Source: Hexactinellida sp. DTS-2022
Taxonomy: Eukaryota > Porifera > Hexactinellida
DNA: 64,000 nt
Reading direction: 5' to 3'
Assembly (NCBI GenBank): GCA_028753945.1
Contig: JAPNXP010000002.1
Coordinates: forward strand, 2,790,001-2,854,000
A model generated the notes under the pieces. That model saw nothing but the letters and a program-made list of their open reading frames with translations. It searched no databases and was not told the DNA's origin. Made by a program: the position numbers and the translations under genes. This document shows, one piece after another, positions 1 through 64,000 of this stretch. Numbering within the stretch: position 1 is the first letter of the stretch; each line of letters starts with the position of its first letter.

Positions 1-960
1 TCGGACAATCCGAACTGTAACAGGTCTAAGTATACTTATTATGGTGCTATATTCCAAATCTCAGCGATAAAACTTCAAAAAGTTCCCCAAAACTAAGCTT
101 TGAAATAGTGGCATGCTATAATTAGTTACGGTGGTCTTCAAGTGGCAGAGAGGATTTTCGACACGTCTACAGCGAAGAATATTGATTCGGGAAGGAATTA
201 AAATCGGCCATCTTGCTGGAATTCAATCACTAATAGTGTCTGAAAGTTAGAACTAAGCTCCAGTTAGCTTTTGAATTTGGATTTTCTCAATTATGATGAT
301 TACATGACACTCCTTATATGGGCATTCGAGATTATTAGCAAGGTAACCATTTGGTTTTGAGTGATTTTTGACTTTGCAATGATTTAGAAATGATATATCA
401 ATGTGATTAGGAATTTAGAGCTTAGCTCTAGAGTCTCCCGTTTAGGAGATACAAATTTGCATGTGTCATCAAAATTGGTCACATTCACACTACCATATAG
501 GGCAATCTCGAAAACGGTGCGTCCTAGGCTCACAAAATGTATTATTCACATATGGGAAACCATGTGTTCTGATCATTTTTCACTAGTCTTACTTGAATTT
601 ATCTCTTTTCCTCTCTGAGTTACAAATTAGTTAAGAATCCGTACCCTGAAGACCGCCGAAGGGCTATAACTTTTGCAATTTCCACTTTTATCTAAAAATT
701 TTTGTTGAGTTGTGCAAAAATTTTGTCAGACTATCATATGTCTGAATATTGAATCGTTGTAAATACAATAAATAGTTATTTTAACGTGGGCAACACCTTT
801 GGAGTTATAAAACCGCGTTATAATATTAAAAGCTGCTCTACTAAAACAGTTATAACTCTGGAAATAATGATCGGATCGATGAAAACCCAAGTCCCATCGA
901 TAGATACCATCCTTCCGCAGTGTCTGTAAAAATATCGTAAAAATCGGTGAAATTTTAATT
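1..960 (+). repeat. Dispersed repeat R1, copy 1 (truncated at window edge)
   Basis: This stretch matches 41,810-42,775 in inverted orientation, at roughly 85% by eye. Shared blocks include the region around 150-260 (an AGAGGATTTTCGACACGTCT block) and the block around 510-560 that ends in a shared CATATGGGAAACCA. No coding capacity is visible: the 71-codon frame at 403-618 is not maintained in the partner copy. Class is unknown. It shares short motifs (CATATATGG, ACAAAATGTATTAT) with other long repeats in the window, so it may belong to a broad non-autonomous family. Confidence 0.75.
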
Positions 961-1074
961 CCTTATTATTTTGGGCCGAAATAGCGTTAAATTACTCAAT
1001 TATAGTTTTTTTGACATATCCCGAATTTTATCTAATAAACTTCACAAGGGATTGCATTCAAAAATTCAGATATA

Positions 1075-1205
1075 GTTCTTAATAGTATAAAGATCATTTT
1101 GCAAGCTCATTGAAGCAAACTAACGATTAGTGGCTGAGTGGAGACCCAGCAAGGAGCAAAAATACCACTTTCTGGCCGCTTTTTTTACGAATTTTAGGAT
1201 TCGTA
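1075..1205 (+). repeat. Short repeat, inverted partner at about 23,905-24,040
   Basis: About 130 bp align in reverse complement with 23,905-24,040, including the block GGAGCAAAAATACCACTTTC. The surrounding 961-1,390 otherwise shows only AT-rich sequence without a gene. Confidence 0.7.
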
Positions 1206-1391
1206 TGTTAAGCACAAATCTGAGATTATCAAAAGTGGTTCCATTGGACTCGCAATGGTTGATTACCCCATACACAATACAAATTATGCCAATAGGAAGC
1301 ATAGTTTAGCTTTGAATAAATTTACAAAACTGGACTCTTATTTTATACTTTGATTCGGCTTCATGTAAGTATAGCAGTATTATAGTAGGCC

Positions 1392-1694
1392 ATGGTTCCA
1401 TGCATCTTTGATAGTAATTGGTGGATTGGTAAGGTTGAAGAGGTATCTGAAGATCAATTAGATGCAGAAATTAAATTGATGCAATTCAATCCAGGAACTA
1501 AAACCTTCAGATGGCCCACTAAGGAAGACAAATGTTGGATTCCTTGCAACAATATCTTGACTAAGATAAAGACACCTTCGGGGAATTCCATGTCAAGTCA
1601 ACCAATCATTTCACCACTATCAATCGATTTGTCTGTAAATTGCTGTGTAACAAGCTACAAGCAAGTCTATACTTTCCTCAAAATTCTAGACTAA
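1392..1694 (+). pseudogene. Fragment of a conserved invertebrate domain of unknown function
   Basis: The first ~63 residues read as a compact folded domain: VPCIFDSNWWIGKVEEVSED, then a KLM-x-F-x-PGTKTFRWP stretch and a CWIPCNNIL block. From memory this resembles the C-terminal segment of uncharacterised invertebrate proteins with a W-Y-IG-V ... F-M-HP-G ... F-WP ... CW-P pattern, possibly SH3/Tudor-like and often seen near mobile elements. The last ~35 residues look like read-through into non-coding DNA. There is no convincing upstream exon or downstream continuation, so it is either a single exon or, more likely, a relic. Function is not assigned. Confidence 0.45.
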
Positions 1695-1719
1695 TCGGTT
1701 GAGTGGTTTTTGATTTATG

Positions 1720-2560
1720 ACGTCACAGATTTTCATTTCTTTGTTGATTATCCACACATTTTTCAAAATGTTGAAGCACGATCTCACTTCAAACTCGTAC
1801 AACTTTTGATATAATTATCCAATTCTTTTAAAAATTGCTATACTCTTGTTTTTATATATGGAGAATTCAAATCAGAGGATATATTAACCGTACAAAGCCC
1901 AGATCCTCAAAACGTGACATTTGGAAAAGTGGACGATAAAATCATTCAAATTTCGTGTAAATACGGATTTAGAGATTATTTTGTATACTCTATCGATTTC
2001 AATAAAAAAAAAAGAAATTTTCAAAATTTGTGATGACGTAGCAGAAAAGTGAAATGCTCTACTTGCCTGCCACTAGCTTTTGTATATAGGATTATTTAAA
2101 ATTTCACTGTTGAAATAGCCATAAGAAGATATTATACTAAATAGTAACTTTTTAAGATATTTGGTTAGGCTATTATAGAGTTGTGATAGATATAATTCAA
2201 ATAAATTCTATTTCTGTTAATCCATGGTTAATCTTAAACAGATTTGTCTATTTTTTGAATATCAACGTACTTTTTTATCCTGAGTCCGAAGTGTTCAAAC
2301 TTTGAAGATCTGATAAGTAACACCATAGTCATATTTGTTCATGTTGAGAAACAAAGGTTTATTCATATGGTAGGTCTGTTATATTGATTTTAAGAAAAAT
2401 TATGTGTCATCACTTTTTGTCAAATCCTTGATGAATTCTTTTTCAAAAATTGTAGCATGGTTAGATATTTTTGTGCTCTTTTTGGATCTCGAATCACTAA
2501 TATCTAAATATTTACTACAATGAACTACAGTATATCCTATTTTGCAGAAAAAGCCTTGGG
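1720..2560 (+). repeat. Dispersed repeat R2, copy 1
   Basis: From about 1,890 to 2,560 this matches, in direct orientation, two separated blocks at 9,413-9,585 and 10,707-11,210. Shared blocks are CTCAAAACGTGACATT, CAAATTTCGTGTAAA and TTAGGCTATT. This copy is uninterrupted, so it is the empty-site reference for the 1.1-kb insertion in copy 2. No coding frame is visible. Confidence 0.8.
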
Positions 2561-3398
2561 CAGTCTTCAGTTAAGTTATCAGTTGTTTTTATTAGCGAAA
2601 ATTAGAACTGAAACCAATACCGGAAGTAGAATCGGAACCATGACGTAGCAAAAATGTATATTTTCGGATCTCTTTTATTTTTTGGTAATTTATTCTATGT
2701 AGTCTTATGTCATTGTGTAGAATATTTCATCATGGTTTCCATATCTTCCCATTGAGTTATTCACATCTTTGTCCTCTAAACGCTATTTATGTGATACTAC
2801 AACTTATTAATGTTCTTTATAAAAATAGAATATTGGCTAGAACCTTACTCTATTTCTATAATATTGATAAATATTTATATTTAAATAATTATTATCACCA
2901 GTGTATTATACAGCCATTTGTAAATACGCTCCTAATCCTGGTCTGATGCAATTTCATATGCCTAAATCACAAATTATTGTTACCGTATAGGAGAGGATTA
3001 CAAATTTTCGCGCTCCTAAATTCCAATTTTCCAAAAATCATACTGCAAAAGGAGCGTCTCGCGCTCCTGGATAATTCCTTGATTATCACTCATTCCAACA
3101 CCATTATACAATTGATATACGTATGTATCAGAAATTTGTGGTTTGTGGAATGTTTGACCTCCGATACACTACCATGTAAATTATAATGCATTAGTATTGT
3201 TGCTATGTTTAATAAGAATGCAATTTATTTAACTATTGAGCTGTGAAGTTAATATTACAGCATAAAAGTTGTGAAACTTGATTATTATCTATTGATTCTA
3301 TTTATTTGTATCACTTCGAATCTGAATTTTGAAATCAATTTTTTTGTTACCTCCCACTGAAAATTAATGATGTCCTATTATATCGATATCACGACAAA
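2561..3398. other. AT-rich stretch without a gene; possible left end of the MULE
   Basis: No supported coding region. Near 2,984-3,085 there is an ACCGTAT start followed by GGAGCG/CGCTCC motifs (CGCGCTCCTGGATAA) that recur right of the MULE relic at 7,385-7,415. An ACCGTAT motif recurs inverted near 7,580. These may be the eroded terminal regions of the MULE, but no clean 9-bp target duplication is visible. Confidence 0.3.
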
Positions 3399-4186
3399 TG
3401 GAATACACTTTGCAAGAATATAAACGCAGTAGAGGGAAAGTTTTTACCACTACAGATGGTCACAAATATATCAAATCAAAAATCACCGGGAGCTACATCT
3501 ATCTCTGGTGCGTATTCTTTAAAAGTCCTTGAAATGTAAAGCAACTTGTAAACTAAATCGGGATACAAACTTAATCAATCCATTACTGGGTCAACATAAC
3601 CATAGTGATGCTGAGTATGACACACATGTTTATGAGCTTAAAACAAAATGTAAACGATTTCCAAATCTTCAAAAAGTAATCTCAGACAAATTTTCAATGA
3701 TGTGACAAGAAATGATCCCTCAGCATGTGATATTTCTTTTCCACAATGCGAATCGTCTATGTACCGTGCAAGAAGAAAACTACAACCCATAATCCCTCAG
3801 ACAGCTTCCGAATTCTGTGATTTGTTACCGATAACAACTTTTGGAGACTACTACAAATTCTCTGTAAGGTGCGGTAATGATATTGGAGTTGTTTTTACTC
3901 AGAGCAAATGAGCACTTTGCTGTCAGAATTACTAACATCCAGTTCAATTGCACTTTTTTCACTGTACCTATTCAGTTCTTTCAGCTTTGGACTATATTCG
4001 TAGCGGTGGGGAAACATTCTCTACCTGCAATTCATTGTTTGATGACAGCAAAGAGTAAAGATGTATACCAAGAAGTATTGGAAAATATTAGTATAAGACT
4101 ACCCAATTTCAAACCTTTAGCATCAATGTCAGACTGGGAACCAGCTGCTCGAAATGCCATTTATTAAAGAAGTATTCCCTCATATT
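3399..4186 (+). pseudogene. FLYWCH zinc finger and N-terminal half of MULE transposase
   Basis: Starts with MEYTLQEYKRSRGKVF, then a FLYWCH-type domain: D-G-H-K-YIKSKITGSYIYLWCV, KCKATCKLNRDTN and, after a gap, GQHNH, giving the C2H2 pattern of that DNA-binding finger. A frameshift near 3,530 and another near 3,700 are needed to follow it. The 3,702-3,911 frame contains ISFPQCESSMYRARRKLQP, and 3,877-4,167 contains QLWTIFVAVGKHSLPAIHCL and SMSDWEPAARNA, all typical of MULE transposases. The first catalytic Asp appears lost: this copy reads QFNCTF where the 61-kb copy reads QFDGTF. Confidence 0.85.
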
Positions 4187-4188
4187 AA

Positions 4189-4884
4189 GGTTCAGGTATA
4201 CTCTACAAAATTCGAAAATTTAGATAAAATCCAAATCATTGTCTATCTCTCTTTTATTGCATTTTGGATTGTATTGATACCAATAAGTACTCTCAAGAGA
4301 TTTCTAAGAAGAATTCCTATTATTTTTCCAGTTTAACACACTTTGGTCACCTCAATCTAGGAATAATTGATGTAAATTCTTTTTTTAAAACCCGCTATCG
4401 CAAAACTAACATTTTCAGATTTGTGTAGATAAGAAACTTTTTCAGTTTTGCACGTAGAATCGAAATCTCAACGGTTTCGGATCGATCTCGTCTAGATCCA
4501 TCCTGTATCGTTTGCGATTTATTAAATTAGAAATATTTGCAGAGCTTTGCGGATTTTGGATAGGAAAATTTCGATTAAAAAGTTGACATCACGTAATAAT
4601 CAAGAAAATTAAAAATATATTAAATTTGAACAATCCCAGACGATGCAGGATAAACAAGATATAGATAAACGCATTTAAACAGTATTTACTATTGTAAGGT
4701 TCATTATTACTAAAAAATCTCTTACACAAATCAGTAAATTTGATAACCTGAAATTTCCCAGTTACTTGTCATTGAAATATTATTGCATTTTTGCAAATAG
4801 AAGGATGATTCAAATCCGCAGTAAAGATTTCAAGTAAATGAGGTAAATATATTTGGTAGAAGTGCTCTAAAGTATACCTGAACC
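4189..4884 (+). mobile_element. TTAA-flanked short element (piggyBac-type), family T1 copy 1
   Basis: Terminal inverted repeat GGTTCAGGTATACTCTA at the left and its complement at the right, bounded on each side by TTAA (4,185-4,188 and 4,885-4,888). TTAA duplication is the piggyBac hallmark. About 696 bp, non-coding, about the same length as copies at 5,378 (once its insert is removed) and 48,230. Excision at the TTAA restores the MULE reading frame, which confirms the boundaries. Confidence 0.9.
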
Positions 4885-5375
4885 TTAAAGTGTACGGTTG
4901 TTGGTTCCATTTTACTCAGCGTATTTGGATGAAGACACAAAAGCTAGCACTTAGCCAAGGTTTTAGAAATAACCACGAGATAACCAAATACTCTATTAGC
5001 ACAACTGATGGCGATTCCCTTTTTGCCTCCATCACTAATCAAATCCCTAAATTAGAACAGACAGAAATGGTAAAGGTCGAAAAATTGAAGAAATACTTTC
5101 AAAAACGCTGGTTTAGTCACATTAAACCGGAAGAACTTTCAATCTAGAAAATAATATTACAACGAATAACTCAGCAGAGAGTTATCATTCAAAATTAAAA
5201 TCAATTACAAAGACTGGTCATTCTCGAATATGGACATTTGTCAATACACTCAATGAAATCATACAGGATATTGATAATGATATTGGTCGTTTACCCAAAG
5301 GTAGAGAAATAAATCTGCCAAGGAAAAAGAAAAATATTAAATATGAAGAGCATAGAAATCTCTTGAAACAAAATT
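4885..5375 (+). pseudogene. C-terminal half of MULE transposase
   Basis: Reads VYGCWFHFTQRIWMKTQKLA followed by LSQGFRNNHEITKY, the conserved block of the MULE DDE domain around its zinc ligands. After a short break comes NSAESYHSKLKSITKTGHSR and a basic tail RLPKGREINLPRKKKNIKYE, both characteristic of the end of FLYWCH-MULE proteins. The frame ends in the TTAA element that starts at 5,378. Confidence 0.85.
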
Positions 5376-5377
5376 AA

Positions 5378-6239
5378 GGTTCAGGTATTGTCTACAAATT
5401 TGGAATTTTTAGATAAAATCCAAATCATTCCCTATTTCTCTTTTATTGCATTTTGGGATTGTATTGATACCAATGAGTACTCTCAAGACATTTCTAAGAA
5501 AGATTCCTATTATTTTTCCAGTTTGACACACTTAGGTCACCTCAATTTAGGAATAATTGCTGTAAATCTTTTTTTCAAAAGCATCTGTCTCAAAACTAAC
5601 ATTTTCAGAATTGCGGAAGAAGTCATTTTGTCAATTTTGGTCGTATAATCAAAAACTCAATGGTTTCGGAAAGATCTCGTAAAGATACAACTTTTCAGTG
5701 CTGCGATTTACCCTAATATGAATAGTTCATTTGTTTTTTGGATTTTGGATAAGGAAAATCTTCATTTGAAAATCGACATCACATAAAAGTATTTGATATC
5801 CAGAAAAATGTAGATATTCACAATTCCTGTACTCAAAAGTTATGTTACATCCAGCTAAACACATTTTATCAATAATATTCTTGGTATTGTTTAACTTTTC
5901 TGATTGATCTATTCCGCAAAAATGGTAAAATTTAAAAAAGGTTTTTTCCTCTATTAATTTATTTGCCAATATAATTGTATTTTTGGCATCCTGAGGATGA
6001 AGTAAATCCGCTGTAAAAAAATTAATTCATTCTGGTAAATACTTATGGTAGAAGTACTCTAGAGCAGCGATTCCCAACCTTTTTCAACCGTGGACCCCCT
6101 ATAGTAAATATTAGACATTCTGTGGACCCCCTCCCATTGTCCGTAATACATCCTGTGGACCCCCTACAGGCGTCCGTGGACCCCCAAGGGTTCCATGGAC
6201 CCCAGGTTGGGAACCACTGGTCTAGAGGATACCTGAACC
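5378..6239 (+). mobile_element. TTAA-flanked short element, family T1 copy 2, carrying a hAT insertion
   Basis: TTAA at 5,374-5,377 and 6,240-6,243 bound GGTTCAGGTAT...ATACCTGAACC ends. Without the 155-bp hAT insert and its 8-bp duplication it is about 699 bp, the family length. Internal sequence is closest to the 48,230-48,927 copy, which gives the empty site GTACTCTAGAGGATACC. Confidence 0.9.
6065..6219 (+). mobile_element. Short hAT-type element inside the T1 copy
   Basis: Ends CAGCGATTCCCAACC and GGTTGGGAACCACTG are inverted repeats. The flanks CTCTAGAG (6,057-6,064) and GTCTAGAG (6,220-6,227) form an 8-bp duplication with one change, the hAT signature. Interior holds repeated GTGGACCCCCT-like motifs. 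A related type of element lies at 15,737-16,196. Confidence 0.9.
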
Positions 6240-6242
6240 TTA

Positions 6243-6640
6243 AAGGATGGAAAGTGTTCGCCATGTAATTCTTCCAATCAATCAGCCATACAATAGGAAG
6301 CATAAAAATTCAAGACATTTCTCTCTCGAGTGATTCTGAAAGTGAGGATGATGAAATTGACACATCTGAAAATACATGTGTTGTATGTCTATTACCTCGT
6401 ATAACTACTTGGATTTTCATGCTTTGTAGGCATGCTTGTTGATGCAGAGAATGTAGCGAGAGGCTAGAAGATTTGGAACAACCTTGCCCGATGTGTCGCC
6501 CCATTGTTCAGAGCAGATTCCTATTTTCATTGATTAATTTATGGATCTTTCTTCATGTTATCATTTTAATATCTACATCTCTTTTTATGATTTTCTTAAT
6601 ATTATTACTTCCATTTTTTATTATTTGTCTCTATCAAACA
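6243..6640 (+). pseudogene. Acidic linker and IAP-type RING finger downstream of the MULE core
   Basis: The + strand reads DISLSSDSESEDDEIDTSEN, then a C3HC4 RING: CVVC at about 6,376, a Cys-x-His pair (MLCRHAC), CRECSERLEDLEQPCPMCRP, ending near 6,510. Spacing fits the C-terminal RING type of IAP proteins. One in-frame stop sits between the His and the next Cys. It is followed by a hydrophobic AT-rich stretch that may or may not be coding. Its position directly after the MULE C-terminus, separated only by a later insertion, suggests it was the end of the same protein. A separate gene fragment is the alternative. The longest minus-strand frame here is a shadow. Confidence 0.7.
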
Positions 6641-6646
6641 ATATAA

Positions 6647-6900
6647 CAGTGACAGTAGTCCCAATAAACGATTCTAACTTGTGACAGTAGTCTCAATAAA
6701 CGATTCTAACTTGTGACAGTAGTCTCAAAATCGATTCTAACTTGTGACAGTAGTCCCAATAAACGATTCTAACTTGTGACAGTAGTCTCAATAATCGATT
6801 CTAACTTGTGACAGTATTCTCAAAAAACGATTCTAACTTGTGACAGTTGTCTCAATAAACTATTCTAACTAGTGACAGTTGATAAAATTATAACTTGTGA
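6647..6900 (+). repeat. Minisatellite, 32-bp unit, about 7.5 copies
   Basis: Unit GTGACAGTAGTCTCAATAAA + CGATTCTAACTT repeated head to tail with few changes. The last units decay into GTGACAGTTGATAAAATTAT. No spacer-repeat pattern, so not CRISPR-like. Confidence 0.9.
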
Positions 6901-6984
6901 CAACTTCAAAATTCTAACTAATGCAGGCACCTCATTAGGATTTATTAATGACTACAAAGTAACCGCATAATACTTCCAAATTCC

Positions 6985-7335
6985 AATGGGAGTGATGATG
7001 CTCCTAAATATGAGCGTTGATGCTCCTAAATAGGAGTGATGATGCTCCTAAGTAGGAGCGTTGATGCTCCTAAATAGGAGTGATGATGCTCCTAAATAGG
7101 AGTGATGATGCTCCTAAGTAGGAGCGTTGATGCTCCTAAGAGGAGTGATGATGCTCCTAAATAGGAGTGATGATGCTCCTAAATAGGAGTGATGATGCTC
7201 CTAAGTAGGAGCGTTGATGCTCCTAAAAGGAGTGATGATGCTCCTAAATAGGAGTGATGATGCTCCTAAATAGGAGTGATGATGCTCCTAAAAGGAGTGA
7301 TGATGCTCCTAAATTGGAGCGTTGATGCTCCATTT
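6985..7335 (+). repeat. Minisatellite, 22-bp palindromic unit, about 15 copies
   Basis: Unit GATGCTCCTAAATAGGAGTG+AT. Each unit contains a near-palindrome GCTCCTAAATAGGAGY that can form a small stem. Two variants, ending GTGAT and GCGTT, alternate irregularly. GGAGCGCTCAGCGCTCC at about 7,387 has the same core. Confidence 0.9.
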
Positions 7336-8167
7336 ACCAAGAAAAAACGGACGCCTAAGTAACAACTCAAAAATATATATACGCCTAGAGGAGCGCTCAG
7401 CGCTCCTGGATAACTCACCGTTCTAATGGTTTCCACAAACAGTATAACTACCGAAGTTGCTAAAATCAATGGAATTACATTACACTGATCTACTAATGTG
7501 TTTAAATTTTATCATACCAATGTCATTCTTATTTACCCGGCGCTTATTCAAGCCCTCGGCGCTTATTCGAGGTAATACGGTAAATTTGTACCAAATGTTA
7601 AATTTTAGAACTATCCTGTTAAATTATTATTTACTGAATGGATAGATAATAGAGATAAATATCATACAAACTCTACTGTCTCCCAAGAAAATGGTATTTT
7701 TAATTACCTACTAAACTAGTCACTGGAATTTGCATAGCAACATGAAAGTGAGAAAGGATACATCATTATAGACATACTAATTTTAAAGATGCATGTATAA
7801 CGGATGACATTCGTTGACCTACTTTTTCTCGCAAATTTTGTAATATTATGACAGAAATATTTTAGATTATTTAACGTCAGAAATTGAACTCGAATTTATT
7901 GTTAGAATATGCGAGCAACGCCAAAACTGATGTTAAATTTGGATTCAGCATACTTGATTTGTATGTAATTAAAGAACAAATTTAACTGTATACATCATTG
8001 TTACTAGTAAATATTAAGAGTAAATTATAGGATTTTTTTGAATTTTAACCACAAAACGGAACCTTCAATTTTATTGACTTTGATAAATAATTCTATAACT
8101 TGCAGTTTTCGATCTATTTGTAATGTAATTTGAGTGTTTCTATTATATTTAGCAATCAATTAAAAAC
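7336..8167. other. AT-rich stretch without a gene
   Basis: No supported gene. Near 7,530-7,585 there is a doubled CGGCGCTTATTC motif ending in ATACGGT, which resembles the terminal repeat of a DNA transposon and could be the right end of the MULE at 3.4-6.6 kb. The rest shows nothing recognisable. Confidence 0.3.
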
Positions 8168-8171
8168 TTAA

Positions 8172-9399
8172 GGATGCTTGCCGCCAAAAGTGTATTAGCC
8201 CTATGGGTAGTTTTACGATTATTTTGGATATTGAGCTGAAATTCTCCATTATTGCCTGTAATAGCCCAACTAAGCATATAATCATGACTTTTGAACTTTT
8301 TATGAGCAATTTTCAGAATTCCATCATATTACGTGGCGGATGGCTTCCTATCTCCGTAATACTAAATATTGTATAGGCGTTGAATATTATCATAAAAACT
8401 GTTAGAGCTCAAGTTCTAAAATTTGCTGAGTTTATACAGCACTACTATAGGAAGAAAATTGACCATTTTCAGACTGATCCGTTCACAAATATTTATTTTG
8501 GATATAAATACCCTAAACATGCGGACATTAGTTCGAAAAGATCGATTTTTAGCCAATTTTTCTTGGACATGTCACGCAATATAAGTTCGTTTTGTTCAAT
8601 CAAGGTCAAATATATAGTAACCGTTATATACTAATATGTGCCAAATTTTTGGCGACTTTTGATATATATTTTATAAAAAACAATTGGTCAAAGGTCAGAA
8701 ATCTCTGTTTTGAGTTATTAAGGGTCAAAGTTTTTCCGAATAAAACACTCTCTAACTAAGATATTACATGGTGTTTCATCCTTGTATGGAAGGAGTATGT
8801 ATGCTTTTATTCGTACGATAAGCTTTACATGTATTCAGTCATTGTTCGTAACTAAATGACTTGATATATATCCATTTATGCAAGTCCACTTTATTTTGGG
8901 ACACCAGCTGGAAAAGGAATTTGATGTAATTGGCTGTGAGAATTGTTCGAAATTCAACAGAAAGTTCATTCCAGCAATGTTTTGAACTACTATGTACATG
9001 CACCATGTATATGTGTGGAATCTTTCAATTGAATTGCTGTATATCCCAGAATAATTAAAATGATAGTCACCATAGAGATTCGAACCCATAACCTCAAATA
9101 TACATTCTCCATATGCTTTCCACCGTGCCGTTGATACATATTAGTAATATATGAACTGATATTAGTATCAAAATGCACATAAATAACCATCAATGGTGAT
9201 AAATGTGAGGAATGTTCACATAATCACCGATGTCATCAAAAATGACGTCACTAATAATGCACTTTTGAGCAAAAATATTCTAGATTTTTGAAAATTTGCA
9301 CTTCCAACAGAATTCCGGGTTATTTTTGCATGTTATTTCACAATAATCGACACTTAAATTTTTGAAGTTAAATACCGTATAATTTGGCGGCAAGCATCC
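8172..9399 (+). mobile_element. TTAA-flanked element, family T2 copy 1, with an internal SINE
   Basis: Perfect terminal inverted repeat GGATGCTTGCCGCCAAA / TTTGGCGGCAAGCATCC between TTAA at 8,168-8,171 and 9,400-9,403. The first 110 bp (GTGTATTAGCCCTATGGGTA block) align with left ends at 23,571 and 38,091. The right ~620 bp, including the SINE, are nearly identical to 46,180-46,808 while the left halves of those two elements do not align. Non-coding: the 84- and 67-codon minus-strand frames are the SINE. Confidence 0.9.
8770..9150 (-). mobile_element. tRNA-derived SINE, copy 1
   Basis: Read on the minus strand there is an A-box-like CGGCACGGTGGAAAGC (9,116-9,131) and a B box GGGTTCGAATCTC (9,075-9,087), spaced as in a tRNA-type RNA polymerase III promoter. 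The body follows and ends near a TGAAACACC motif. Another copy at 46,180-46,560 is about 97-98% identical. There is no cloverleaf, so it is not a tRNA gene. Confidence 0.75.
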
Positions 9400-9412
9400 T
9401 TAATTAACTGTA

Positions 9413-11210
9413 CCTTCACATATTCTCAAAACGTGACATTCGGAAAATAGGTCGATAAAATTATTCAAATTTCGTGTAAACACGGATTTAGAGATGATTT
9501 TGTATCTATATCGATTTCAATAAAAAAAAGAAATTTTCAAAATTTGTTATGATGACGTAGCAGAAAAGAGAAATGCTCCACTTACGGCTCTACATAGATC
9601 GTCGGGCCAAAATTGACGGATTGCTCATGAGTATTTTATTCTATCTATTAAAATGCTATATTTTGTTGTACGTATATCAAATTTTAGGAGTAACGCATCA
9701 TTAGTTTTCAAGTTACAGACATTTTAAAAGTCGATCCTATACAGTCATTAATGTTAGCTTTCCATTAATGGAGATTTTACTGGAAATCTACCGAAAAAAG
9801 AATTTTTTGTAAGACCGTTTAAAGTCAATTTGTTTCGAAATCGAGTCAACTCAATTGCAATAGTTAGTAATACTATAGAAACTCAATCTCATGCAGAATA
9901 GTGAATTTTCTAAGTAAACTCTTTATAATAATAGAATCCAAATTATAAGAAAGGTCCAAATATTAAGGAATTTCTAACCATAACGCGAAGACAAAGGTCA
10001 AATATAGAAAGTAAAGACAATATATATGCGTCCGTGGTAGAGAGGATACCTAAGACATTATAATAATTGCAGAAACTAGTGTTGATAAGAATGGATAACA
10101 ATTGAGTATGCTAGGTCTTACATAAATTGTGGTTAGATAAGAATCAAGGTTGTAACCGAATAGTTGACCGAATAGTTGTTTTCCGATTAGCTAAGAATCG
10201 GTCGCTTACCGAAACCCAGGATTATTTGTCATTTTGGACCGCTTATACGTATAGCCATGTCTACAAATACAAGTATTTGCTTCACCTGATAATGATATTT
10301 TGTTGAATATATGCTAGTATTCGGTTGAAATATTGTACTATTCGGTCAACCGAATGATACTATTTGGTCAACCGAATACTAATATCAGATCAGCAAAATA
10401 TTATCATCAGGTAAGCTAAATGCTTTTATTTGATGAGCTAAATACATCAGGGTTCATAAAAAACCAATAAACCTGAATTTTTGTAAGCGACCAATTCTTA
10501 GCTAATCGGCAAACAACTATGCGGTCAACTATTCGGTTTCAACTTGACAATAATCCATATTGAATAGGCTGTAATACTGAATAATTTCTTAAAATAGCTA
10601 CAGTTAATTTCTATGATTCATAATCGATTGAAAATTGAAGAGTACGTAGATAACACTGTAAGAATACATAATAAAATGCTATCTCGAATCCCATGACGAA
10701 CTATGTAGAACCTTACCTGCCATTAGCTTTTGTATATAGGATTATTTAAAATTTCACTGTGGAAATAGCCATAAGAAGATATTATACTAAATAAAAACTT
10801 TTCTAGGATATTTGGTTAGGCTATTCTAGAGTTGTGTTAGATATAACTCAAATAAATTCTATTTCTGGACATCCATGGTTCATCCAAAACAGATTTGTCG
10901 ATTTTTTGAATATCAACGTAACTTTTTATCCTGAGGCAGAATTGTTCAAACTTTGAATATCTGATAAATAACAATATAGTCGTATTTGTTCATGTTGAGA
11001 AACAAAGGTTTATTCATATGGTAGGTCTGTTATATTGATTTTTAAGAAAAAGTATGTGCCATGACTTTTTGTCAAATCATTGATGAAATCTTTTTCAAAA
11101 ATTGTAGCATGTTTAGATATTATTGTGCTCTTTTTGGATCTCGAATCACTAATATCTAAATATTAAATAAAATGAACTACAGTATATCCGATTTTGCAGA
11201 AAAAGCCGTT
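9413..11210 (+). repeat. Dispersed repeat R2, copy 2, split by a 1.1-kb insertion
   Basis: 9,413-9,585 and 10,707-11,210 are collinear with 1,890-2,560. The intervening 9,586-10,706 is absent from copy 1. That insert contains AT-rich unassigned sequence and the palindromic hAT element at 10,145-10,546. It joins copy 1's sequence at ...AATGCTCNACTT|..CCTGCCA. No ORF. Confidence 0.8.
10145..10546 (+). mobile_element. Palindromic hAT-type short element, family H1 copy 1
   Basis: Ends CAAGGTTGTAACCGAATAG and CTATTCGGTTTCAACTTG, with the whole 402 bp close to one long inverted repeat built of CCGAATA/TATTCGG motifs. Flanks ATAAGAAT / ACAATAAT agree at six of eight bases. The copy at 21,913-22,310 is in the opposite internal orientation and has a perfect 8-bp duplication; a third copy lies at 39,665-40,061. 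Confidence 0.85.
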
Positions 11211-12150
11211 TTGTCTTATTTTTTCCAACCTTTCGAAAAAGAACAAATTTCGTAACGCAGTGCACTTTTGAAAAAAGCAGCGCTAGTTTGAATATATCTA
11301 TCTATCTACTTTGAATCTATCTTTCTAGCTAGCTAGTCAGCTAACATTTATCTATGATGCAATCCAGCGCAGCGCAGGTAGCGCAGGCTACAGAATACAG
11401 CTTCCGTTGTGCAGCTTGAAGCGGAGGGGAATATTTAAATAATTAGTGAGCAGCGAAGCGCAGCGTACTTCAAAAAAGTCCAGCGCTTCCAAACACTGCC
11501 TACTTAGCAAACTATTTGTACATTCAAAATTTACTGCTCTACTTCTATTTAGTAACAATCTTAATTAATGTTTCAAACTAGTTGAGTGATATAATTTTTA
11601 AATATATTACATACGAGCCTTTAAATATATTAAGGGTGTACTGATTTTTCGACACCCGAGAACCTAATGTTTTTAGTGCGTTTTTGGATACTACTAAGTA
11701 TTCTAAGATATCCCTAAAAATATTTGAGTTCTACTATGTATATATCCCTAGTTATGAACTAGACAATGTCAATATAGGCCTAATCCATACTAGCCAAGGA
11801 ATTACAAAAAATTTTTGTGTTAGTTTTTAGCGCGAAACATGTCAATTATAAATTATACCTGAGTCAATACTTAATGTTTTAAAAAATCTCCAAATATGCT
11901 TTTTCTTTAATCTACTCTATGTTATTGTCATTTTTGTGAAATTGGTCAAAGAAACCCACTATTTTTCATTAAAAGTATACTAATTCAATTTTTTTGTATT
12001 ATAATGCCTAAACTCAGGTCTTTTTAAACATGCGCCTACTTTTACTGAGCATTTTAAAAAAAAGTTTGACTTTCAAGAATAAAAATTCTCTTTTTTACAT
12101 CCATATGCCCAAATGGTCTTTTTTTACACCTTCATAATTAGCATTTAATT
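11211..12150. other. Stretch without a gene; CpG-rich patch at 11,345-11,490
   Basis: Mostly AT-rich. At 11,345-11,490 GCGCAG/AGCGCAGCG motifs form an imperfect palindrome such as is found in centres of short elements. 11,290-11,330 is a CTAT/CTAG microsatellite. No coding evidence. Confidence 0.5.
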
Positions 12151-13300
12151 AATTTGTGTCGAAGTTGCTGAGTCCAGAATATGAAAGTGCGAAGAATAGG
12201 AGTTCCTAAACTGCATAAAATAGATAATGTCATTTGAAATTGAATTAGACTATTTTTGCAATTTAGAGCTAAGCACTATCTCATTTGGATCAGAAGTTGG
12301 ATTTTTGTCAGCTTTTTAACATATTGCCACTTTGACACCACCATATTTGGGCATTTGAAATCAGAACACATCATTCGATTTATAATATAATCCCAAAAGT
12401 TTATCGAATGAGTAAGAAATAGTATCATGATGTGATTTGAATTTTTGAGTAAGTCTCTACTGTCCAGTGATCAAGAGTTACAAAATTTGCTTCTTCATCA
12501 AAATTGGTCACATCAAATTACCATATATGGTCATGTTAAAAATTGTGACACCTAGAGTCCTAAAATGTATTATAAACGTATAGAAAGTCAGGTATTTACA
12601 GTAATTTCTAATGGCTATAATCATTTTATCTCAAAGCGTTTCTGAAATATCAACAGGTGTGAAATGTCAGATTTTTTGCCCCCTTCTGTTTCCCAAAAGT
12701 CCATAACCTATAGAATAATGATTGGATCGTGTCGTGTAACGTCTCATTTTGTGCGCAAATGCTATTTCCACCTTTGTATTACCAAATTGGGGTTTTATAT
12801 AATGCCTTATTGTATATTTGAGGGCCTTGAGGTGTGAAAATATGAAAAACAGACAAAACCATAGTCATAAATTGGTCATAACTAATGATATATTATTGTA
12901 GAAGTGTTGAAACCAAATGCTACGTATAGATAAGAAGCTGACACATTTTTATGAAGAATAACAGAATTATTCTGCAGTTCAATTTCCCACAGTAATATAT
13001 GATGACCGGGTACTTGCATACCCTTCATATTCTTTTATGCCCCTAATTTCCAAATTTTTGACATATTCCTGAACTTTTCGACGTGAACCTATATATTTTG
13101 ACCTGTAGATTCCGAATTTTTTAATTTTGGGACACAATATATGGCAATGCAGAATTTTATCACCTCTTTTGATGCTGATATTCGGAGAAATTCGTGGGCC
13201 GCAGCCTTAGAATGCATATAAAACCAAGAATAATTATCAGAAAGTCAAAAAATTTCTCTGGGGTAACACATGATCCATCCTCAGACCCTTGATCTAGAAT
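12150..13300 (+). repeat. Dispersed repeat R3, copy 1
   Basis: Aligns in reverse complement with 38,270-39,415 along its length. Shared blocks: the GTGTCGAAG start, ATCATTTGAAATTGAATTAG-like core, GTTACACGACACGATCCAAT (in complement here) and the GGATGGATCAGCAG/ATCCATCCTCAGACC end. About 1.15 kb and non-coding. Partial copy at 28,600-29,310. Confidence 0.8.
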
Positions 13301-13770
13301 TGAGAAATTTTTCATCTAAAATTTTATAACGCTAGTTTAGTGCACGACTGCGTTATATAATTTAAAAAATGTCCTATAGCATCGTTTCTTCTGCAAAAAT
13401 AAATAAATATAAATTATTACTAAGAGGAAATAGTCTCATATTAATATGTTCAAAAATTAAAAAAGAGTCAACAATTTTGAATAATCGCCATGCCCATATA
13501 AGGAAGTCGACGTCATATTTTATTCAAAAACACCACCTTTTTGAAAATTTATAAAAAAATAATCATAGAAGTCAATCTCTATCTCATCTAGAGTATTCCT
13601 AGTAGTAAATTTTGCAATTCTGAGATTCACCGTATTCGCCCGAATATCAATACAAGATACCCTTAAATACGAGCCATTCGTTCCCGTTCGCTTCGCAACC
13701 GGTCAATCAACCGCTACGCGGTCTCGCTTTTATAATCTTCTTAACAACAACAATAAATTTCACATTAGAA
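13300..13770. other. AT-rich stretch without a gene
   Basis: Nothing supported. A CpG-richer patch of CGCTTCGCAACCGG type lies at 13,676-13,730. Confidence 0.5.
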
Positions 13771-14575
13771 ATTATGCATGCAAATCCTGAATAAGCATAC
13801 TTGTCTACCTATGTTAATTAACATTTGGAACCAAGTCTCCAGGTTCATTTTGAATTTTCACCAATTTGTTTTCTTTATTGTAAGCAAAAACATTTGGAAG
13901 CTAGACTCTACCTCAATTATAAGTGCTCGCGGTTTCTATTTCCCCATCAGTAGTTACAATCCGGACAAACAAACATAAGTACAAACAGACAAACAAACAG
14001 ACAACAATCAAGTTTTAATTAATAAATAATGAGCCCTTCGTTCTCGCTCGCTTGCGACGAATCGGTGCAATGCACCTCAAGTTAACGGCCGCTACGATGT
14101 CATACTCCTCCCTAGACCATTCATTATATTACTTGATTATTTTTAATTTTCACCAATTTGTTTACATATTTTGTGAAACAACAACAACAACAAGTCAACA
14201 ACACATATTCATATTATTAATTTTTTTAATGCGAAATTCGGAATCAGCATATACTTGTTTGCTTATATTAATATTTAAAAGCAAGACTTTATGTTCACTT
14301 TGAATTCTCACCAATTTGTTTACTTTATTGTAAACAACGACAATAAATATACATACAATTTGAAATTTCTAGATTCGAAATTCTGATTCAGCATTCTTGT
14401 CTACCATATGAACATTTGGAAGTTAGCCTCTAGGTTCAAATTGAATTTTCATCAATTTGTTTTATAAATTATTACAAACAACAACAAATAATATTAATGT
14501 TAGAAATTTCTAAATGCGAAATTCGGAATCAGCTAACTTGTTTACCAAAATGAACATTTGGAAGCTAGTGACCCA
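13770..14575 (+). repeat. Degenerate long tandem repeat, about four units of 130-270 bp
   Basis: The series GCGAAATTCGGAATCAGC ... CTTGT ... AACATTTGGAAGCTAG ... TTTTCACCAATTTGTTT recurs near 13,780, 14,230, 14,375 and 14,520. Each unit carries short CAA-rich microsatellites (about 13,980-14,010, 14,180-14,200, 14,470). The short ORFs here follow the unit and are not genes. Confidence 0.65.
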
Positions 14576-14738
14576 CATGCCCATATATGGTAAAGTGGTT
14601 TAGTTCCACTTCTGAATTACCTCGGTGGGTCTCATCGTGTAAAATACATAACCTAGAAATAGGAGGAATAAACTGTTTTTTATAGGTTTAATTAAGCAAT
14701 GAAACAGTTCTTCACAGATTATTTAGTTGTAGCATGTA

Positions 14739-15605
14739 CAGGTATCCCTCTTTTTACACGGTAGATGCGTTCCTTGAAAAGCCCGCGTAAAACGAAATCG
14801 CGTAAAAAAACGGTCTATTCTCATAGTATCACATATTAAACCAATAGATGCGTTTCCAAATATTATCAACATAGAATAATATTTTAAATACCTAGTGTTT
14901 AAACAATGAAACCTCCAACATCCGGACCTCTCAGATAACCAAGGTTTCCGTGTGTATGTTAATCCCATTGGAATTCCCATGAGATTTCCAATGTGGGATT
15001 GGAATGGAAATTATATAAACCTATGGGAATCCTGATATAAACCAACTTGTGAGAATACTTGGGAATTCCCATAGAAAGGGTATTGTGTTGTGAAGGGAAA
15101 TAAAATTAGCTTCGCACCGCAACCCTACACCTTCGGATACCTCCCACAACTGGTATCTTTAGTGTGTTTAGTGAAGAAAATATGTATTCATTTGACCAAT
15201 AATATATTTGGATGAACTTACTATATGACAAATACAAATCCCTAACTATCTACTATCCATAAATCATCATTTTTTGTTTTTATGGAAATGTAGAACCGCT
15301 TTGTTACAACTAAATATTATATATTATCTAAATCTCCATAAAAAAGAGAATTAATCGTATGAAATTAATAGATAAACCGCGTAAAACGAGTTGAGGATCG
15401 CGTAAAAAGTTTTGGTCATAAAAATTTGTCCCGCGTAAAACTAAAACGCGTAAAAAACCGCGTAAAACGAGGTATTACTGTATTAAAATCTTAGATAAAC
15501 CGCGTAACACGAGTTGAGGGTCGCGTATAAAAGTTTTGGTTATAAAAAATTGTTCCGCGTAAAAAGAAAACGCGTAAAAATACCGCGTAAAACGAGGTAT
15601 TACTG
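14739..15605 (+). mobile_element. pogo/Tc1-type short element with tandem end duplication
   Basis: Terminal repeats CAGGTATCCCTCTTTTTACA and (complement of right end) CAGTAATACCTCGTTTTACG, flanked by TA on both sides (14,737-14,738; 15,606-15,607). Rich in CGCGTAAAA motifs. The last ~125 bp are present twice in tandem (15,359-15,484 and 15,485-15,608), so the right end is duplicated. Confidence 0.75.
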
Positions 15606-15736
15606 TATTCAAAATAATACAAGCGAGCGTGCAAATACTCTACTATAACATTATTAAATTATTAGATATTATCCACGTTGCTTCACATTAAAGCGAATTT
15701 CTCAAACCCGGACAATATTATGCCAAACCCATAGTG

Positions 15737-16196
15737 CAGGGGTTCCCAAACTTTTGTAGGCCATGTCTCACTTATCAAAAACTCATACCCCGCGTACACC
15801 CATAGAAAAATTCCCATACATGAACATATGGAAAAAATAAATATTTTTATCTCAAAAGCACTGAAATATTGATAAATTTTAGGCCGGCTAGGGGGTCCAA
15901 CCGTCCAAGTATATATATAAATTACTTTCACTTTCAATTGAAATTTATTAACTTTCAGTTTCTGTTTCACATTCCAAGCCATGCGTGAGTTTTAACTCGA
16001 CAAAAATTGAGTCGATTAAAAGTACCAAATTGCACCTAATTTCAAACTCATTGAATTAAATTACGTTTGCAGTGTTGATTTGTAATTAATACCAATCACA
16101 TAATTGATTTGAATTTGTCCTCAACACTACTGGCGTGCCCCTTGAAAACCCCTGCCTACCCCCAGGGTTCCGCGTGTCCCAGGTTGGGAACACCTG
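15737..16196 (+). mobile_element. hAT-type short element with perfect 8-bp duplication
   Basis: Ends CAGGGGTTCCCAAAC and GTTGGGAACACCTG. CCATAGTG occurs at 15,729-15,736 and again at 16,197-16,204, a perfect 8-bp target duplication. 460 bp, non-coding. The perfect duplication suggests a fairly young insertion. It belongs to the common CAGGGGTTCCCAA class. Confidence 0.95.
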
Positions 16197-16204
16197 CCAT
16201 AGTG

Positions 16205-16990
16205 TCTCCGATTAAAATAAAACATGTCAGCAGTATAAAAGATTTTTTGACGAATAATCTGACCTACCTTAAATGTTCATACATAGTAAATAGATCGTGT
16301 GATGGATGTGTCTAACACTTACTTTCAGTATGTGATGGCACTTCCAGTTTTGTTTACACAACTATTCACTTCCTACTTGAGAATCAAATGTCTATGTAGT
16401 TATTTGCAGTTTACTAATATTATACACATTAGTTTATCTATGCGTGTACTTCTATTTTTTTTCTTCCTCAGTAACAAGTAAGTTTCATTCTTTCATTTCA
16501 AACTACCCTTTTATTTTGTTTATTCGATATAATCCGTTTATTTTACTGTGCCGACTAAACTATAGTATAGTGGCCCAGTTCTAATCTCACTGCTTTGGTT
16601 AGTTATATACTGTGCCGTCTATACTATAAACGCAATTTCAAAAATTATCTTTTGATTAATAGATGCAGAAAGATATTGTGGATCAAATAGCTCTTCGCTA
16701 TTTTGTAAATTCGACCTAATTTTCCTATTATTAGGGTCAAAATTGCCACTATTCACCCTTAATTATCTTTATCAAATCGAAAACTCATATTATTCACTGA
16801 TGCAATAATTCTTATTTTCATTTAGTATTCTATTGTTTCAACTTGTAATAAATATAGATTCAACTTGTTAAAACTTACTCCATTGTTTCAACTCGTAATA
16901 ATTATATTGATCCTACTTGTGAGGTGTGGTTGGCTTCTATTGATAGCTATTAATTTTAAACAATGGATAAAATGGAAATTACTATATTCT
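16205..16990. other. AT-rich stretch without a supported gene
   Basis: Short open frames only. Around 16,530-16,640 an ACTGTGCCGNCTAAACTAT motif occurs twice. No recognisable element. Confidence 0.4.
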
Positions 16991-16995
16991 AATTA

Positions 16996-17420
16996 ATGAT
17001 TTATTTTGTCGGCACAGCTGTAATTTGGATTTTTTATTCTATAGTGGCAAGACGATTTCTCCCACGTTGTATCGATGAGTGGCTAGACTTTAGTGAGGAG
17101 GAGCAACGGCTAGTGAGAGAGGTGCCACAGTTTATTGCCGAGATGCACCCTCTGCAGGCTACTATTATTTTGAAAAGAAATGACCTTGCAATGTTCCACG
17201 AATCCCTCTGCCCCATCGAGTAATCGATATGTCCTGAAAACCGAGTTGTTGTCGCGACCTATCCTGAGAACCGAGCTGCTGTCGAGACAAATCTTGAGAA
17301 ACATGCCAATATACTGTAGCTGTAGGATTCCAGAGTATAAACCCATAATAGAATGTTGGGTCTGCCGAGAGTGATATTATGTTGGTGCTTGCAGAACTCT
17401 CCAAAAATTTTTAAATGGAA
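16996..17420 (+). pseudogene. PHD-finger-like remnant
   Basis: In the 17,180-17,374 frame the C-terminus reads MPIYCSCRIPEYKPIIECWV + CRE, then after a stop YY-x-GAC. This has the Cys4 first half of a PHD finger (C-x-C, IEC-x2-C) and the position of the following Tyr and Cys, but the aromatic Trp is replaced by the stop. The 75-codon frame at 16,996-17,223 lies just upstream and may be part of the same protein. PHD fingers occur in many chromatin proteins and in proteins of several DNA transposons. No full gene can be built here. Confidence 0.45.
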
Positions 17421-18215
17421 TTGTGACAAAAGCTTTTGATCAGATCAAAACAGTTATCAATAGTAAATTACTTATTCCTTATTAAAATTATTTTAGAAGA
17501 CATAGAACTCGATTAACGGTGTTTCCAATCGTGAATAATTGACATTTCCGGGAAATCGGTTTCTGATATACGAATTTTTTTTTTTGCAAATAATTATATC
17601 TTCATATAATATTTTGTAAAATTCAGTCTAATTTTGGTGGAGAAACTCTGGGAACACCGATATTTACGTATTTTAACACCTCCATATATGGTCATTTTAG
17701 ATTAGATAGCAAATTTCTGCGAAAATTATTTGTAATATGTGCATAAATGTAAAGCTAATATAATTTTAAATGTAAATACAGCGGGGATATAACAAAACCA
17801 GTAAGATTACATAATAAAGTCATAAGGTGGAGTATCACGACAAATATTAATCTAACATTCAAATGGTTGTATCTCAAAATAATAAAACAGACATTTTGGT
17901 CATACAGAAACCTTAGTTTTGGGATTTCAAAATAATAAACATGAAAAATTGGAACGGCATTCTATTCAATATACTTAGAGGAACAAAAAATCGGAAGTAG
18001 ATTATGCAATTAGGTATTTGATAAAAATATATGATTGAAAATTAGAGAAAAAATGCACTTTATTGAAGAAAATTCGACATAATTTCGTAAAATGTATAAC
18101 AAGCGAAGAGAAAAATTTAAATTCAATGTTATCGCTCGTTTAGAATATTCAAAAGTAATTCAATTTGATAAATAACCATTAGATAGAAGTTGGGAAGAAC
18201 TCCTACTAAGTTAAC
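17420..18215. other. AT-rich stretch without a gene
   Basis: No coding signal. Short motifs shared with R1/R3 (CATATATGGTCATTTTAG near 17,685). Confidence 0.4.
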
Positions 18216-18219
18216 TTAA

Positions 18220-19808
18220 GGTCCAGGTATACTCTAGAAAAATGGAAAATTTCGAAAAAAACCCAAAAAAGGTCTTTTTCGTTTTTATTGTATTTTTGGA
18301 TTGTATTGATATCCATGTGTACTCCCAAGAAATTTCTAAGAAAAACTCCATATATCTTTCAAGTTTGACACATTTTCGAGACCTCGTCTCTGATAAATAA
18401 AAAAATTAAAAAATTAAAAAATTAAAAATTAATAAAATATTAATTTAAAGGGAAATTGCTGTTGGCACAGGTGTAATTTTTGATTTTAGTTAGTTCAATA
18501 TAAGATTTATTTTAGAATAATTGCAAATACAAATAAAATTGCTTTTGGTACAGGTGTAATTTTTGATTTTAGGTAGTTCAATATAGGATTTATATAGGAA
18601 TAATTGCAAATACAAATATAATTGCTTTAGGTACAGGTGTAATTTTTAATTTTAGGTAGTTCAATATAGTATTTATATTGAAATAATTGCAAATATAAGG
18701 GAAATTGTTGTCGGCACAGGTGTAATCTTTGATTTTTGGTAGTTCAATATAGGTTTATATTGGAATAATTGCAAATATAAAGGATTTTAATGTCGGCACA
18801 GGTGTAATTTTGGTTTGGTAGGTAAATATAGGGATTCATATACGAATAATCAAAATACAAAGGGAATTACTGTCTGCACAGGTGTAATTTTAGACTTTTG
18901 GTAGTTCTATTTGGAAATTTTATGGAAATAATTGCAATTACTACGAAAATTCTCTCGGCACAGGTGTAATTTAGAATTTTGTGTTCAATATAGGGATTAT
19001 TGAGGAATAATTTAAAATTGAAATTGAAATGAACACTATTGAATGCGCAGGGCCGTGGTTATTGGGTGGAGAATTAGATTGGGATCCCAATAGTGCTCCT
19101 ACCAATTGTGGGGTCACGTCAACTTGGTGTTGGGTGAAGAGATAAATACCAAACTGGGAGGGAGAACGGAAGTGGCTTTGGAGGTGCAAGTGGTTGTGGC
19201 GGCGGCTAATTCACTTCAATACACATAGTGAGTTAGAATTTGAATGAACAACGTGAATTTACTAGTTTACCTCCTCTATACTTTACCTAAAATTTTATAT
19301 TCATATTTCAAAAGCCTATATCTCAAAACTAACATTTTCAGTTTTGTGTAATAGGTCATTTTGTCAATTTTGGTCGTGGAATCAAAAGCTCAACGGTTTC
19401 GGATAGATCTCGTGAAGATACAACTAATGATGCAGCGATTTATTCTATTATGGATAGTTCATGTGCTTTTTGGCTTTTGGATCAGGAAAATCTTCATTTG
19501 AAAGTCGACATCACATAAAAGTATTTGAAATCCAGAAAAATCCAGATATTCACAATTCCTGCACTCATTAGATTTATTACATCCAGCTAAACACATTCAA
19601 TCAATAATATTATTGGTCTTGTTCATCTTTGCTGATTGATCTTCTACCCAATAGTGGTAAAATTAAAAAAAAGATTTTTCCTCTCTTAGTGTTTATGCCA
19701 ATATTATTGTATTTTTGGCATCCTGAAGAAGAAGTATATACGCTGTAAAAAATTGAGTTAAATTGGGTAAATACTTTTGGTAGAAGTGCTCTAGAGTATA
19801 CCTGGACC
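18220..19808 (+). mobile_element. TTAA-flanked element, family T1 copy 3, expanded by an internal minisatellite
   Basis: TTAA at 18,216-18,219 and 19,809-19,812, ends GGTCCAGGTATACTCTA / GAGTATACCTGGACC. The family is ~700 bp elsewhere. Here about 880 extra bp (18,380-19,260) sit in the middle: a TTAAAAAA microsatellite, the 85-bp minisatellite and a short GC-richer piece. Family sequence resumes at about 19,265. Confidence 0.85.
18440..18990 (+). repeat. Minisatellite, ~85-bp unit, about 7 copies
   Basis: Each unit contains GGCACAGGTGTAATTTT (variants GGTACAGG, TGCACAGG), then TAGTTCAATATAGG and AATAATTGCAAATA. Unit starts fall near 18,457, 18,549, 18,632, 18,713, 18,795, 18,880 and 18,958. 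Located inside the T1 element. Confidence 0.85.
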
Positions 19809-19814
19809 TTAAAA

Positions 19815-20460
19815 GCCTAGCCCATTCGTGGGTAATGACGATCGCTTTTCTTTTTTGAGGGAGTTGTCTATTGGTTAGAACTTAGAAGCCTGGAGATAAC
19901 AACCTGGAAAGGAACGAAAATTATGTCTCCAAACTTTTACAAGCTTTGACATGCTTGTGTTGCGTTACCCCAAATAACTAACCATCTGGTAGAAAATTGT
20001 GGATTTTCTTATCTCTTAACATTTTTCTTACAGACAGACCCACTAGAGCACCATTTCGGTCTGCATCGTTTAGTGTAATGATAATAGTATAATGTATATT
20101 ATTGTATCTTGTTTAAGAAAATGTATAATACATTAATGTATGTTTTCTACTTAACTATTTCATAGATTTATACCAAATTTAGTAATTATTGTCCAGTCCA
20201 ATCATTAGTGATATTAGCTAATTCATACAAGGAAGGGGTATACGACAGTATTTTTATTTACGATGGACACAATTACTTAAAATAAATATAGCCACTTAGT
20301 TTATCTATAATTCAGCTTGCAATCGACTTAATTTAGATTTTACGAATCCATCTTCGACCGAATCCATGGTCCAAAATTATCAAGTTACTGTGGGGCATTA
20401 TGTATAGTAGGCTATGACTATTGGTTATTGACCCTTAGGAATCCATTTCTTCAGATAGAT
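19815..20460 (+). mobile_element. P-element relic A (3' part)
   Basis: 20,030-20,080 reads LQTDPLEHHFGLHRL, matching LLQTDTLERHFGLYRM of the better P element on the minus strand at 54.0 kb. DNA at 19,930-19,990 matches 36,225-36,260. A non-coding tail at 20,375-20,440 (ATGTATAGTAGGCTATG) is shared with the tails of copies B (27,310-27,390) and C (37,520-37,590). Everything upstream of the transposase C-terminal domain is missing, and the left edge abuts the T1 element. Confidence 0.75.
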
Positions 20461-20569
20461 TTATTGTGTTCCCACTTTTTTTCAAGTTATGGTTTTATAA
20501 TAAATTTTTATATAATTAATGTGTTGTGCTTGTTTAATAGTTAATCAACAATGTTATGTAATAGTGATT

Positions 20570-21142
20570 CTAATAAATTCTGTTCTGCCGTGTTGTCATG
20601 ATGTTTTCTATAAGAAAAGCGACAGAAATGATTGATTGCGCCACCAAAATTACATTGGGAACTTTGCGATATTTTAATAAAACAGAATTAATTTCACTCA
20701 AAAGAGGTACAAAGACATCACTAATGTTTGAATTAAAACAACATTTTCTTGAAATATACGCTCGATAGTTTCCAATCAACTTATTACAAGCCTCTAAAGC
20801 TTCTTCAGAATATGGTTTCATACCATATCCATCATTACAGCTTAGTATGAGTTCCACACTATGTGCTAAGAGTTTATGGAGAGAGGGAGTGACATTTACA
20901 CACGGGAATTCGACGACAATAAACTCGTATGTATATTTATAAATGTTGTCCAGTTTATTTGTGTGAATTGCCTTGCCACAATTAAAGACTCGCAGAATAG
21001 CTGAAAGATTGAGATGTATTAGTTTGATTGGTTCTCTTGATTCTAATGATATTAAAGTTGATACCCATTCAATGAAATTGTTCTTACCAGTAAAACATGA
21101 CAGAGCAACATTACCAGTTGATGTTGTTCCTCCAGCCCTCAA
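20570..21142 (-). pseudogene. RAG1/Transib-like transposase, C-terminal part with catalytic Glu
   Basis: 190 codons. Starts inside a GGTTSTGN motif. Residues ~44-60 read NLSAILRVFNCGKAIHTNKL; ~87-94 SLHKLLAH give H-x4-H (H89, H94). Then GYGMKPYSEEALEACNKLIG, where E117 (codon at 20,792-20,794) in E-A-C-N-K corresponds to the E-S-G-N-K catalytic Glu region of RAG1, followed by NYRAYISRK. This H-x4-H then Glu about 20 residues later is specific to the RAG1/Transib fold. The frame then runs to a stop at 20,570. What precedes it (IDQVL) continues upstream in frame, with KWAQTSKRIQDSMKFVRE recognisable near 21,160-21,230 in another frame. Confidence 0.8.
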
Positions 21143-21294
21143 TACCTGATCTATCTTTATCCAAGTTTTTTCTAGTAGAATTCACGTACAAATTTCATTG
21201 AATCCTGGATACGTTTCGATGTTTGGGCCCATTTATAAGTTCCAGATTGTAAATCTTAGATTACCAACATAAACCATCGAAATATGCACATGTA

Positions 21295-21558
21295 TTAGTG
21301 TAGAGGGGATGCTGATATTATATCGATATTAGAAATTGGTTCATGGGTTAAACCAAATCTTTCTTTGGAGGGTAAAGAGAGGAAATCTTCTTTGTCAACT
21401 GAATCGATTATAAGCTTAGCATCTGATATGGACCTGTTTATTGGGTAGCAAGCACGGATAAAATCCAAATCTTTTAATTGATCAAAGTGTGTACTACACA
21501 ACTGACAACTGGCCCCACCTGCACCTGATAATATCGCGGACATTTTGTCATCCAACAT
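21295..21558 (-). pseudogene. RAG1/Transib-like transposase, second Asp and C-x2-C segment
   Basis: Reads MLDDKMSAILSGAGGASCQL + CSTHFDQLKD. The Asp pair at residues 3-4 (codons 21,547-21,552) fits the second catalytic Asp of RAG1 (GYDEKLVREVEG), and CQLC fits its following C-x2-C zinc ligands. Further on ACYPINRSISDA and EPISNIDIISASPLH align by eye with the RAG1 core (RSNPYHES..., VPSIDALHCD). The segment is in frame with the upstream one across a single TAA, and downstream continues after another stop as YMCIFRWF. Confidence 0.8.
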
Positions 21559-21564
21559 TATTCG

Positions 21565-21866
21565 TTATATTTCGACGAAAATCTTACCATTAGGGAGAAT
21601 TATTCCTTCTTTTTCAATTAGTGTAACTTCAGGATTGATAATTGTATCTAAAATGAACTCAACATTCTCTTCATTTTCCTTCTGGAAAATCATTGAAATA
21701 GACCTCACTCCAAATGGAGAATTTGGAGTTTCGTTCTCCAACAGTAACGTGCCAGAAACATCTTTTAATGACAATTTAAAGGCAACTAGGATGTAATTTT
21801 GGGTATTGAAAGTTGGACTACCATGTTGTTGGTTATATATTTTATGAGAGCCTGATCCATCTAGTC
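21565..21866 (-). pseudogene. RAG1/Transib-like transposase, first Asp segment
   Basis: Begins LDGSGSHKIYNQQHG, with the Asp codon at 21,859-21,861, equivalent to the DGMGDVSEKHG first catalytic Asp of RAG1. Then TFNTQNYILVAFKLSLKDVS and a hydrophobic/acidic stretch to the stop at 21,565. The coding direction enters directly from the hAT insertion: the 8-bp duplication overlaps the Asp codon, which is GAT in this copy and AAT in the other. Confidence 0.8.
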
Positions 21867-22986
21867 CAGAGGTTGTCATACATTTTAGGCCGCGGGCCAA
21901 ATTGAATAAATGCAAGGTTGCAACCGAATAGTTGACCGAATAGTTGCTTACCAATTAGCTAAGAATCGGTAGCTTACCCAAATTCAGGTTTATTGGTTAT
22001 TTATTAACCCTGATGTATTTACCTCACTAAATAAAAGCATTTGGCTCACCTGATGATAATATTTTGCTAATCTGATATTAGTATTCGGTTGACAAATAGT
22101 ATTATTCGGTTGACCGAATAGTAACATTTGTCAACCGAATACTAACATATATTCAACAAAATATCATTATCAGGTGAGGCAAATATTTGTAATTGTAGAC
22201 ATGGATATATATGCGGTCCAAAATGACAAATAACACTGGGTTTCGGTAAGCGACCGATTCTTAGCTTTTCGGCAAGCAACTATTCGGTAAACTATTCGGT
22301 TGCAACCTTGAATAAATGTCATAATTTTGTTGGGCCTGAGAGTGAACTTTTTCTATTTAACACATTTTGATTTGATTTGCAGTATCAATAATGGAAAATA
22401 AACTATGATAATGAGGAAGTACGTGAAAATTAATTTAATGACACATTAAGAAGAATAAAGAACTAGTGGAAGTTGTACAGTTGATTCTGCGTTTTTAATA
22501 GCTTATCAAAATTTGGTTCTCTGGCTGAAGTAGCAATACACAGGGATTCCTGTACAATAAAATTTTGGCCATTCTGTACTAGCGTACAGGGATTTATTCC
22601 ATTTATATAGGGAATTTTAATTTACTAATTATGAGTAAATAATGCCTAAAATGTCACAGATGTGATAGTATATTCTGCCATGCATTCTTCATTGGCTACA
22701 TACAGGCACAACGTTGTTTCTATATTCATTTAAGTGTATAGAAATTGCCTGAACGAGCGAGCGCAGCGAGCGAGACATTTTTTGGGAGGCGTACAGGGAT
22801 ATTGGCCAATGTACAGGGGGAAATTGGATCCCTGTACAGGGATATGATTCAAATAGGTTGGCAGGTATGCTTTATGTGGCCCAGACTACCAAAAATATGT
22901 ACTTCTGTTGAGGTCAAGCGGTCCGGTTAAATATCGTAGGCGGGCCGGAGCCCTACGGCCCGCGGGCCATAGTATTCCCACCCCTG
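21867..22986 (+). mobile_element. hAT-type element inserted in the RAG1-like gene
   Basis: Ends CAGAGGTTGTCATACATTTT and ...ATAGTATTCCCACCCCTG, with GC-rich subterminal GGCCGCGGGCC near both ends. Flanks ATCTAGTC (21,859-21,866) and ATTTAGTC (22,987-22,994) form an 8-bp duplication with one change. It contains a younger hAT element (21,913-22,310), a CGAGCGAGCGCAGCGAGCGA patch at 22,752 and repeated TGTACAGGGAT motifs. No transposase. Confidence 0.9.
21913..22310 (+). mobile_element. Palindromic hAT-type element, family H1 copy 2, nested
   Basis: Ends CAAGGTTGCAACCGAATAG / CTATTCGGTTGCAACCTTG. Perfect 8-bp duplication AATAAATG at 21,905-21,912 and 22,311-22,318. 398 bp, self-complementary almost throughout. 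Youngest of the three layers here (transposase, outer hAT, inner hAT). Confidence 0.95.
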
Positions 22987-22994
22987 ATTTAGTC

Positions 22995-23530
22995 CATCAG
23001 ATAATTTGAGTGTTAGTAGATAAACAAACTTAATACTTTCATTAATAGACTCCAACAAACGTACAAAAATCTGTGGTGTAATAACACTCTGTATGAGATG
23101 GCAATCCCGAATACTATGTTCATCAACAGGAGTTGATATGAATTTTAGAACATTAGTGAGCACAATTTGTGATCGATATTCAGAAATGTCATTATATGTA
23201 GGGGAAACAAAGTTCTCAGTCTTACAAAGCCGACGAAGCTCATTGTATTTCCGTTTACCAATTTGAAGGTGGTCAATAAGAAAAAAAGACTCGGGTAAAG
23301 GCATATGTGACAAAGGTTTGGAGAAGGTACCGGAACGAATGATTTCTTTACAGATTATTGGAACTTTCTTATCACAAAGCTCGTTTGATATCAGTACAAT
23401 ACGTAACTAGCTATAGTTTTCTTATCAGTTTCTTCTTTGTTGGGTATAATATCAATCAGGTTTTGAAGTGAAAAAGACGAGTTCTTAAATCTTTCAGTCT
23501 AAGTTTTGAGAAAGGTTTTTTGTTTTCGTG
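22995..23530 (-). pseudogene. RAG1/Transib-like transposase, N-terminal part
   Basis: The frame at 22,995-23,313 reads from SHMPLPESFFLIDHLQIGKR through YNELRRLCKTENFV to ESIKFVYLLTLKLSDGL, which runs into the hAT duplication just before the first Asp. It extends upstream in the same frame to about 23,390 (ELCDKKVPIICKEIIRSGTF), and a further block, SSFSLQNLIDIIPNKEETDK, lies in another frame to about 23,530. This corresponds to the region before the DDE core. I do not see a RING or other N-terminal RAG1 domain, so either it was absent or it is lost left of the TTAA element. Confidence 0.65.
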
Positions 23531-23570
23531 AGACAAATGGATTTCTAAGATGGTATTATCTTAAGGGTGC

Positions 23571-23700
23571 TTAGGGTGAAAAATGTACTAGCGTTATGGG
23601 TGGTTTTAGCGCCTTTGTAGATAATGAAGTGTAATTCTCCAAATCTGCTCTGTAATTGCATAACTAAGCTTAAAATGTATACAGCATATCTAAGTACAAA
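23571..23700 (+). mobile_element. Left end of a T2-family TTAA element
   Basis: TTAAGGGTGCTTAGGGTGAA followed by a ~110-bp block (TACTAGCGTTATGGGTGG ... CTCTGTAATTGCATAACTAAG) that aligns with 8,172 and 38,091. The right end of this copy could not be identified. Confidence 0.6.
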
Positions 23701-24170
23701 CTATTTTTTGAGTAGCATTAAATAATTTAGGAATTGCCTCCCCATAGGGGTAATGCTGTTTTATAAGATTTCAATGTATTAATTCTTATAAAATATATTC
23801 AATAGAGCTCCAAAAATTTGTATGATTGATCAGTAATATTAGCACTACATTTGCTTAGCTCACCAGACGCCTATCCTAGTTTAACCAATTCTTAACTGAC
23901 GAATCCTTAAATTCGTCAAAGAAGAGGCCAGAAAGTGGTATTTTTGCTCCTTGCATGGTCTCTACTCAGACACTAATCATTAGTTTGGTTCAATGAGCTT
24001 GCAAAATGATCATTATACTATTAAGATGTTTTTGGATAGAACAATATAAAGTGAACAAGCATTGAAAATTTCAGCTGAATCTGACTCATACTTTTGACGT
24101 CGCACACTTTTTAGTGCACAGGAATGTGTGCATCATCATCAAAAGGTCATTTTTCAAATGGACGATCATA
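23700..24170. other. AT-rich stretch; holds partner of the 1,075-1,205 repeat
   Basis: 23,905-24,040 is the inverted partner of 1,075-1,205. No gene otherwise. Confidence 0.5.
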
Positions 24171-24174
24171 ACTT

Positions 24175-24497
24175 TTGGTCTAGATTTCACAAATTTGGTT
24201 CAATATGTTTGAAACCAAGAATAAATGAATGAATACATGTTCCTTTATAGAATTACGTTTATTAACACTTCCGACAAAAACTTTCACAGTTACAGCTCTT
24301 TGAAGTCAGATTTCTACTGCAAACCAAAAACATTTCGTTGTCTGGCATTCGAAGACTGACTTCAGAGGGCTGTAACTCTGAAGGTTTTTGTCGGAAGTGT
24401 TGAAAAACGTGATTCTATATAGGTACATATGTATTCATTCATTTAAACTTGGTTTCAAACAAATTGAACCAAATTTGTGAAATCTAGACCAAAAGTT
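24175..24497. repeat. Large imperfect inverted repeat, ~160-bp arms
   Basis: Left arm TTTGGTCTAGATTTCACAAA at 24,176 pairs with TTTGTGAAATCTAGACCAAA at 24,475. Intermediate blocks (ACACTTCCGACAAAAAC / GTTTTTGTCGGAAGTGTT, and GAAGTCAG / CTGACTTC) pair in the right order. The centre is near 24,340. Non-coding. Confidence 0.85.
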
Positions 24498-24499
24498 AA

Positions 24500-25550
24500 T
24501 ATGGTAGGTTTATACATACACCACTATTTTGCATCAAATCAAGTGAATTTATATGTTTGTAACTATTTTGCAAATGCTTTCGTCCGTTTTTCATAAGAGT
24601 TAGTAATAGTACATAGATGTGAATACAAAGTTAGTGCTAAGCTCTAGCGTTTATAGTTTTCGAGAAAAATATTTGCTAAATCATCAAAAATGGGCACATT
24701 CTAAACCCATATATGGTCATTTGGAAAAATTGTGCGAGTTAGGGTCACAAAATGTATTATGAAGGGATAGGAAACCGGGTATTGCGAGCCTTTTGAACTA
24801 AAATTTTCTTTATTGGCCAACGGGTTTCTGAGATTCAAAATTGAAATGTGAAAGGACCACCCAATGAGTTGAAAGGTCAGAAAGTTTTAATTGCTAGAGC
24901 GTTCACAGTTTTTATCCAAATTGTCTGAAACCAAGTGTAAACTATTGGATATATATTTAATTTAGGAATGACCCCTGATCTAGACTTTACAATGCAAACT
25001 TTCAGAGTTAAAGCCATTGGGAGTCAGACTTGGCACATTGACAGTCCAAAACTGACTTCAAATGACTATAACTCTGAATTTTTATTTTGAAATATTGAAA
25101 ATTTGGTTTTACGCCATAAGTATATATGCAAATATACTAATGTATGAATAACAACGAAATTGGATGTACAATATGGGAGTGCCAGCCTACAAAGTTTTTA
25201 ACCCATTTGAAAAAGTCACCCTCCATGATGTCCATCACATTCCTGGAGCTTATAAAGGTCGCTACAGCAAAACTATTGGTCAGATTCACTTGAAATTTGA
25301 AATGTAGGTAAATTTACATGGTACTATCCAAAAACAATCGAATCTCAATTTATCTGACGAGCATTGTGGTGAAGTAATTTCTACTTTCGTCCGAAATTGG
25401 CAATATAACCAAAAATACCTGGTTCACAGAGCCCTACTGACTTCAAATCGACTCAGAATTTTGAAAAAATTGCCAGATTATTCACCAGTGTGAAACAAAC
25501 AGGAAAACGAATTTAACTCAATTTCTCAAATGCAGTATAGTTTGGCCTTA
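24500..25550. other. AT-rich stretch without a gene
   Basis: Carries R1/R3-like motifs (ATATATGGTCATTTGGAAAA, GGGTCACAAAATGTATTATG near 24,710-24,760). At 25,000-25,100 an inverted arrangement AGTCAGACTTGG...AACTGACTTCAAATG resembles the 24.2-kb palindrome, so these may be diverged relatives. No coding signal. Confidence 0.45.
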
Positions 25551-25589
25551 AGCTTAATTAACATCACCTACATACTTTAATTAATAAAT

Positions 25590-25755
25590 AACTTGTATGT
25601 TGACCGTCTATTTCTAGACCAGGTTTTCTTACATATACATTAGTAATACCCATAGACGGCAGGGCTTTTGGTCTACAGAATTTATAGACGGTCGACAATT
25701 TTTTGGCATATTGTATGGGATTTTTATATCGACCGTCTACATATAAGGATGCTCT
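25590..25755. repeat. Inverted-repeat element with GACCGTCTAT motifs
   Basis: GACCGTCTATTTCTAGACC at 25,603, CATAGACGGCAGGG and TTTATAGACGGTCGACA inside, and ATCGACCGTCTACATATAAG at 25,726. Resembles an eroded short DNA element; no target duplication seen. Confidence 0.45.
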
Positions 25756-25814
25756 TTAATTAATCACACGTAATTATGTAATTATATGCCTGATCTTCAC
25801 GCACTGAAAACATT

Positions 25815-27395
25815 TTCGTTTGTGCTAAACACTTTAATCCTGATGATACCATTGACATACAAACTTATCTTGACATTGATGGTCAAACGAAGATACGACC
25901 AATAAAAGATACATTGAGGATAGTTGCAGTACCTAAATACATTCCTAGTGGCCCTAATCGTCTTAATCACACTGCACTATCAAGTATCAGCGGCTTGATA
26001 GAGACAAAAGGAGCATGATTTACAGATCCAAGTATGTCAAGTTGTGCTAAATGTAAAGGTTTTGTATTTTAATATGTTGTATGTTATTGTAAATAGGCAA
26101 TGAAACAGAGTGTTGACTTGTACGAAAAGAACAGAGAAAATTCACTGTCTCTAAATCATTTGACATTAAGATCTCCAAGGATGTTTTTTGGCACCTTGAT
26201 ACCACATTTATATTGTCAATAAGAGATCAAATATTGTCATTTCAGTCCAAAACATTATTACTTTTGACAATTTTATTCAAGTTAGAGTGTTATAATCTTG
26301 GAATCCTTTCGAATCTCTCAATCAGCTGGTAGTCTAAAAACCGATAGAAATGGACATTGATTGATAAATCACCACTCTTGGAAGGGAGTTCGTCTCAAGG
26401 AATGAGATTACAGATGTAAAACTACAATGTATTGGTTCGTCAATTCCTAGAAAAGGAGAGGGCACTTAAACAGTCTGATATTCTCAAGTTGTATAATAGC
26501 AAATATTATGTCCATAAAGATAGAGATTCGTTTATGGAATTTATCAGCAGCTTCGAAACCCATGAAGATTATCTTTATCGCAGCCATTCGGAGAATTGTG
26601 ATTTCACACATAATGTCTGTGGCCACTCTTTTGAATTTTTTTCCAGAATTCATACACAAGACAAACCTCTAGCCTTTATCAGAGGATATGCTGCCTTTCT
26701 TATTAAGGAAATTGTCTAAAATCTCAGATTTGTACTCCGATCGTTGTTCAGTACTCACTGAAAATATACGGAATTGAATGGAAATTGAAGACCCGGATTT
26801 TAGCTTTTGCAATGATTGCCCTTTTTGATCATGGCTGCTTAAGACGGCCCTTCAAACACGTGCTAAAAGTGATGTTTACACCTTGGATAGTGTTTACAAT
26901 TATGTTTTCAATCGGATTCAAGCATCTACCCCTCCTAAACTCGATAGTGAAAAGTGCGAAGACTTCGTTGATGAGTGTATGGTTTGCTTAGACAGAAGGA
27001 AAATCAATATATTACTTTAAATTTTAACAACAGTAGCCAATTGTTACTTAACAGCAACAAGGCAAAGAACCATATTGTATTATTGTTCCTACTATCTGCC
27101 CCAAAGAAAATCATTAGAGATTCCTCTAAATATTTGCTTAGTTTTCATAATTATACTATCTAGTTAGCATGTAATAATAATACTTGAGCTTGAATTTATG
27201 TTGGGAGACAACTATGACCCATATATAAAACTTTGATATGTGTAGTTGATATAATGGATCTAGTATTAATCAGGTAATTGGTTACAGTTATAAAAATAAA
27301 TCCGCCTTTATCTTATCCCTGGTCCAAAGCAGTGAAATGGCCTTTATATAGTAGGCTATGATTCTAGCTATTGACTCTAATTGGCGCAAGTTCTA
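25815..27395 (+). mobile_element. P-element relic B (THAP piece, C-terminal domain, tail)
   Basis: 25,830-26,017 encodes VCAKHFNPDDTIDIQTYLDI, then an RPIKDTLRIVAVPKYIPSGPN linker: the second half of a THAP domain (C-x2-H plus the A-V-P end) and the start of the linker. The catalytic middle is missing. 26,432-26,719 (EKERALKQSDILKLYNSKYY ... PLAFIRGYAAFLIKEIV) corresponds to the C-terminal region of copies C and D. The non-coding tail ATATAGTAGGCTATG lies at about 27,350. An internally deleted copy. Confidence 0.75.
26432..26991 (+). pseudogene. P-type transposase, C-terminal fragment of copy B
   Basis: Frames at 26,432-26,719 and 26,785-26,991. The first aligns with copy C (LESERRLKVSNILSMF ... 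FIAGYSVHQYL) as LEKERALKQSDILKLY ... FIRGYAAFLI. The second (RRPFKHVLKVMFTPW) is probably more of the same C-terminal region in a shifted frame. No catalytic residue is left. Confidence 0.65.
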
Positions 27396-28600
27396 TTATA
27401 GTGCAAGTTTAACTCTACTGCATTAGTACAAGAATTATGCCACACAGAATTTGCGATATCGATTTAACTCTTTTTTTCTATAGATTTTCAAATAATCTCT
27501 CGATTTTATCAGAAATTTGGCATTATATAATTATAAACTCTATAATTTTGTATTAAAGTTTAAAATCGACACGGCGTAATCCCAAGAACAACTGACAAGG
27601 ATCATTTTTGAGGGATAATCTTCTACGACTTAAACTTTTTGAGATACACATAAGAATACAAAAGTCACTCCCCGGAAATTCTTACAGAATGTATTTGTAC
27701 AAAATGACGGTGATTTTTACCTTTAGTGACGTCAAAAAGGTCAAAGAAATGTCCGTATCAAATTTCCTTTCGGATTTAGTTAGATACCATGTCAAAGATT
27801 AGCTTGGAGTGGTTAAACTAAAATATATCATTTTTCAAGAATTTGCAATAATCTAGGGTTGTAGGTCCTTATTATTCAATAAGAATATTATTTTTGCCTT
27901 TGGTGACGTCAAAGAGGTAAAAAATGTACGATTCCAATTTTATTTTCGGAATTGGATAGATAGTGTATTAAAGTATCATTTGGAGTGCTTAAACAATTTA
28001 TTTGCATTATTTAATAATATACATTAATTTGATATTCTATCTCCTTAACTACATACAATCAGGATTGGGAGAAACAATATCCTTGGCAGATTTACAAGGA
28101 GAATTATGGCAAGGCCAACTGTATCTACTTCCATTCACACCTGCCTGCGGACAATAAGCTGACCGAAAGTATCATCCGCTTCTCATATGTTTACCGGAGC
28201 AAAAGGCACACGGGCGAGGCGCGACAAGTCAAAAGAGCATATTATTGCTGAGACTCATTACACTCTCGAATAAGGAGGATCTGTGCTCCAACAGGTTTGT
28301 GACCATGGGCTTGCTGATTCTCTAAAGGGAAGAAGGACAATTCTGAGAATTTTGGATACCATTTTCCGCTTAGACAGAATCTGCTCTTAGCGAGCAAATG
28401 CACTCAAAGAGCAACTTTGGCCAGTAACACAGCTGTTTTCACGGCATCAAGATGATATTCGTTGATGGTTTGACAGAATACACACTACAAATTTTACCTC
28501 GGTCATGTCATTAAAGAGATGACTTCGCTGGTAGGGGTGTCTACTATGCGTCTGATCAGAACACATCTTCAGGGTCGAAAATTCACATAAATGATAATTT
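27396..28600. other. Stretch without a supported gene; local ~170-bp direct duplication
   Basis: 27,690-27,835 and 27,870-28,000 are direct repeats containing TTAGTGACGTCAAA / TTTGGTGACGTCAAA, so a CRE-like TGACGTCA core occurs twice. 28,060-28,440 has higher GC and broken frames, but nothing is recognisable. Confidence 0.4.
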
Positions 28601-29310
28601 TGAGGTCCCCAATTTTGATGACGCAGCAAATTTTCCAACTACAGTACATATTGGATATAGTGATAATGGCGGGACATCTCATTTGTGGCCAAATTATCAC
28701 TATATCCAATATATCACTATACTCATTATATCACTATATCTACTGTATCACCGCATCTAATATATGACTGTATACATTGTCAATACTTATATTCTGAAAA
28801 GAATGATCAAATTCCTTATCAAATTCAAGTGTTAACAATATTTATACTGTAAAAGATGAAAATTATGGAATCCAAGGAAGGTCAAAAATCCAATATTCTT
28901 GTGTAATATGTACACAAATTATCACTATATCCAATAATGATATCACTATAACCAATAAAATTTGTATGGGATTTGCTCGGGGACGCACCTAAAGCTGCAA
29001 AATTATCACTATATCCAATTTATCACTATATCCATTATCACTATATCTATTATGTACTGTACTGATCAATGGACAGCAGAGACTAGCTATTAAATTCTAA
29101 TCACATCATGATACAAAATCTTACCCTTTGGAAAACCTTTTTGGATAATATTTTAATTTGAATGATCTGTTCGCATTCAAATAACCATATTTGATGGTGG
29201 CAGAGTGGCATTATTTTATTAACGGTATTGCCGAAAACACGAAAATGTTGATTTCCAGTGAAAATCAATTTCGAGGCAATTATCTTATGTCTTGCTAATT
29301 TATTATAAGG
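28595..29310 (+). repeat. R3 repeat, partial copy 3, interrupted
   Basis: 28,597-28,639 (GATGACGCAGCAAATTTTCC) and 29,062-29,310 (GATCAATGGACAGCAGAGAC...) are adjacent in the copy at 39,060-39,240. The gap is filled by the pogo-type element at 28,642-29,059. Confidence 0.75.
28642..29059 (+). mobile_element. pogo-type short element inside R3
   Basis: TA at 28,640-28,641 and 29,060-29,061. Ends CAGTACATATTGGATATAGT and (complement) CAGTACATAATAGATATAGT, with ATTATCACTATATCCAAT repeated inside. The uninterrupted R3 copy at 39,080 provides the empty site. Confidence 0.85.
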
Positions 29311-29468
29311 CATGTTTTGTTTTATGCTAGGTTGTAAAAAGATTTTTCGTCAATACTAATGCATTTATGCGTCATAATATAGCTCCATATTTGGTCAGGT
29401 TACGAACAATCGCGGGTTTATTTGAATTTTTGGTATGTCAATGCCCTATAATAGATCATTGTCTTTAA

Positions 29469-30176
29469 GGTTAAATTACGGAGTATCAGCCAAAAAAAAA
29501 CACAAATTTAGTTAGGTGTTTGATTTTCAGATATATGATAGAGGACATTATATCTAGATCCAAATTGAAAAGGAAATCAAATTAGCTTGTATAATCTCGA
29601 TTTTATGGCGCGTGCAGTTTGATGCTAAAACAAAAGTCGCAAAGGGAGATTTCTTCATACTCCACCTGATAGGTGTTTGGGGTTCAAGATCATTATTTGC
29701 TAAAGTAAATGATTTAGATCTATCACATAGATCATCGTTATGGGCGGTAGGTGGCCGGTTTAGAATTTAGATTTGACCTAAATTTAATAGAAAGCGACCT
29801 TTTGAACGCACAAAATGAATAAAAAGGTCATCTATTTATGCGATAATTGATTAAATGTTTGAAAAAACAAAATTCGGTTTCATAATTCAAAGATTTAAAA
29901 CCTCTATCAACTCCGTACGCTTATAATCTTTAAATAATGATTCTGAAAACAAACATAGATGGCCAATTTGCAAAAATACGGGTATAAACGACCACCACTT
30001 TTGGAAATCCCCCTATGGGAGATTTGTATTAGCCAAACTTTGAAACCTACAAAAAATAGAAAGTATAATAGATAGAGACATTTTCTTTTGGGTATATAGC
30101 TTTGTATCGTATGGGGATCTATTTCTAACGATTAAAGATTTATACGATAAAAATATTTTCGTGGGATAATTTAACC
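29469..30176 (+). mobile_element. TTAA-flanked short element, family T3 copy 1
   Basis: TTAA at 29,465-29,468 and 30,177-30,180 with ends GGTTAAATTAC and its near-complement ATAATTTAACC. 708 bp, non-coding. 29,645 onward aligns with 63,370-63,902, including CTCCACCTGATA and ATCATCG-TATGGGCGGT. Confidence 0.85.
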
Positions 30177-30189
30177 TTAACAAAATGGT

Positions 30190-30395
30190 TTATTTGTAAA
30201 TATTTCTCTTCAAAAACCAATAGATCGTCTTCGCAGTACAAAAGTACCCCTGTATACAAATTTTCAGCTTTCTAGGACTCGTAGTCTTTCCTATTAATTC
30301 TGGACAAACACACAAACAAGCACACAAACAAACAAACACACAAACAACAATTCCTCTTTTAAAATATAGATAGATAGATAGATAGATATGTTGTG
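30190..30395 (+). repeat. RTE-like 3' tail with CAAA and TAGA microsatellites
   Basis: A TTTTCAGCTTTCTAGGACTC block, then GGACAAACACACAAACAAGC and further CAAA repeats, ending in TAGATAGATAGATAG. This arrangement is typical of 3' ends of RTE-class LINEs and dependent SINEs. The same layout recurs at 52,180-52,270 and weakly at 13,960. No reverse transcriptase nearby. Confidence 0.5.
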
Positions 30396-31602
30396 GAATA
30401 CTATGGTTGGCTATGGCAACCATATCTATAAGTGGCGTAGCCAGACAATGACGTATCTTTCTACACTAACCAGCCAAAGTATTTGAACATAGGGAATTTA
30501 ATATTGGACACACAATACTCGTCTGGTTACTTATCAACGGCTATCTAAACTACTCTGAAATGACTATAAATATCTTATCATAAATATACATTACAAAATA
30601 TTGTGATTTCAATTCAATTTAGAAAATTTCGACGAAGTGGCATAAGTGTTTCTGCCACGTGCCACTTGTGGCATAAGTGGCACAAATTGAAATGTGGCTG
30701 TATCACAGTAGAAAATATTCGGATTGTTTTGAAATTATGCACTTAGAGTAATTTAACCAAGTGGAATTCAAATCTTCTATCATAATTAATATATTAACAT
30801 TGGATCTTAATGATCCCAAGTTAATTATTTAATTAGCTAATTATATATTTAATGAGTTTAACGCCTCCATAAAAATGTAAATTCGAAAATTTTGCTGTTT
30901 TATTATACTTTACATATCGTTTCATGTAAATAGTCATTTTGCAGTTTCTACTAATGTTATTTTCCTGGTATAACCTTAAATGTCTGAATACTATTTTTTG
31001 CTGTTCAAATACTTTTGGCCGGTTAGTGTATAGTCGTTAAACGACAGTTGGATTTAATTTGAACAAAGGTTAATAAATAATGCGAGGACGAGAAAATATG
31101 TCCCATAATAAAACAAATCCAAATGTTAGATATATCATAAATGTTAACAAAATTGACAAAATTCTCCTGGGGGAGCTCAGCACCCCCTGACTACGGGCCT
31201 GTCACGTACTAATTTGTTCAATAATAGTGTAGTTATATAGATTCAGTATCTGGCCTAATAGGCAGTGGCGTTTCTAGCTCTCTGAAACTGAGGGTGCAAC
31301 CTAAATTCTGGGGAGCACAATCAATTTTCTTTGCTAAAAGATGAGCTAACGTACTTTTATCATTTCAAAACTAATGTGTAAGTTTACATACGTAAACTTA
31401 AGAACGATGGCGTATAGAGGTGTTGCTGAAATATTCCAACAACTATATTGGATCAAGATGCTACAATATTCAGTTAAAATATAAGGAAGTCGAATTTTTG
31501 CAAGAAATTTGCTTGCGAACTGGTTATTAGAGGAAATTAATTCACATAAAATGCGTGCTTTTTGACAGAATTTAACTCGCAGATGGAAAGTGGCGTAAGG
31601 AC
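30396..31602. other. AT-rich stretch without a gene
   Basis: A short GTGGCATAAGTGGCAC inverted motif at 30,640-30,680. At 31,263 GGCAGTGGCGTTTCTAG looks like the end of a hAT-type element without a matched partner. The 105-codon minus-strand frame at 31,346-31,663 has no recognisable feature and runs into the palindrome. Confidence 0.4.
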
Positions 31603-32311
31603 AAGGTTCCCCTGGAAATTTAAACAAGTAAAAAAAGTACTTTGGCATGTTATATTTATCCATAATACCCTTTCGTATTAGCTATTATTCAAGACAAAGT
31701 TTGACTCTCTAGCTTATATACTTTCCGACTTACAGCAAGGTATGTGAATCTGGAACTAAATGACATATCATTTAATTTAACATTAATTGAAATTTAAATA
31801 TAAACAATCAGGTATTGGAAATTTGGGTTATTATCAATGACATGTTAGTGTCGTTATAGTTAGTACTAAGTAAGGGCTTCCCTGAAATAGAGAGCTTTTT
31901 TTGAAATTTTGTTTACTTTTCACACTACGTGGGTGATCAGTCGCAATATTCTGGAATGATGAATCATTCCTGAAAATTCCGACTGATCACCCACGTAGTG
32001 TGAAAAGTAAACAAAATTTCAAAAAAAGCTCTCTATTTCAGGGAAGCCCTTACTTAGTACTAACTATAACGACACTAACATGTCATTGATAATAACCCAA
32101 ATTTCCAATACCTGATTGTTTATATTTAAATTTCAATTAATGTTAAATTAAATGATATGTCATTTAGTTCCAGATTCACATACCTTGCTGTAAGTCGGAA
32201 AGTATATAAGCTAGAGAGTCAAACTTTGTCTTGAATAATAGCTAATACGAAAGGGTATTATGGATAAATATAACATGCCAAAGTACTTTTTTATCTGCAG
32301 GGGAACCTTAG
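31603..32311. repeat. Near-perfect palindrome, 331-bp arms, no spacer
   Basis: 31,631-31,961 and 31,962-32,292 are reverse complements. By eye the outer ~310 bp of each arm match at every base, and the only mismatches are four pairs within ~18 bp of the centre (near 31,944/31,979, 31,948/31,975, 31,952/31,971 and 31,961/31,962). AAGGTTCCCCTG at 31,603 and CAGGGGAACCTT at 32,300 extend the symmetry across a short unequal gap. No coding capacity. Confidence 0.95.
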
Positions 32312-32379
32312 CCTTAAATCCATATTTTAGAGAGGGGGACAAAGGAAAATATTTCTGGGTGAATTAATGAAGCAGTTTA

Positions 32380-33014
32380 TCACAACTTTCTGTTGTAACA
32401 TACAATTATTATAAACGATCCACTTATATCATCTGTAATCGAGTGATCCATATATGAAGAATGGCTATCAGAATCCGAAGTCTCGGCAGCAGATTCGAAA
32501 TCTTCGTCAGAGTCAAAAGACTTATCAAAAGAACTTTCTTCCTCAACAATTACATTTTCTACATCAAAGTCGGAATCTTCATCAGCTTCTGAATCATAGG
32601 CATATGTAAGTATGTTGATGGGTTTAGTACCTTTCTTTTTCGACCTCGGTCAGGAATGGTAAAATAATGATTTTTTCAAATAAAATCAAAATCAAAATCA
32701 ATTGATTAAAAGTTGATTTTTACTATTTGAAAATGGTGATACCCATTGCAATCATAGTTATTTCGACGTAATATTACAATGTATACTTACTGCGAAATTC
32801 GCAATTGAATACCTATTATATAATTTGAGTTATGTTCATTCAAATCAATGATTTTAATTTCCCAAAAAAATCAAATAAATCATAAATTTTCCTAGCCTGA
32901 CCTCGGTGTCATAAAAACTTCTCGGGATATTAATTCCTTATTAGAAATTTGGAGCTCAGAGACCAGAGAATTAGTAGAGACTGAAATATTGGGAGTAGTA
33001 TTCGAACGTGCCAT
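32380..33014 (-). CDS. Acidic, Ser-rich 125-codon reading frame interrupted by a hAT element
   Basis: From ATG at 33,012-33,014 it reads MARSNTTPNISVSTNSLVSE, LQISNKELISREVFMTPRS, then meets a hAT insertion. On the far side, in the same frame once one 8-bp duplication is counted, it continues KKKGTKPINILTYAYDSEAD, EDSDFDVENVIVEEESSFDK, SFDSDEDFESAAETSDSDSH and so on to a TGA at 32,380-32,382. The pattern is a short basic patch followed by a Ser/Asp/Glu-rich tail, as in disordered regions of nuclear proteins or the N-terminus of some transposases. The last ~12 residues may lie beyond a splice donor. I do not recognise the protein. It could be a first exon of a host gene or a transposon piece. 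Confidence 0.55.
32651..32899 (+). mobile_element. hAT-type short element inside the acidic ORF
   Basis: Ends CAGGAATGGTAAAATAATGA and ...ATAAATTTTCCTAGCCTG are inverted repeats. ACCTCGGT at 32,643-32,650 and 32,900-32,907 is a perfect 8-bp duplication. 249 bp. The interior TGATTT/AAATCA-rich sequence is related to the element at 33,867-34,696. Confidence 0.95.
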
Positions 33015-33132
33015 TTATTTATAATGACCACCAACAAAGAAGAAGAAAATATGCTAAAATTCAATAAACATATAAAAGTAGTTATTAACGGTGTCCAGCG
33101 ATAGAAAATCCTCCAAAAATCGATTTAATTAA

Positions 33133-33640
33133 GGTTCAGGTATACTCTAGAGCACTTCTACCAAAAGTATTTACCCATTTTAACTCAATTTTTTACAGCG
33201 TATATACTTCTTCTTCAGGATGCCAAAAATACAATAATATTGGCATATATACTAAGAGAGGAAAAATATATTTTTTAATTTACCACTATTGGGTAGAAGA
33301 TCAATCAGCAAAGATTTACAAGACCAATAATATTATTGATTGAATGTGTTTAGCTGGATTTAATAAAACTAATGAGTGCAGGAATTGTGAATATCTGGAT
33401 TTTTCTGGATTTCAAATACTTTTATGTGATGTCGACTTTCAAATGAAGATTTTCCTGATCCAAAATCCAAAAAGCACATGAACTATCCATAATAGAATAA
33501 ATCTCTGCACTCATTAGTTTTATCTTCACGAGATCTATCCGAAACCGTTGAGCTTTTGATTCCACGACCAAAATTGACAAAATGACCTATTACCCAATAC
33601 TGAAAATGTTGGTTTAGGGATAGAGGCTTTTGAAAAAATA
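33133..33640 (-). mobile_element. TTAA-family T1 copy 4, inverted and truncated
   Basis: Starts at TTAA 33,129-33,132 with GGTTCAGGTATACTCTAGAG and follows the family in reverse orientation (TTTACAGCGTATATACTTCT, ATCTGGATTTTTCTGGATTT). It stops near 33,640, about 250 bp short of the other end. A small internal duplication of ACTCATTAGTTTTA lies at about 33,510. Confidence 0.8.
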
Positions 33641-33754
33641 ATCTAACATTAATCATATTTGTACTATACAAACTATACTACGAGTCGATTAACAATAAAA
33701 GAATAACGATTGAACCAAAAGTTATTCAAATAAAATTCCATGAGCTCGATATTA

Positions 33755-33830
33755 TAAGTAAGGTATACGTATAATACGTATTACATTATACGTATTATAC
33801 GTAATACGTAGACAATAAAAGACGTATTAA
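33755..33830. repeat. Short palindrome of TACGTATAATACGTA motifs
   Basis: TACGTATAATACGTATTACA followed by TTATACGTATTATACGTAAT form a self-complementary cluster of about 50 bp. Confidence 0.7.
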
Positions 33831-33866
33831 ACAACTTAGCTATATTATACAAAATATTCATATTAC

Positions 33867-34696
33867 CAGGGCTTTACATAAATCATTGATTTTGATTTTA
33901 AATCAAAATCATTCAAAAATTCGTGATGTAAAAATCAATCAAAATCAAATCGTTCAAAATGTGAGATTGAAAAAATAAATCATCAAATCATTTTGATTCA
34001 CCACAAAATCATCAAAAATCAAAATCAAATCATTTCCAATTACGATGATATAATTTTTTTTGTTACTCCCGACCGAATACTAATTTACACACAATAACTG
34101 ATTTTTTTATAGGTGATCTAAGAATCTTAATCAATATAATAGCTATAATATAAATACAGTGCATGTAACTATTAATTAGTAATCCTTTTCAGATGTACCT
34201 ATTAAAAGGTCAAAATAACTAATTCCGAGGAGACTAATAAGCGGAGTCGATAGTAATAGTGTAAACGTTAGTATATTTCACACATTAAACCGGAGCAATC
34301 TAAGTATAAGGGTATTGGGTTGTTCCTGGTCAAACTTTGGATTCGATTTAGCTGAGTGATTGTAGTTTCAAACGGGGGTGAAGTGGAACGATAAAATATA
34401 CATAGACCCGCAATTGTATTTAACGTGTTCATACTACTATAACCTGCTGAAGTGGAAGAACATATAACATAAATATGGGTTAGTATTACTTAGTAAATTA
34501 TTAACAGAGCAGAAAAATGATTTGATTTAAATAAAAATCAAATCATTAACTTTTCACAAATCAATCAAAATCAAATCATTCTAAAATGAAATGGAAAAAA
34601 TCAATCATCAAATCATTGAATGTTACCCAAAGATCAATCATAAATCATTGATTTGATTTGAAAAAAAAATCATCAAATGATTTATGTAAAGCCCTG
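33867..34696 (+). mobile_element. hAT-like terminal-inverted-repeat element next to the PARP fragment
   Basis: CAGGGCTTTACATAAATCA at the left and TGATTTATGTAAAGCCCTG at the right are perfect complements. Subterminal TGATTTTGATTT/AAATCAAAATCA repeats are dense. The 8-bp flanks (CATATTAC and TTTGCCAT) do not match, so either the copy is rearranged or its flank was deleted. Non-coding. Confidence 0.8.
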
Positions 34697-35050
34697 TTTG
34701 CCATGCACACACTTTGGCCAAAATATTTTCCCTTACCCCAAAAATCCCCTCTAGCAAACCTAAAATCCAAACCATCGCTACCATTATACATAAGTGCCGG
34801 ATCCGTATCACTTGTCCCATGGTAGAGTGACATTTCATTGGGATCTTGCTTCAGAGCAAGGAATTTTTCTTTAGTTTGAGTGTATTTCAGCCATTGACAG
34901 TGATTTTCAATATGCTCCAATTTTAACACATTGTATTGATTTTATTTAAAAGTCGAGAGACTTCATCCCATTTCTGGGAACCAGGAGAAATCTCTTCCAG
35001 CACTGTATTATTCTCTAGCTTGTTTACTCCAATATTTTGGTATATATATT
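34697..35050 (-). pseudogene. PARP catalytic-domain fragment
   Basis: Read on the minus strand: SPGSQKWDEVSRLLNK, a frame change, then YNVLKLEHIENHCQWLKYTQ, NEMSLYHGTSDTDPALMYNG and LDFRFARGDFWGKGKYFG. This is the core of an ADP-ribosyltransferase of the PARP family (the I-x-R/H-I-x-N-x-x-W helix, the H-G-T-S motif with the His of the H-Y-E triad, and the F-G-K-G-x-Y-F motif with the Tyr). It breaks off at the TIR element right after the Tyr motif, so the catalytic Glu end is missing. The frame change and truncation point to a pseudogene, or to one exon of a gene cut by the element. Confidence 0.75.
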
Positions 35051-35930
35051 TTCACTTCGGGAACATCCTAGAATTTTAAGTATTAGAGCAACAATCGAAA
35101 ATAATACGAAAATGATCAAAACACAGTGTCAAAATATATTATTTATAGCTGTTTAAATTGAAAGTAAACTTCATTTTAAAATGTCAAAATCTATCTATAC
35201 ATACATTATAGCTTGATACTTATTCCAAGAGTATTTCAAACATAGCAGGACTTCTAATAATTATTGGTCCTCCTTTGTTGTATGCCCAACATGTTAATAA
35301 TAATTTCGTATGATATATAAGTATAAATGTGTTATGCATTATTGAACTACCACTTTAGCATGTTCTATTTACTCAAATGTATCAAACAATAATGGGTTCA
35401 AACTTCAATCAGTATTAAAACTCTGAATTCATATCCCTTACTACAAATTTGGCATGCAAGCCCCATTCTCATTCATTGGTCGAGAAATTAAGTCCTCTTG
35501 CCATTCATCGGGATTTTAAGATTTTAGACTATTTTCCAATCTTATTCTGAATGGGGCTGGAATTTAACCTTAAATCTCAAATTCCCTAGCGGATTTACTA
35601 TCTCTGGTATCAAACTGTCTTTTATTCTCCTTTGAATGTTTAATAAGTTGAAACAATAGAATAATATTTAACACTTTCAATAGATCTGAATTGTGAGTAA
35701 GGCCAGGTAAATTAAATTCATTGAATATCATCCCGGATTTCTTCAACAAATGCATGCGGAGAAAGGGATTTTTTATTCATTATTATGTCCACTAATATGC
35801 AAATATCATTATCCAATGTCAAAACAATAAATATTAATAATTTTATCAGATTAGAAAATAACATGTCAATGCTAAAATAATTAAAGTAATGCTCTAAAAT
35901 ACAAGACGTAGTAAAATGGATTCATTAGAA
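35051..35930. other. AT-rich stretch without a supported gene
   Basis: GCCCCATTCTCATTCATTGG at 35,460 and ATTCTGAATGGGGC at 35,545 form a loose inverted pair. The 61-codon minus frame at 35,570 shows no domain. Confidence 0.4.
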
Positions 35931-35934
35931 ATAC

Positions 35935-37640
35935 TTTTGCAGATGCTATTGTGTGATTGTGTTATAAGATTAGAGTACAATATATCCCGACGGAAGGTAA
36001 AATTGTGACGGACTGGGATGTTAAACAAGTTATGTACTTTATATGGCGTATGCTATTTAACATGCCCTATAAACATGTTCGTTTGAATGATCCTATGTCT
36101 AAACCTCTAACATTTAATGATGAGCGATTTATCTTTCTGACACGAATTGTTTATTGGTTAGATGCTTGGCAGTCACTGCCCGAGAAAGGTGGTAAATTGA
36201 GCAAACAGACATTACATGCTTAAAACATGCATGTCTTGTGTTACCCCAGATAACTAATTTCAAACAGAGACCTGTTGTTATTCCTACTTATTAACATCAT
36301 TCATAAAGACAAACCCATTAGAACACCATTTTGGGCTGTATCGTATGATGTCAGGAACAAATTACCATGTTTCCTATCTGCAAATCTTAGAATCAGAGCG
36401 CCGTCTTAAAGTATCTAACATCCTAAGCATGTTTTCCAGTCAAACTGTTTCTAGCACATCTTCTTTTCAAGAGTTCATTCACTCTTTTTCATCTTTGGAA
36501 GGTGCAGATTCTAATAACGATTTTGACCTAGATCCATTCTTGCATGCAATTCCAGATCTTTCTGCTATTGAGTGTAATATACAGGTACTTCAATCCTTAA
36601 CCTTTATTGCTGGCTACTCAGTACACCAATACTTAAAACATAGTCAGCCTTGTCGTATTTGTCGGGATATCTTAACTTTTGATAGGGATCTACTTGTCGA
36701 TGAACCCTCTACTCTATCTCAATAGAAACACATAGAACTCTCCGATCGCGGAGGATTGAAATACCCATCTGAGGTAGTCCTAGAATCCATTGTTACTGCT
36801 TGGAAGATCCTAATCTGCATTGAAAATGATAGCGACCTCATGCCGGCGTTTGTCAAAGGTCCATCAAGGAAAATCATAGTTAATCTAACCTTGAATGTAA
36901 TTTTAGAAGCCGATTATTGCCAATCGTGGAGAAAGGAATGTCCATCTTGTATTGTAAGTGGTTTCTATAATCTTCAGAAGCTTATATTTGCAGCTGGGAA
37001 TTGTTTTTTAGCTAATATGGTAAAAATTACAACTCAATGGTAAATTCCAGAGCAACGGAGAAGCGAAAATTTAAAAGATTTCACTGACCAAATGTATTCT
37101 TATTACTTTTCTTTGTTTATATTATGCCGTTCCTTTGTTTATGTTTTTTGATTCATGTTTATCTTCATAATAGAATATTAGAGTAGACGAGTACAAAGTA
37201 GACGACTTGGAGAGGGAAGCTGATATTGGAAAGATGTTATATAGAAGTTCAATGAAAAACATACGTCCTGATATAGAGTTTATATTACTTTTTGTGAATT
37301 TATTTGAACACAGTATTGTTGTGTAATATGTTATCCTTATTTGTATTGTTAAATAAAGTATCAATTCTCAATGGTAGTATTAATATAAAGTAAGGGGGGG
37401 TGGTAAACTGAAATATCAGTGTCTAAAATATTTACTACACCTTGAATCAATGAAGGCATTACATAGTTGGTTTATTTAATAATACTTGGAATTTAACATG
37501 TATATCGGCTAATGCATCCCTGGTCCAAATTCCACAAGTTACTCTTAAGCATTATGTATAGTAGGCTATGGTTCAACTAACTATTCACTGGATTAGTAGT
37601 CCAACTAGGGCCGGCCTTTAGGAATATACCCCAGAAACAT
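35935..37640 (+). mobile_element. P-element relic C (C-terminal half and tail)
   Basis: Transposase pieces at 35,957-36,223, 36,345-36,725 and 36,756-37,043, then a non-coding 3' tail with ATGTATAGTAGGCTATGG at 37,553. THAP and catalytic N-terminal parts are absent. Collinear with the minus-strand copy D and with the tails of A and B. Confidence 0.85.
35957..37043 (+). pseudogene. P-type transposase, C-terminal half, copy C
   Basis: First frame: FNDERFIFLTRIVYWLDAWQ, matching INDERFLFLTRIVFWLDAWQ of copy D. Between frames the DNA still encodes the HACLVLPQITNF-like block and TNPLEHHFGLYRMM, which contains the Glu equivalent to the last DDE residue of P transposases. Second frame: SGTNYHVSYLQILESERRLK through FIAGYSVHQYLKHSQPCRIC, with a CRIC cysteine pair. 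Third frame: a helical C-terminal segment with WRKECPSCIVSG. At least two frame breaks. Confidence 0.85.
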
Positions 37641-38090
37641 TATTGCACGATAGCAGGTTTTGATAAATCTGCAGATTCAATAATCCAGTCATCATCAAAC
37701 TTACTTTTGCTCCCATTTTAACATCTTTTATAGTTTCCTCCTCCGATAACTAGCTATTTATTTCAATTGGCTATTTTTCATTTTTATTTCATATTAGATT
37801 GAGATTATCTATTTTTGTCTGACATATCTTCATAGTTTGCATTTATTTAAGGGGTGAGTCTGGTAGGGGTCACTTCTCCCAAAATACTGAAAATTAACAC
37901 TAGAAATTTTCTGCATATATTCGCACAGCAGAGATGAGTTCAAAAGAGCAATAAAACTTAACTAAACAACTCAGTTAATAAATTTTATTTTTTTATAGAT
38001 CAGTATTTTATTACAATGCTGCGAAAAATTACATTTTGTCTTTAATAGTGTTTAGTGTTTGAATAACTCATTTGACAGTAAATTCCCAAT
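37640..38090. other. AT-rich stretch without a gene
   Basis: Nothing recognised. Confidence 0.5.
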
Positions 38091-38215
38091 TAAGAATACT
38101 GCATGCGAAGCATGTATTAGCGGTATGGGTAGTTTTTGACTCTTTGAAGTTATTCAAGTGTAAATTGCCAATCACCTCTGTAATTGCATAACTAAGCCTA
38201 ACGCTAGGACACTCT
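38091..38215 (+). mobile_element. Left end of a T2-family TTAA element
   Basis: TTAAGAATACTGCATGCGAAG, then TGTATTAGCGGTATGGGTAG and CTCTGTAATTGCATAACTAA, aligned with 8,172 and 23,571. No matching right end found before the R3 repeat. Confidence 0.6.
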
Positions 38216-38269
38216 GGAATATTCCCAATGTATAATTATATTATTTATAGACTTTTTCCTTCAATTCTT

Positions 38270-39415
38270 GATCAGGGGTCTGAGGATGGATCAGCAGAAA
38301 TCCCTCAACTTTTTTTGGAACTTTCTTGAAATTATCATTGATGTTATAAGTATTCTACGGCTGCGGCCTACGAATTTCTTCGATTTTCAAGATTAAACGA
38401 GGTGATAAAATTCAGCACTGCCATATATTGAGTCCCAAAATAGAAAGATTCGGACTATAGAGTTCAAAATTTATAGGTTCACGTCAAAAGGTTCAGTAAT
38501 ATGTCAAAGACTTAGGAAATTAGGGACATAAAAGTAGATGAAGGTTATGCAAGTACCCGGTGATCTTATGTGTGAAATTGGAATGCAGAATATTTCTGTT
38601 ATTCTTCATATTAATGCGTCAGCTTGTTATCTATACGTAGCATTTGGTTTCAACACTTTTCCAATAATAAATCATGAGTTATGACCAGATTATGACTATG
38701 CTTTTGTCTGTTTTGTCATATTTTCACATCTCAAAGCATTCAAATACCCAATAATGTATTATATAACACCCCAAATAGTTAATACAAAGATGGAAATAGA
38801 ATTTGCGCACTAAATGAGACGTTACACGACACGATCCAATAATTATTCGATTAGTTATGGACTTTTGCCCCACAGAAGGGGGCAAAAATCACACATTTCA
38901 CACCTGAAGATATTTCAGAAACGCTTGAGATAGAATGATCATAGCCATTAGAAATACTGTAAATACCTGACTTTCTATACGTATATAATACATTTTAGGA
39001 CCCTAAGTATCACGGTTTTCAACATGACCATATATGGCAATTTTCATGTGACATATTTTGATGACGAAGCAAATTTTCCAACTCTTGATCCATGGACAGC
39101 AGAAACTCGCTCTAAATTTCTAATCACATCCTGATACTATTTCATTCTCATTGGAAAACCTTCTGGGATTATATTTTAATTTGAATGATGTGTTCTGCAT
39201 TAAAATGGCCATATATGGTGGTGGCTCAGTTGCAATATTTTATTAAGATGACAAAAATCCAACTTCGGATCTAAATGAGATAGCCCTTAGCTCTAAATTG
39301 CTAAAAATATTCTAATTCAATTTCAAATGATATTATCCAATTTATGTAGCTTTGGAACTCATTTTCATCGAACTTTCAAATTCTGGTCTCAGCTACTTCG
39401 ACACTACTCAAAAGA
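38270..39415 (-). repeat. Dispersed repeat R3, copy 2
   Basis: Reverse complement of 12,150-13,300. It keeps the uninterrupted site (AAATTTTCCAACTCTTGATC at about 39,072) that shows the pogo-type insertion in copy 3. Confidence 0.8.
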
Positions 39416-39664
39416 ATCGATTGTGAAAGGTAGAGCAGGGGAACAAAATGTTCAACAAAAACAGGTGAATGAATTTGTCTGAAAATTTAATGGAGTATTG
39501 AGAACATGTAAACAATTATTTCCATTGATAGAATTTTGATTACTTGTTTTTTGATTACCATGTGGGAAGTTTAGTACCAAAAAATGTCAAAAACCCATGA
39601 AAAGTGGAGTTTTCAAGACACATTACCCCCAAAAGTAGTTCTGGGTAATTTTTGAGCTTAATAC
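39416..39664. other. AT-rich spacer without a gene
   Basis: Nothing recognised. Confidence 0.5.
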
Positions 39665-40061
39665 CAAGTTGAAACCGCTCGAATCGAATATCAGTATTCA
39701 TGAATAGTTGCCCTACCGATTACTGATACTGATATTCGGTTGCTCAACTGAATACTGATAATGATAATATTTGTACGTCAACAATATACGAATTCTGATG
39801 ATATTCGGTTGGTAGAACGAATACGAATACCGATAATCTTTGGTTGCCTTAACCGAATACGAATACACGTTATTATAATATACGGACAGAAGAACTAATA
39901 TGAATACTGATCATATTCGCTCGGGATACCGAATACCCAATATTTATATTCGTTTGAGCAACCGAATACCGAATAATGATATTCGTTTGGGCAACAGGAT
40001 ATCAACTATTCACGAATAATAAGGGTTCAACCAAATATATCAGTATTGGGTTGCAACCTTG
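39665..40061 (+). mobile_element. Palindromic hAT-type element, family H1 copy 3 (diverged)
   Basis: Ends CAAGTTGAAACCGC and TTGGGTTGCAACCTTG, interior of CGAATAC/GTATTCGG-type motifs. Flanks CTTAATAC (39,657-39,664) and GTTAAGAC (40,062-40,069) agree at six of eight bases. 397 bp like the other two. Confidence 0.75.
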
Positions 40062-40069
40062 GTTAAGAC

Positions 40070-41211
40070 GTACCACCCTGGGAGACAAGAAAAAGTACGT
40101 ACTAACCGAGGTACGTCTTATCCATTACGTTTAACCGAATCATTTATAATTAATGGAAGGAGGAATAATCTGTTATTAGCAAACGTATGTAATTTCTGAG
40201 AGTACTTCTTAATTAAGTCGAGTAGGTACTAAGCGAGTTCCACTGTATGTCCTTATGAATGTTATGACTAAGTTTGTCTTTTGGAAGCAGGATTGTAAAT
40301 CTACTTCATTTTTATTCAAATCAAATCATTAAGATTTCAAATCATTTCAAAGCAAATATGATACATTCACTGGCCAGTCAAAAATCCCTGAATCAGTTCA
40401 GTTCAAATCAAATATTTGCAATATTTGTTTCGATTTACAAACCTGGTTGTAGGTTGTTCTGCCTTTTGATTCGATTTTTGATTCGATTTACAACCCTGGT
40501 TGTAGGTTGTTCTACCAGGAAATTTCCTTTATCACTATCCCTAATTTCTATCAATTGTGTACTCCTGCTGAATGAGTGATTTAAATCATTTGCACATCTA
40601 GAGGTTATAACATCTATTTATCAATAAGACATTTCTTTATGGCCCCAATGCTAGCATTTTTGTTTCTATTCTATTATAAGTTTACTCTTTACATAGTTAA
40701 TTAACACTGTTCTTTTTTTATCCTTGATCAGTCTTACTATACAATATGTACCTTGAAGCAGATTTTTCAAACATTTGTTATTTTCCGGAACGGCTTACAT
40801 ATCAGTCATATAACCTTTTTAAGTGTCAACTGTTAATCACTTGGCATTGAAGTTCTAGTAAGGAATTATGTTTTTTGACGCGGCAACTTCTTTTCAGTTA
40901 CCGTTTCCGTTACCGTTACTCTGTTACTGAGTAACGGAGCACATCACTGCTAGAGATAGGCTTCCATATTTTAATATAGGTAAACAAGTACATATGCGGA
41001 TTCCAAATTTTGCATTAACGAATTTGTAATATGAATATTATTGATATTGTTTATAAAAGAAGTAAACAATAAGGTGAAAAAGGTAAAGTGAGCCAAGTGG
41101 CATGTTTCAAAAGGGTTTAATATGTAAAGATATAGTGACCTAGAATCAAGCATTCACAAGCTTCTTATATGAGTATTTGTTGTTGCTGTAGGCATTAAAA
41201 TTAAATTCGAT
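40070..41211. other. AT-rich stretch without a supported gene
   Basis: ATTCAAATCAAATCATT motifs near 40,312. TACAACCCTGGTTGTAGGTTG repeats at 40,438-40,508. 40,200-40,250 (GTACTAAGCGAGTTCCACTG) may be an eroded pogo-type end. No gene. Confidence 0.4.
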
Positions 41212-41219
41212 ACCGTAGT

Positions 41220-41411
41220 CAGGGTATATCATAAGCCCATTTTTTTATTCCTGGCCCATTTTTTTATTCCTATTTTCATTTTTTTACTCCCTTGAATAGT
41301 GAGTTTTTATCGTCTGATATCCATTTCAAGATTCCATTTCTACCGAAAATCCATTTTTTTATTTCGCGAAAACATTAAAAAACTTTTTTTTAATCCTTAT
41401 AAAATACTATG
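41220..41411 (+). mobile_element. hAT-type short element, family H2 copy 1
   Basis: Ends CAGGGTATATCATAAG and CCTTATAAAATACTATG. Perfect 8-bp duplication ACCGTAGT at 41,212-41,219 and 41,412-41,419. 192 bp, built of CCATTTTTTTATTCC repeats, about 97% identical to 62,187-62,377. Confidence 0.95.
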
Positions 41412-41419
41412 ACCGTAGT

Positions 41420-41809
41420 GGTTGAGTGATCCGTCGCGACCGAGACCGAAGGGCTCGTATGATAGATATAATTGCATTATATCCCTTATTACAAGCCAAA
41501 TCTTTCAGTTGCTTCACTTGTTGGAATTTTAACCACTGAAGGTATGAGTGCACTTGTAATTCGATTTTTTATTGGCGATTTACTATTTTTATTGTCTATC
41601 ATCACAGGTCTGTGAACATATACTGACATTTAGTAAAGATTATTATGCATTGCTAACTACCTAATGAGTATCCAACTAAGTGTAACCTTGTTGAGGCAAA
41701 TCCTCTCCTTTTTATAAATCCGCCGAACAAATGAGATACAAGCTTAATTATATATTTCGCAGCTGCAAGGCATGTTCCGGGTTTAAAATTAGTGAAATTC
41801 GAAATTTAC
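41420..41809. other. Stretch without a gene
   Basis: A CpG patch GTCGCGACCGAGACCGAAGG at 41,433. The rest is AT-rich. Confidence 0.4.
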
Positions 41810-42775
41810 AATTTTTTTCAATATTTTACACACACTGCGAGAGGATGTTGTCTTTCTATGAGACTTTGGTTTTCATCGATTCGACAATTATTTCCAGAGT
41901 TATGAACGTTTTAGTGGAGCGGCCTTTTATTTCAAACTCAGTTCTATATATTTAAAGGTCTTCACTACGGTAAATTAACTAGAAATTGTGGTAACATTGT
42001 TTCAATATTCATACATATGATACTCTGAGCAAATTTTTGCAAAACTCAACAAAGATTTTTGGTAAAAGTCTATATTTCAAAAGTTATAGCCCTTCGGCGA
42101 TCTTTAGGGTACGGATTCTTAACTAATTTGTAACTCAGAGTGGAAAAGAGATAGATTCAAGTTCACCAGTGAAAAATGATCAGCATACTTGGTTTCCCAT
42201 ATGTAAATAATACATTTTGTGAGCCTAGGTCGCACCATTTTCGACATTGCCCTATATCATAGTGTGAATGTGACTAATTTTGATGACACATGCAAACTTG
42301 TCTCTTCTAAACGGGAGACTTTAGAGTTTAACTCTAAAAAACGAATCGCACTGACATATGATCTCTAAATCACTGCAAAGTCAAAAATCACTCAAATCAA
42401 AATGGGTACCTTGATATTAAACTCGAATGCCCATATATGGAGGTGTCATGTGATCATCAAAAGAATGAAATCCAAATTCAAAAGTATACTAGAGCCTAGT
42501 TCTAACTTTTAGACACTATCAGTGATTGAATTCCAGTAAGATAGCCGATTTTAATTGCTTCCCGAATCAATATTCTTCGCTGTAGACGTGTCGAAAATCC
42601 TCTCTGCCTCCTGAAAACCACCAAATTTAATTTTAGTATGCCACAATTTTTAAAGCTTAGTTCTGGGATACTTTCTGAAGTTATAGCGCTGAGATTTGGA
42701 ATATAGCACTATAATAATAAAATAAGACCTGTCTCAGTTCCGATTGAACGAATTCGTCCTAAAGTATACAAACTG
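41810..42775 (-). repeat. Dispersed repeat R1, copy 2
   Basis: Reverse complement of 1-960. Gives the unclipped extent of R1: it continues to about 42,775, where similarity ends at the left edge of the window. Confidence 0.75.
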
Positions 42776-43490
42776 GGGCCCTTAGGAAGCAAAAAAGTTC
42801 CTCAAATATGGAAAACCGTACGTTTTTTCTAAAATCGAGCAATTTCGATGAAATCCTGACTTTTTGATATTAGCACCTTCCTAGACTAACTCAAGGGGAC
42901 ATGGTAGAATGGTTAGACCAAAAATTAGAACTGTGCTCTTTTTCAATTTTCAAGCCTGAGCTTTAGTACCATAATATTCTCTATGGGAGCTTAAATATAG
43001 AATTTCAAAAAAAATCAATGCTTAAAAGCCTTATAGTAGAGCACTAGCAGTCATAAATAGCTTACATATATACTCCTTATATTATTGAATATATCAGGTT
43101 ATTAGGATAAACGAGTAGCGTGTTGTATATACTCACTCCATACACTTGGACTGCAACTGTATTCCGTTTCCACAATTTTATTTATTATTTAGTTCAATAA
43201 CAATTGATAATATCAGAGAAGTATAATTTTTCGGAGTGATCTCTATGTGATTCCAATTTGAAATAATTATTGGAGGCTATGACAACCGAAATGATCCAAA
43301 TATATTTACTTTTTTCAGAGATTTTCAAAAATCACATTACAGGAAATACACATTCTCTTCTCAATTTGCATATGAAATCGCGATTAGAGCACATTACCGA
43401 GATCAACAAAAGATATGCCGATTTATTTTCAAGAATCAACGACATCACATGACAGGAACTTTAAATGCTCTTCTCACTTTGTCAATGAAA
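42776..43490. other. AT-rich stretch without a gene
   Basis: No coding evidence: the 60-codon frame at 43,270 shows nothing. 43,310-43,400 and 43,400-43,490 look like an internal duplication (GAAATACACATTCTCTTCTC / GGAACTTTAAATGCTCTTCT). Confidence 0.4.
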
Positions 43491-43494
43491 TCGT

Positions 43495-44575
43495 GACTAG
43501 CTAAAAGGGTTGTCTCTCTCAATGCGATAATTTGTTTGTCTAATGCAAAAGTCCGAAACTTGGTGTCCGTCTGGAATGTCCCAGGGACTTGATTTGATTT
43601 CGAGGGAGACATGTGCACGTTTAAGGGTGTCCAAATTCTCCCAGGTACGCCTCAATATTGTGTTTTTCGAATGGATTCCCGTGTAGGAAAAACGCGAAGC
43701 TTTTAATTAGTGTCTAGTAGCTCTGTCGATGTCTTCTCTCCCTGTATTTCTTTGAATTTCGAATGAGGACACGCAGTGTCACGTAAATGGGCCACAGAGT
43801 GGCTGTAGCTCCGATAGATACGTAGTGTCTTGAGTCTCAGGTTAGTTAATGTCTAATGTCTCGGTAGTTGGTAGGACACTTGATGTCTGTTCTATCGATC
43901 GATGTTGTTTTCTCCTTAATGTCTTTGGATTTCGAATGGTTACTACGTTTTTTCTTTTCTTGTGGGGGCTATGCCCCCACAAATCCCCCTGCTTTTTTCG
44001 TTGGCTACAGCGATCATCAGGTTATGTTGTCATACTCGCTTCAGGAAAACTCATGAGGGTGGAGAGGTGTTTTGGATCCATGTCATTAAGAGTTCGTAGC
44101 CGCCCCACTTTGGAGCAACTCCCTTCGGTCATACGCTTTGGGTACCGCGACAAAATTAGCGTATGACACATGTAAATGATGTCAGGAGTAAACTATGGTA
44201 TTAATCTTACCAAGGATATTCATAAAGGGGAAAAACATTAGTTGAACTTCATAGTGAACCACAAGGTTTACACTACCATAAAGTTGGTGTAAATATATAA
44301 TTGAAAATATTTACATTAAGAGATATAATGTAGTAGCGCATTACTGATGAGCCTTACACTCTGGGCGAATTTCTGTGTCCCGTTACCTATCAAATAAAAG
44401 TGCCTTGGCATTGTATTCTGTACTATGGATTAGTAAGTAAAAGTTATATCTCTCTCAATGTGATAAATTGTCTGTTTAATGGTAAATCCGTAGCATGGTA
44501 TCCTTCTGGAATATCCCAGTGACTTGTTTTGATTTCGAGGGAGACCTCTCCTCGTTTATTGTGTCTACGATTGCC
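43495..44575 (+). repeat. GC-richer segment bounded by ~140-bp direct repeats
   Basis: 43,500-43,640 and 44,440-44,575 match (TCTCTCTCAATG-GATAATTTGT, GGAATGTCCCAGGGACTTG / GGAATATCCCAGTGACTTG, GATTTCGAGGGAGAC). Between them is TGTGGGGGCTATGCCCCCAC at 43,962, a strong hairpin. The 105-codon frame at 43,849-44,166 is not recognisable as a protein. Nature unknown. Confidence 0.55.
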
Positions 44576-44669
44576 GACTAGCTAGACTTATGTTTGCTTA
44601 TAATCTAATTACTTAGCATGAAGATTCATTTATTAAGTAATAGTTAAAAACATACTAAAAGTAAAGTAG

Positions 44670-45540
44670 TCAATAATCAGAAATCTTCATTTCGTCGAAA
44701 ATAATACTACCAAGAGTAACAACAAGTACATGAACAACAACAACAACAACAATATAAATACTAATATTACTAAATGACTTAAATGAGTTGAAACTCATAC
44801 TAATAGAGTAAATGAAGGGTGAGAGATTTGACTTTTTTGAGAATTTAGAGAATTGAGAATTGAGAGATTTCATTTGAATGGCTAGTGTTTGGCTTGTTTG
44901 TAGTCTTGATTTAATTCTTGTAGCAGTGGCCGTCTGGATAGTGTTGCTGGAGCTTATCCAGCCACTTTTGTACGGATGGTGTCTACCTAGCCGGCATCGA
45001 AATGGTATTTTGCTGGATAGACGGCCAGGATTTGACTATAAAATATGTTTTGATTCAGTTGACGAGAGATTCTCGTCGCATGTTTCAGCTCGCTCAGTTT
45101 CCCTCCTAAATGATTGGCTTTGTCTACATAAAAGTGGGTCGGGTAGTTCTGCACGCTGGGCTGCTTCCACGTGAGCAGATAGCATATTTTCAGATAGGTG
45201 CAGCCCGTGCAGGGTATCACGGGTGTAGTGAGCCGTGCTGTAACAATTTCACGGTAGTTGGCGCAGATAAGACAGCGCTGAGGAGGGAGAGTAGCGAGGT
45301 AGGAGGCGGAAGGGGTAGGCTTGGGCCGCGTGGTATGTGGGGCACCTCTGGACACATGCCAGAAAACTGTTGGTTATATTGTGCCCGGAAAAGCGACGTT
45401 GCCAGAGGTTGGGGTATGGGTTGGGTCTCGGGATCCCCGGAAATGCTGGTCCTGGTGGTGGAGGAGGAGGAGGAGGTGGTGGTGGTAAAGCTGGGCCACC
45501 CCGGGCACCCCTCGGTAAAGGCTTGGAATAGGATTTGAGG
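44670..45540. other. GC-rich, possibly coding segment, unidentified
   Basis: GC rises well above the surroundings and long frames exist on both strands (minus 44,987-45,355; plus 45,110-45,538). The minus frame has a Pro-rich start and cysteine pairs CLIC and CTGC-x4-C (PQRCLICANYREIVTARLTT, VIPCTGCTYLKIC) that could bind zinc. The plus frames are dominated by a GGAGG repeat at 45,455-45,490. I cannot assign a family or decide the coding strand. A CAA microsatellite lies at 44,730-44,750. Confidence 0.35.
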
Positions 45541-45576
45541 GCCTTAAGGGCATTGACATCACGCCTTTCAATTTAA

Positions 45577-46808
45577 GGATGCTGAACGCGAGTTTACATT
45601 AGCTGTAATGGGCAGTTTCCATAGTTTTGTCCAAACAATGGTAAATCACTATAAACATAAGATCCTTTATCCTAACTAAGATATTTAGCACTTGAGATCA
45701 TTTTTTGGAATTATATTTTTGTCAGGGAGGGTGAAAATATTTTTTTTGGCTTCTCATACCCGTAATACTATAGAATCAAAACTTCTCGGCTTTATCCAGA
45801 GTGTTATATTGTGGCGCAAGTTCTGAAAAGTTTTGTACATATTCCCCACAACTAGGAATGAAAAAATGACTAGCTTTGGTAGTGTAGAGTTCCTACTTTC
45901 TATCCTGTGGGTACTTGACCCTTGTTATCTCAAAAATCGGTCAAAATTTGACAATTTTACACCAAATTGGTTCAAAGAACACTTAGTTCTTGTACAATCG
46001 CTCCCAAGCTAGTCATTTTTATTGACAATAGTGTATACAAGTATATCTGAGTTTTTTTAGTCATTCCGCTAAATATTTTTTCTCAACTAATGCCGAGAAG
46101 GTCGAAAAAATTAGTTTTGAGATACAAGCGTTCAAAGGTTACCAGGGTATTCCCACTAATAATAGATACATTTCAATTGGTGTTTCATCCCGGTATGGAA
46201 GGAGTATGTAAGCTTCTATTCGTACGATAAGCTTTACATGTATTCAGTCATTGTTCGTAACTAAATGACTTGATATTTATCCATTTATGAAAGTCCACTT
46301 TATTTTGGGACACCAGCTGGAAAAGGAATTTGATGTAATTGGCTGTGAGAATTGTTCGAAATTCAACAGAAAGTTCATTCCAGCAATGTTTTGAACTACT
46401 ATGTACATGCACCATGTATATGTGTGGAATCTTTCAATTGAATTGCTGTATATCCCAGAATAATTAAAAAGATAGTCACCATAGAGATTCGAACCCATAA
46501 CCTCAAGTATACATTCTCCATATGCTTTCCACCGTGCAGTTGATACATATTAGTTATATATGAACTGATATTAGTATCAAAATGCACATAAATAACCATC
46601 AATGGTGATAAATGTGAGGAATGTTCACATAATCACCGATGTCATCAAAAATGACGTCACTAATAATGCACTTTTGAGCAAAAATATTCTAGATTTTTGA
46701 AAATTTGCACTTCCAACAGAATTCCAGGTTATTTTTGCATGTTATTTCACAATAATCGAAACTTAAATTTTTGAAGTTAAATACCGGATAATTTGGCGTC
46801 AAGCATCC
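45577..46808 (+). mobile_element. TTAA-flanked element, family T2 copy 2, with SINE
   Basis: TTAA at 45,573-45,576 and 46,809-46,812. Left end GGATGCTGAACGCGAG, right end ATTTGGCGTCAAGCATCC. The right half is nearly identical to 8,770-9,399 and the left half is unrelated to it. It shares its right TTAA with the next element. Confidence 0.85.
46180..46560 (-). mobile_element. tRNA-derived SINE, copy 2
   Basis: Minus strand: B box GGGTTCGAATCTC (complement at about 46,484-46,496) and A-box-like GGTGGAAAGC upstream. About 97-98% identical to copy 1 at 8,770-9,150. Confidence 0.75.
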
Positions 46809-46812
46809 TTAA

Positions 46813-48059
46813 GGATGCTTCGACTGAATTAGTATTAAGTCGTATTGGTAGTTTCTTTATTAGTGCTTCTATTGAACTAGTTTATTGCAAACATAAATTC
46901 AGTGAATCATATAAATAGAATGTACACTATTGTATAACTTCATTAGATCAATTTTAGGAATGCTGATCAAATCTCTTTCAGGATGGATTCCATCACCCAT
47001 GTACAATAGTGTTGAATTACACTATAGTTCTTTTTCTGAAAGAATGCATGATAGACTTCCAAAAACTTAAGTGTTTATTCATTATAACCAGTAAGATAAA
47101 ATTGACCTATTTTTGGATTAATTAACTTGTGTGAAATATTACTACTATACGGTTGAACCAGGAACTCTCCAAAAGGGCCGAAAACTCAAGTCTTTAGGCT
47201 ATCCATGGGTAAATATATGCAATCCAACTATTCGATTGCCTTACAAATAGGTCAATTATCTTGAAGCAACTATATTTAAGCTACCTTGAAAGTTTCAGAC
47301 AGCAGAATACATTATTTCCTAATAAAATAACGTACTTTGTGTAAAAATATTGTGTATTGAGATAATGGAGTTAAAAGTTTACCAAATAATAGTCAACAGA
47401 TTTTGTGCAAATTAATTGGTGTTTCATCTCGGTATAGAATCCTTAATTAACCTACGTTCGATTAATCAATTAAATTAAATTCATAATTAGCAATAATTAA
47501 TTGATTCCTTGCAAGTTGCAGCCATATTTTCCGAGTCCGCTATAATTTGGGACATCCTTTAGGGAAATAATTCAGGGATAACGTCGTGATTATTTTTGTA
47601 ATGTATATTATATGTCTACACTAGTTAGGATACAGTAAGTATATACTAAATATATAAGAATTGAGTGAATATATGAAAAAAGTCAATCAAGCTGTGATAA
47701 TGCAATGAGAAAAGGAATATTATATGGAGAATAGGGATTGGAACCCAAGATCTACTTATTGTTGGCCATATATGCTAACCAGACGGAGAGATATCGTCTT
47801 ATTAATGGAAGTATATATTTTTGAATGTTAAATGCACGACATATTGCATAGAATATACAAGAATGTCAATTGTGATAATGAAAAATGCTGAATCATCATT
47901 AATGAAGTCACTAAATTGGCATTCTGAAAAATTCGGAGAATTAATTTCAATTTTTTTTCACTTCTCAAATAATTCTATGAAATATAAGCTTCATTTAAAT
48001 ACATTAATTCGCTTTCCAATTTTCACACAAAATCCCCTCTTTTCCCAGTCGAAGCATCC
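46813..48059 (+). mobile_element. TTAA-flanked element, family T2 copy 3, adjacent to copy 2
   Basis: Terminal repeat GGATGCTTCGACTG / CAGTCGAAGCATCC in GGATGCTTCGACTG...CCCAGTCGAAGCATCC form. TTAA 46,809-46,812 is common with copy 2, and 48,060-48,063 closes it. The left interior keeps the TATTGGTAGTTTC version of the family block. Contains a diverged SINE. Confidence 0.85.
47430..47800 (-). mobile_element. tRNA-derived SINE, diverged copy 3
   Basis: Minus strand: GTCTGGTTAGC (A-box region, complement near 47,772-47,782) and GGGTTCCAATCCC (B box with one change, complement at 47,733-47,745). The 3' part contains a version of the TTTTGGGACAcc and TTGGTGTTTCATC blocks of copies 1 and 2. Confidence 0.6.
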
Positions 48060-48229
48060 TTAAGTAATGCTCAAGGGGGTTCGTGTTACAATCCGTCCTT
48101 TTTATTACAAAATGACAAAAAGCGTGATGTAGGGAGGGGGCATATTAATTTTTCGTCATTTTCCGTCCATAATCGAAAGTTTTTATAGGAGCCTAGATTC
48201 AGTTTAAGTCTATTGGAGTATATAATTAA

Positions 48230-48927
48230 GGTTCAGGTTTACTCTACAAATTTCGAATATTTAGATAAAATCCAAATCATTGTCTATTTCTCTTTTATTG
48301 CATTTTGGGATTATATTGATACCAATGAGAACTCTCAAGAGATTTCAAAGAAAGATTCCTATTATTTTTCCAGTTTGAAACACTTTGGTCCCCTCAATTT
48401 AGGAATAATTCCTGTAAATTTTTTTTTCAAAAGCCGCTATCTCAAAACAAACATTTTCAGAATTGCGGAAGAAGTCATTTTGTCAATTTTGGTCGTAGAA
48501 TCAAAAACTCAACGGTTTCGGAGCGATCTCGTAAAGATACAACTTTTCAGTGCTGCGATTTACCCTAATATGAATAGTTCATCTGTTTTTTGGATTTTGC
48601 ATAAGGAAAATCTTCATTTGAAAATCGACATCACATAAAAGTATTTGAAATCCAGAAAAATGTAGATATTCACAATTCCTGTACTCAAAAGTTATATTAC
48701 ATCCAGCTAAACACATTTTATCAATAATATTCTTGGTATTGTTTATCTTTTCTGATTGATCTATCCCGCAAAAATGGTAAATTTAAAAAAAGATTTTTCC
48801 TCTATTAGTTTATTTGCCAATATTATTGTCTTTTTGGCATCCTGAGGATGAAGTAAATCCGCTGTAAAAAAATTCATTCATTCGGGTAAATACTTATGGT
48901 AGAAGTACTCTAGAGGATACCTGAACC
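48230..48927 (+). mobile_element. TTAA-flanked short element, family T1 copy 5
   Basis: TTAA at 48,226-48,229 and 48,928-48,931, ends GGTTCAGGTTTACTCTA / AGGATACCTGAACC. 698 bp, uninterrupted. The 141-codon frame at 48,213-48,638 is also partly open in the 5,388 copy, but it has no domain and is not conserved in the others, so I treat it as chance. Confidence 0.9.
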
Positions 48928-48931
48928 TTAA

Positions 48932-49720
48932 ATACAACGGACATTTAATTTGAAAAGGCATGTGTTTTGAAATACAAGCGAGGGCCGCAGGCCCGAGTGC
49001 AAGTTGTAAGAACGCGCGTAGCGCGGACGAGCAGCTTGTACAAATAAATTTCCTACAGGTGCAAAGGAAGATGTTGAAGTAGAAAGCTCATAGTCTTCGG
49101 CTGACAATTCTTGGGATTGTGATTGTAAGTTTTAGAATGTGTCTAGTTTAGGAAGTTTAGACGTTTCTTGTTTAGTTGTTCTTCGCGAAAGTGACTTTCT
49201 TTTCTTTTAGTTGCCCCCGACTTGTAAATAGGATACATTAGTCATTACTTAGAAGTGGAGAATATATTTAGACTCGAAAAATTCAATGTAAAAGTTGATC
49301 AGGACTAAGCTTAAGTTACTTTTAAGGTGTGCTGTCTAATAATTGTATCATTGTTATTGCTTCACTATTCAAACTCAATTAGACTATCAATATCATGTTA
49401 TTGCTTCACTACTCAAACATTATAATGCAACACATTTCTCAATACAAATATTACAGCTTTGTATCGGGCCCCCTTTAGGCTCGGGCCCCGGGCGACCGCC
49501 CCATCCGCCCCCCCTTAATACACCACTGTATGCCACCCATATATTTTTAAGAATATACTAACATACAAGTATATGAGTAGAACAAAACTTGGAATTCGTA
49601 AATTACACTATTACGGTATATAGACTAATTTTTGCAAATAAATTCAGTTATTACTTATACATATCCTAAATCCTAATATTTGACACATTTCCAAGTTATC
49701 GGGAGTTGAAAAGTTTGGCG
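48932..49720. other. Stretch without a gene; CpG patch and a hAT-like end
   Basis: GAGGGCCGCAGGCCCGAG and GCGCGTAGCGCGGACGAGC at 48,980-49,030 look like a palindromic element centre. 49,465-49,540 (GGCTCGGGCCCCGGGCGACC ... CACTG) resembles the end of a hAT-type element common in animals. Confidence 0.4.
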
Positions 49721-49729
49721 GGAGGTCGG

Positions 49730-51330
49730 GAGGATGAGAAAAATAAAGGCTAATAGCGGGAGTCTCCTGCTTTTAGTTAGTAGCAACAGGATCACCCCAT
49801 ATCTTTTGGGTATCCGAGCCGACACCGCTCCAGTCGACCACACTTTTCCGCCGACACTATCTACACCATCGGCCACATGCGAGCCCACCTCTTCTACACC
49901 GACCCCCTCTTCTTCCCACGCGGCCACCCCAGGAGGTGACACCCTACACCTACTCACCTCCCTGGTAGACCGATTGTCAACCACAGCCATAGACTGACAT
50001 CAGTCTGCTCCCTCTATCTACGTAACATATTACCTCCCTTCTGAGGAGGCTTTCTATCTAACGCAGGATATATTTGAAACTCTAGACCTGCTAGATATGT
50101 ACGGCCCCCCGATCAGATATACACGGCTGATTTGGTAGCCGCCTTCCTCTATTATTTCCCTGCCGAGAGACAGGATTTCAATTGTTATGCGGCCTCCTGC
50201 AATTTAATTATGCCACGGACGGCCACAAACTATACCATTTGGGCAATGTTGGGTTTCCCATGGGCTCCCTCTCGCCCCAGACCTGGCACGTCTCATAACT
50301 TGTTTTCTGTTACGAACATTCCGACCACAGTCCCGCGGCATTTTCACCATTTATTTTTACTATTTGGCCTCCAATTTCCCTTTCAACCCCGACCACCTCA
50401 CACAACTGCACTCTCTCTATACCATAAGCATTACGGAGGAGAATCGCACCCAGGACGCTGAATATATTCCAGCACGGAAAGCCTGGGTTCCACGGGTACA
50501 GCCGCACCGTCCTCCTCTACCAGTAGATGCATCCTATTTTCAGGTGTTGAGGCATCTCATAGAAAATGCATACATGGGCACAGCTCATCGAGTTGCCAGG
50601 ATCGCAACTTACACTGCAGATGCCCTAACCCACCTCTTAAAACATTATCTGGGCCCCTTCTAGATCGTGGAAAATCTGCCAGCATTAGCATACCCTCTCT
50701 AGTTGAAATGTGTTACTTCCCAGTCCCGAAGGAACCATTGGTCATAAAGAAACTAGTGCCCATCCTACGCTATAAGTTTAGTACCCAAAGACCGACCTAT
50801 AAAAGCCTCGCCCCAATAACAAAAGCTGAATACCTACCGGTACCGGAACGTGTACGTCGGCACGTCCTCAGTCCTATCCATAAAACAAGCTACCGTGCGA
50901 CGAGGACAACCACAATACCGACGGGGAGAACGCACCCGATACTTACACCGACACCGATCGCTGCGGAACTCGAATTAATCAGTGCGCCCTCTTCAACAAC
51001 TTGTCCCAGCGCGTCTCAATTACCGCTACTCGGAGTGACCTCCTATTCTACAGCAATAATCCCGACCTCTTCAGACCTTGACCTACTTGGACCACCACCA
51101 TTCTCTTCGACGACAACCTGTCCCAGCGCGTCCCAATTACCCCTACTGGGAGCGACCCCCGCTATAACGATAACCCCGACCTCTTCCACTACATTTCCCT
51201 TTGCTTCAGAGCTTCCACCCTTCCTAGTAGGGCCTCGCCCTCGAGAAACACGCCTACCTATCACACCCATGGATGTGGGCACCCTGTTTGGACCACAAAG
51301 GCATCGTGAACGCCTAATATGACAGTTTAA
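49730..51330 (+). pseudogene. GC-rich coding-like island, unidentified protein(s)
   Basis: A 1.6-kb block with GC and codon character unlike the flanks. + strand frames at 49,734-49,997, 50,132-50,461, 50,364-50,663 and 50,708-51,322. The first is Thr/Ser/Pro-rich; the last (204 codons) holds a repeated TTCPSASQLPLLG motif (twice, about 40 residues apart) and ends in TPMDVGTLFGPQRHRERLI. No enzyme motif is recognisable. Low-complexity Pro/Ser/Thr content would fit a structural protein, possibly of a virus-like element, but I have no positive evidence. It looks broken and old. Confidence 0.4.
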
Positions 51331-51339
51331 ATTCAAAAT

Positions 51340-51862
51340 CACAAATTGATTATATTACGGGAATCATATGGGAAATATTTAGGTGACCGTTAGTGACCCA
51401 CAAAACAGTAATGCTATTGTTTCAGAGTAGGGCTGTGCCCCCCTGAGCTGTCTATATCCGTGGGCCCCAGCCATAGGTATATACGTATATGGACAGAAAA
51501 AATAAATCGGGAAATACTAATCAGCGCCTGTACTGTTGAATATTTATGCTAGTTAGAACTGACAGTTTTCTAGATAATAACGCATGTCCGTGTATATATT
51601 AATAAACTAACTCCAAATAGAAAATTAATACCACTAACAAATTGTACAACTCTGAAGACACCTAACTTTGGACTGTGGAGAAGTTATTGTATTGATTGGT
51701 AATAATCAAATAGACACAATGGAAAGTTATAAATCTATGGGAGACAGACGGAACACAATAACTGATTGGATAAATGAACTTCCTCTCGACCAATTAATCA
51801 CAGTCTCAGATAAGCATTCTATAACGCACACTTAACAATTGATAGAGACACTAAAATCCTTC
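51340..51862. other. AT-rich stretch without a gene
   Basis: GTGCCCCCCTGAGCTGTCTA near 51,434 may be a mobile-element end. Otherwise nothing. Confidence 0.4.
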
Positions 51863-51864
51863 TA

Positions 51865-52038
51865 CAGTAGATGTCGGATATAAGCAGACCGGTTATAAGA
51901 ACATATCGGATATAAGCACACTATGTTGGAAAACGTTTGCCATCTACCCTGTATAATTTATGTCGGTTATAAGCACATGCCGGTTATAAGCACCATAAGC
52001 GCAGTTCCCGACGATGTGCTTATAACCGGCATCCACTG
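51865..52038 (+). mobile_element. pogo-type short element
   Basis: CAGTAGATGTCGGATATAAG at the left and CTTATAACCGGCATCCACTG at the right, flanked by TA (51,863-51,864 and 52,039-52,040). 174 bp with internal GGTTATAAGCA repeats. Confidence 0.9.
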
Positions 52039-52139
52039 TATACGAATTGAATGCTAACTGCTAATCCATACTGGAAAACCCTCGAATTTAATAGGCTAAA
52101 GGTTTTGTCACCTATAGGGAGGGAAGATGTGAATATTTT

Positions 52140-52275
52140 TCTTAGATATTAGAACTTGTTTCTAGATACAGTATTTCCTATCCCCCTGCCAAATTTCAAG
52201 TATGTAGCTCTTACCAGTTCCTCAATCAATTCTGAACAAACAAACAAACAAACAAACAAAAAAGAATCATTGTGA
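52140..52275 (+). repeat. RTE-like 3' tail with CAAA microsatellite
   Basis: CTGCCAAATTTCAAGTATGT, ...CAATTCTGAACAAACAAACAAACAAACAA: the usual form of an RTE-class LINE or SINE 3' end, same as at 30,240-30,350. Confidence 0.55.
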
Positions 52276-53800
52276 TTTAATATATAAGATATAATTCAAA
52301 CGAATAGTTGCAGTATGGGACTCCAGTTTTATCGAGTCAGAGACTCAGAGTATCAAGTTCCAGAGGTTGTAGAAGAGCAACACGCTTTTAACTCAGAAAG
52401 AAATACAACTTGAGAATGACATTGGGTTGTGTGACAATATATCAGAAGACTTACGAAATCGTTGGGTAGCAAAAGGTAGTGAATATTGTAGAAACAATTG
52501 TAAGGACCCTGTATGATTATATTCAGGGGTGTCCTCAAAGAAACTCCTAAAGGCCCGTGGTTGATTTCCGCCCGGGGCCTAATATACCCTTAATCCGTCT
52601 CTGGTGGCATACATCCTCCAGAAAGTTGTTATACTGGATATGATGCAGCATTTCTTATCGCTTAGTTTATATTTCAATCAATGCAACCAAGGGTAGAATA
52701 AGCTTTACAACATTAACACATTTACAAATTTGACAGCCTAATCGTCATGAAATTCCGCGAAATCTCTAGAATAATGTCCATAAATGACATGAACATTTGA
52801 AGATATATAATTCTGCTACATCTACTTATATCTACTTAAAAAATACTTTGTAAAAAAATATAATTCAATAATCCACTACGTAGATCGTTCTGTTGTGTTA
52901 TTGGATACATTGGGCATGGGTGAATACGAGATACGCAAGAAGAAATTTTATAGATAGAAATTGATAAATATGCGTTTGCTAATTGTTGATATTCAAAAGT
53001 AAAAATTAATCAGATTGTATTGTTCTATTGATGATAAATTCAAGGAAATAGCAAATATTTTGTGTCTCCCGACTTTCTCCCGATTTTTATCTTCGACCTC
53101 CAGCTTTACGTAAATTCCCGCCAAAAATGGTAAACCTCCCGCTTTTTTGTATTCTGAGGTTGGCACCCCTGGAAGTCTAGTCTTGAGAATCTTTGGATAG
53201 AACAAATTATCTCATACTTGCATGTAATTTATTTTCCAAACTTTATGAATGTATAGTATCATCAGGTGATTTAATCTGTTTTGTTTCCTCGAAGTACGTA
53301 GACACGTATTTTCGTGACGTAGTGAAGAAAATGATCGTTCACTTGTTGCTGAAGTAGCTCGCATTGTCAAAAGAAGCCTAATACTTTAGAAATTTAGGAA
53401 AAAGTTCTTGATATTGCGATAATCTATTTTTGAAATGACTAATAGAGAAATACATCCCTTCCATTGCGTTTTTCTACATTGATATTTCAGCACACAACTC
53501 TAGTTCTTGATAATCGTCAGCAAAGTATTCAATAAACTTATTTAGCGTTGTGTGGGAATAAATTCTCCTGTGACTGCCTAACGTAATACATCTTTAGTTG
53601 TTAGAGCTTAAACTCAGTATGTGATTCAACATCAAAAACAAATTCTTTATTATAAGTTAAAGTATCAGTGCACACATGACATCCGGAGATCTTTTTAAGA
53701 ACTTATGGACCGTATAGACTGCGTTAAAAGCTAACGACTGAAGGATCTGTTGAGAGCATTTAATGGATGATAGATCGCCAATTTCATCAAGAAAAGCATT
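52276..53800. other. AT-rich stretch without a supported gene
   Basis: 52,545-52,620 (GGCCCGTGGTTGATTTCCGC ... CTGGTGGCATAC) and 53,060-53,175 (CCTCCCGCTTTTTTG ... GGTTGGCACCCCTG) look like ends of hAT-type elements without matched partners. The rest shows nothing. Confidence 0.4.
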
Positions 53801-53804
53801 ACAG

Positions 53805-54221
53805 CTATTCCATCATCACTAGATGTATCAGAGGGGGTAGAAAAAGACTTACAAATGTCTGAATCGTTTGGAAAGCGTCTTGTTGGTCTGCAAACATGTT
53901 TGATATACTAGAAATTTTAAGACGACGCTCGGTTTCAAGAATCTGAAGGTAAGAAATATGGTAATTCGAACCCAACATCATACGGTAGAGTCCAAAATGG
54001 CGTTCCAACGTGTCAGTTTGTAAAAGGGATGATAATACATAAGAAAAGCCACAGTTTTCAGTTAGATGGTTAGTTATAAGTGGTAAGGCAGTACAGGCGT
54101 GTCTAAAACAAGTATACGCTTGCTTACTCAATTTACCCGTTTTGTCAGGTAAATCCTGCCAAGCATCTAGCCAAAATACTATACGTGTCAAAAATAAAAA
54201 TCGTTCATCGTTTATGATCAA
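53805..54221 (-). pseudogene. P-type transposase, C-terminal region of copy D
   Basis: 138 codons. INDERFLFLTRIVFWLDAWQ, then HACTALPLITNHLTENCGFS, LLQTDTLERHFGLYRM and GSNYHISYLQILETERRLKI. The Glu in LERHF sits where the last acidic catalytic residue of P transposases lies (inference from family). Its C-terminus is lost into AT-rich sequence at 53,805. Confidence 0.9.
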
Positions 54222-54480
54222 CTGTCTTGAGAGGCTATCATTTAAACGGGTCCCTTTGAACGGCGTATTGATATTGAATAAGAAGGATACTCACGAAACT
54301 AGATGTATTATTACGATACTCCGGACAACGACTTTCACTTTGGACTTCAAGAGCAGATAGTTTAAGTTCGCTAACAACCTTCAAAACCAATTTGACATTT
54401 TGCCTTTCTAAACTAGATGGAAAACAAGCTTTTACAGTCAAGTGAGGGGCTAGTTTTGCTAAACTGTATCGTTCAGAATT

Positions 54481-55005
54481 CTAGAGAAGGCGTACATCTT
54501 GAAAGGAAGCAGAATGGACACTGAGGGGGTAGCTGCATTTATCATTGTCAATATGTTCAAAATTTGGAAAACGAAATGTTTTATCAAAAAATTTCTGATT
54601 TAACCAATTATTGAGTATACTTTTCAGTATATGGACAAAATCAAATGTAAGGAAGAGAGGTCTATTTTCATCAAAAGGGTGGGGTACTCTAGTTTCCAGC
54701 TTTCCACTAAGAGAAAACAATTTAAGCAAGTTTACATTCAATGGGTAGTTATCGGTAGAAATCATTTGGACCTTTAAACCACAATGCAATGTTCAATATT
54801 GATTAAACAAGATTTGATAGTGGGAAAGATTTTTAGCTGAGATAGTTGCACATGGTAACAAACGGGTAATACAAGACCATTTCCTATGCAAACTAAACAC
54901 CATAATCGCGAATACAGTTTTCGTTGGATCCTCAGGGTTTAAATTTGGTGCAAATATTTTCACGCCTTTATAAGCAATATCCGATTTAACATGGATTTCA
55001 TCCAT
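54481..55005 (-). pseudogene. P-type transposase catalytic core, copy D
   Basis: Frame 55,005-54,793: MDEIHVKSDIAYKGVKIFAP ... TVFAIMVFSLHRKWSCITRL, with the first DDE Asp in MDEI. Frame 54,789-54,481: ISTDNYPLNVNLLKLFSLSG, second Asp in STDN, then RPLFLTFDFVHILKSILNNW. A single break separates them near 54,790. The next piece (54,441-54,238, MTVKACFPSSLERQNVKLVL) continues the protein. This layout matches THAP9/P transposases. Confidence 0.9.
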
Positions 55006-55013
55006 TTGAATGA

Positions 55014-55640
55014 TTACATTTTTTCCCTCGGAACTAAAGCAAGATGTAGCCTGGGTGAGATAAGTGCAAAAATCATTTTCAAGACCGAAGGAGAATACAA
55101 CTTATCTAATGTATGGACATGTGGTAGAGTAATACATTCTAAACCCTGAAGATAGATATAACAAGCTGGAGAAATGAGATGAGTCTTAATGGACATAATT
55201 TGTGTTATTATATTGTATCTTCGCCTGTTTTTAGGAATAAATGTATTATCTAATTGACAGAGGATAAATTGGAGCTTAGCTCAATCTGAAGAATTGTATG
55301 TAGGTCCGTCGATACGCGCTAAATCATCAATAACATTATTTATATGTTTTTTGGCAAGAGGAATATTGTATGAATGTGAGTTACAACTAGAATCAGAGAC
55401 AGATTTTAAGGAGATTTCATGCAGTATAGATTCAATTTATCGAATATCATTAATTGAATTTACCGTAAGGGGAATAATTTGTCCATGGAACCAGGCGGAT
55501 ACAGATAAAAAATTATATACTTCCAGATATAAATCGACAGAAACAGTCCTATCAACCATATTGGGTTGAATGAACCTAGTATTATGATTATCAGGATGCC
55601 ATACTAACCAATTATCAGGTAATGCAATCAAGATTAAGGC
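55014..55640 (-). pseudogene. P-type transposase middle region, copy D
   Basis: Frame 55,631-55,437 (IALPDNWLVWHPDNHNTRFI) with a HINNVIDDLARIDGP block further on at about 55,330-55,370, then 55,196-55,014 (GLECITLPHVHTLDKLYSPS). These match the region between THAP linker and DDE core in P/THAP9 proteins. Two or three in-frame stops separate the pieces; some could be in introns. Confidence 0.7.
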
Positions 55641-56254
55641 TCGACCCGCAAGTTGAAAATGTAATTCTATTTAATGTTATAAAACTAAGATTTTTGTTTA
55701 ATTGCATATTTAACAAGCTCTATATGTGTGGAGTATTCACTGAAAGTTTCATTCAGAAATTCCAAATACATTTGGAAATATCAACACATGAAGTACATTC
55801 TTCTCCATATTAATGTAAAGATTTTAAAAGTAATTTAAAGATTTTTTTATTCAAAGTGATGGCAACATGCGCAAGTCTAGAAAAAAATTCCATTAAGTAT
55901 TACATGTTTTCTGGATTTAGCATTATTCTATATATACTTGTAGATAACCTAAGGCTGTAAACAACGTTTCAAAAGATTAAAAGAATTGTTATAAGAATTT
56001 GAATCAGAAAAATGCATGATAACCATGAGTCATTGACTAGATTTCACTTTCAAGACTAATAATTCATAGAGTATGCATTAATTTGATAGAAAAATAGCGT
56101 TAGATTATACACTAGTATATCTATTGAAGAAATAAACCAGAATCAGCGCTTAATCTTCTGTGGTTTAATTGTTACAACTGCGCACTTATTTCAGTCAGGT
56201 ATAGGTATTTAATATTACGCAATATGGAACTATAATCAATCACTCGAGCGAATA
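55641..56254. other. Intron-like or eroded part of P-element copy D
   Basis: AT-rich with no recognisable coding blocks; lies between the THAP/linker exon and the middle region. Confidence 0.4.
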
Positions 56255-56845
56255 TTATTCGAAATCAATTCTGATGGTGGATTTGTTATGAGTATAGTGT
56301 AGGCTTTTACTGATATAACTATGGATTTGAATGGTACAAAAAATTTCAACTTGCGACTCGAGCCTTAACTTAGCTTTTAGATCCTGTAGATTTCTGATGA
56401 CGTACTTATGTTTCTCCTCACTCTCAGATAGTAAGCTAAGCTGTAGTGTCCGATTCATCAATTCTTCTTCTTTTGCGTCATACGACAAGCGAGTCCGTTT
56501 GGTTGTTGTGGTAGAAGAGTAGTAGGATGGACAACCAGGAAGTAAGCAGGGAACTGCGCCGTCTCTCAACTTGGGATTTGCACGAGGTATTTCGTGAAAG
56601 TTCCGTCTCCATTGGGAACCTTGTGAGAAACTTCTACTTCTTCTTCTCGAAAGTGCTTCACGCATACGTTGACTACCTTCAGGTCATCAATATCCTCTCA
56701 GTGAAGAGCCCGTATCCAAGCTTGTCTAGACGTCTGAGTTCTGGTGGATGTTCAGGCATCCTGAATATAGGAACTCTCTCATCTGGGCTGTAGTTACTTC
56801 TGCATCCGGGGGCTGAGCAACTGCTGGGCATAATGTAAATGAATC
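56255..56845 (-). pseudogene. THAP domain and linker of P-element copy D
   Basis: From MPSSCSAPGCRSNYSPDERV (ATG near 56,831) through FRMPEHPPELR, then after a frame change QAWIRAL...EDIDDLKVVNVCVKHF, giving the THAP C-x4-C ... W ... C-x2-H pattern of the DNA-binding finger. After a second frame change comes NPKLRDGAVPCLLPGCPSYY, the end of the domain, then a helix-forming EEELMNRTLQLSLLSESEEK region. Two frameshifts in the domain make this copy non-functional. Confidence 0.85.
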
Positions 56846-56944
56846 TAATAGTTAGAAGTGAATAGCAACAGTAAGTGGACAAGAAAACTACTTTTACAAA
56901 CTTTCAATAAAAAAACTTACAGAATTAGGTAACTTTAAACTAAA

Positions 56945-58701
56945 CAGCAACGACAGACCGAGTATCTATCAATCCTCCCAGGACGGACCACGCGTGTCCG
57001 ACCCCTCCAAGTGGGACCTCCAGTAATTCATCGTCGAACACAAACAATCCTGGCTCAGAACGTGCTGTCTCCGTAAGTGTCCTGCTACCCAATAAACGCC
57101 GACCCAAATCCCAATGCACGATATGTGGATCAACTCACTCTGTGATAAAAGGGAGACTCATTACGCATGGTCCACTCACTAATCGATGTCCAGGCAGTGG
57201 GACAAGTAACTACTCTACACTAAGCCCCGACACCCAGTGCCCAGCAAATAGTCCCGTTCGGGCCATTCCCAGACTAGTAGCAAACTTGCTAAAGGCAACT
57301 CATTACAACACCCCGAATTTTAGATGGGGGGCGCTAGAAGGAGAGGTCTTTGCTACTGCAATTGAAATGGCACAAAACGAAGTGGTGCACTGGAGAAGAA
57401 ACATATTCTCGGTACCCTCTGGAGTTATGGGCAAACGGTATATAAGAGAGATGACCAGACTTTACGACGCACTCGCAGAGAAAACCGCGCTGGAGCCGAT
57501 AGCTATGAGCGCTGCAACCGTACTCCCCATACTACTTCTGCAAAAGCCGCACCAAAGATCGAAATCAAAAGAACATACCAGCTGTTTGACAAGACGTCTT
57601 GAATCGTGGCTGAAAGGAGATATCATCGAACTACTCAATGAAGGCCGCACAATCCAAAATCGCTTAATAGATATGCAGAACCTAGCGAAGAAGAAGGATA
57701 AACTTGAGAAGAGATTTGCCAAACTAATGCTCGCTGGAAAAATACATACAGCATTCAAGCTGCTCTCAAGCGAGGAGGACGGGTTGGGAATCCTACCCCT
57801 CAACACGACCATCACTCAAGGAGAAGGGGACAGAACGTGGAACAGTACAGTCAAGGAGATTCAAGAAAGCAAACACCCGGCCGCTAGCGAAATGCTCCCC
57901 GAGGCAATGGAGCCCAATCTCGATCAGAAAACTAATGTTCACCCAGTTATTTTTGAAAGTATAGATGGAACCTGCATTCGATCAGCTGCTTTGTACTGCA
58001 GTGGGAGTGCAGGCCATTCTCAGATAGATGCAGATGCATGGCGAAGACTGTGTACATCTTTCAATATCGCATCTACCGACCTTTGTAACACACTTGCGAA
58101 ATTCGCAAGGAGACTATGCACTGAGGATATTGACCAAAGTGCTCTCAGATCCTTTCTAGCATGTAGGCTTGTTCCACTTGACAAGAACCCAGGAGTGCGC
58201 CCCGTCGGAATATGTGGGGTAGCACGTCGAATAATCAGCAAGGCCATTCTTAAAGTTATCGGGAAAGATATACAGGAAATAGCCGGAACATTACAACTCT
58301 GCGCAGGTCAACCAGCAGGAATTGAAGCTGCAATTCACAGCATGCGCCAAACATACGAGGATGAACGAAGCGATGCTCTACTTTTAGTTGACGCATCGAA
58401 CGCGTTTAACCAACTAAATAGACGTGCTGCCTCATATAAGACAAGAATATTATGCCCTACACTAGCACAAGTACTACAAAATATCTATGGCAGCCCAGCA
58501 GAGCTATACACAGGTGGGGAAACATTATACTCGAGGGAAGGCACGACGCAGGGCGACCCCCTCGCAATGCTAATGTATGCCATTGGTACACTTCCCCTAA
58601 TTCGCAAACTGAAACGCGCTCAGGCAAAACAAGTTTGGTATGCAGATGTGCCACCTGCGGAGGCAGGCTACAGCGAGTCAAGGCATGGTGGGACCAGTTA
58701 A
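56945..58701 (+). pseudogene. RLE-LINE protein, N-terminal zinc finger and reverse transcriptase
   Basis: Open from about 56,945, so the GTG at 57,142 is not the start. Residues before it include CTICGSTHSVIKGRLITHGP and RCPGSG, a C-x2-C ... H ... C finger. Then a helical domain (ALEPIAMSAATVLPILLLQK), and RT motifs: KNPGVRPVGICGVARRIISK, LLLVDASNAFNQLNR (motif A Asp), REGTTQGDPLAMLMYAI (motif B) and VWYAD (motif C). A 2-bp deletion directly after YAD at about 58,648 shifts the frame; the second Asp is the lost residue. The remaining 17 residues to 58,701 are out of frame. Confidence 0.9.
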
Positions 58702-59335
58702 ATAAAGCTGGTCCTACATTTGGATACCTGCCAAACTCGAGCAAGACATGGCTTGTCGTAAAAGAAACGAAGAAAGCTGAAGCCGAAGCAATTTTCAACG
58801 GGACCGGGATCAACATCACCTGTCAAGGAAGAAAACTACTCGGTTCCGCCGTATGAACAGAAGCTTTTGTACGATCTTACGTGGAAAACAAAATTGATGC
58901 GTTCAGATTAGAACTCTCTAAAATAGCCGAGATAGCCAAAACACAACCTCCTTCAGCATACGCTGCCCTTACGCATGGAGTATCTGCGAAATGGCTGTTC
59001 ATTAGTAGAACCACACCGAGCATAGCAGACTTATTCGCCCCGCTGGAGCTAACCATCCAAGAGCAGCTGATACCAAAAATGACGGGAGGGATACAGTGAA
59101 CCACCAGGAGCGTAAGATTATCGCACTCCCTATACGCCTAGGAAGACTTGACCTAAATTTCCCTACACTGACCTCAGATCTGGAATATAAAAACTCGCGC
59201 CTAATATCTTTCCCATTAACTGAAAAAATTATCGCACAGGAGGAGAACTATACAGAAATCCGGATGAAGTTCGCAACGCACAACTGGAGATGCATAAGAC
59301 GAAACGCTTTGCCGCCAAGACAGCATCACTAGAGT
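58640..59335 (+). pseudogene. RLE-LINE protein, RT thumb and connector
   Basis: After the shift: ATCGGRLQRVKAWWDQLNKA, GPTFGYLPNSSKTWLVVKET, a TGA at 58,854-58,856, then TEAFVRSYVENKIDAFRLEL and the ...IQEQLIPKMTGGI block. Frame changes near 59,097 lead to MNHQERKIIALPIRLGRLDL and NSRLISFPLTEKIIAQEENY, and another near 59,285 leads on. All are standard for this LINE type between RT and endonuclease. Confidence 0.85.
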
Positions 59336-60157
59336 TGAAATCTCGGCAGAATGAAAAAGGACAGCGAATGCTAGAACTCGCATCTGAAAAGGCCGCCTCA
59401 AACTGGTCAACGACAATTCCCTTGGAACGCTACAATTTCGACTTGCATAAAGGTGCTTTCCGAGATGGCCTAAGCTTAAGATATGGATGGAAACATAAAC
59501 ACCTACCGTCCCTTTGCGCATGTAACCATCCGTTCTCGGTGGATCACGCTTTCTCCTGCCCGATAGGCGGGTACCCAATAATCCGCTACAAAGAGTTAAG
59601 AAACCTCACCGCGGATCTCTTACGTAAAGCAGGATGTAGGGATGTAACAGCAGAACATGTACTACAAGACCTTGAAGGAGAGAGAATGGCCTACAGCACA
59701 GCCAACACTCAAGACGGAGCACGACTCGACGTTCGTGCAGCCGGCTTCTGGGGTGGACAGTTTGAACGAGCATTTTTTGATGTAAGGGTTTCCAACCCAT
59801 ACGCTCCGAAAAACAGCACCACACAGATGCGCCAGGTATACCCGTCACACGAAATTGAGAAAAATCGGAAATACCATCAAAGAGTAATAGAAGTGGAAAG
59901 AGCCTCTTTCACACCGCTTATTTTCTCTGCTACTAGCGGCATGAGCAGAACAACAACAATTGTGTATAGCGGGGATGATCGCGGAAAAGCTAGATCAATC
60001 CTACTCCATCACCATGAATTGGATAAGGACCCAACTATATTTCTTCCTAATACGCTCAGCAGTCATGTGCTTGCGAGGCAGCCGCACAAGGAGAAGAACA
60101 ACCCCGGAACAACCAACAGATCTAATCACGGCTGAGAGCAGATGTGGGGTCTACTAG
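59290..60157 (+). pseudogene. RLE-LINE protein, CCHC and restriction-like endonuclease
   Basis: 281-codon frame. CACNHPFSVDHAFSC at about 59,515-59,560 is the C-x-C-x7-H-x4-C zinc motif that precedes the endonuclease. Then GARLDVRAAGFWGGQFERAF and FDVRVSNPYA, whose Asp residues form the PD-(D/E)xK-like active site. FTPLIFSATSGMSR follows. A last frameshift near 59,960 moves the true C-terminus to 59,960-60,157: MIAEKLDQSYSITMNWIRTQ and IRSAVMCLRGSRTRRR. Confidence 0.9.
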
Positions 60158-60315
60158 ATAACTACTGCACATTACTACACTACACTTTCACACACTTCAT
60201 AATTTTACTATTACTTCTTATTAGCACTGTTATTTTAGTAATGCACTTAATTAAACACCAAACTGGAAAAAATAAAAAATTTAACATATTAGAAAACTTA
60301 TTGTAACAGTAAGCT

Positions 60316-60842
60316 AGTCTCTAGCTATCATACTTTTCTTATTTGAGCAATGTTGTATAATTGGAACCAAAATGCCTCAATGAGAAACCAATATTAATTG
60401 AAAATCAGGCGATTAGTATACATCAAAGCGTTATTTTTTGAAATGCGTTGATATCAAGTTGATTTGAGCCTATACCCATTTAATACACACTCTTACACCT
60501 TGCGTGACACACTCGCTTTTTTGTATTATTTATTACTTTCAATAATACAGGAGTGACTTGTTGGAATTTTTTGAAAATCACCATATTTCGATATTCCTCA
60601 AGCATTCCAATTGGTTTCAAAGTTTATTTCGCTAATCGAAGTCTGTCATGCAATGTATACTAGTATGTACTAATTTAGTATAGTCTCAAATCAACTTCAA
60701 AACAACGCATTTCATAAAATATTGCTCTGATGTACACTAATCTCCAGATTTTCAATTTAATATTGGTTTCTCATTGAGGCATTTTAGTTTCAATGGCACA
60801 AACATTGCTCAAATAAGAAAAGTATGATAGCTAGAGACAAGA
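60316..60842. mobile_element. Inverted-repeat element with ~165-bp arms
   Basis: GTCTCTAGCTATCATACTTT at 60,317 and AAAGTATGATAGCTAGAGAC at 60,820 pair, and further blocks (GCCTCAATGAGAAACCAATA / TATTGGTTTCTCATTGAGGC) pair in order. Arms about 60,316-60,480 and 60,665-60,842, spacer ~185 bp. No target duplication recognised; class unknown. Confidence 0.85.
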
Positions 60843-60924
60843 ACTTTGTGTTATATGATAGCTATCATGTTAGAGTAGATAAAATAGCAATAAACAGAAA
60901 TTCTTTGGTTCAGGGTTCCATAGC

Positions 60925-61560
60925 CAATCCTTAGCGACGCGAAGCCTTGAAAGCATTCTTCGCAGCTTGTTCCCAATCTGACATTGTACTCGTCGGTTGG
61001 AATTGAGGGAAAAGGCTTTGTATTTTCCATATAACTGCTGTATAAAGTCCCTCCTCTTTCGACGTCATCAGGCAATGTATAGCTAGAAGGCAATGTCTAC
61101 CAACACACAATAAAATTGTCCATAGTTGGTAGAATTGATTAGGGACTGTTTGGAATGTCCCATCGAATTGAACGTCATTAATAACTGATATGAAAGGATA
61201 GAGCTTGTCGCTGAAAAATATCATATTAATTCCTTCACTTGACATCACAGAAGCTTTGAAACGTCCTGAGTATATTGTAGTGGGGAGTAATTCAGAAAAT
61301 TATAATGCTGTAGCAGGAATTTTTGTCTGTAACTTTCTTCTCGAAAGGAACATTGATGACTCACACTCCCTAAAAGAAATAAGTAAAGATGATAGATCTA
61401 ATCTCGTGACATCATCAAACACTTTTCCTAGGTTATCATTAGAATTTTTGGCCTCTGTCTTGAATATTTTTCAATTGGTGAATTTCCGCTCAATAATCTT
61501 CAATCGAGTGATTATGCTGAGAAATTGGATGAATTAAATCTGATTGAAAATTTAATTTGG
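60925..61560 (-). pseudogene. Second MULE transposase relic
   Basis: Minus strand: LGKVFDDVTRLDLSSL and CESSMFLSRRKLQTKIPATA (61,330-61,430), then the 105-codon frame 61,248-60,931: VINDVQFDGTFQTVPNQFYQ, LWTILLCVGRHCLLAIHCLM and TMSDWEQAAKNAFKASRR. Collinear with the MULE at 3.7-4.2 kb, but keeps the catalytic Asp in FDGTF. FLYWCH and C-terminal parts are missing. The right neighbour is the LINE below and the left neighbour the inverted-repeat element. Confidence 0.85.
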
Positions 61561-61731
61561 ATGTCCCTTTGCACCCATTCCTGAAGAGAGAACATCTTAA
61601 ATATAACTGTTTGTTTTAGTTCTGCAAAGAAATATTTGTACCCGCTAAAGATGTAAAACTTTCCCTCCGATGCGTCTATATCCATCTATGTGATATTCCA
61701 TTAATGACTATTGTAATTAGACCTTGCAAAG

Positions 61732-62120
61732 ATTACCCTTTTATATAATTTATTTGGTTGTTATTTATTGTTAACAGACTGTTATCCAAATATATAGCGA
61801 CTCCCCCAAATCTACGATGATTTCTTGAACTAAAGTATCCATCATATCCAGAAATTTTGAGGTCTTTATCTGAGCTAAACCAAGTTTCTGTTACCACAGC
61901 CAGATTAGCCTTCTCTTCTAATAAAATATGTTCTAATTCCTTGCTTTTATTGCAAAGGGATCTTGAATTTGTATAAACATTTCTTATATCATGAATTTTA
62001 ACTATACCATCTGGATAATCAAAATTTAGTAAATTGAAACAAACATTGTCAGGGCAAATTTTGGGAACGGGTATTTCTAAACGATCACTACATCCAAAGG
62101 AACAAGTGAATGTTTACTCG
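61732..62120 (-). pseudogene. LINE ORF2 fragment: AP-like endonuclease N-terminus
   Basis: Open frame without a Met start: SFGCSDRLEIPVPKICPDNV, then NVYTNSRSLCNKSKELEHIL, ANLAVVTETWFSSDKDLKIS and GYDGYFSSRNHRRFGGVAIY, ending LDNSLLTINNNQ before a TAA at about 61,732. N-x-RSL-NK ... TETW ... GY ... GGVAIY is the signature of the APE-type endonuclease of CR1/L2/Jockey-class LINEs; the Glu in TETW is catalytic. Confidence 0.8.
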
Positions 62121-62186
62121 AACCGTTCCCCAAATGAATCAATCACTATTAGAGCTGTATTCCACAATAGAATCCCCCTTCCTGAC

Positions 62187-62377
62187 CAGGGTATATTATA
62201 AGCCCATTTTTTTATTCCTGGCCCATTTTTTTATTCCTATTTTCATTTTTTACTCCCTTGAATAGTGAGTTTTTATCGTCTGATATCCATTTCAAGATTC
62301 CATTTCTACCGAAAATCCATTTTTTTATTCCACGAAAACATTAAAAAACTTTTTTTTAATCCTTATAAAATACTCTG
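62187..62377 (+). mobile_element. hAT-type short element, family H2 copy 2
   Basis: Ends CAGGGTATATTATAAG and CCTTATAAAATACTCTG. Perfect 8-bp duplication TTCCTGAC at 62,179-62,186 and 62,378-62,385. 191 bp, near identical to 41,220-41,411, so both are recent. Confidence 0.95.
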
Positions 62378-62389
62378 TTCCTGACCCAC

Positions 62390-62882
62390 CTTTTATCGGG
62401 TTCACTGGATATCTTATACACGTACTGTAATTTCTGCCATAGTTCATTCTGCATAACTCTTTCCTTAATAGTCAGATCTGGTTTTATAAATACTTTATGA
62501 AGTTTCGGATGGTTTTTGAGTGTATAAGAGTTTGCTATAATCTTTTGTCAATGAATGTAGAGTCTAATTTTATCCTCATTGGTCTGGGTTGGCCTTCATT
62601 TATGATTCTACCCAGCCGACAAATATCTAATATTTTAGGCTTTAGTTTTAAATGTTCAGCTATTGAGAGTAGCTCTTTAGAACAGTCTGCGAGTTGAACA
62701 TCCTCAGACATTCCATATACAATTTGGTTATTTTCTCTTGACTGCCTGTCCTTTTCATCCTCACAAGCGTATATTTTATTATTCTCTTCCTCTTTCAGGA
62801 TCTTTCGTAACTGGTCAGAAGAATCCTCCTTTCCAGTCGGTGATTCAATGTAGGCTTTTAAAGTAGAACAATTCTCGGTCAT
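62390..62882 (-). pseudogene. LINE ORF1-like protein
   Basis: Frame 62,882-62,535 (115 codons): an acidic/basic helical N-terminus, then NNQIVYGMSEDVQLADCSKE, HLKLKPKILDICRLGRIINE and GQPRPMRIKLDSTFIDKRL. In the next frame it continues KIIANSYTLKNHPKLHKVFI, KPDLTIKERVMQNELWQKL. R-x-NN-x-I-x-G ... C-RLGR ... RP-x-x-VK ... DLT-x-x-ER-x-x is the typical core of ORF1 nucleic-acid-binding proteins of invertebrate LINEs. One frameshift near 62,540. Confidence 0.75.
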
Positions 62883-62899
62883 GACAGATAAATCTCCTC

Positions 62900-63229
62900 A
62901 AGGCTCGACCCACACCTTCAGAGAAAATAAACTACTTCCAATTAGTTAGGTTTTATTGCTTATTACGATAGGTCTATATGTTGTGTATATTCCCTGAAAA
63001 TTTAATCCGGAAATATTAAATACTTTAGGAGATATGGAACTGAAACCAAAACATCGCAATATTAATGTCCGAATTTTCGAAATGTTTTCAAGAATCAAAA
63101 CCTCTCCAACATGTACACGCTTGCAGATGAAATCTAATAAGTTATTGATGATCTGAGAAAAATGCATTATTTAGATAGTATTGTTACTTAATTAGCCCCT
63201 TTGAAGCTCAGATGTCCCTTTAAAGTCTA
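62900..63229. other. AT-rich stretch without a supported gene
   Basis: The 73-codon minus frame at 62,946 shows no domain; its GEVLILENISKIRTLILRCF segment may be an eroded ORF1 region, but this is not convincing. Confidence 0.35.
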
Positions 63230-63902
63230 TCTACCTGTTCTAGTTATTCAACGATAATACATTTTCTATGCCTAACTTGAAAACTTTTTGAGATAATGAT
63301 ATTATTAACTTCCATAATTTCGATTTTATAGGGCTTCCAGTTTTCTGCTAATACAAAAGTCCCATTGGGGGATTTCTTCATACTCCACCTGATAAGTGTG
63401 TGGTTTTTAAGATCAATATTAGCTAAAGACCTGTACTGTGTGTTCTATCAGATAGATCATCGATATGGGCGGTTGGTGGGCGGTTTAGAATTTTGATAAG
63501 ATCTAAATAATAAATATTGCGACCTTTTGAAACCAAAGAATGAATAAAAAGGTCATCTTTTTTTGCGAAATTTGATAAAATGTTTGAAAAAGAAAATTCC
63601 AAGTCATAATTCAAAAATGTAAACCGTCTACCAACTCCGTACGCTTATAATCTTTAAATATTTATTCTGATAACAAACATTGATGGCCGCATTGCCAAAT
63701 TACCGCATAATATCGACCACCACTTTTGGAAATCGCCCTATGGGAGATTTGTATTAGCCAAATTTTGAAACCGACAAAAAATAAAAAGTATAATAGATAG
63801 GGACATTTTCTTTTTGGTTTATTGCTTTGTATCGTATAGGTATCTATTTCTCACAATTACAGTTTAATACAAGAACTTTCATTCACGTGGGGTAATTTAA
63901 CC
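63230..63902 (+). mobile_element. TTAA-family T3 copy 2
   Basis: Right end GGGTAATTTAACC with TTAA at 63,903-63,906. The body matches 29,645-30,176 (ACCACTTTTGGAAATC, CCTATGGGAGATTTGTATTA). The left end is eroded and was not located exactly. Confidence 0.75.
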
Positions 63903-64000
63903 TTAAGTCAAGTTACAATGAATAAGTAATTCAATTTTGGGAGCATTCGGTGTTATATTTTTTTAGTTAAGTTTCATGCGGAAATTAGGCCAACGACGGC

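Follow-up and report, generated by a model that had tools for sequence, protein, structure and literature searches.

The 64,000-nucleotide stretch of DNA analysed here (the window; G000:C11:2790001-2854000 of a 112.4-Mb, 18-contig genome) very probably carries a dead copy of a Transib/RAG1-superfamily cut-and-paste element, belonging to a RAG1-only Subgroup I Transib family in what is most likely a glass-sponge genome. From the sister copies we further propose, with confidence somewhat short of even, that this RAG1-only sponge transposase obeys a working two-spacer rule, in which CACAGTG is joined, at a distance of about 11 or 20 bp, by a second motif, and one end of each kind is required. If this is true, asymmetric synapsis of the 12/23 type, using the very heptamer of vertebrates, would predate both RAG2 recruitment and the vertebrates, and hundreds of natural ends within one genome would record a two-spacer rule. 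The origin of the paired 12/23 V(D)J signals is an open question that the sponge family touches; the host group stands near the base of the animals, the ends are numerous enough for signal statistics, and a RAG1-only family with the exact heptamer, whose pairing is near-exceptionless in the part examined, offers a testable natural system for asymmetric synapsis without RAG2.

Elements of this kind have been described before. Within the papers searched, what appears to be new is the sponge lineage and how numerous it is, together with statistics, on the scale of a genome, for the pairing of ends that bear the vertebrate heptamer in a system without RAG2. We found no literature linking Transib or RAG1 with hexactinellids, and both are absent from the main text of two glass sponge genome papers; a description may exist elsewhere, for example in Repbase.

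The Transposase Relic in the Window

The relic slightly exceeds the interval 20570-23530 delimited in an earlier reading made from the sequence alone, and it is divided as follows.

20417..23562, minus strand: whole transposase relic, with 93-94% DNA identity to sister L046 outside the insert
20570..21181, minus strand: C-terminal fragment with the ZnH2 pair HKLLAH and the catalytic Glu (reading and 6pqn match)
21295..21564, minus strand: second catalytic Asp, C-x2-C and RAG1-like alpha11-alpha12-type region (region named by alignment)
21565..21866, minus strand: first catalytic Asp and the RNase H-like segment after it (reading and alignment)
21867..22986, strand not assigned: hAT-like insert of 1120 bp with termini CAGAGGTTG / CAGGGGTGG (8-bp duplication and empty site)
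22987..23406, minus strand: fragment upstream of the first Asp, at the DDBD/PreR position (alignment)
23400..23562, minus strand: nonamer-binding-domain-like remnant (KPFSKLRLKDLRTRL ...) (N-terminal slice matches and P0026 alignment)

The peptides quoted in the sequence-only reading were recovered on the minus strand where it had placed them. Located by eye on that strand, the first Asp codon is 21859-21861 (in LDGSGSHKIYN), the second Asp codon 21550-21552 (in MLDDKM), the Cys codons of CQLC 21505-21507 and 21496-21498, the His codons of HKLLAH 20876-20878 and 20861-20863, and the catalytic Glu codon 20792-20794 (in EACNK). Judged by these residues, the relic is a decayed Transib/RAG1-superfamily transposase that retains the C-x2-C and H-x4-H pairs along with every one of its three catalytic positions, as had been claimed and as both our reading and the alignment bear out. 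The names DDBD and PreR for 22987..23406 are ones we assume, placed by alignment to RAG1.

The window copy is dead, because stops interrupt its reading. It has lost its left end, with the N-terminus and the left terminal repeat, as well as approximately the last 74 bp including the right terminal repeat. The end sequence of the sister copies, CACAGTGG, does not occur anywhere in the 64,000-nt window, and similarity to the sisters ends beyond 20417 and 23562, where the window matches other repeats, showing that both element ends are gone. Since this copy has no ends, we infer its element structure from the sisters. The gap between the relic segments is accounted for by the insert, which the sequence-only reading, like the loss of both ends, had not noted; it is bordered by an 8-bp duplication (ATCTAGTC/ATTTAGTC) and its position matches an empty site in sister L046 (5325-5365). 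From its termini and the 8-bp duplication we take it to be hAT-like.

Searched alone, a 203-aa window piece matched HzTransib (6pqn) at E=6.9e-5 over a stretch spanning H-x4-H and Glu, which is more than chance would give; the remaining pieces, searched singly in Pfam and PDB, gave nothing useful, with two weak unrelated matches. The relative P0026 matched the window with 57% identity over its residues 268-506, 54% over 479-670, 36% over 135-270 and 41% over 66-109. Rfam and tRNA scans of the whole window were empty.

Protein Homology

A profile of 50 relatives searched against the PDB identified HzTransib (6pqn) at E=9e-47, amphioxus RAG1L (6b40) at E=4e-18 and vertebrate RAG1 at E=1e-17 to 3e-15, with the short RAG1 chain 3gna at 0.006; these scores uphold the membership in the Transib/RAG1 superfamily that had been proposed from the window alone. 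The first Asp, the second Asp with C-x2-C, the H-x4-H and the Glu share alignment columns with RAG1 and Transib, and the C-x2-C and H-x4-H residues are aligned and nearly invariant. Pfam RAG1 matched 31 of the 50 relatives (E up to 0.01), and no other family matched two or more of them; besides RAG1, the Pfam scan returned one weak unrelated match. NCBIfam gave no match for three proteins.

In a tree made up of 24 sponge-type proteins and three references, the sponge-type proteins plus HzTransib split from RAG1 plus RAG1L (100/100), and the sponge-type proteins formed one clade (97/96); the reference branches are very long, and Subgroup I is represented by the sponge family alone. PDB scores and tree, the latter with only these three long-branched references, agree with the earlier judgement that the relic is nearer to Transib than to true RAG1. 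The accompanying claim, that it belongs to the lineage that gave rise to the V(D)J recombinase, stands as far as the superfamily is concerned; the family is placed as a Transib-side cousin, and ancestry of RAG1 is not shown.

Several traits of the sponge proteins recall RAG1. The stretch between the C-x2-C and SPLH blocks covers approximately 48 profile positions, against 13 residues in HzTransib, and is also longer in RAG1 and RAG1L; a region equivalent to alpha11-alpha12 is present in the zinc domain by a sequence alignment that is gappy there. When N-terminal slices of nine proteins were searched against the PDB, 16 of 18 matches (E up to 1) were RAG1 chains; one of them, at E=0.0014, was the 96-residue chain 3gna, which we take to be the NBD-nonamer crystal; Pfam RAG1 did not match these slices. 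A nonamer-binding-like stretch in the sister proteins is modestly supported by these matches. Additionally, 34 of the 50 loci rows, counting redundant copies, show a C-terminal motif of the type C-x2-C-x4-H-x5-C; among the 50 rows it is lacking in L037, L040, L042, L043 and L044 and partial or decayed in other loci, and it is broken in the window copy. The motif is one residue longer than the tail Cx2Cx3GHx4C that PMC7204232 gives for invertebrate RAG1-like proteins.

These traits could have been inherited from a two-gene ancestor, if the sponge family came from a true RAG transposon (RAG1L+RAG2L) that lost RAG2L. The alpha11-alpha12-type (RAG2-contact) region, the frequent Cx2Cx4Hx5C tail and the RAG1-like NBD stretch speak for such an origin, and PMC7204232 offers the derivation of Transib from RAGL by RAG2L loss as an alternative. 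We consider it unlikely given that HzTransib is the nearest solved relative (9e-47, compared to 4e-18 for amphioxus RAG1L), that the tree parts sponge proteins and HzTransib from RAG1 and RAG1L at 100/100, and that PMC9435367 takes the same traits as ancestral. Convergence within an ordinary Subgroup II Transib is distinctly improbable: the top pairwise PDB match is indeed HzTransib, a Transib and not RAG1L, but the long stretch between C-x2-C and SPLH is shared with RAG1 and RAG1L and not with HzTransib, and HzTransib is without a C-x2-C-x4-H tail as far as residue 472 of 497.

Copies Across the Genome

The same genome holds 459 candidate relatives, of which 150 were scored; 13 of the 150 have an open frame of at least 700 aa and a match without a stop, and a 14th long frame (711) contains a TGA in its match. 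From 20 loci fetched, picked for long frames or for closeness to the window copy, both ends were found in 15 and not in L042, L047, L048, L049 or L050. These two-ended elements measure 2.9-3.8 kb, save one of 6.1 kb that carries an insert, and 12 of the 15 have a full-length frame of 711-749 aa (stop to stop), the frame being broken in L036, L045 and L046. No second gene or RAG2-like frame was found in the 15 elements, in which all frames above 126 aa are transposase pieces; the absence of a RAG2-like partner, remarked on for the relic, therefore holds for these sisters, which differ from RAGL transposons in having no RAG1L+RAG2L gene pair. A genome-wide Pfam RAG2 search gave 0 matches, but its control likewise matched nowhere.

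L031 and L032 are 99.8% identical across 2784 bp and have different target duplications; their identity stops at the element ends, and the flanks are unrelated. Judging from such copies, the transposase family is recently mobile, with several intact-looking genes. In all 45 pairs of ten families pS was 0.73-0.85 and pN 0.21-0.44; by this comparison silent sites are saturated and the protein is constrained, indicative of long-term selection on the transposase. Protein-level selection across families would also be expected if the window locus or a sister were a domesticated host gene, a reading that we regard as highly improbable: the stops refute it for the window copy, which also has a nested insert, and the sisters are repeated, with terminal repeats, target duplications and unrelated flanks.

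According to PMC4411706, a genome typically has one or a few copies of an autonomous Transib, and the sponge genome is an exception to this by its copy number. Three protein searches gave 25, 64 and 119 overlapping matches, most without an organism name and those with one all from Oopsacas minuta, a hexactinellid sponge; it is from these named matches that a glass sponge is proposed as the host. The 119-match search used an alignment query, with scoring restricted to the 7995 candidates sharing most words, and none of its 119 proteins could serve as a Subgroup I reference from ctenophores or bacteria. A scan of genomic and viral contig collections found no relatives.

Terminal Repeats and Target Duplications

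The ends found in sister copies begin with CACAGTG. When nothing but inverted repeats and 5-bp duplications was asked for, CACAGTGG ranked first, alone or in a tie, in 10 of 15 loci; later ends were chosen by CACAGTGG, with one mismatch permitted in the further pairs described next, so that the constancy of the eight end bases is partly due to selection. Among these further pairs L053 reads CACATTGG. Ten further end pairs were fetched, with both ends seen in 5, and these together with the 15 elements and 10 short pairs hand-picked from the 32 short/long pairs described below made up a sample of 30 end pairs. An exact adjacent 5-bp duplication was found in 20 of the 30; another 6 match over 5 bp if 1-4 additional bases are allowed at one end, and 4 have no duplication, as compared to 1/870 exact and 34/870 with extra bases in a mismatched-flank control. 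CAC-starting terminal repeats with 5-bp duplications, which the sequence-only reading had suggested looking for, were seen in the sister copies. Base 9 of the ends was considered as tracking the C-terminal zinc tail and was dropped, as L038, L041 and L009 break the rule.

Both the 5-bp duplication and the CACAGTG ends fit RAG/Transib. CMC-type elements also begin with CAC, and apart from this we found no support for another DDE superfamily (CACTA, Chapaev or hAT), which is scarcely credible in view of the Pfam RAG1 matches in 31 of 50 relatives and the single weak unrelated match.

Two Spacer Classes and Their Pairing

The ends also carry GGAARTAGG, a second motif that is separated from CACAGTG by 10-12 bp at one end and by 19-21 bp at the other. 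When left ends were compared with right ends in 12 distinct families, the best match was obtained at a shift of 9-10 bp: at +9 the mean identity was 0.56, whereas shuffled-set maxima had a mean of 0.33 (sd 0.015) and 0 of 2000 were as high, and 9 of the 12 families peaked at shift 9 or 10. With 14 families and a 10-base window, 13 of 14 fell at 9-10, the exception being L038, compared to a mean of 1.7 and a maximum of 6 in 1000 shuffles. Same-family duplicate rows (L031, L033, L035, L053/54, L055/56, L063/64) were dropped. Ends taken across different families gave shifts of 8-11 in 69% of pairings, with a match quality of 7.4/10 versus 8.9/10 within families; because cross-family ends match less well, the two ends of each family are read as sharing a family-specific version of the motif.

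Genome-wide, CACAGTGG-N{3,33}-GGAARTAGG gave 544 matches and a reversed-pattern control 0. By N, 199 sites fell at 9-11, 338 at 18-20, 4 at 12-17, 3 at 21-40 and 0 at 0-8, such that 537 of the 544 lie in two spacer classes and 7 elsewhere; N of 9-11 and 18-20 corresponds to 10-12 and 19-21 bp counted from the end of CACAGTG. Pairing was evaluated on contigs C1 to C5:1.49 Mb (167 sites, with 3 other-spacing sites omitted), counting adjacent, inward-facing pairs within 7 kb. Short plus long made up 32 of the 35 such pairs, a number reached in 0 of 10000 label shuffles (mean 16.9, max 27). Pairs of the same family are not independent, and distinct families repeat the same short/long pattern. The three exceptions comprise two long/long pairs, which by eye join unlike ends and may bring together ends of separate elements, and one short/short pair joining similar ends. 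Furthermore, 23 of the 32 short plus long pairs are only 0.9-1.8 kb apart, and we infer that these are non-autonomous elements because they are too short for a transposase gene.

Comparison With Known Systems

Subgroup I Transibs, with asymmetric ends, an alpha11-alpha12 region and CTT1 in ctenophore, hydra and other members, are described in PMC9435367 (Tao et al. 2022), the main text of which does not contain the words 'sponge' or 'Porifera'. As far as sequence allows a comparison with that account, the sponge family fits this group in being RAG1-only, in its asymmetric terminal repeats, alpha11-alpha12-equivalent region and NBD-like stretch, and in a CTT1-like zinc tail, though the tail is absent in several sponge families. 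It differs in its probable glass sponge host and its hundreds of ends, and may differ in the end sequence, which reads CACAGTG in the sponge ends found. AanRAGL of Aureococcus, also from PMC9435367, likewise has two-part asymmetric ends and 5-bp duplications, and its second element stands 9 bp further in at one end than at the other (spacers of 4 and 13 following a 13-bp element), compared to 9-10 bp in the sponge; it differs in possessing RAG2L and in its ends, CACACCCAAACCT rather than CACAGTG. HzTransib (6pqn) is the closest solved structure and shares the DDE residues, C-x2-C, H-x4-H and a GTT..GN.AR block, whereas its ends are described as symmetric in PMC8289069.

The sponge heptamer is identical to the RSS consensus CACAGTG as given in PMC8289069, which lists CACTATG with 27/31 spacers for ProtoRAG. 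Sponge ends and V(D)J signals share the order heptamer, spacer and second motif, with two spacer lengths and one of each per pair, and the sponge protein resembles vertebrate RAG1 in its NBD-like stretch. The differences lie in the second motif, GGAARTAGG being unlike the nonamer ACAAAAACC, in spacers of about 11 and 20-21 (classes 10-12 and 19-21) instead of 12 and 23, and in the sponge system being a mobile element without RAG2 and not a receptor-gene recombinase. Invertebrate RAGL is proposed to be relatively insensitive to asymmetry (PMC7204232); a few Transibs are said to show 12/23 asymmetry, and in jawed vertebrates asymmetry is said to be recognised only when RAG1 works with RAG2 (PMC8355894).

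Proposed Mechanism

In the live-looking sister elements the sequence shows a single unbroken frame of approximately 710-750 aa between CACAGTG-starting repeats flanked by 5-bp target duplications; the ends are of two kinds, and an element normally has a short one and a long one. Cleavage, binding by the NBD and enforced pairing are predicted from sequence. By homology with RAG1 and Transib, the distal motif would be held by the NBD-like part at the N-terminus, and nicking at CACAGTG would fall to the DDE RNase H domain, which contains the C2H2 zinc site. Hairpin formation on the flank would then release the element; a single dimer would bring a short end into synapsis with a long one, and these ends, once free, would attack target DNA 5 bp apart. 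The transposase alone, without RAG2, would enforce the short plus long pairing, and the short elements with the same ends are presumably moved in trans.

Element ends and related copies

Among the 10 end pairs (the two terminal repeats of one element) without an exact adjacent 5-bp target duplication, six have the duplication set off from one of the repeats by 1-4 extra bases, compared with only 34 of the 870 mismatched controls. The six pairs are those of L036, L045, L063/L064, L079, L085 and L087; the extra bases lay at the short-spacer end in four pairs and at the long-spacer end in one, with one pair being ambiguous. These could be flank bases carried along by imprecise cleavage.

The protein encoded by a sister copy, L044 (4015-6195), showed 83% identity to Oopsacas minuta LOD99_10084, a closer likeness than that found among most families within this genome.

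Repeats in and around the relic

Repeat structures were observed in this part of the window:

18453-19012, tandem array of an 83-bp unit, 6.8 copies
21910-22313, near-palindrome inside the hAT-like insert, with 201-nt arms that are 77% complementary
24020-25558, repeat of about 1.5 kb with inverted repeats inside

Relatives of the last of these sit inside L047 (87%) and L048 (74%), two sister copies that are split.

Other reading frames in the window

36258-36725 (+), frame A of an apparently related pair
53805-54290 (-), frame B of the pair
56944-58701, 585-aa frame matching reverse transcriptase (PF00078, E=1.2e-8)
59224-60135, 303-aa frame following the 585-aa frame

Frames A and B, which by eye seem to be related (HFGLYRMM..NYHxSYLQILExERRLK), had no Pfam match, and we take them to be probably P-element/THAP9-type pieces. 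The 303-aa frame likewise had no Pfam match. Local GC at 56-60 kb, where the reverse transcriptase frame lies, was 0.43-0.47.
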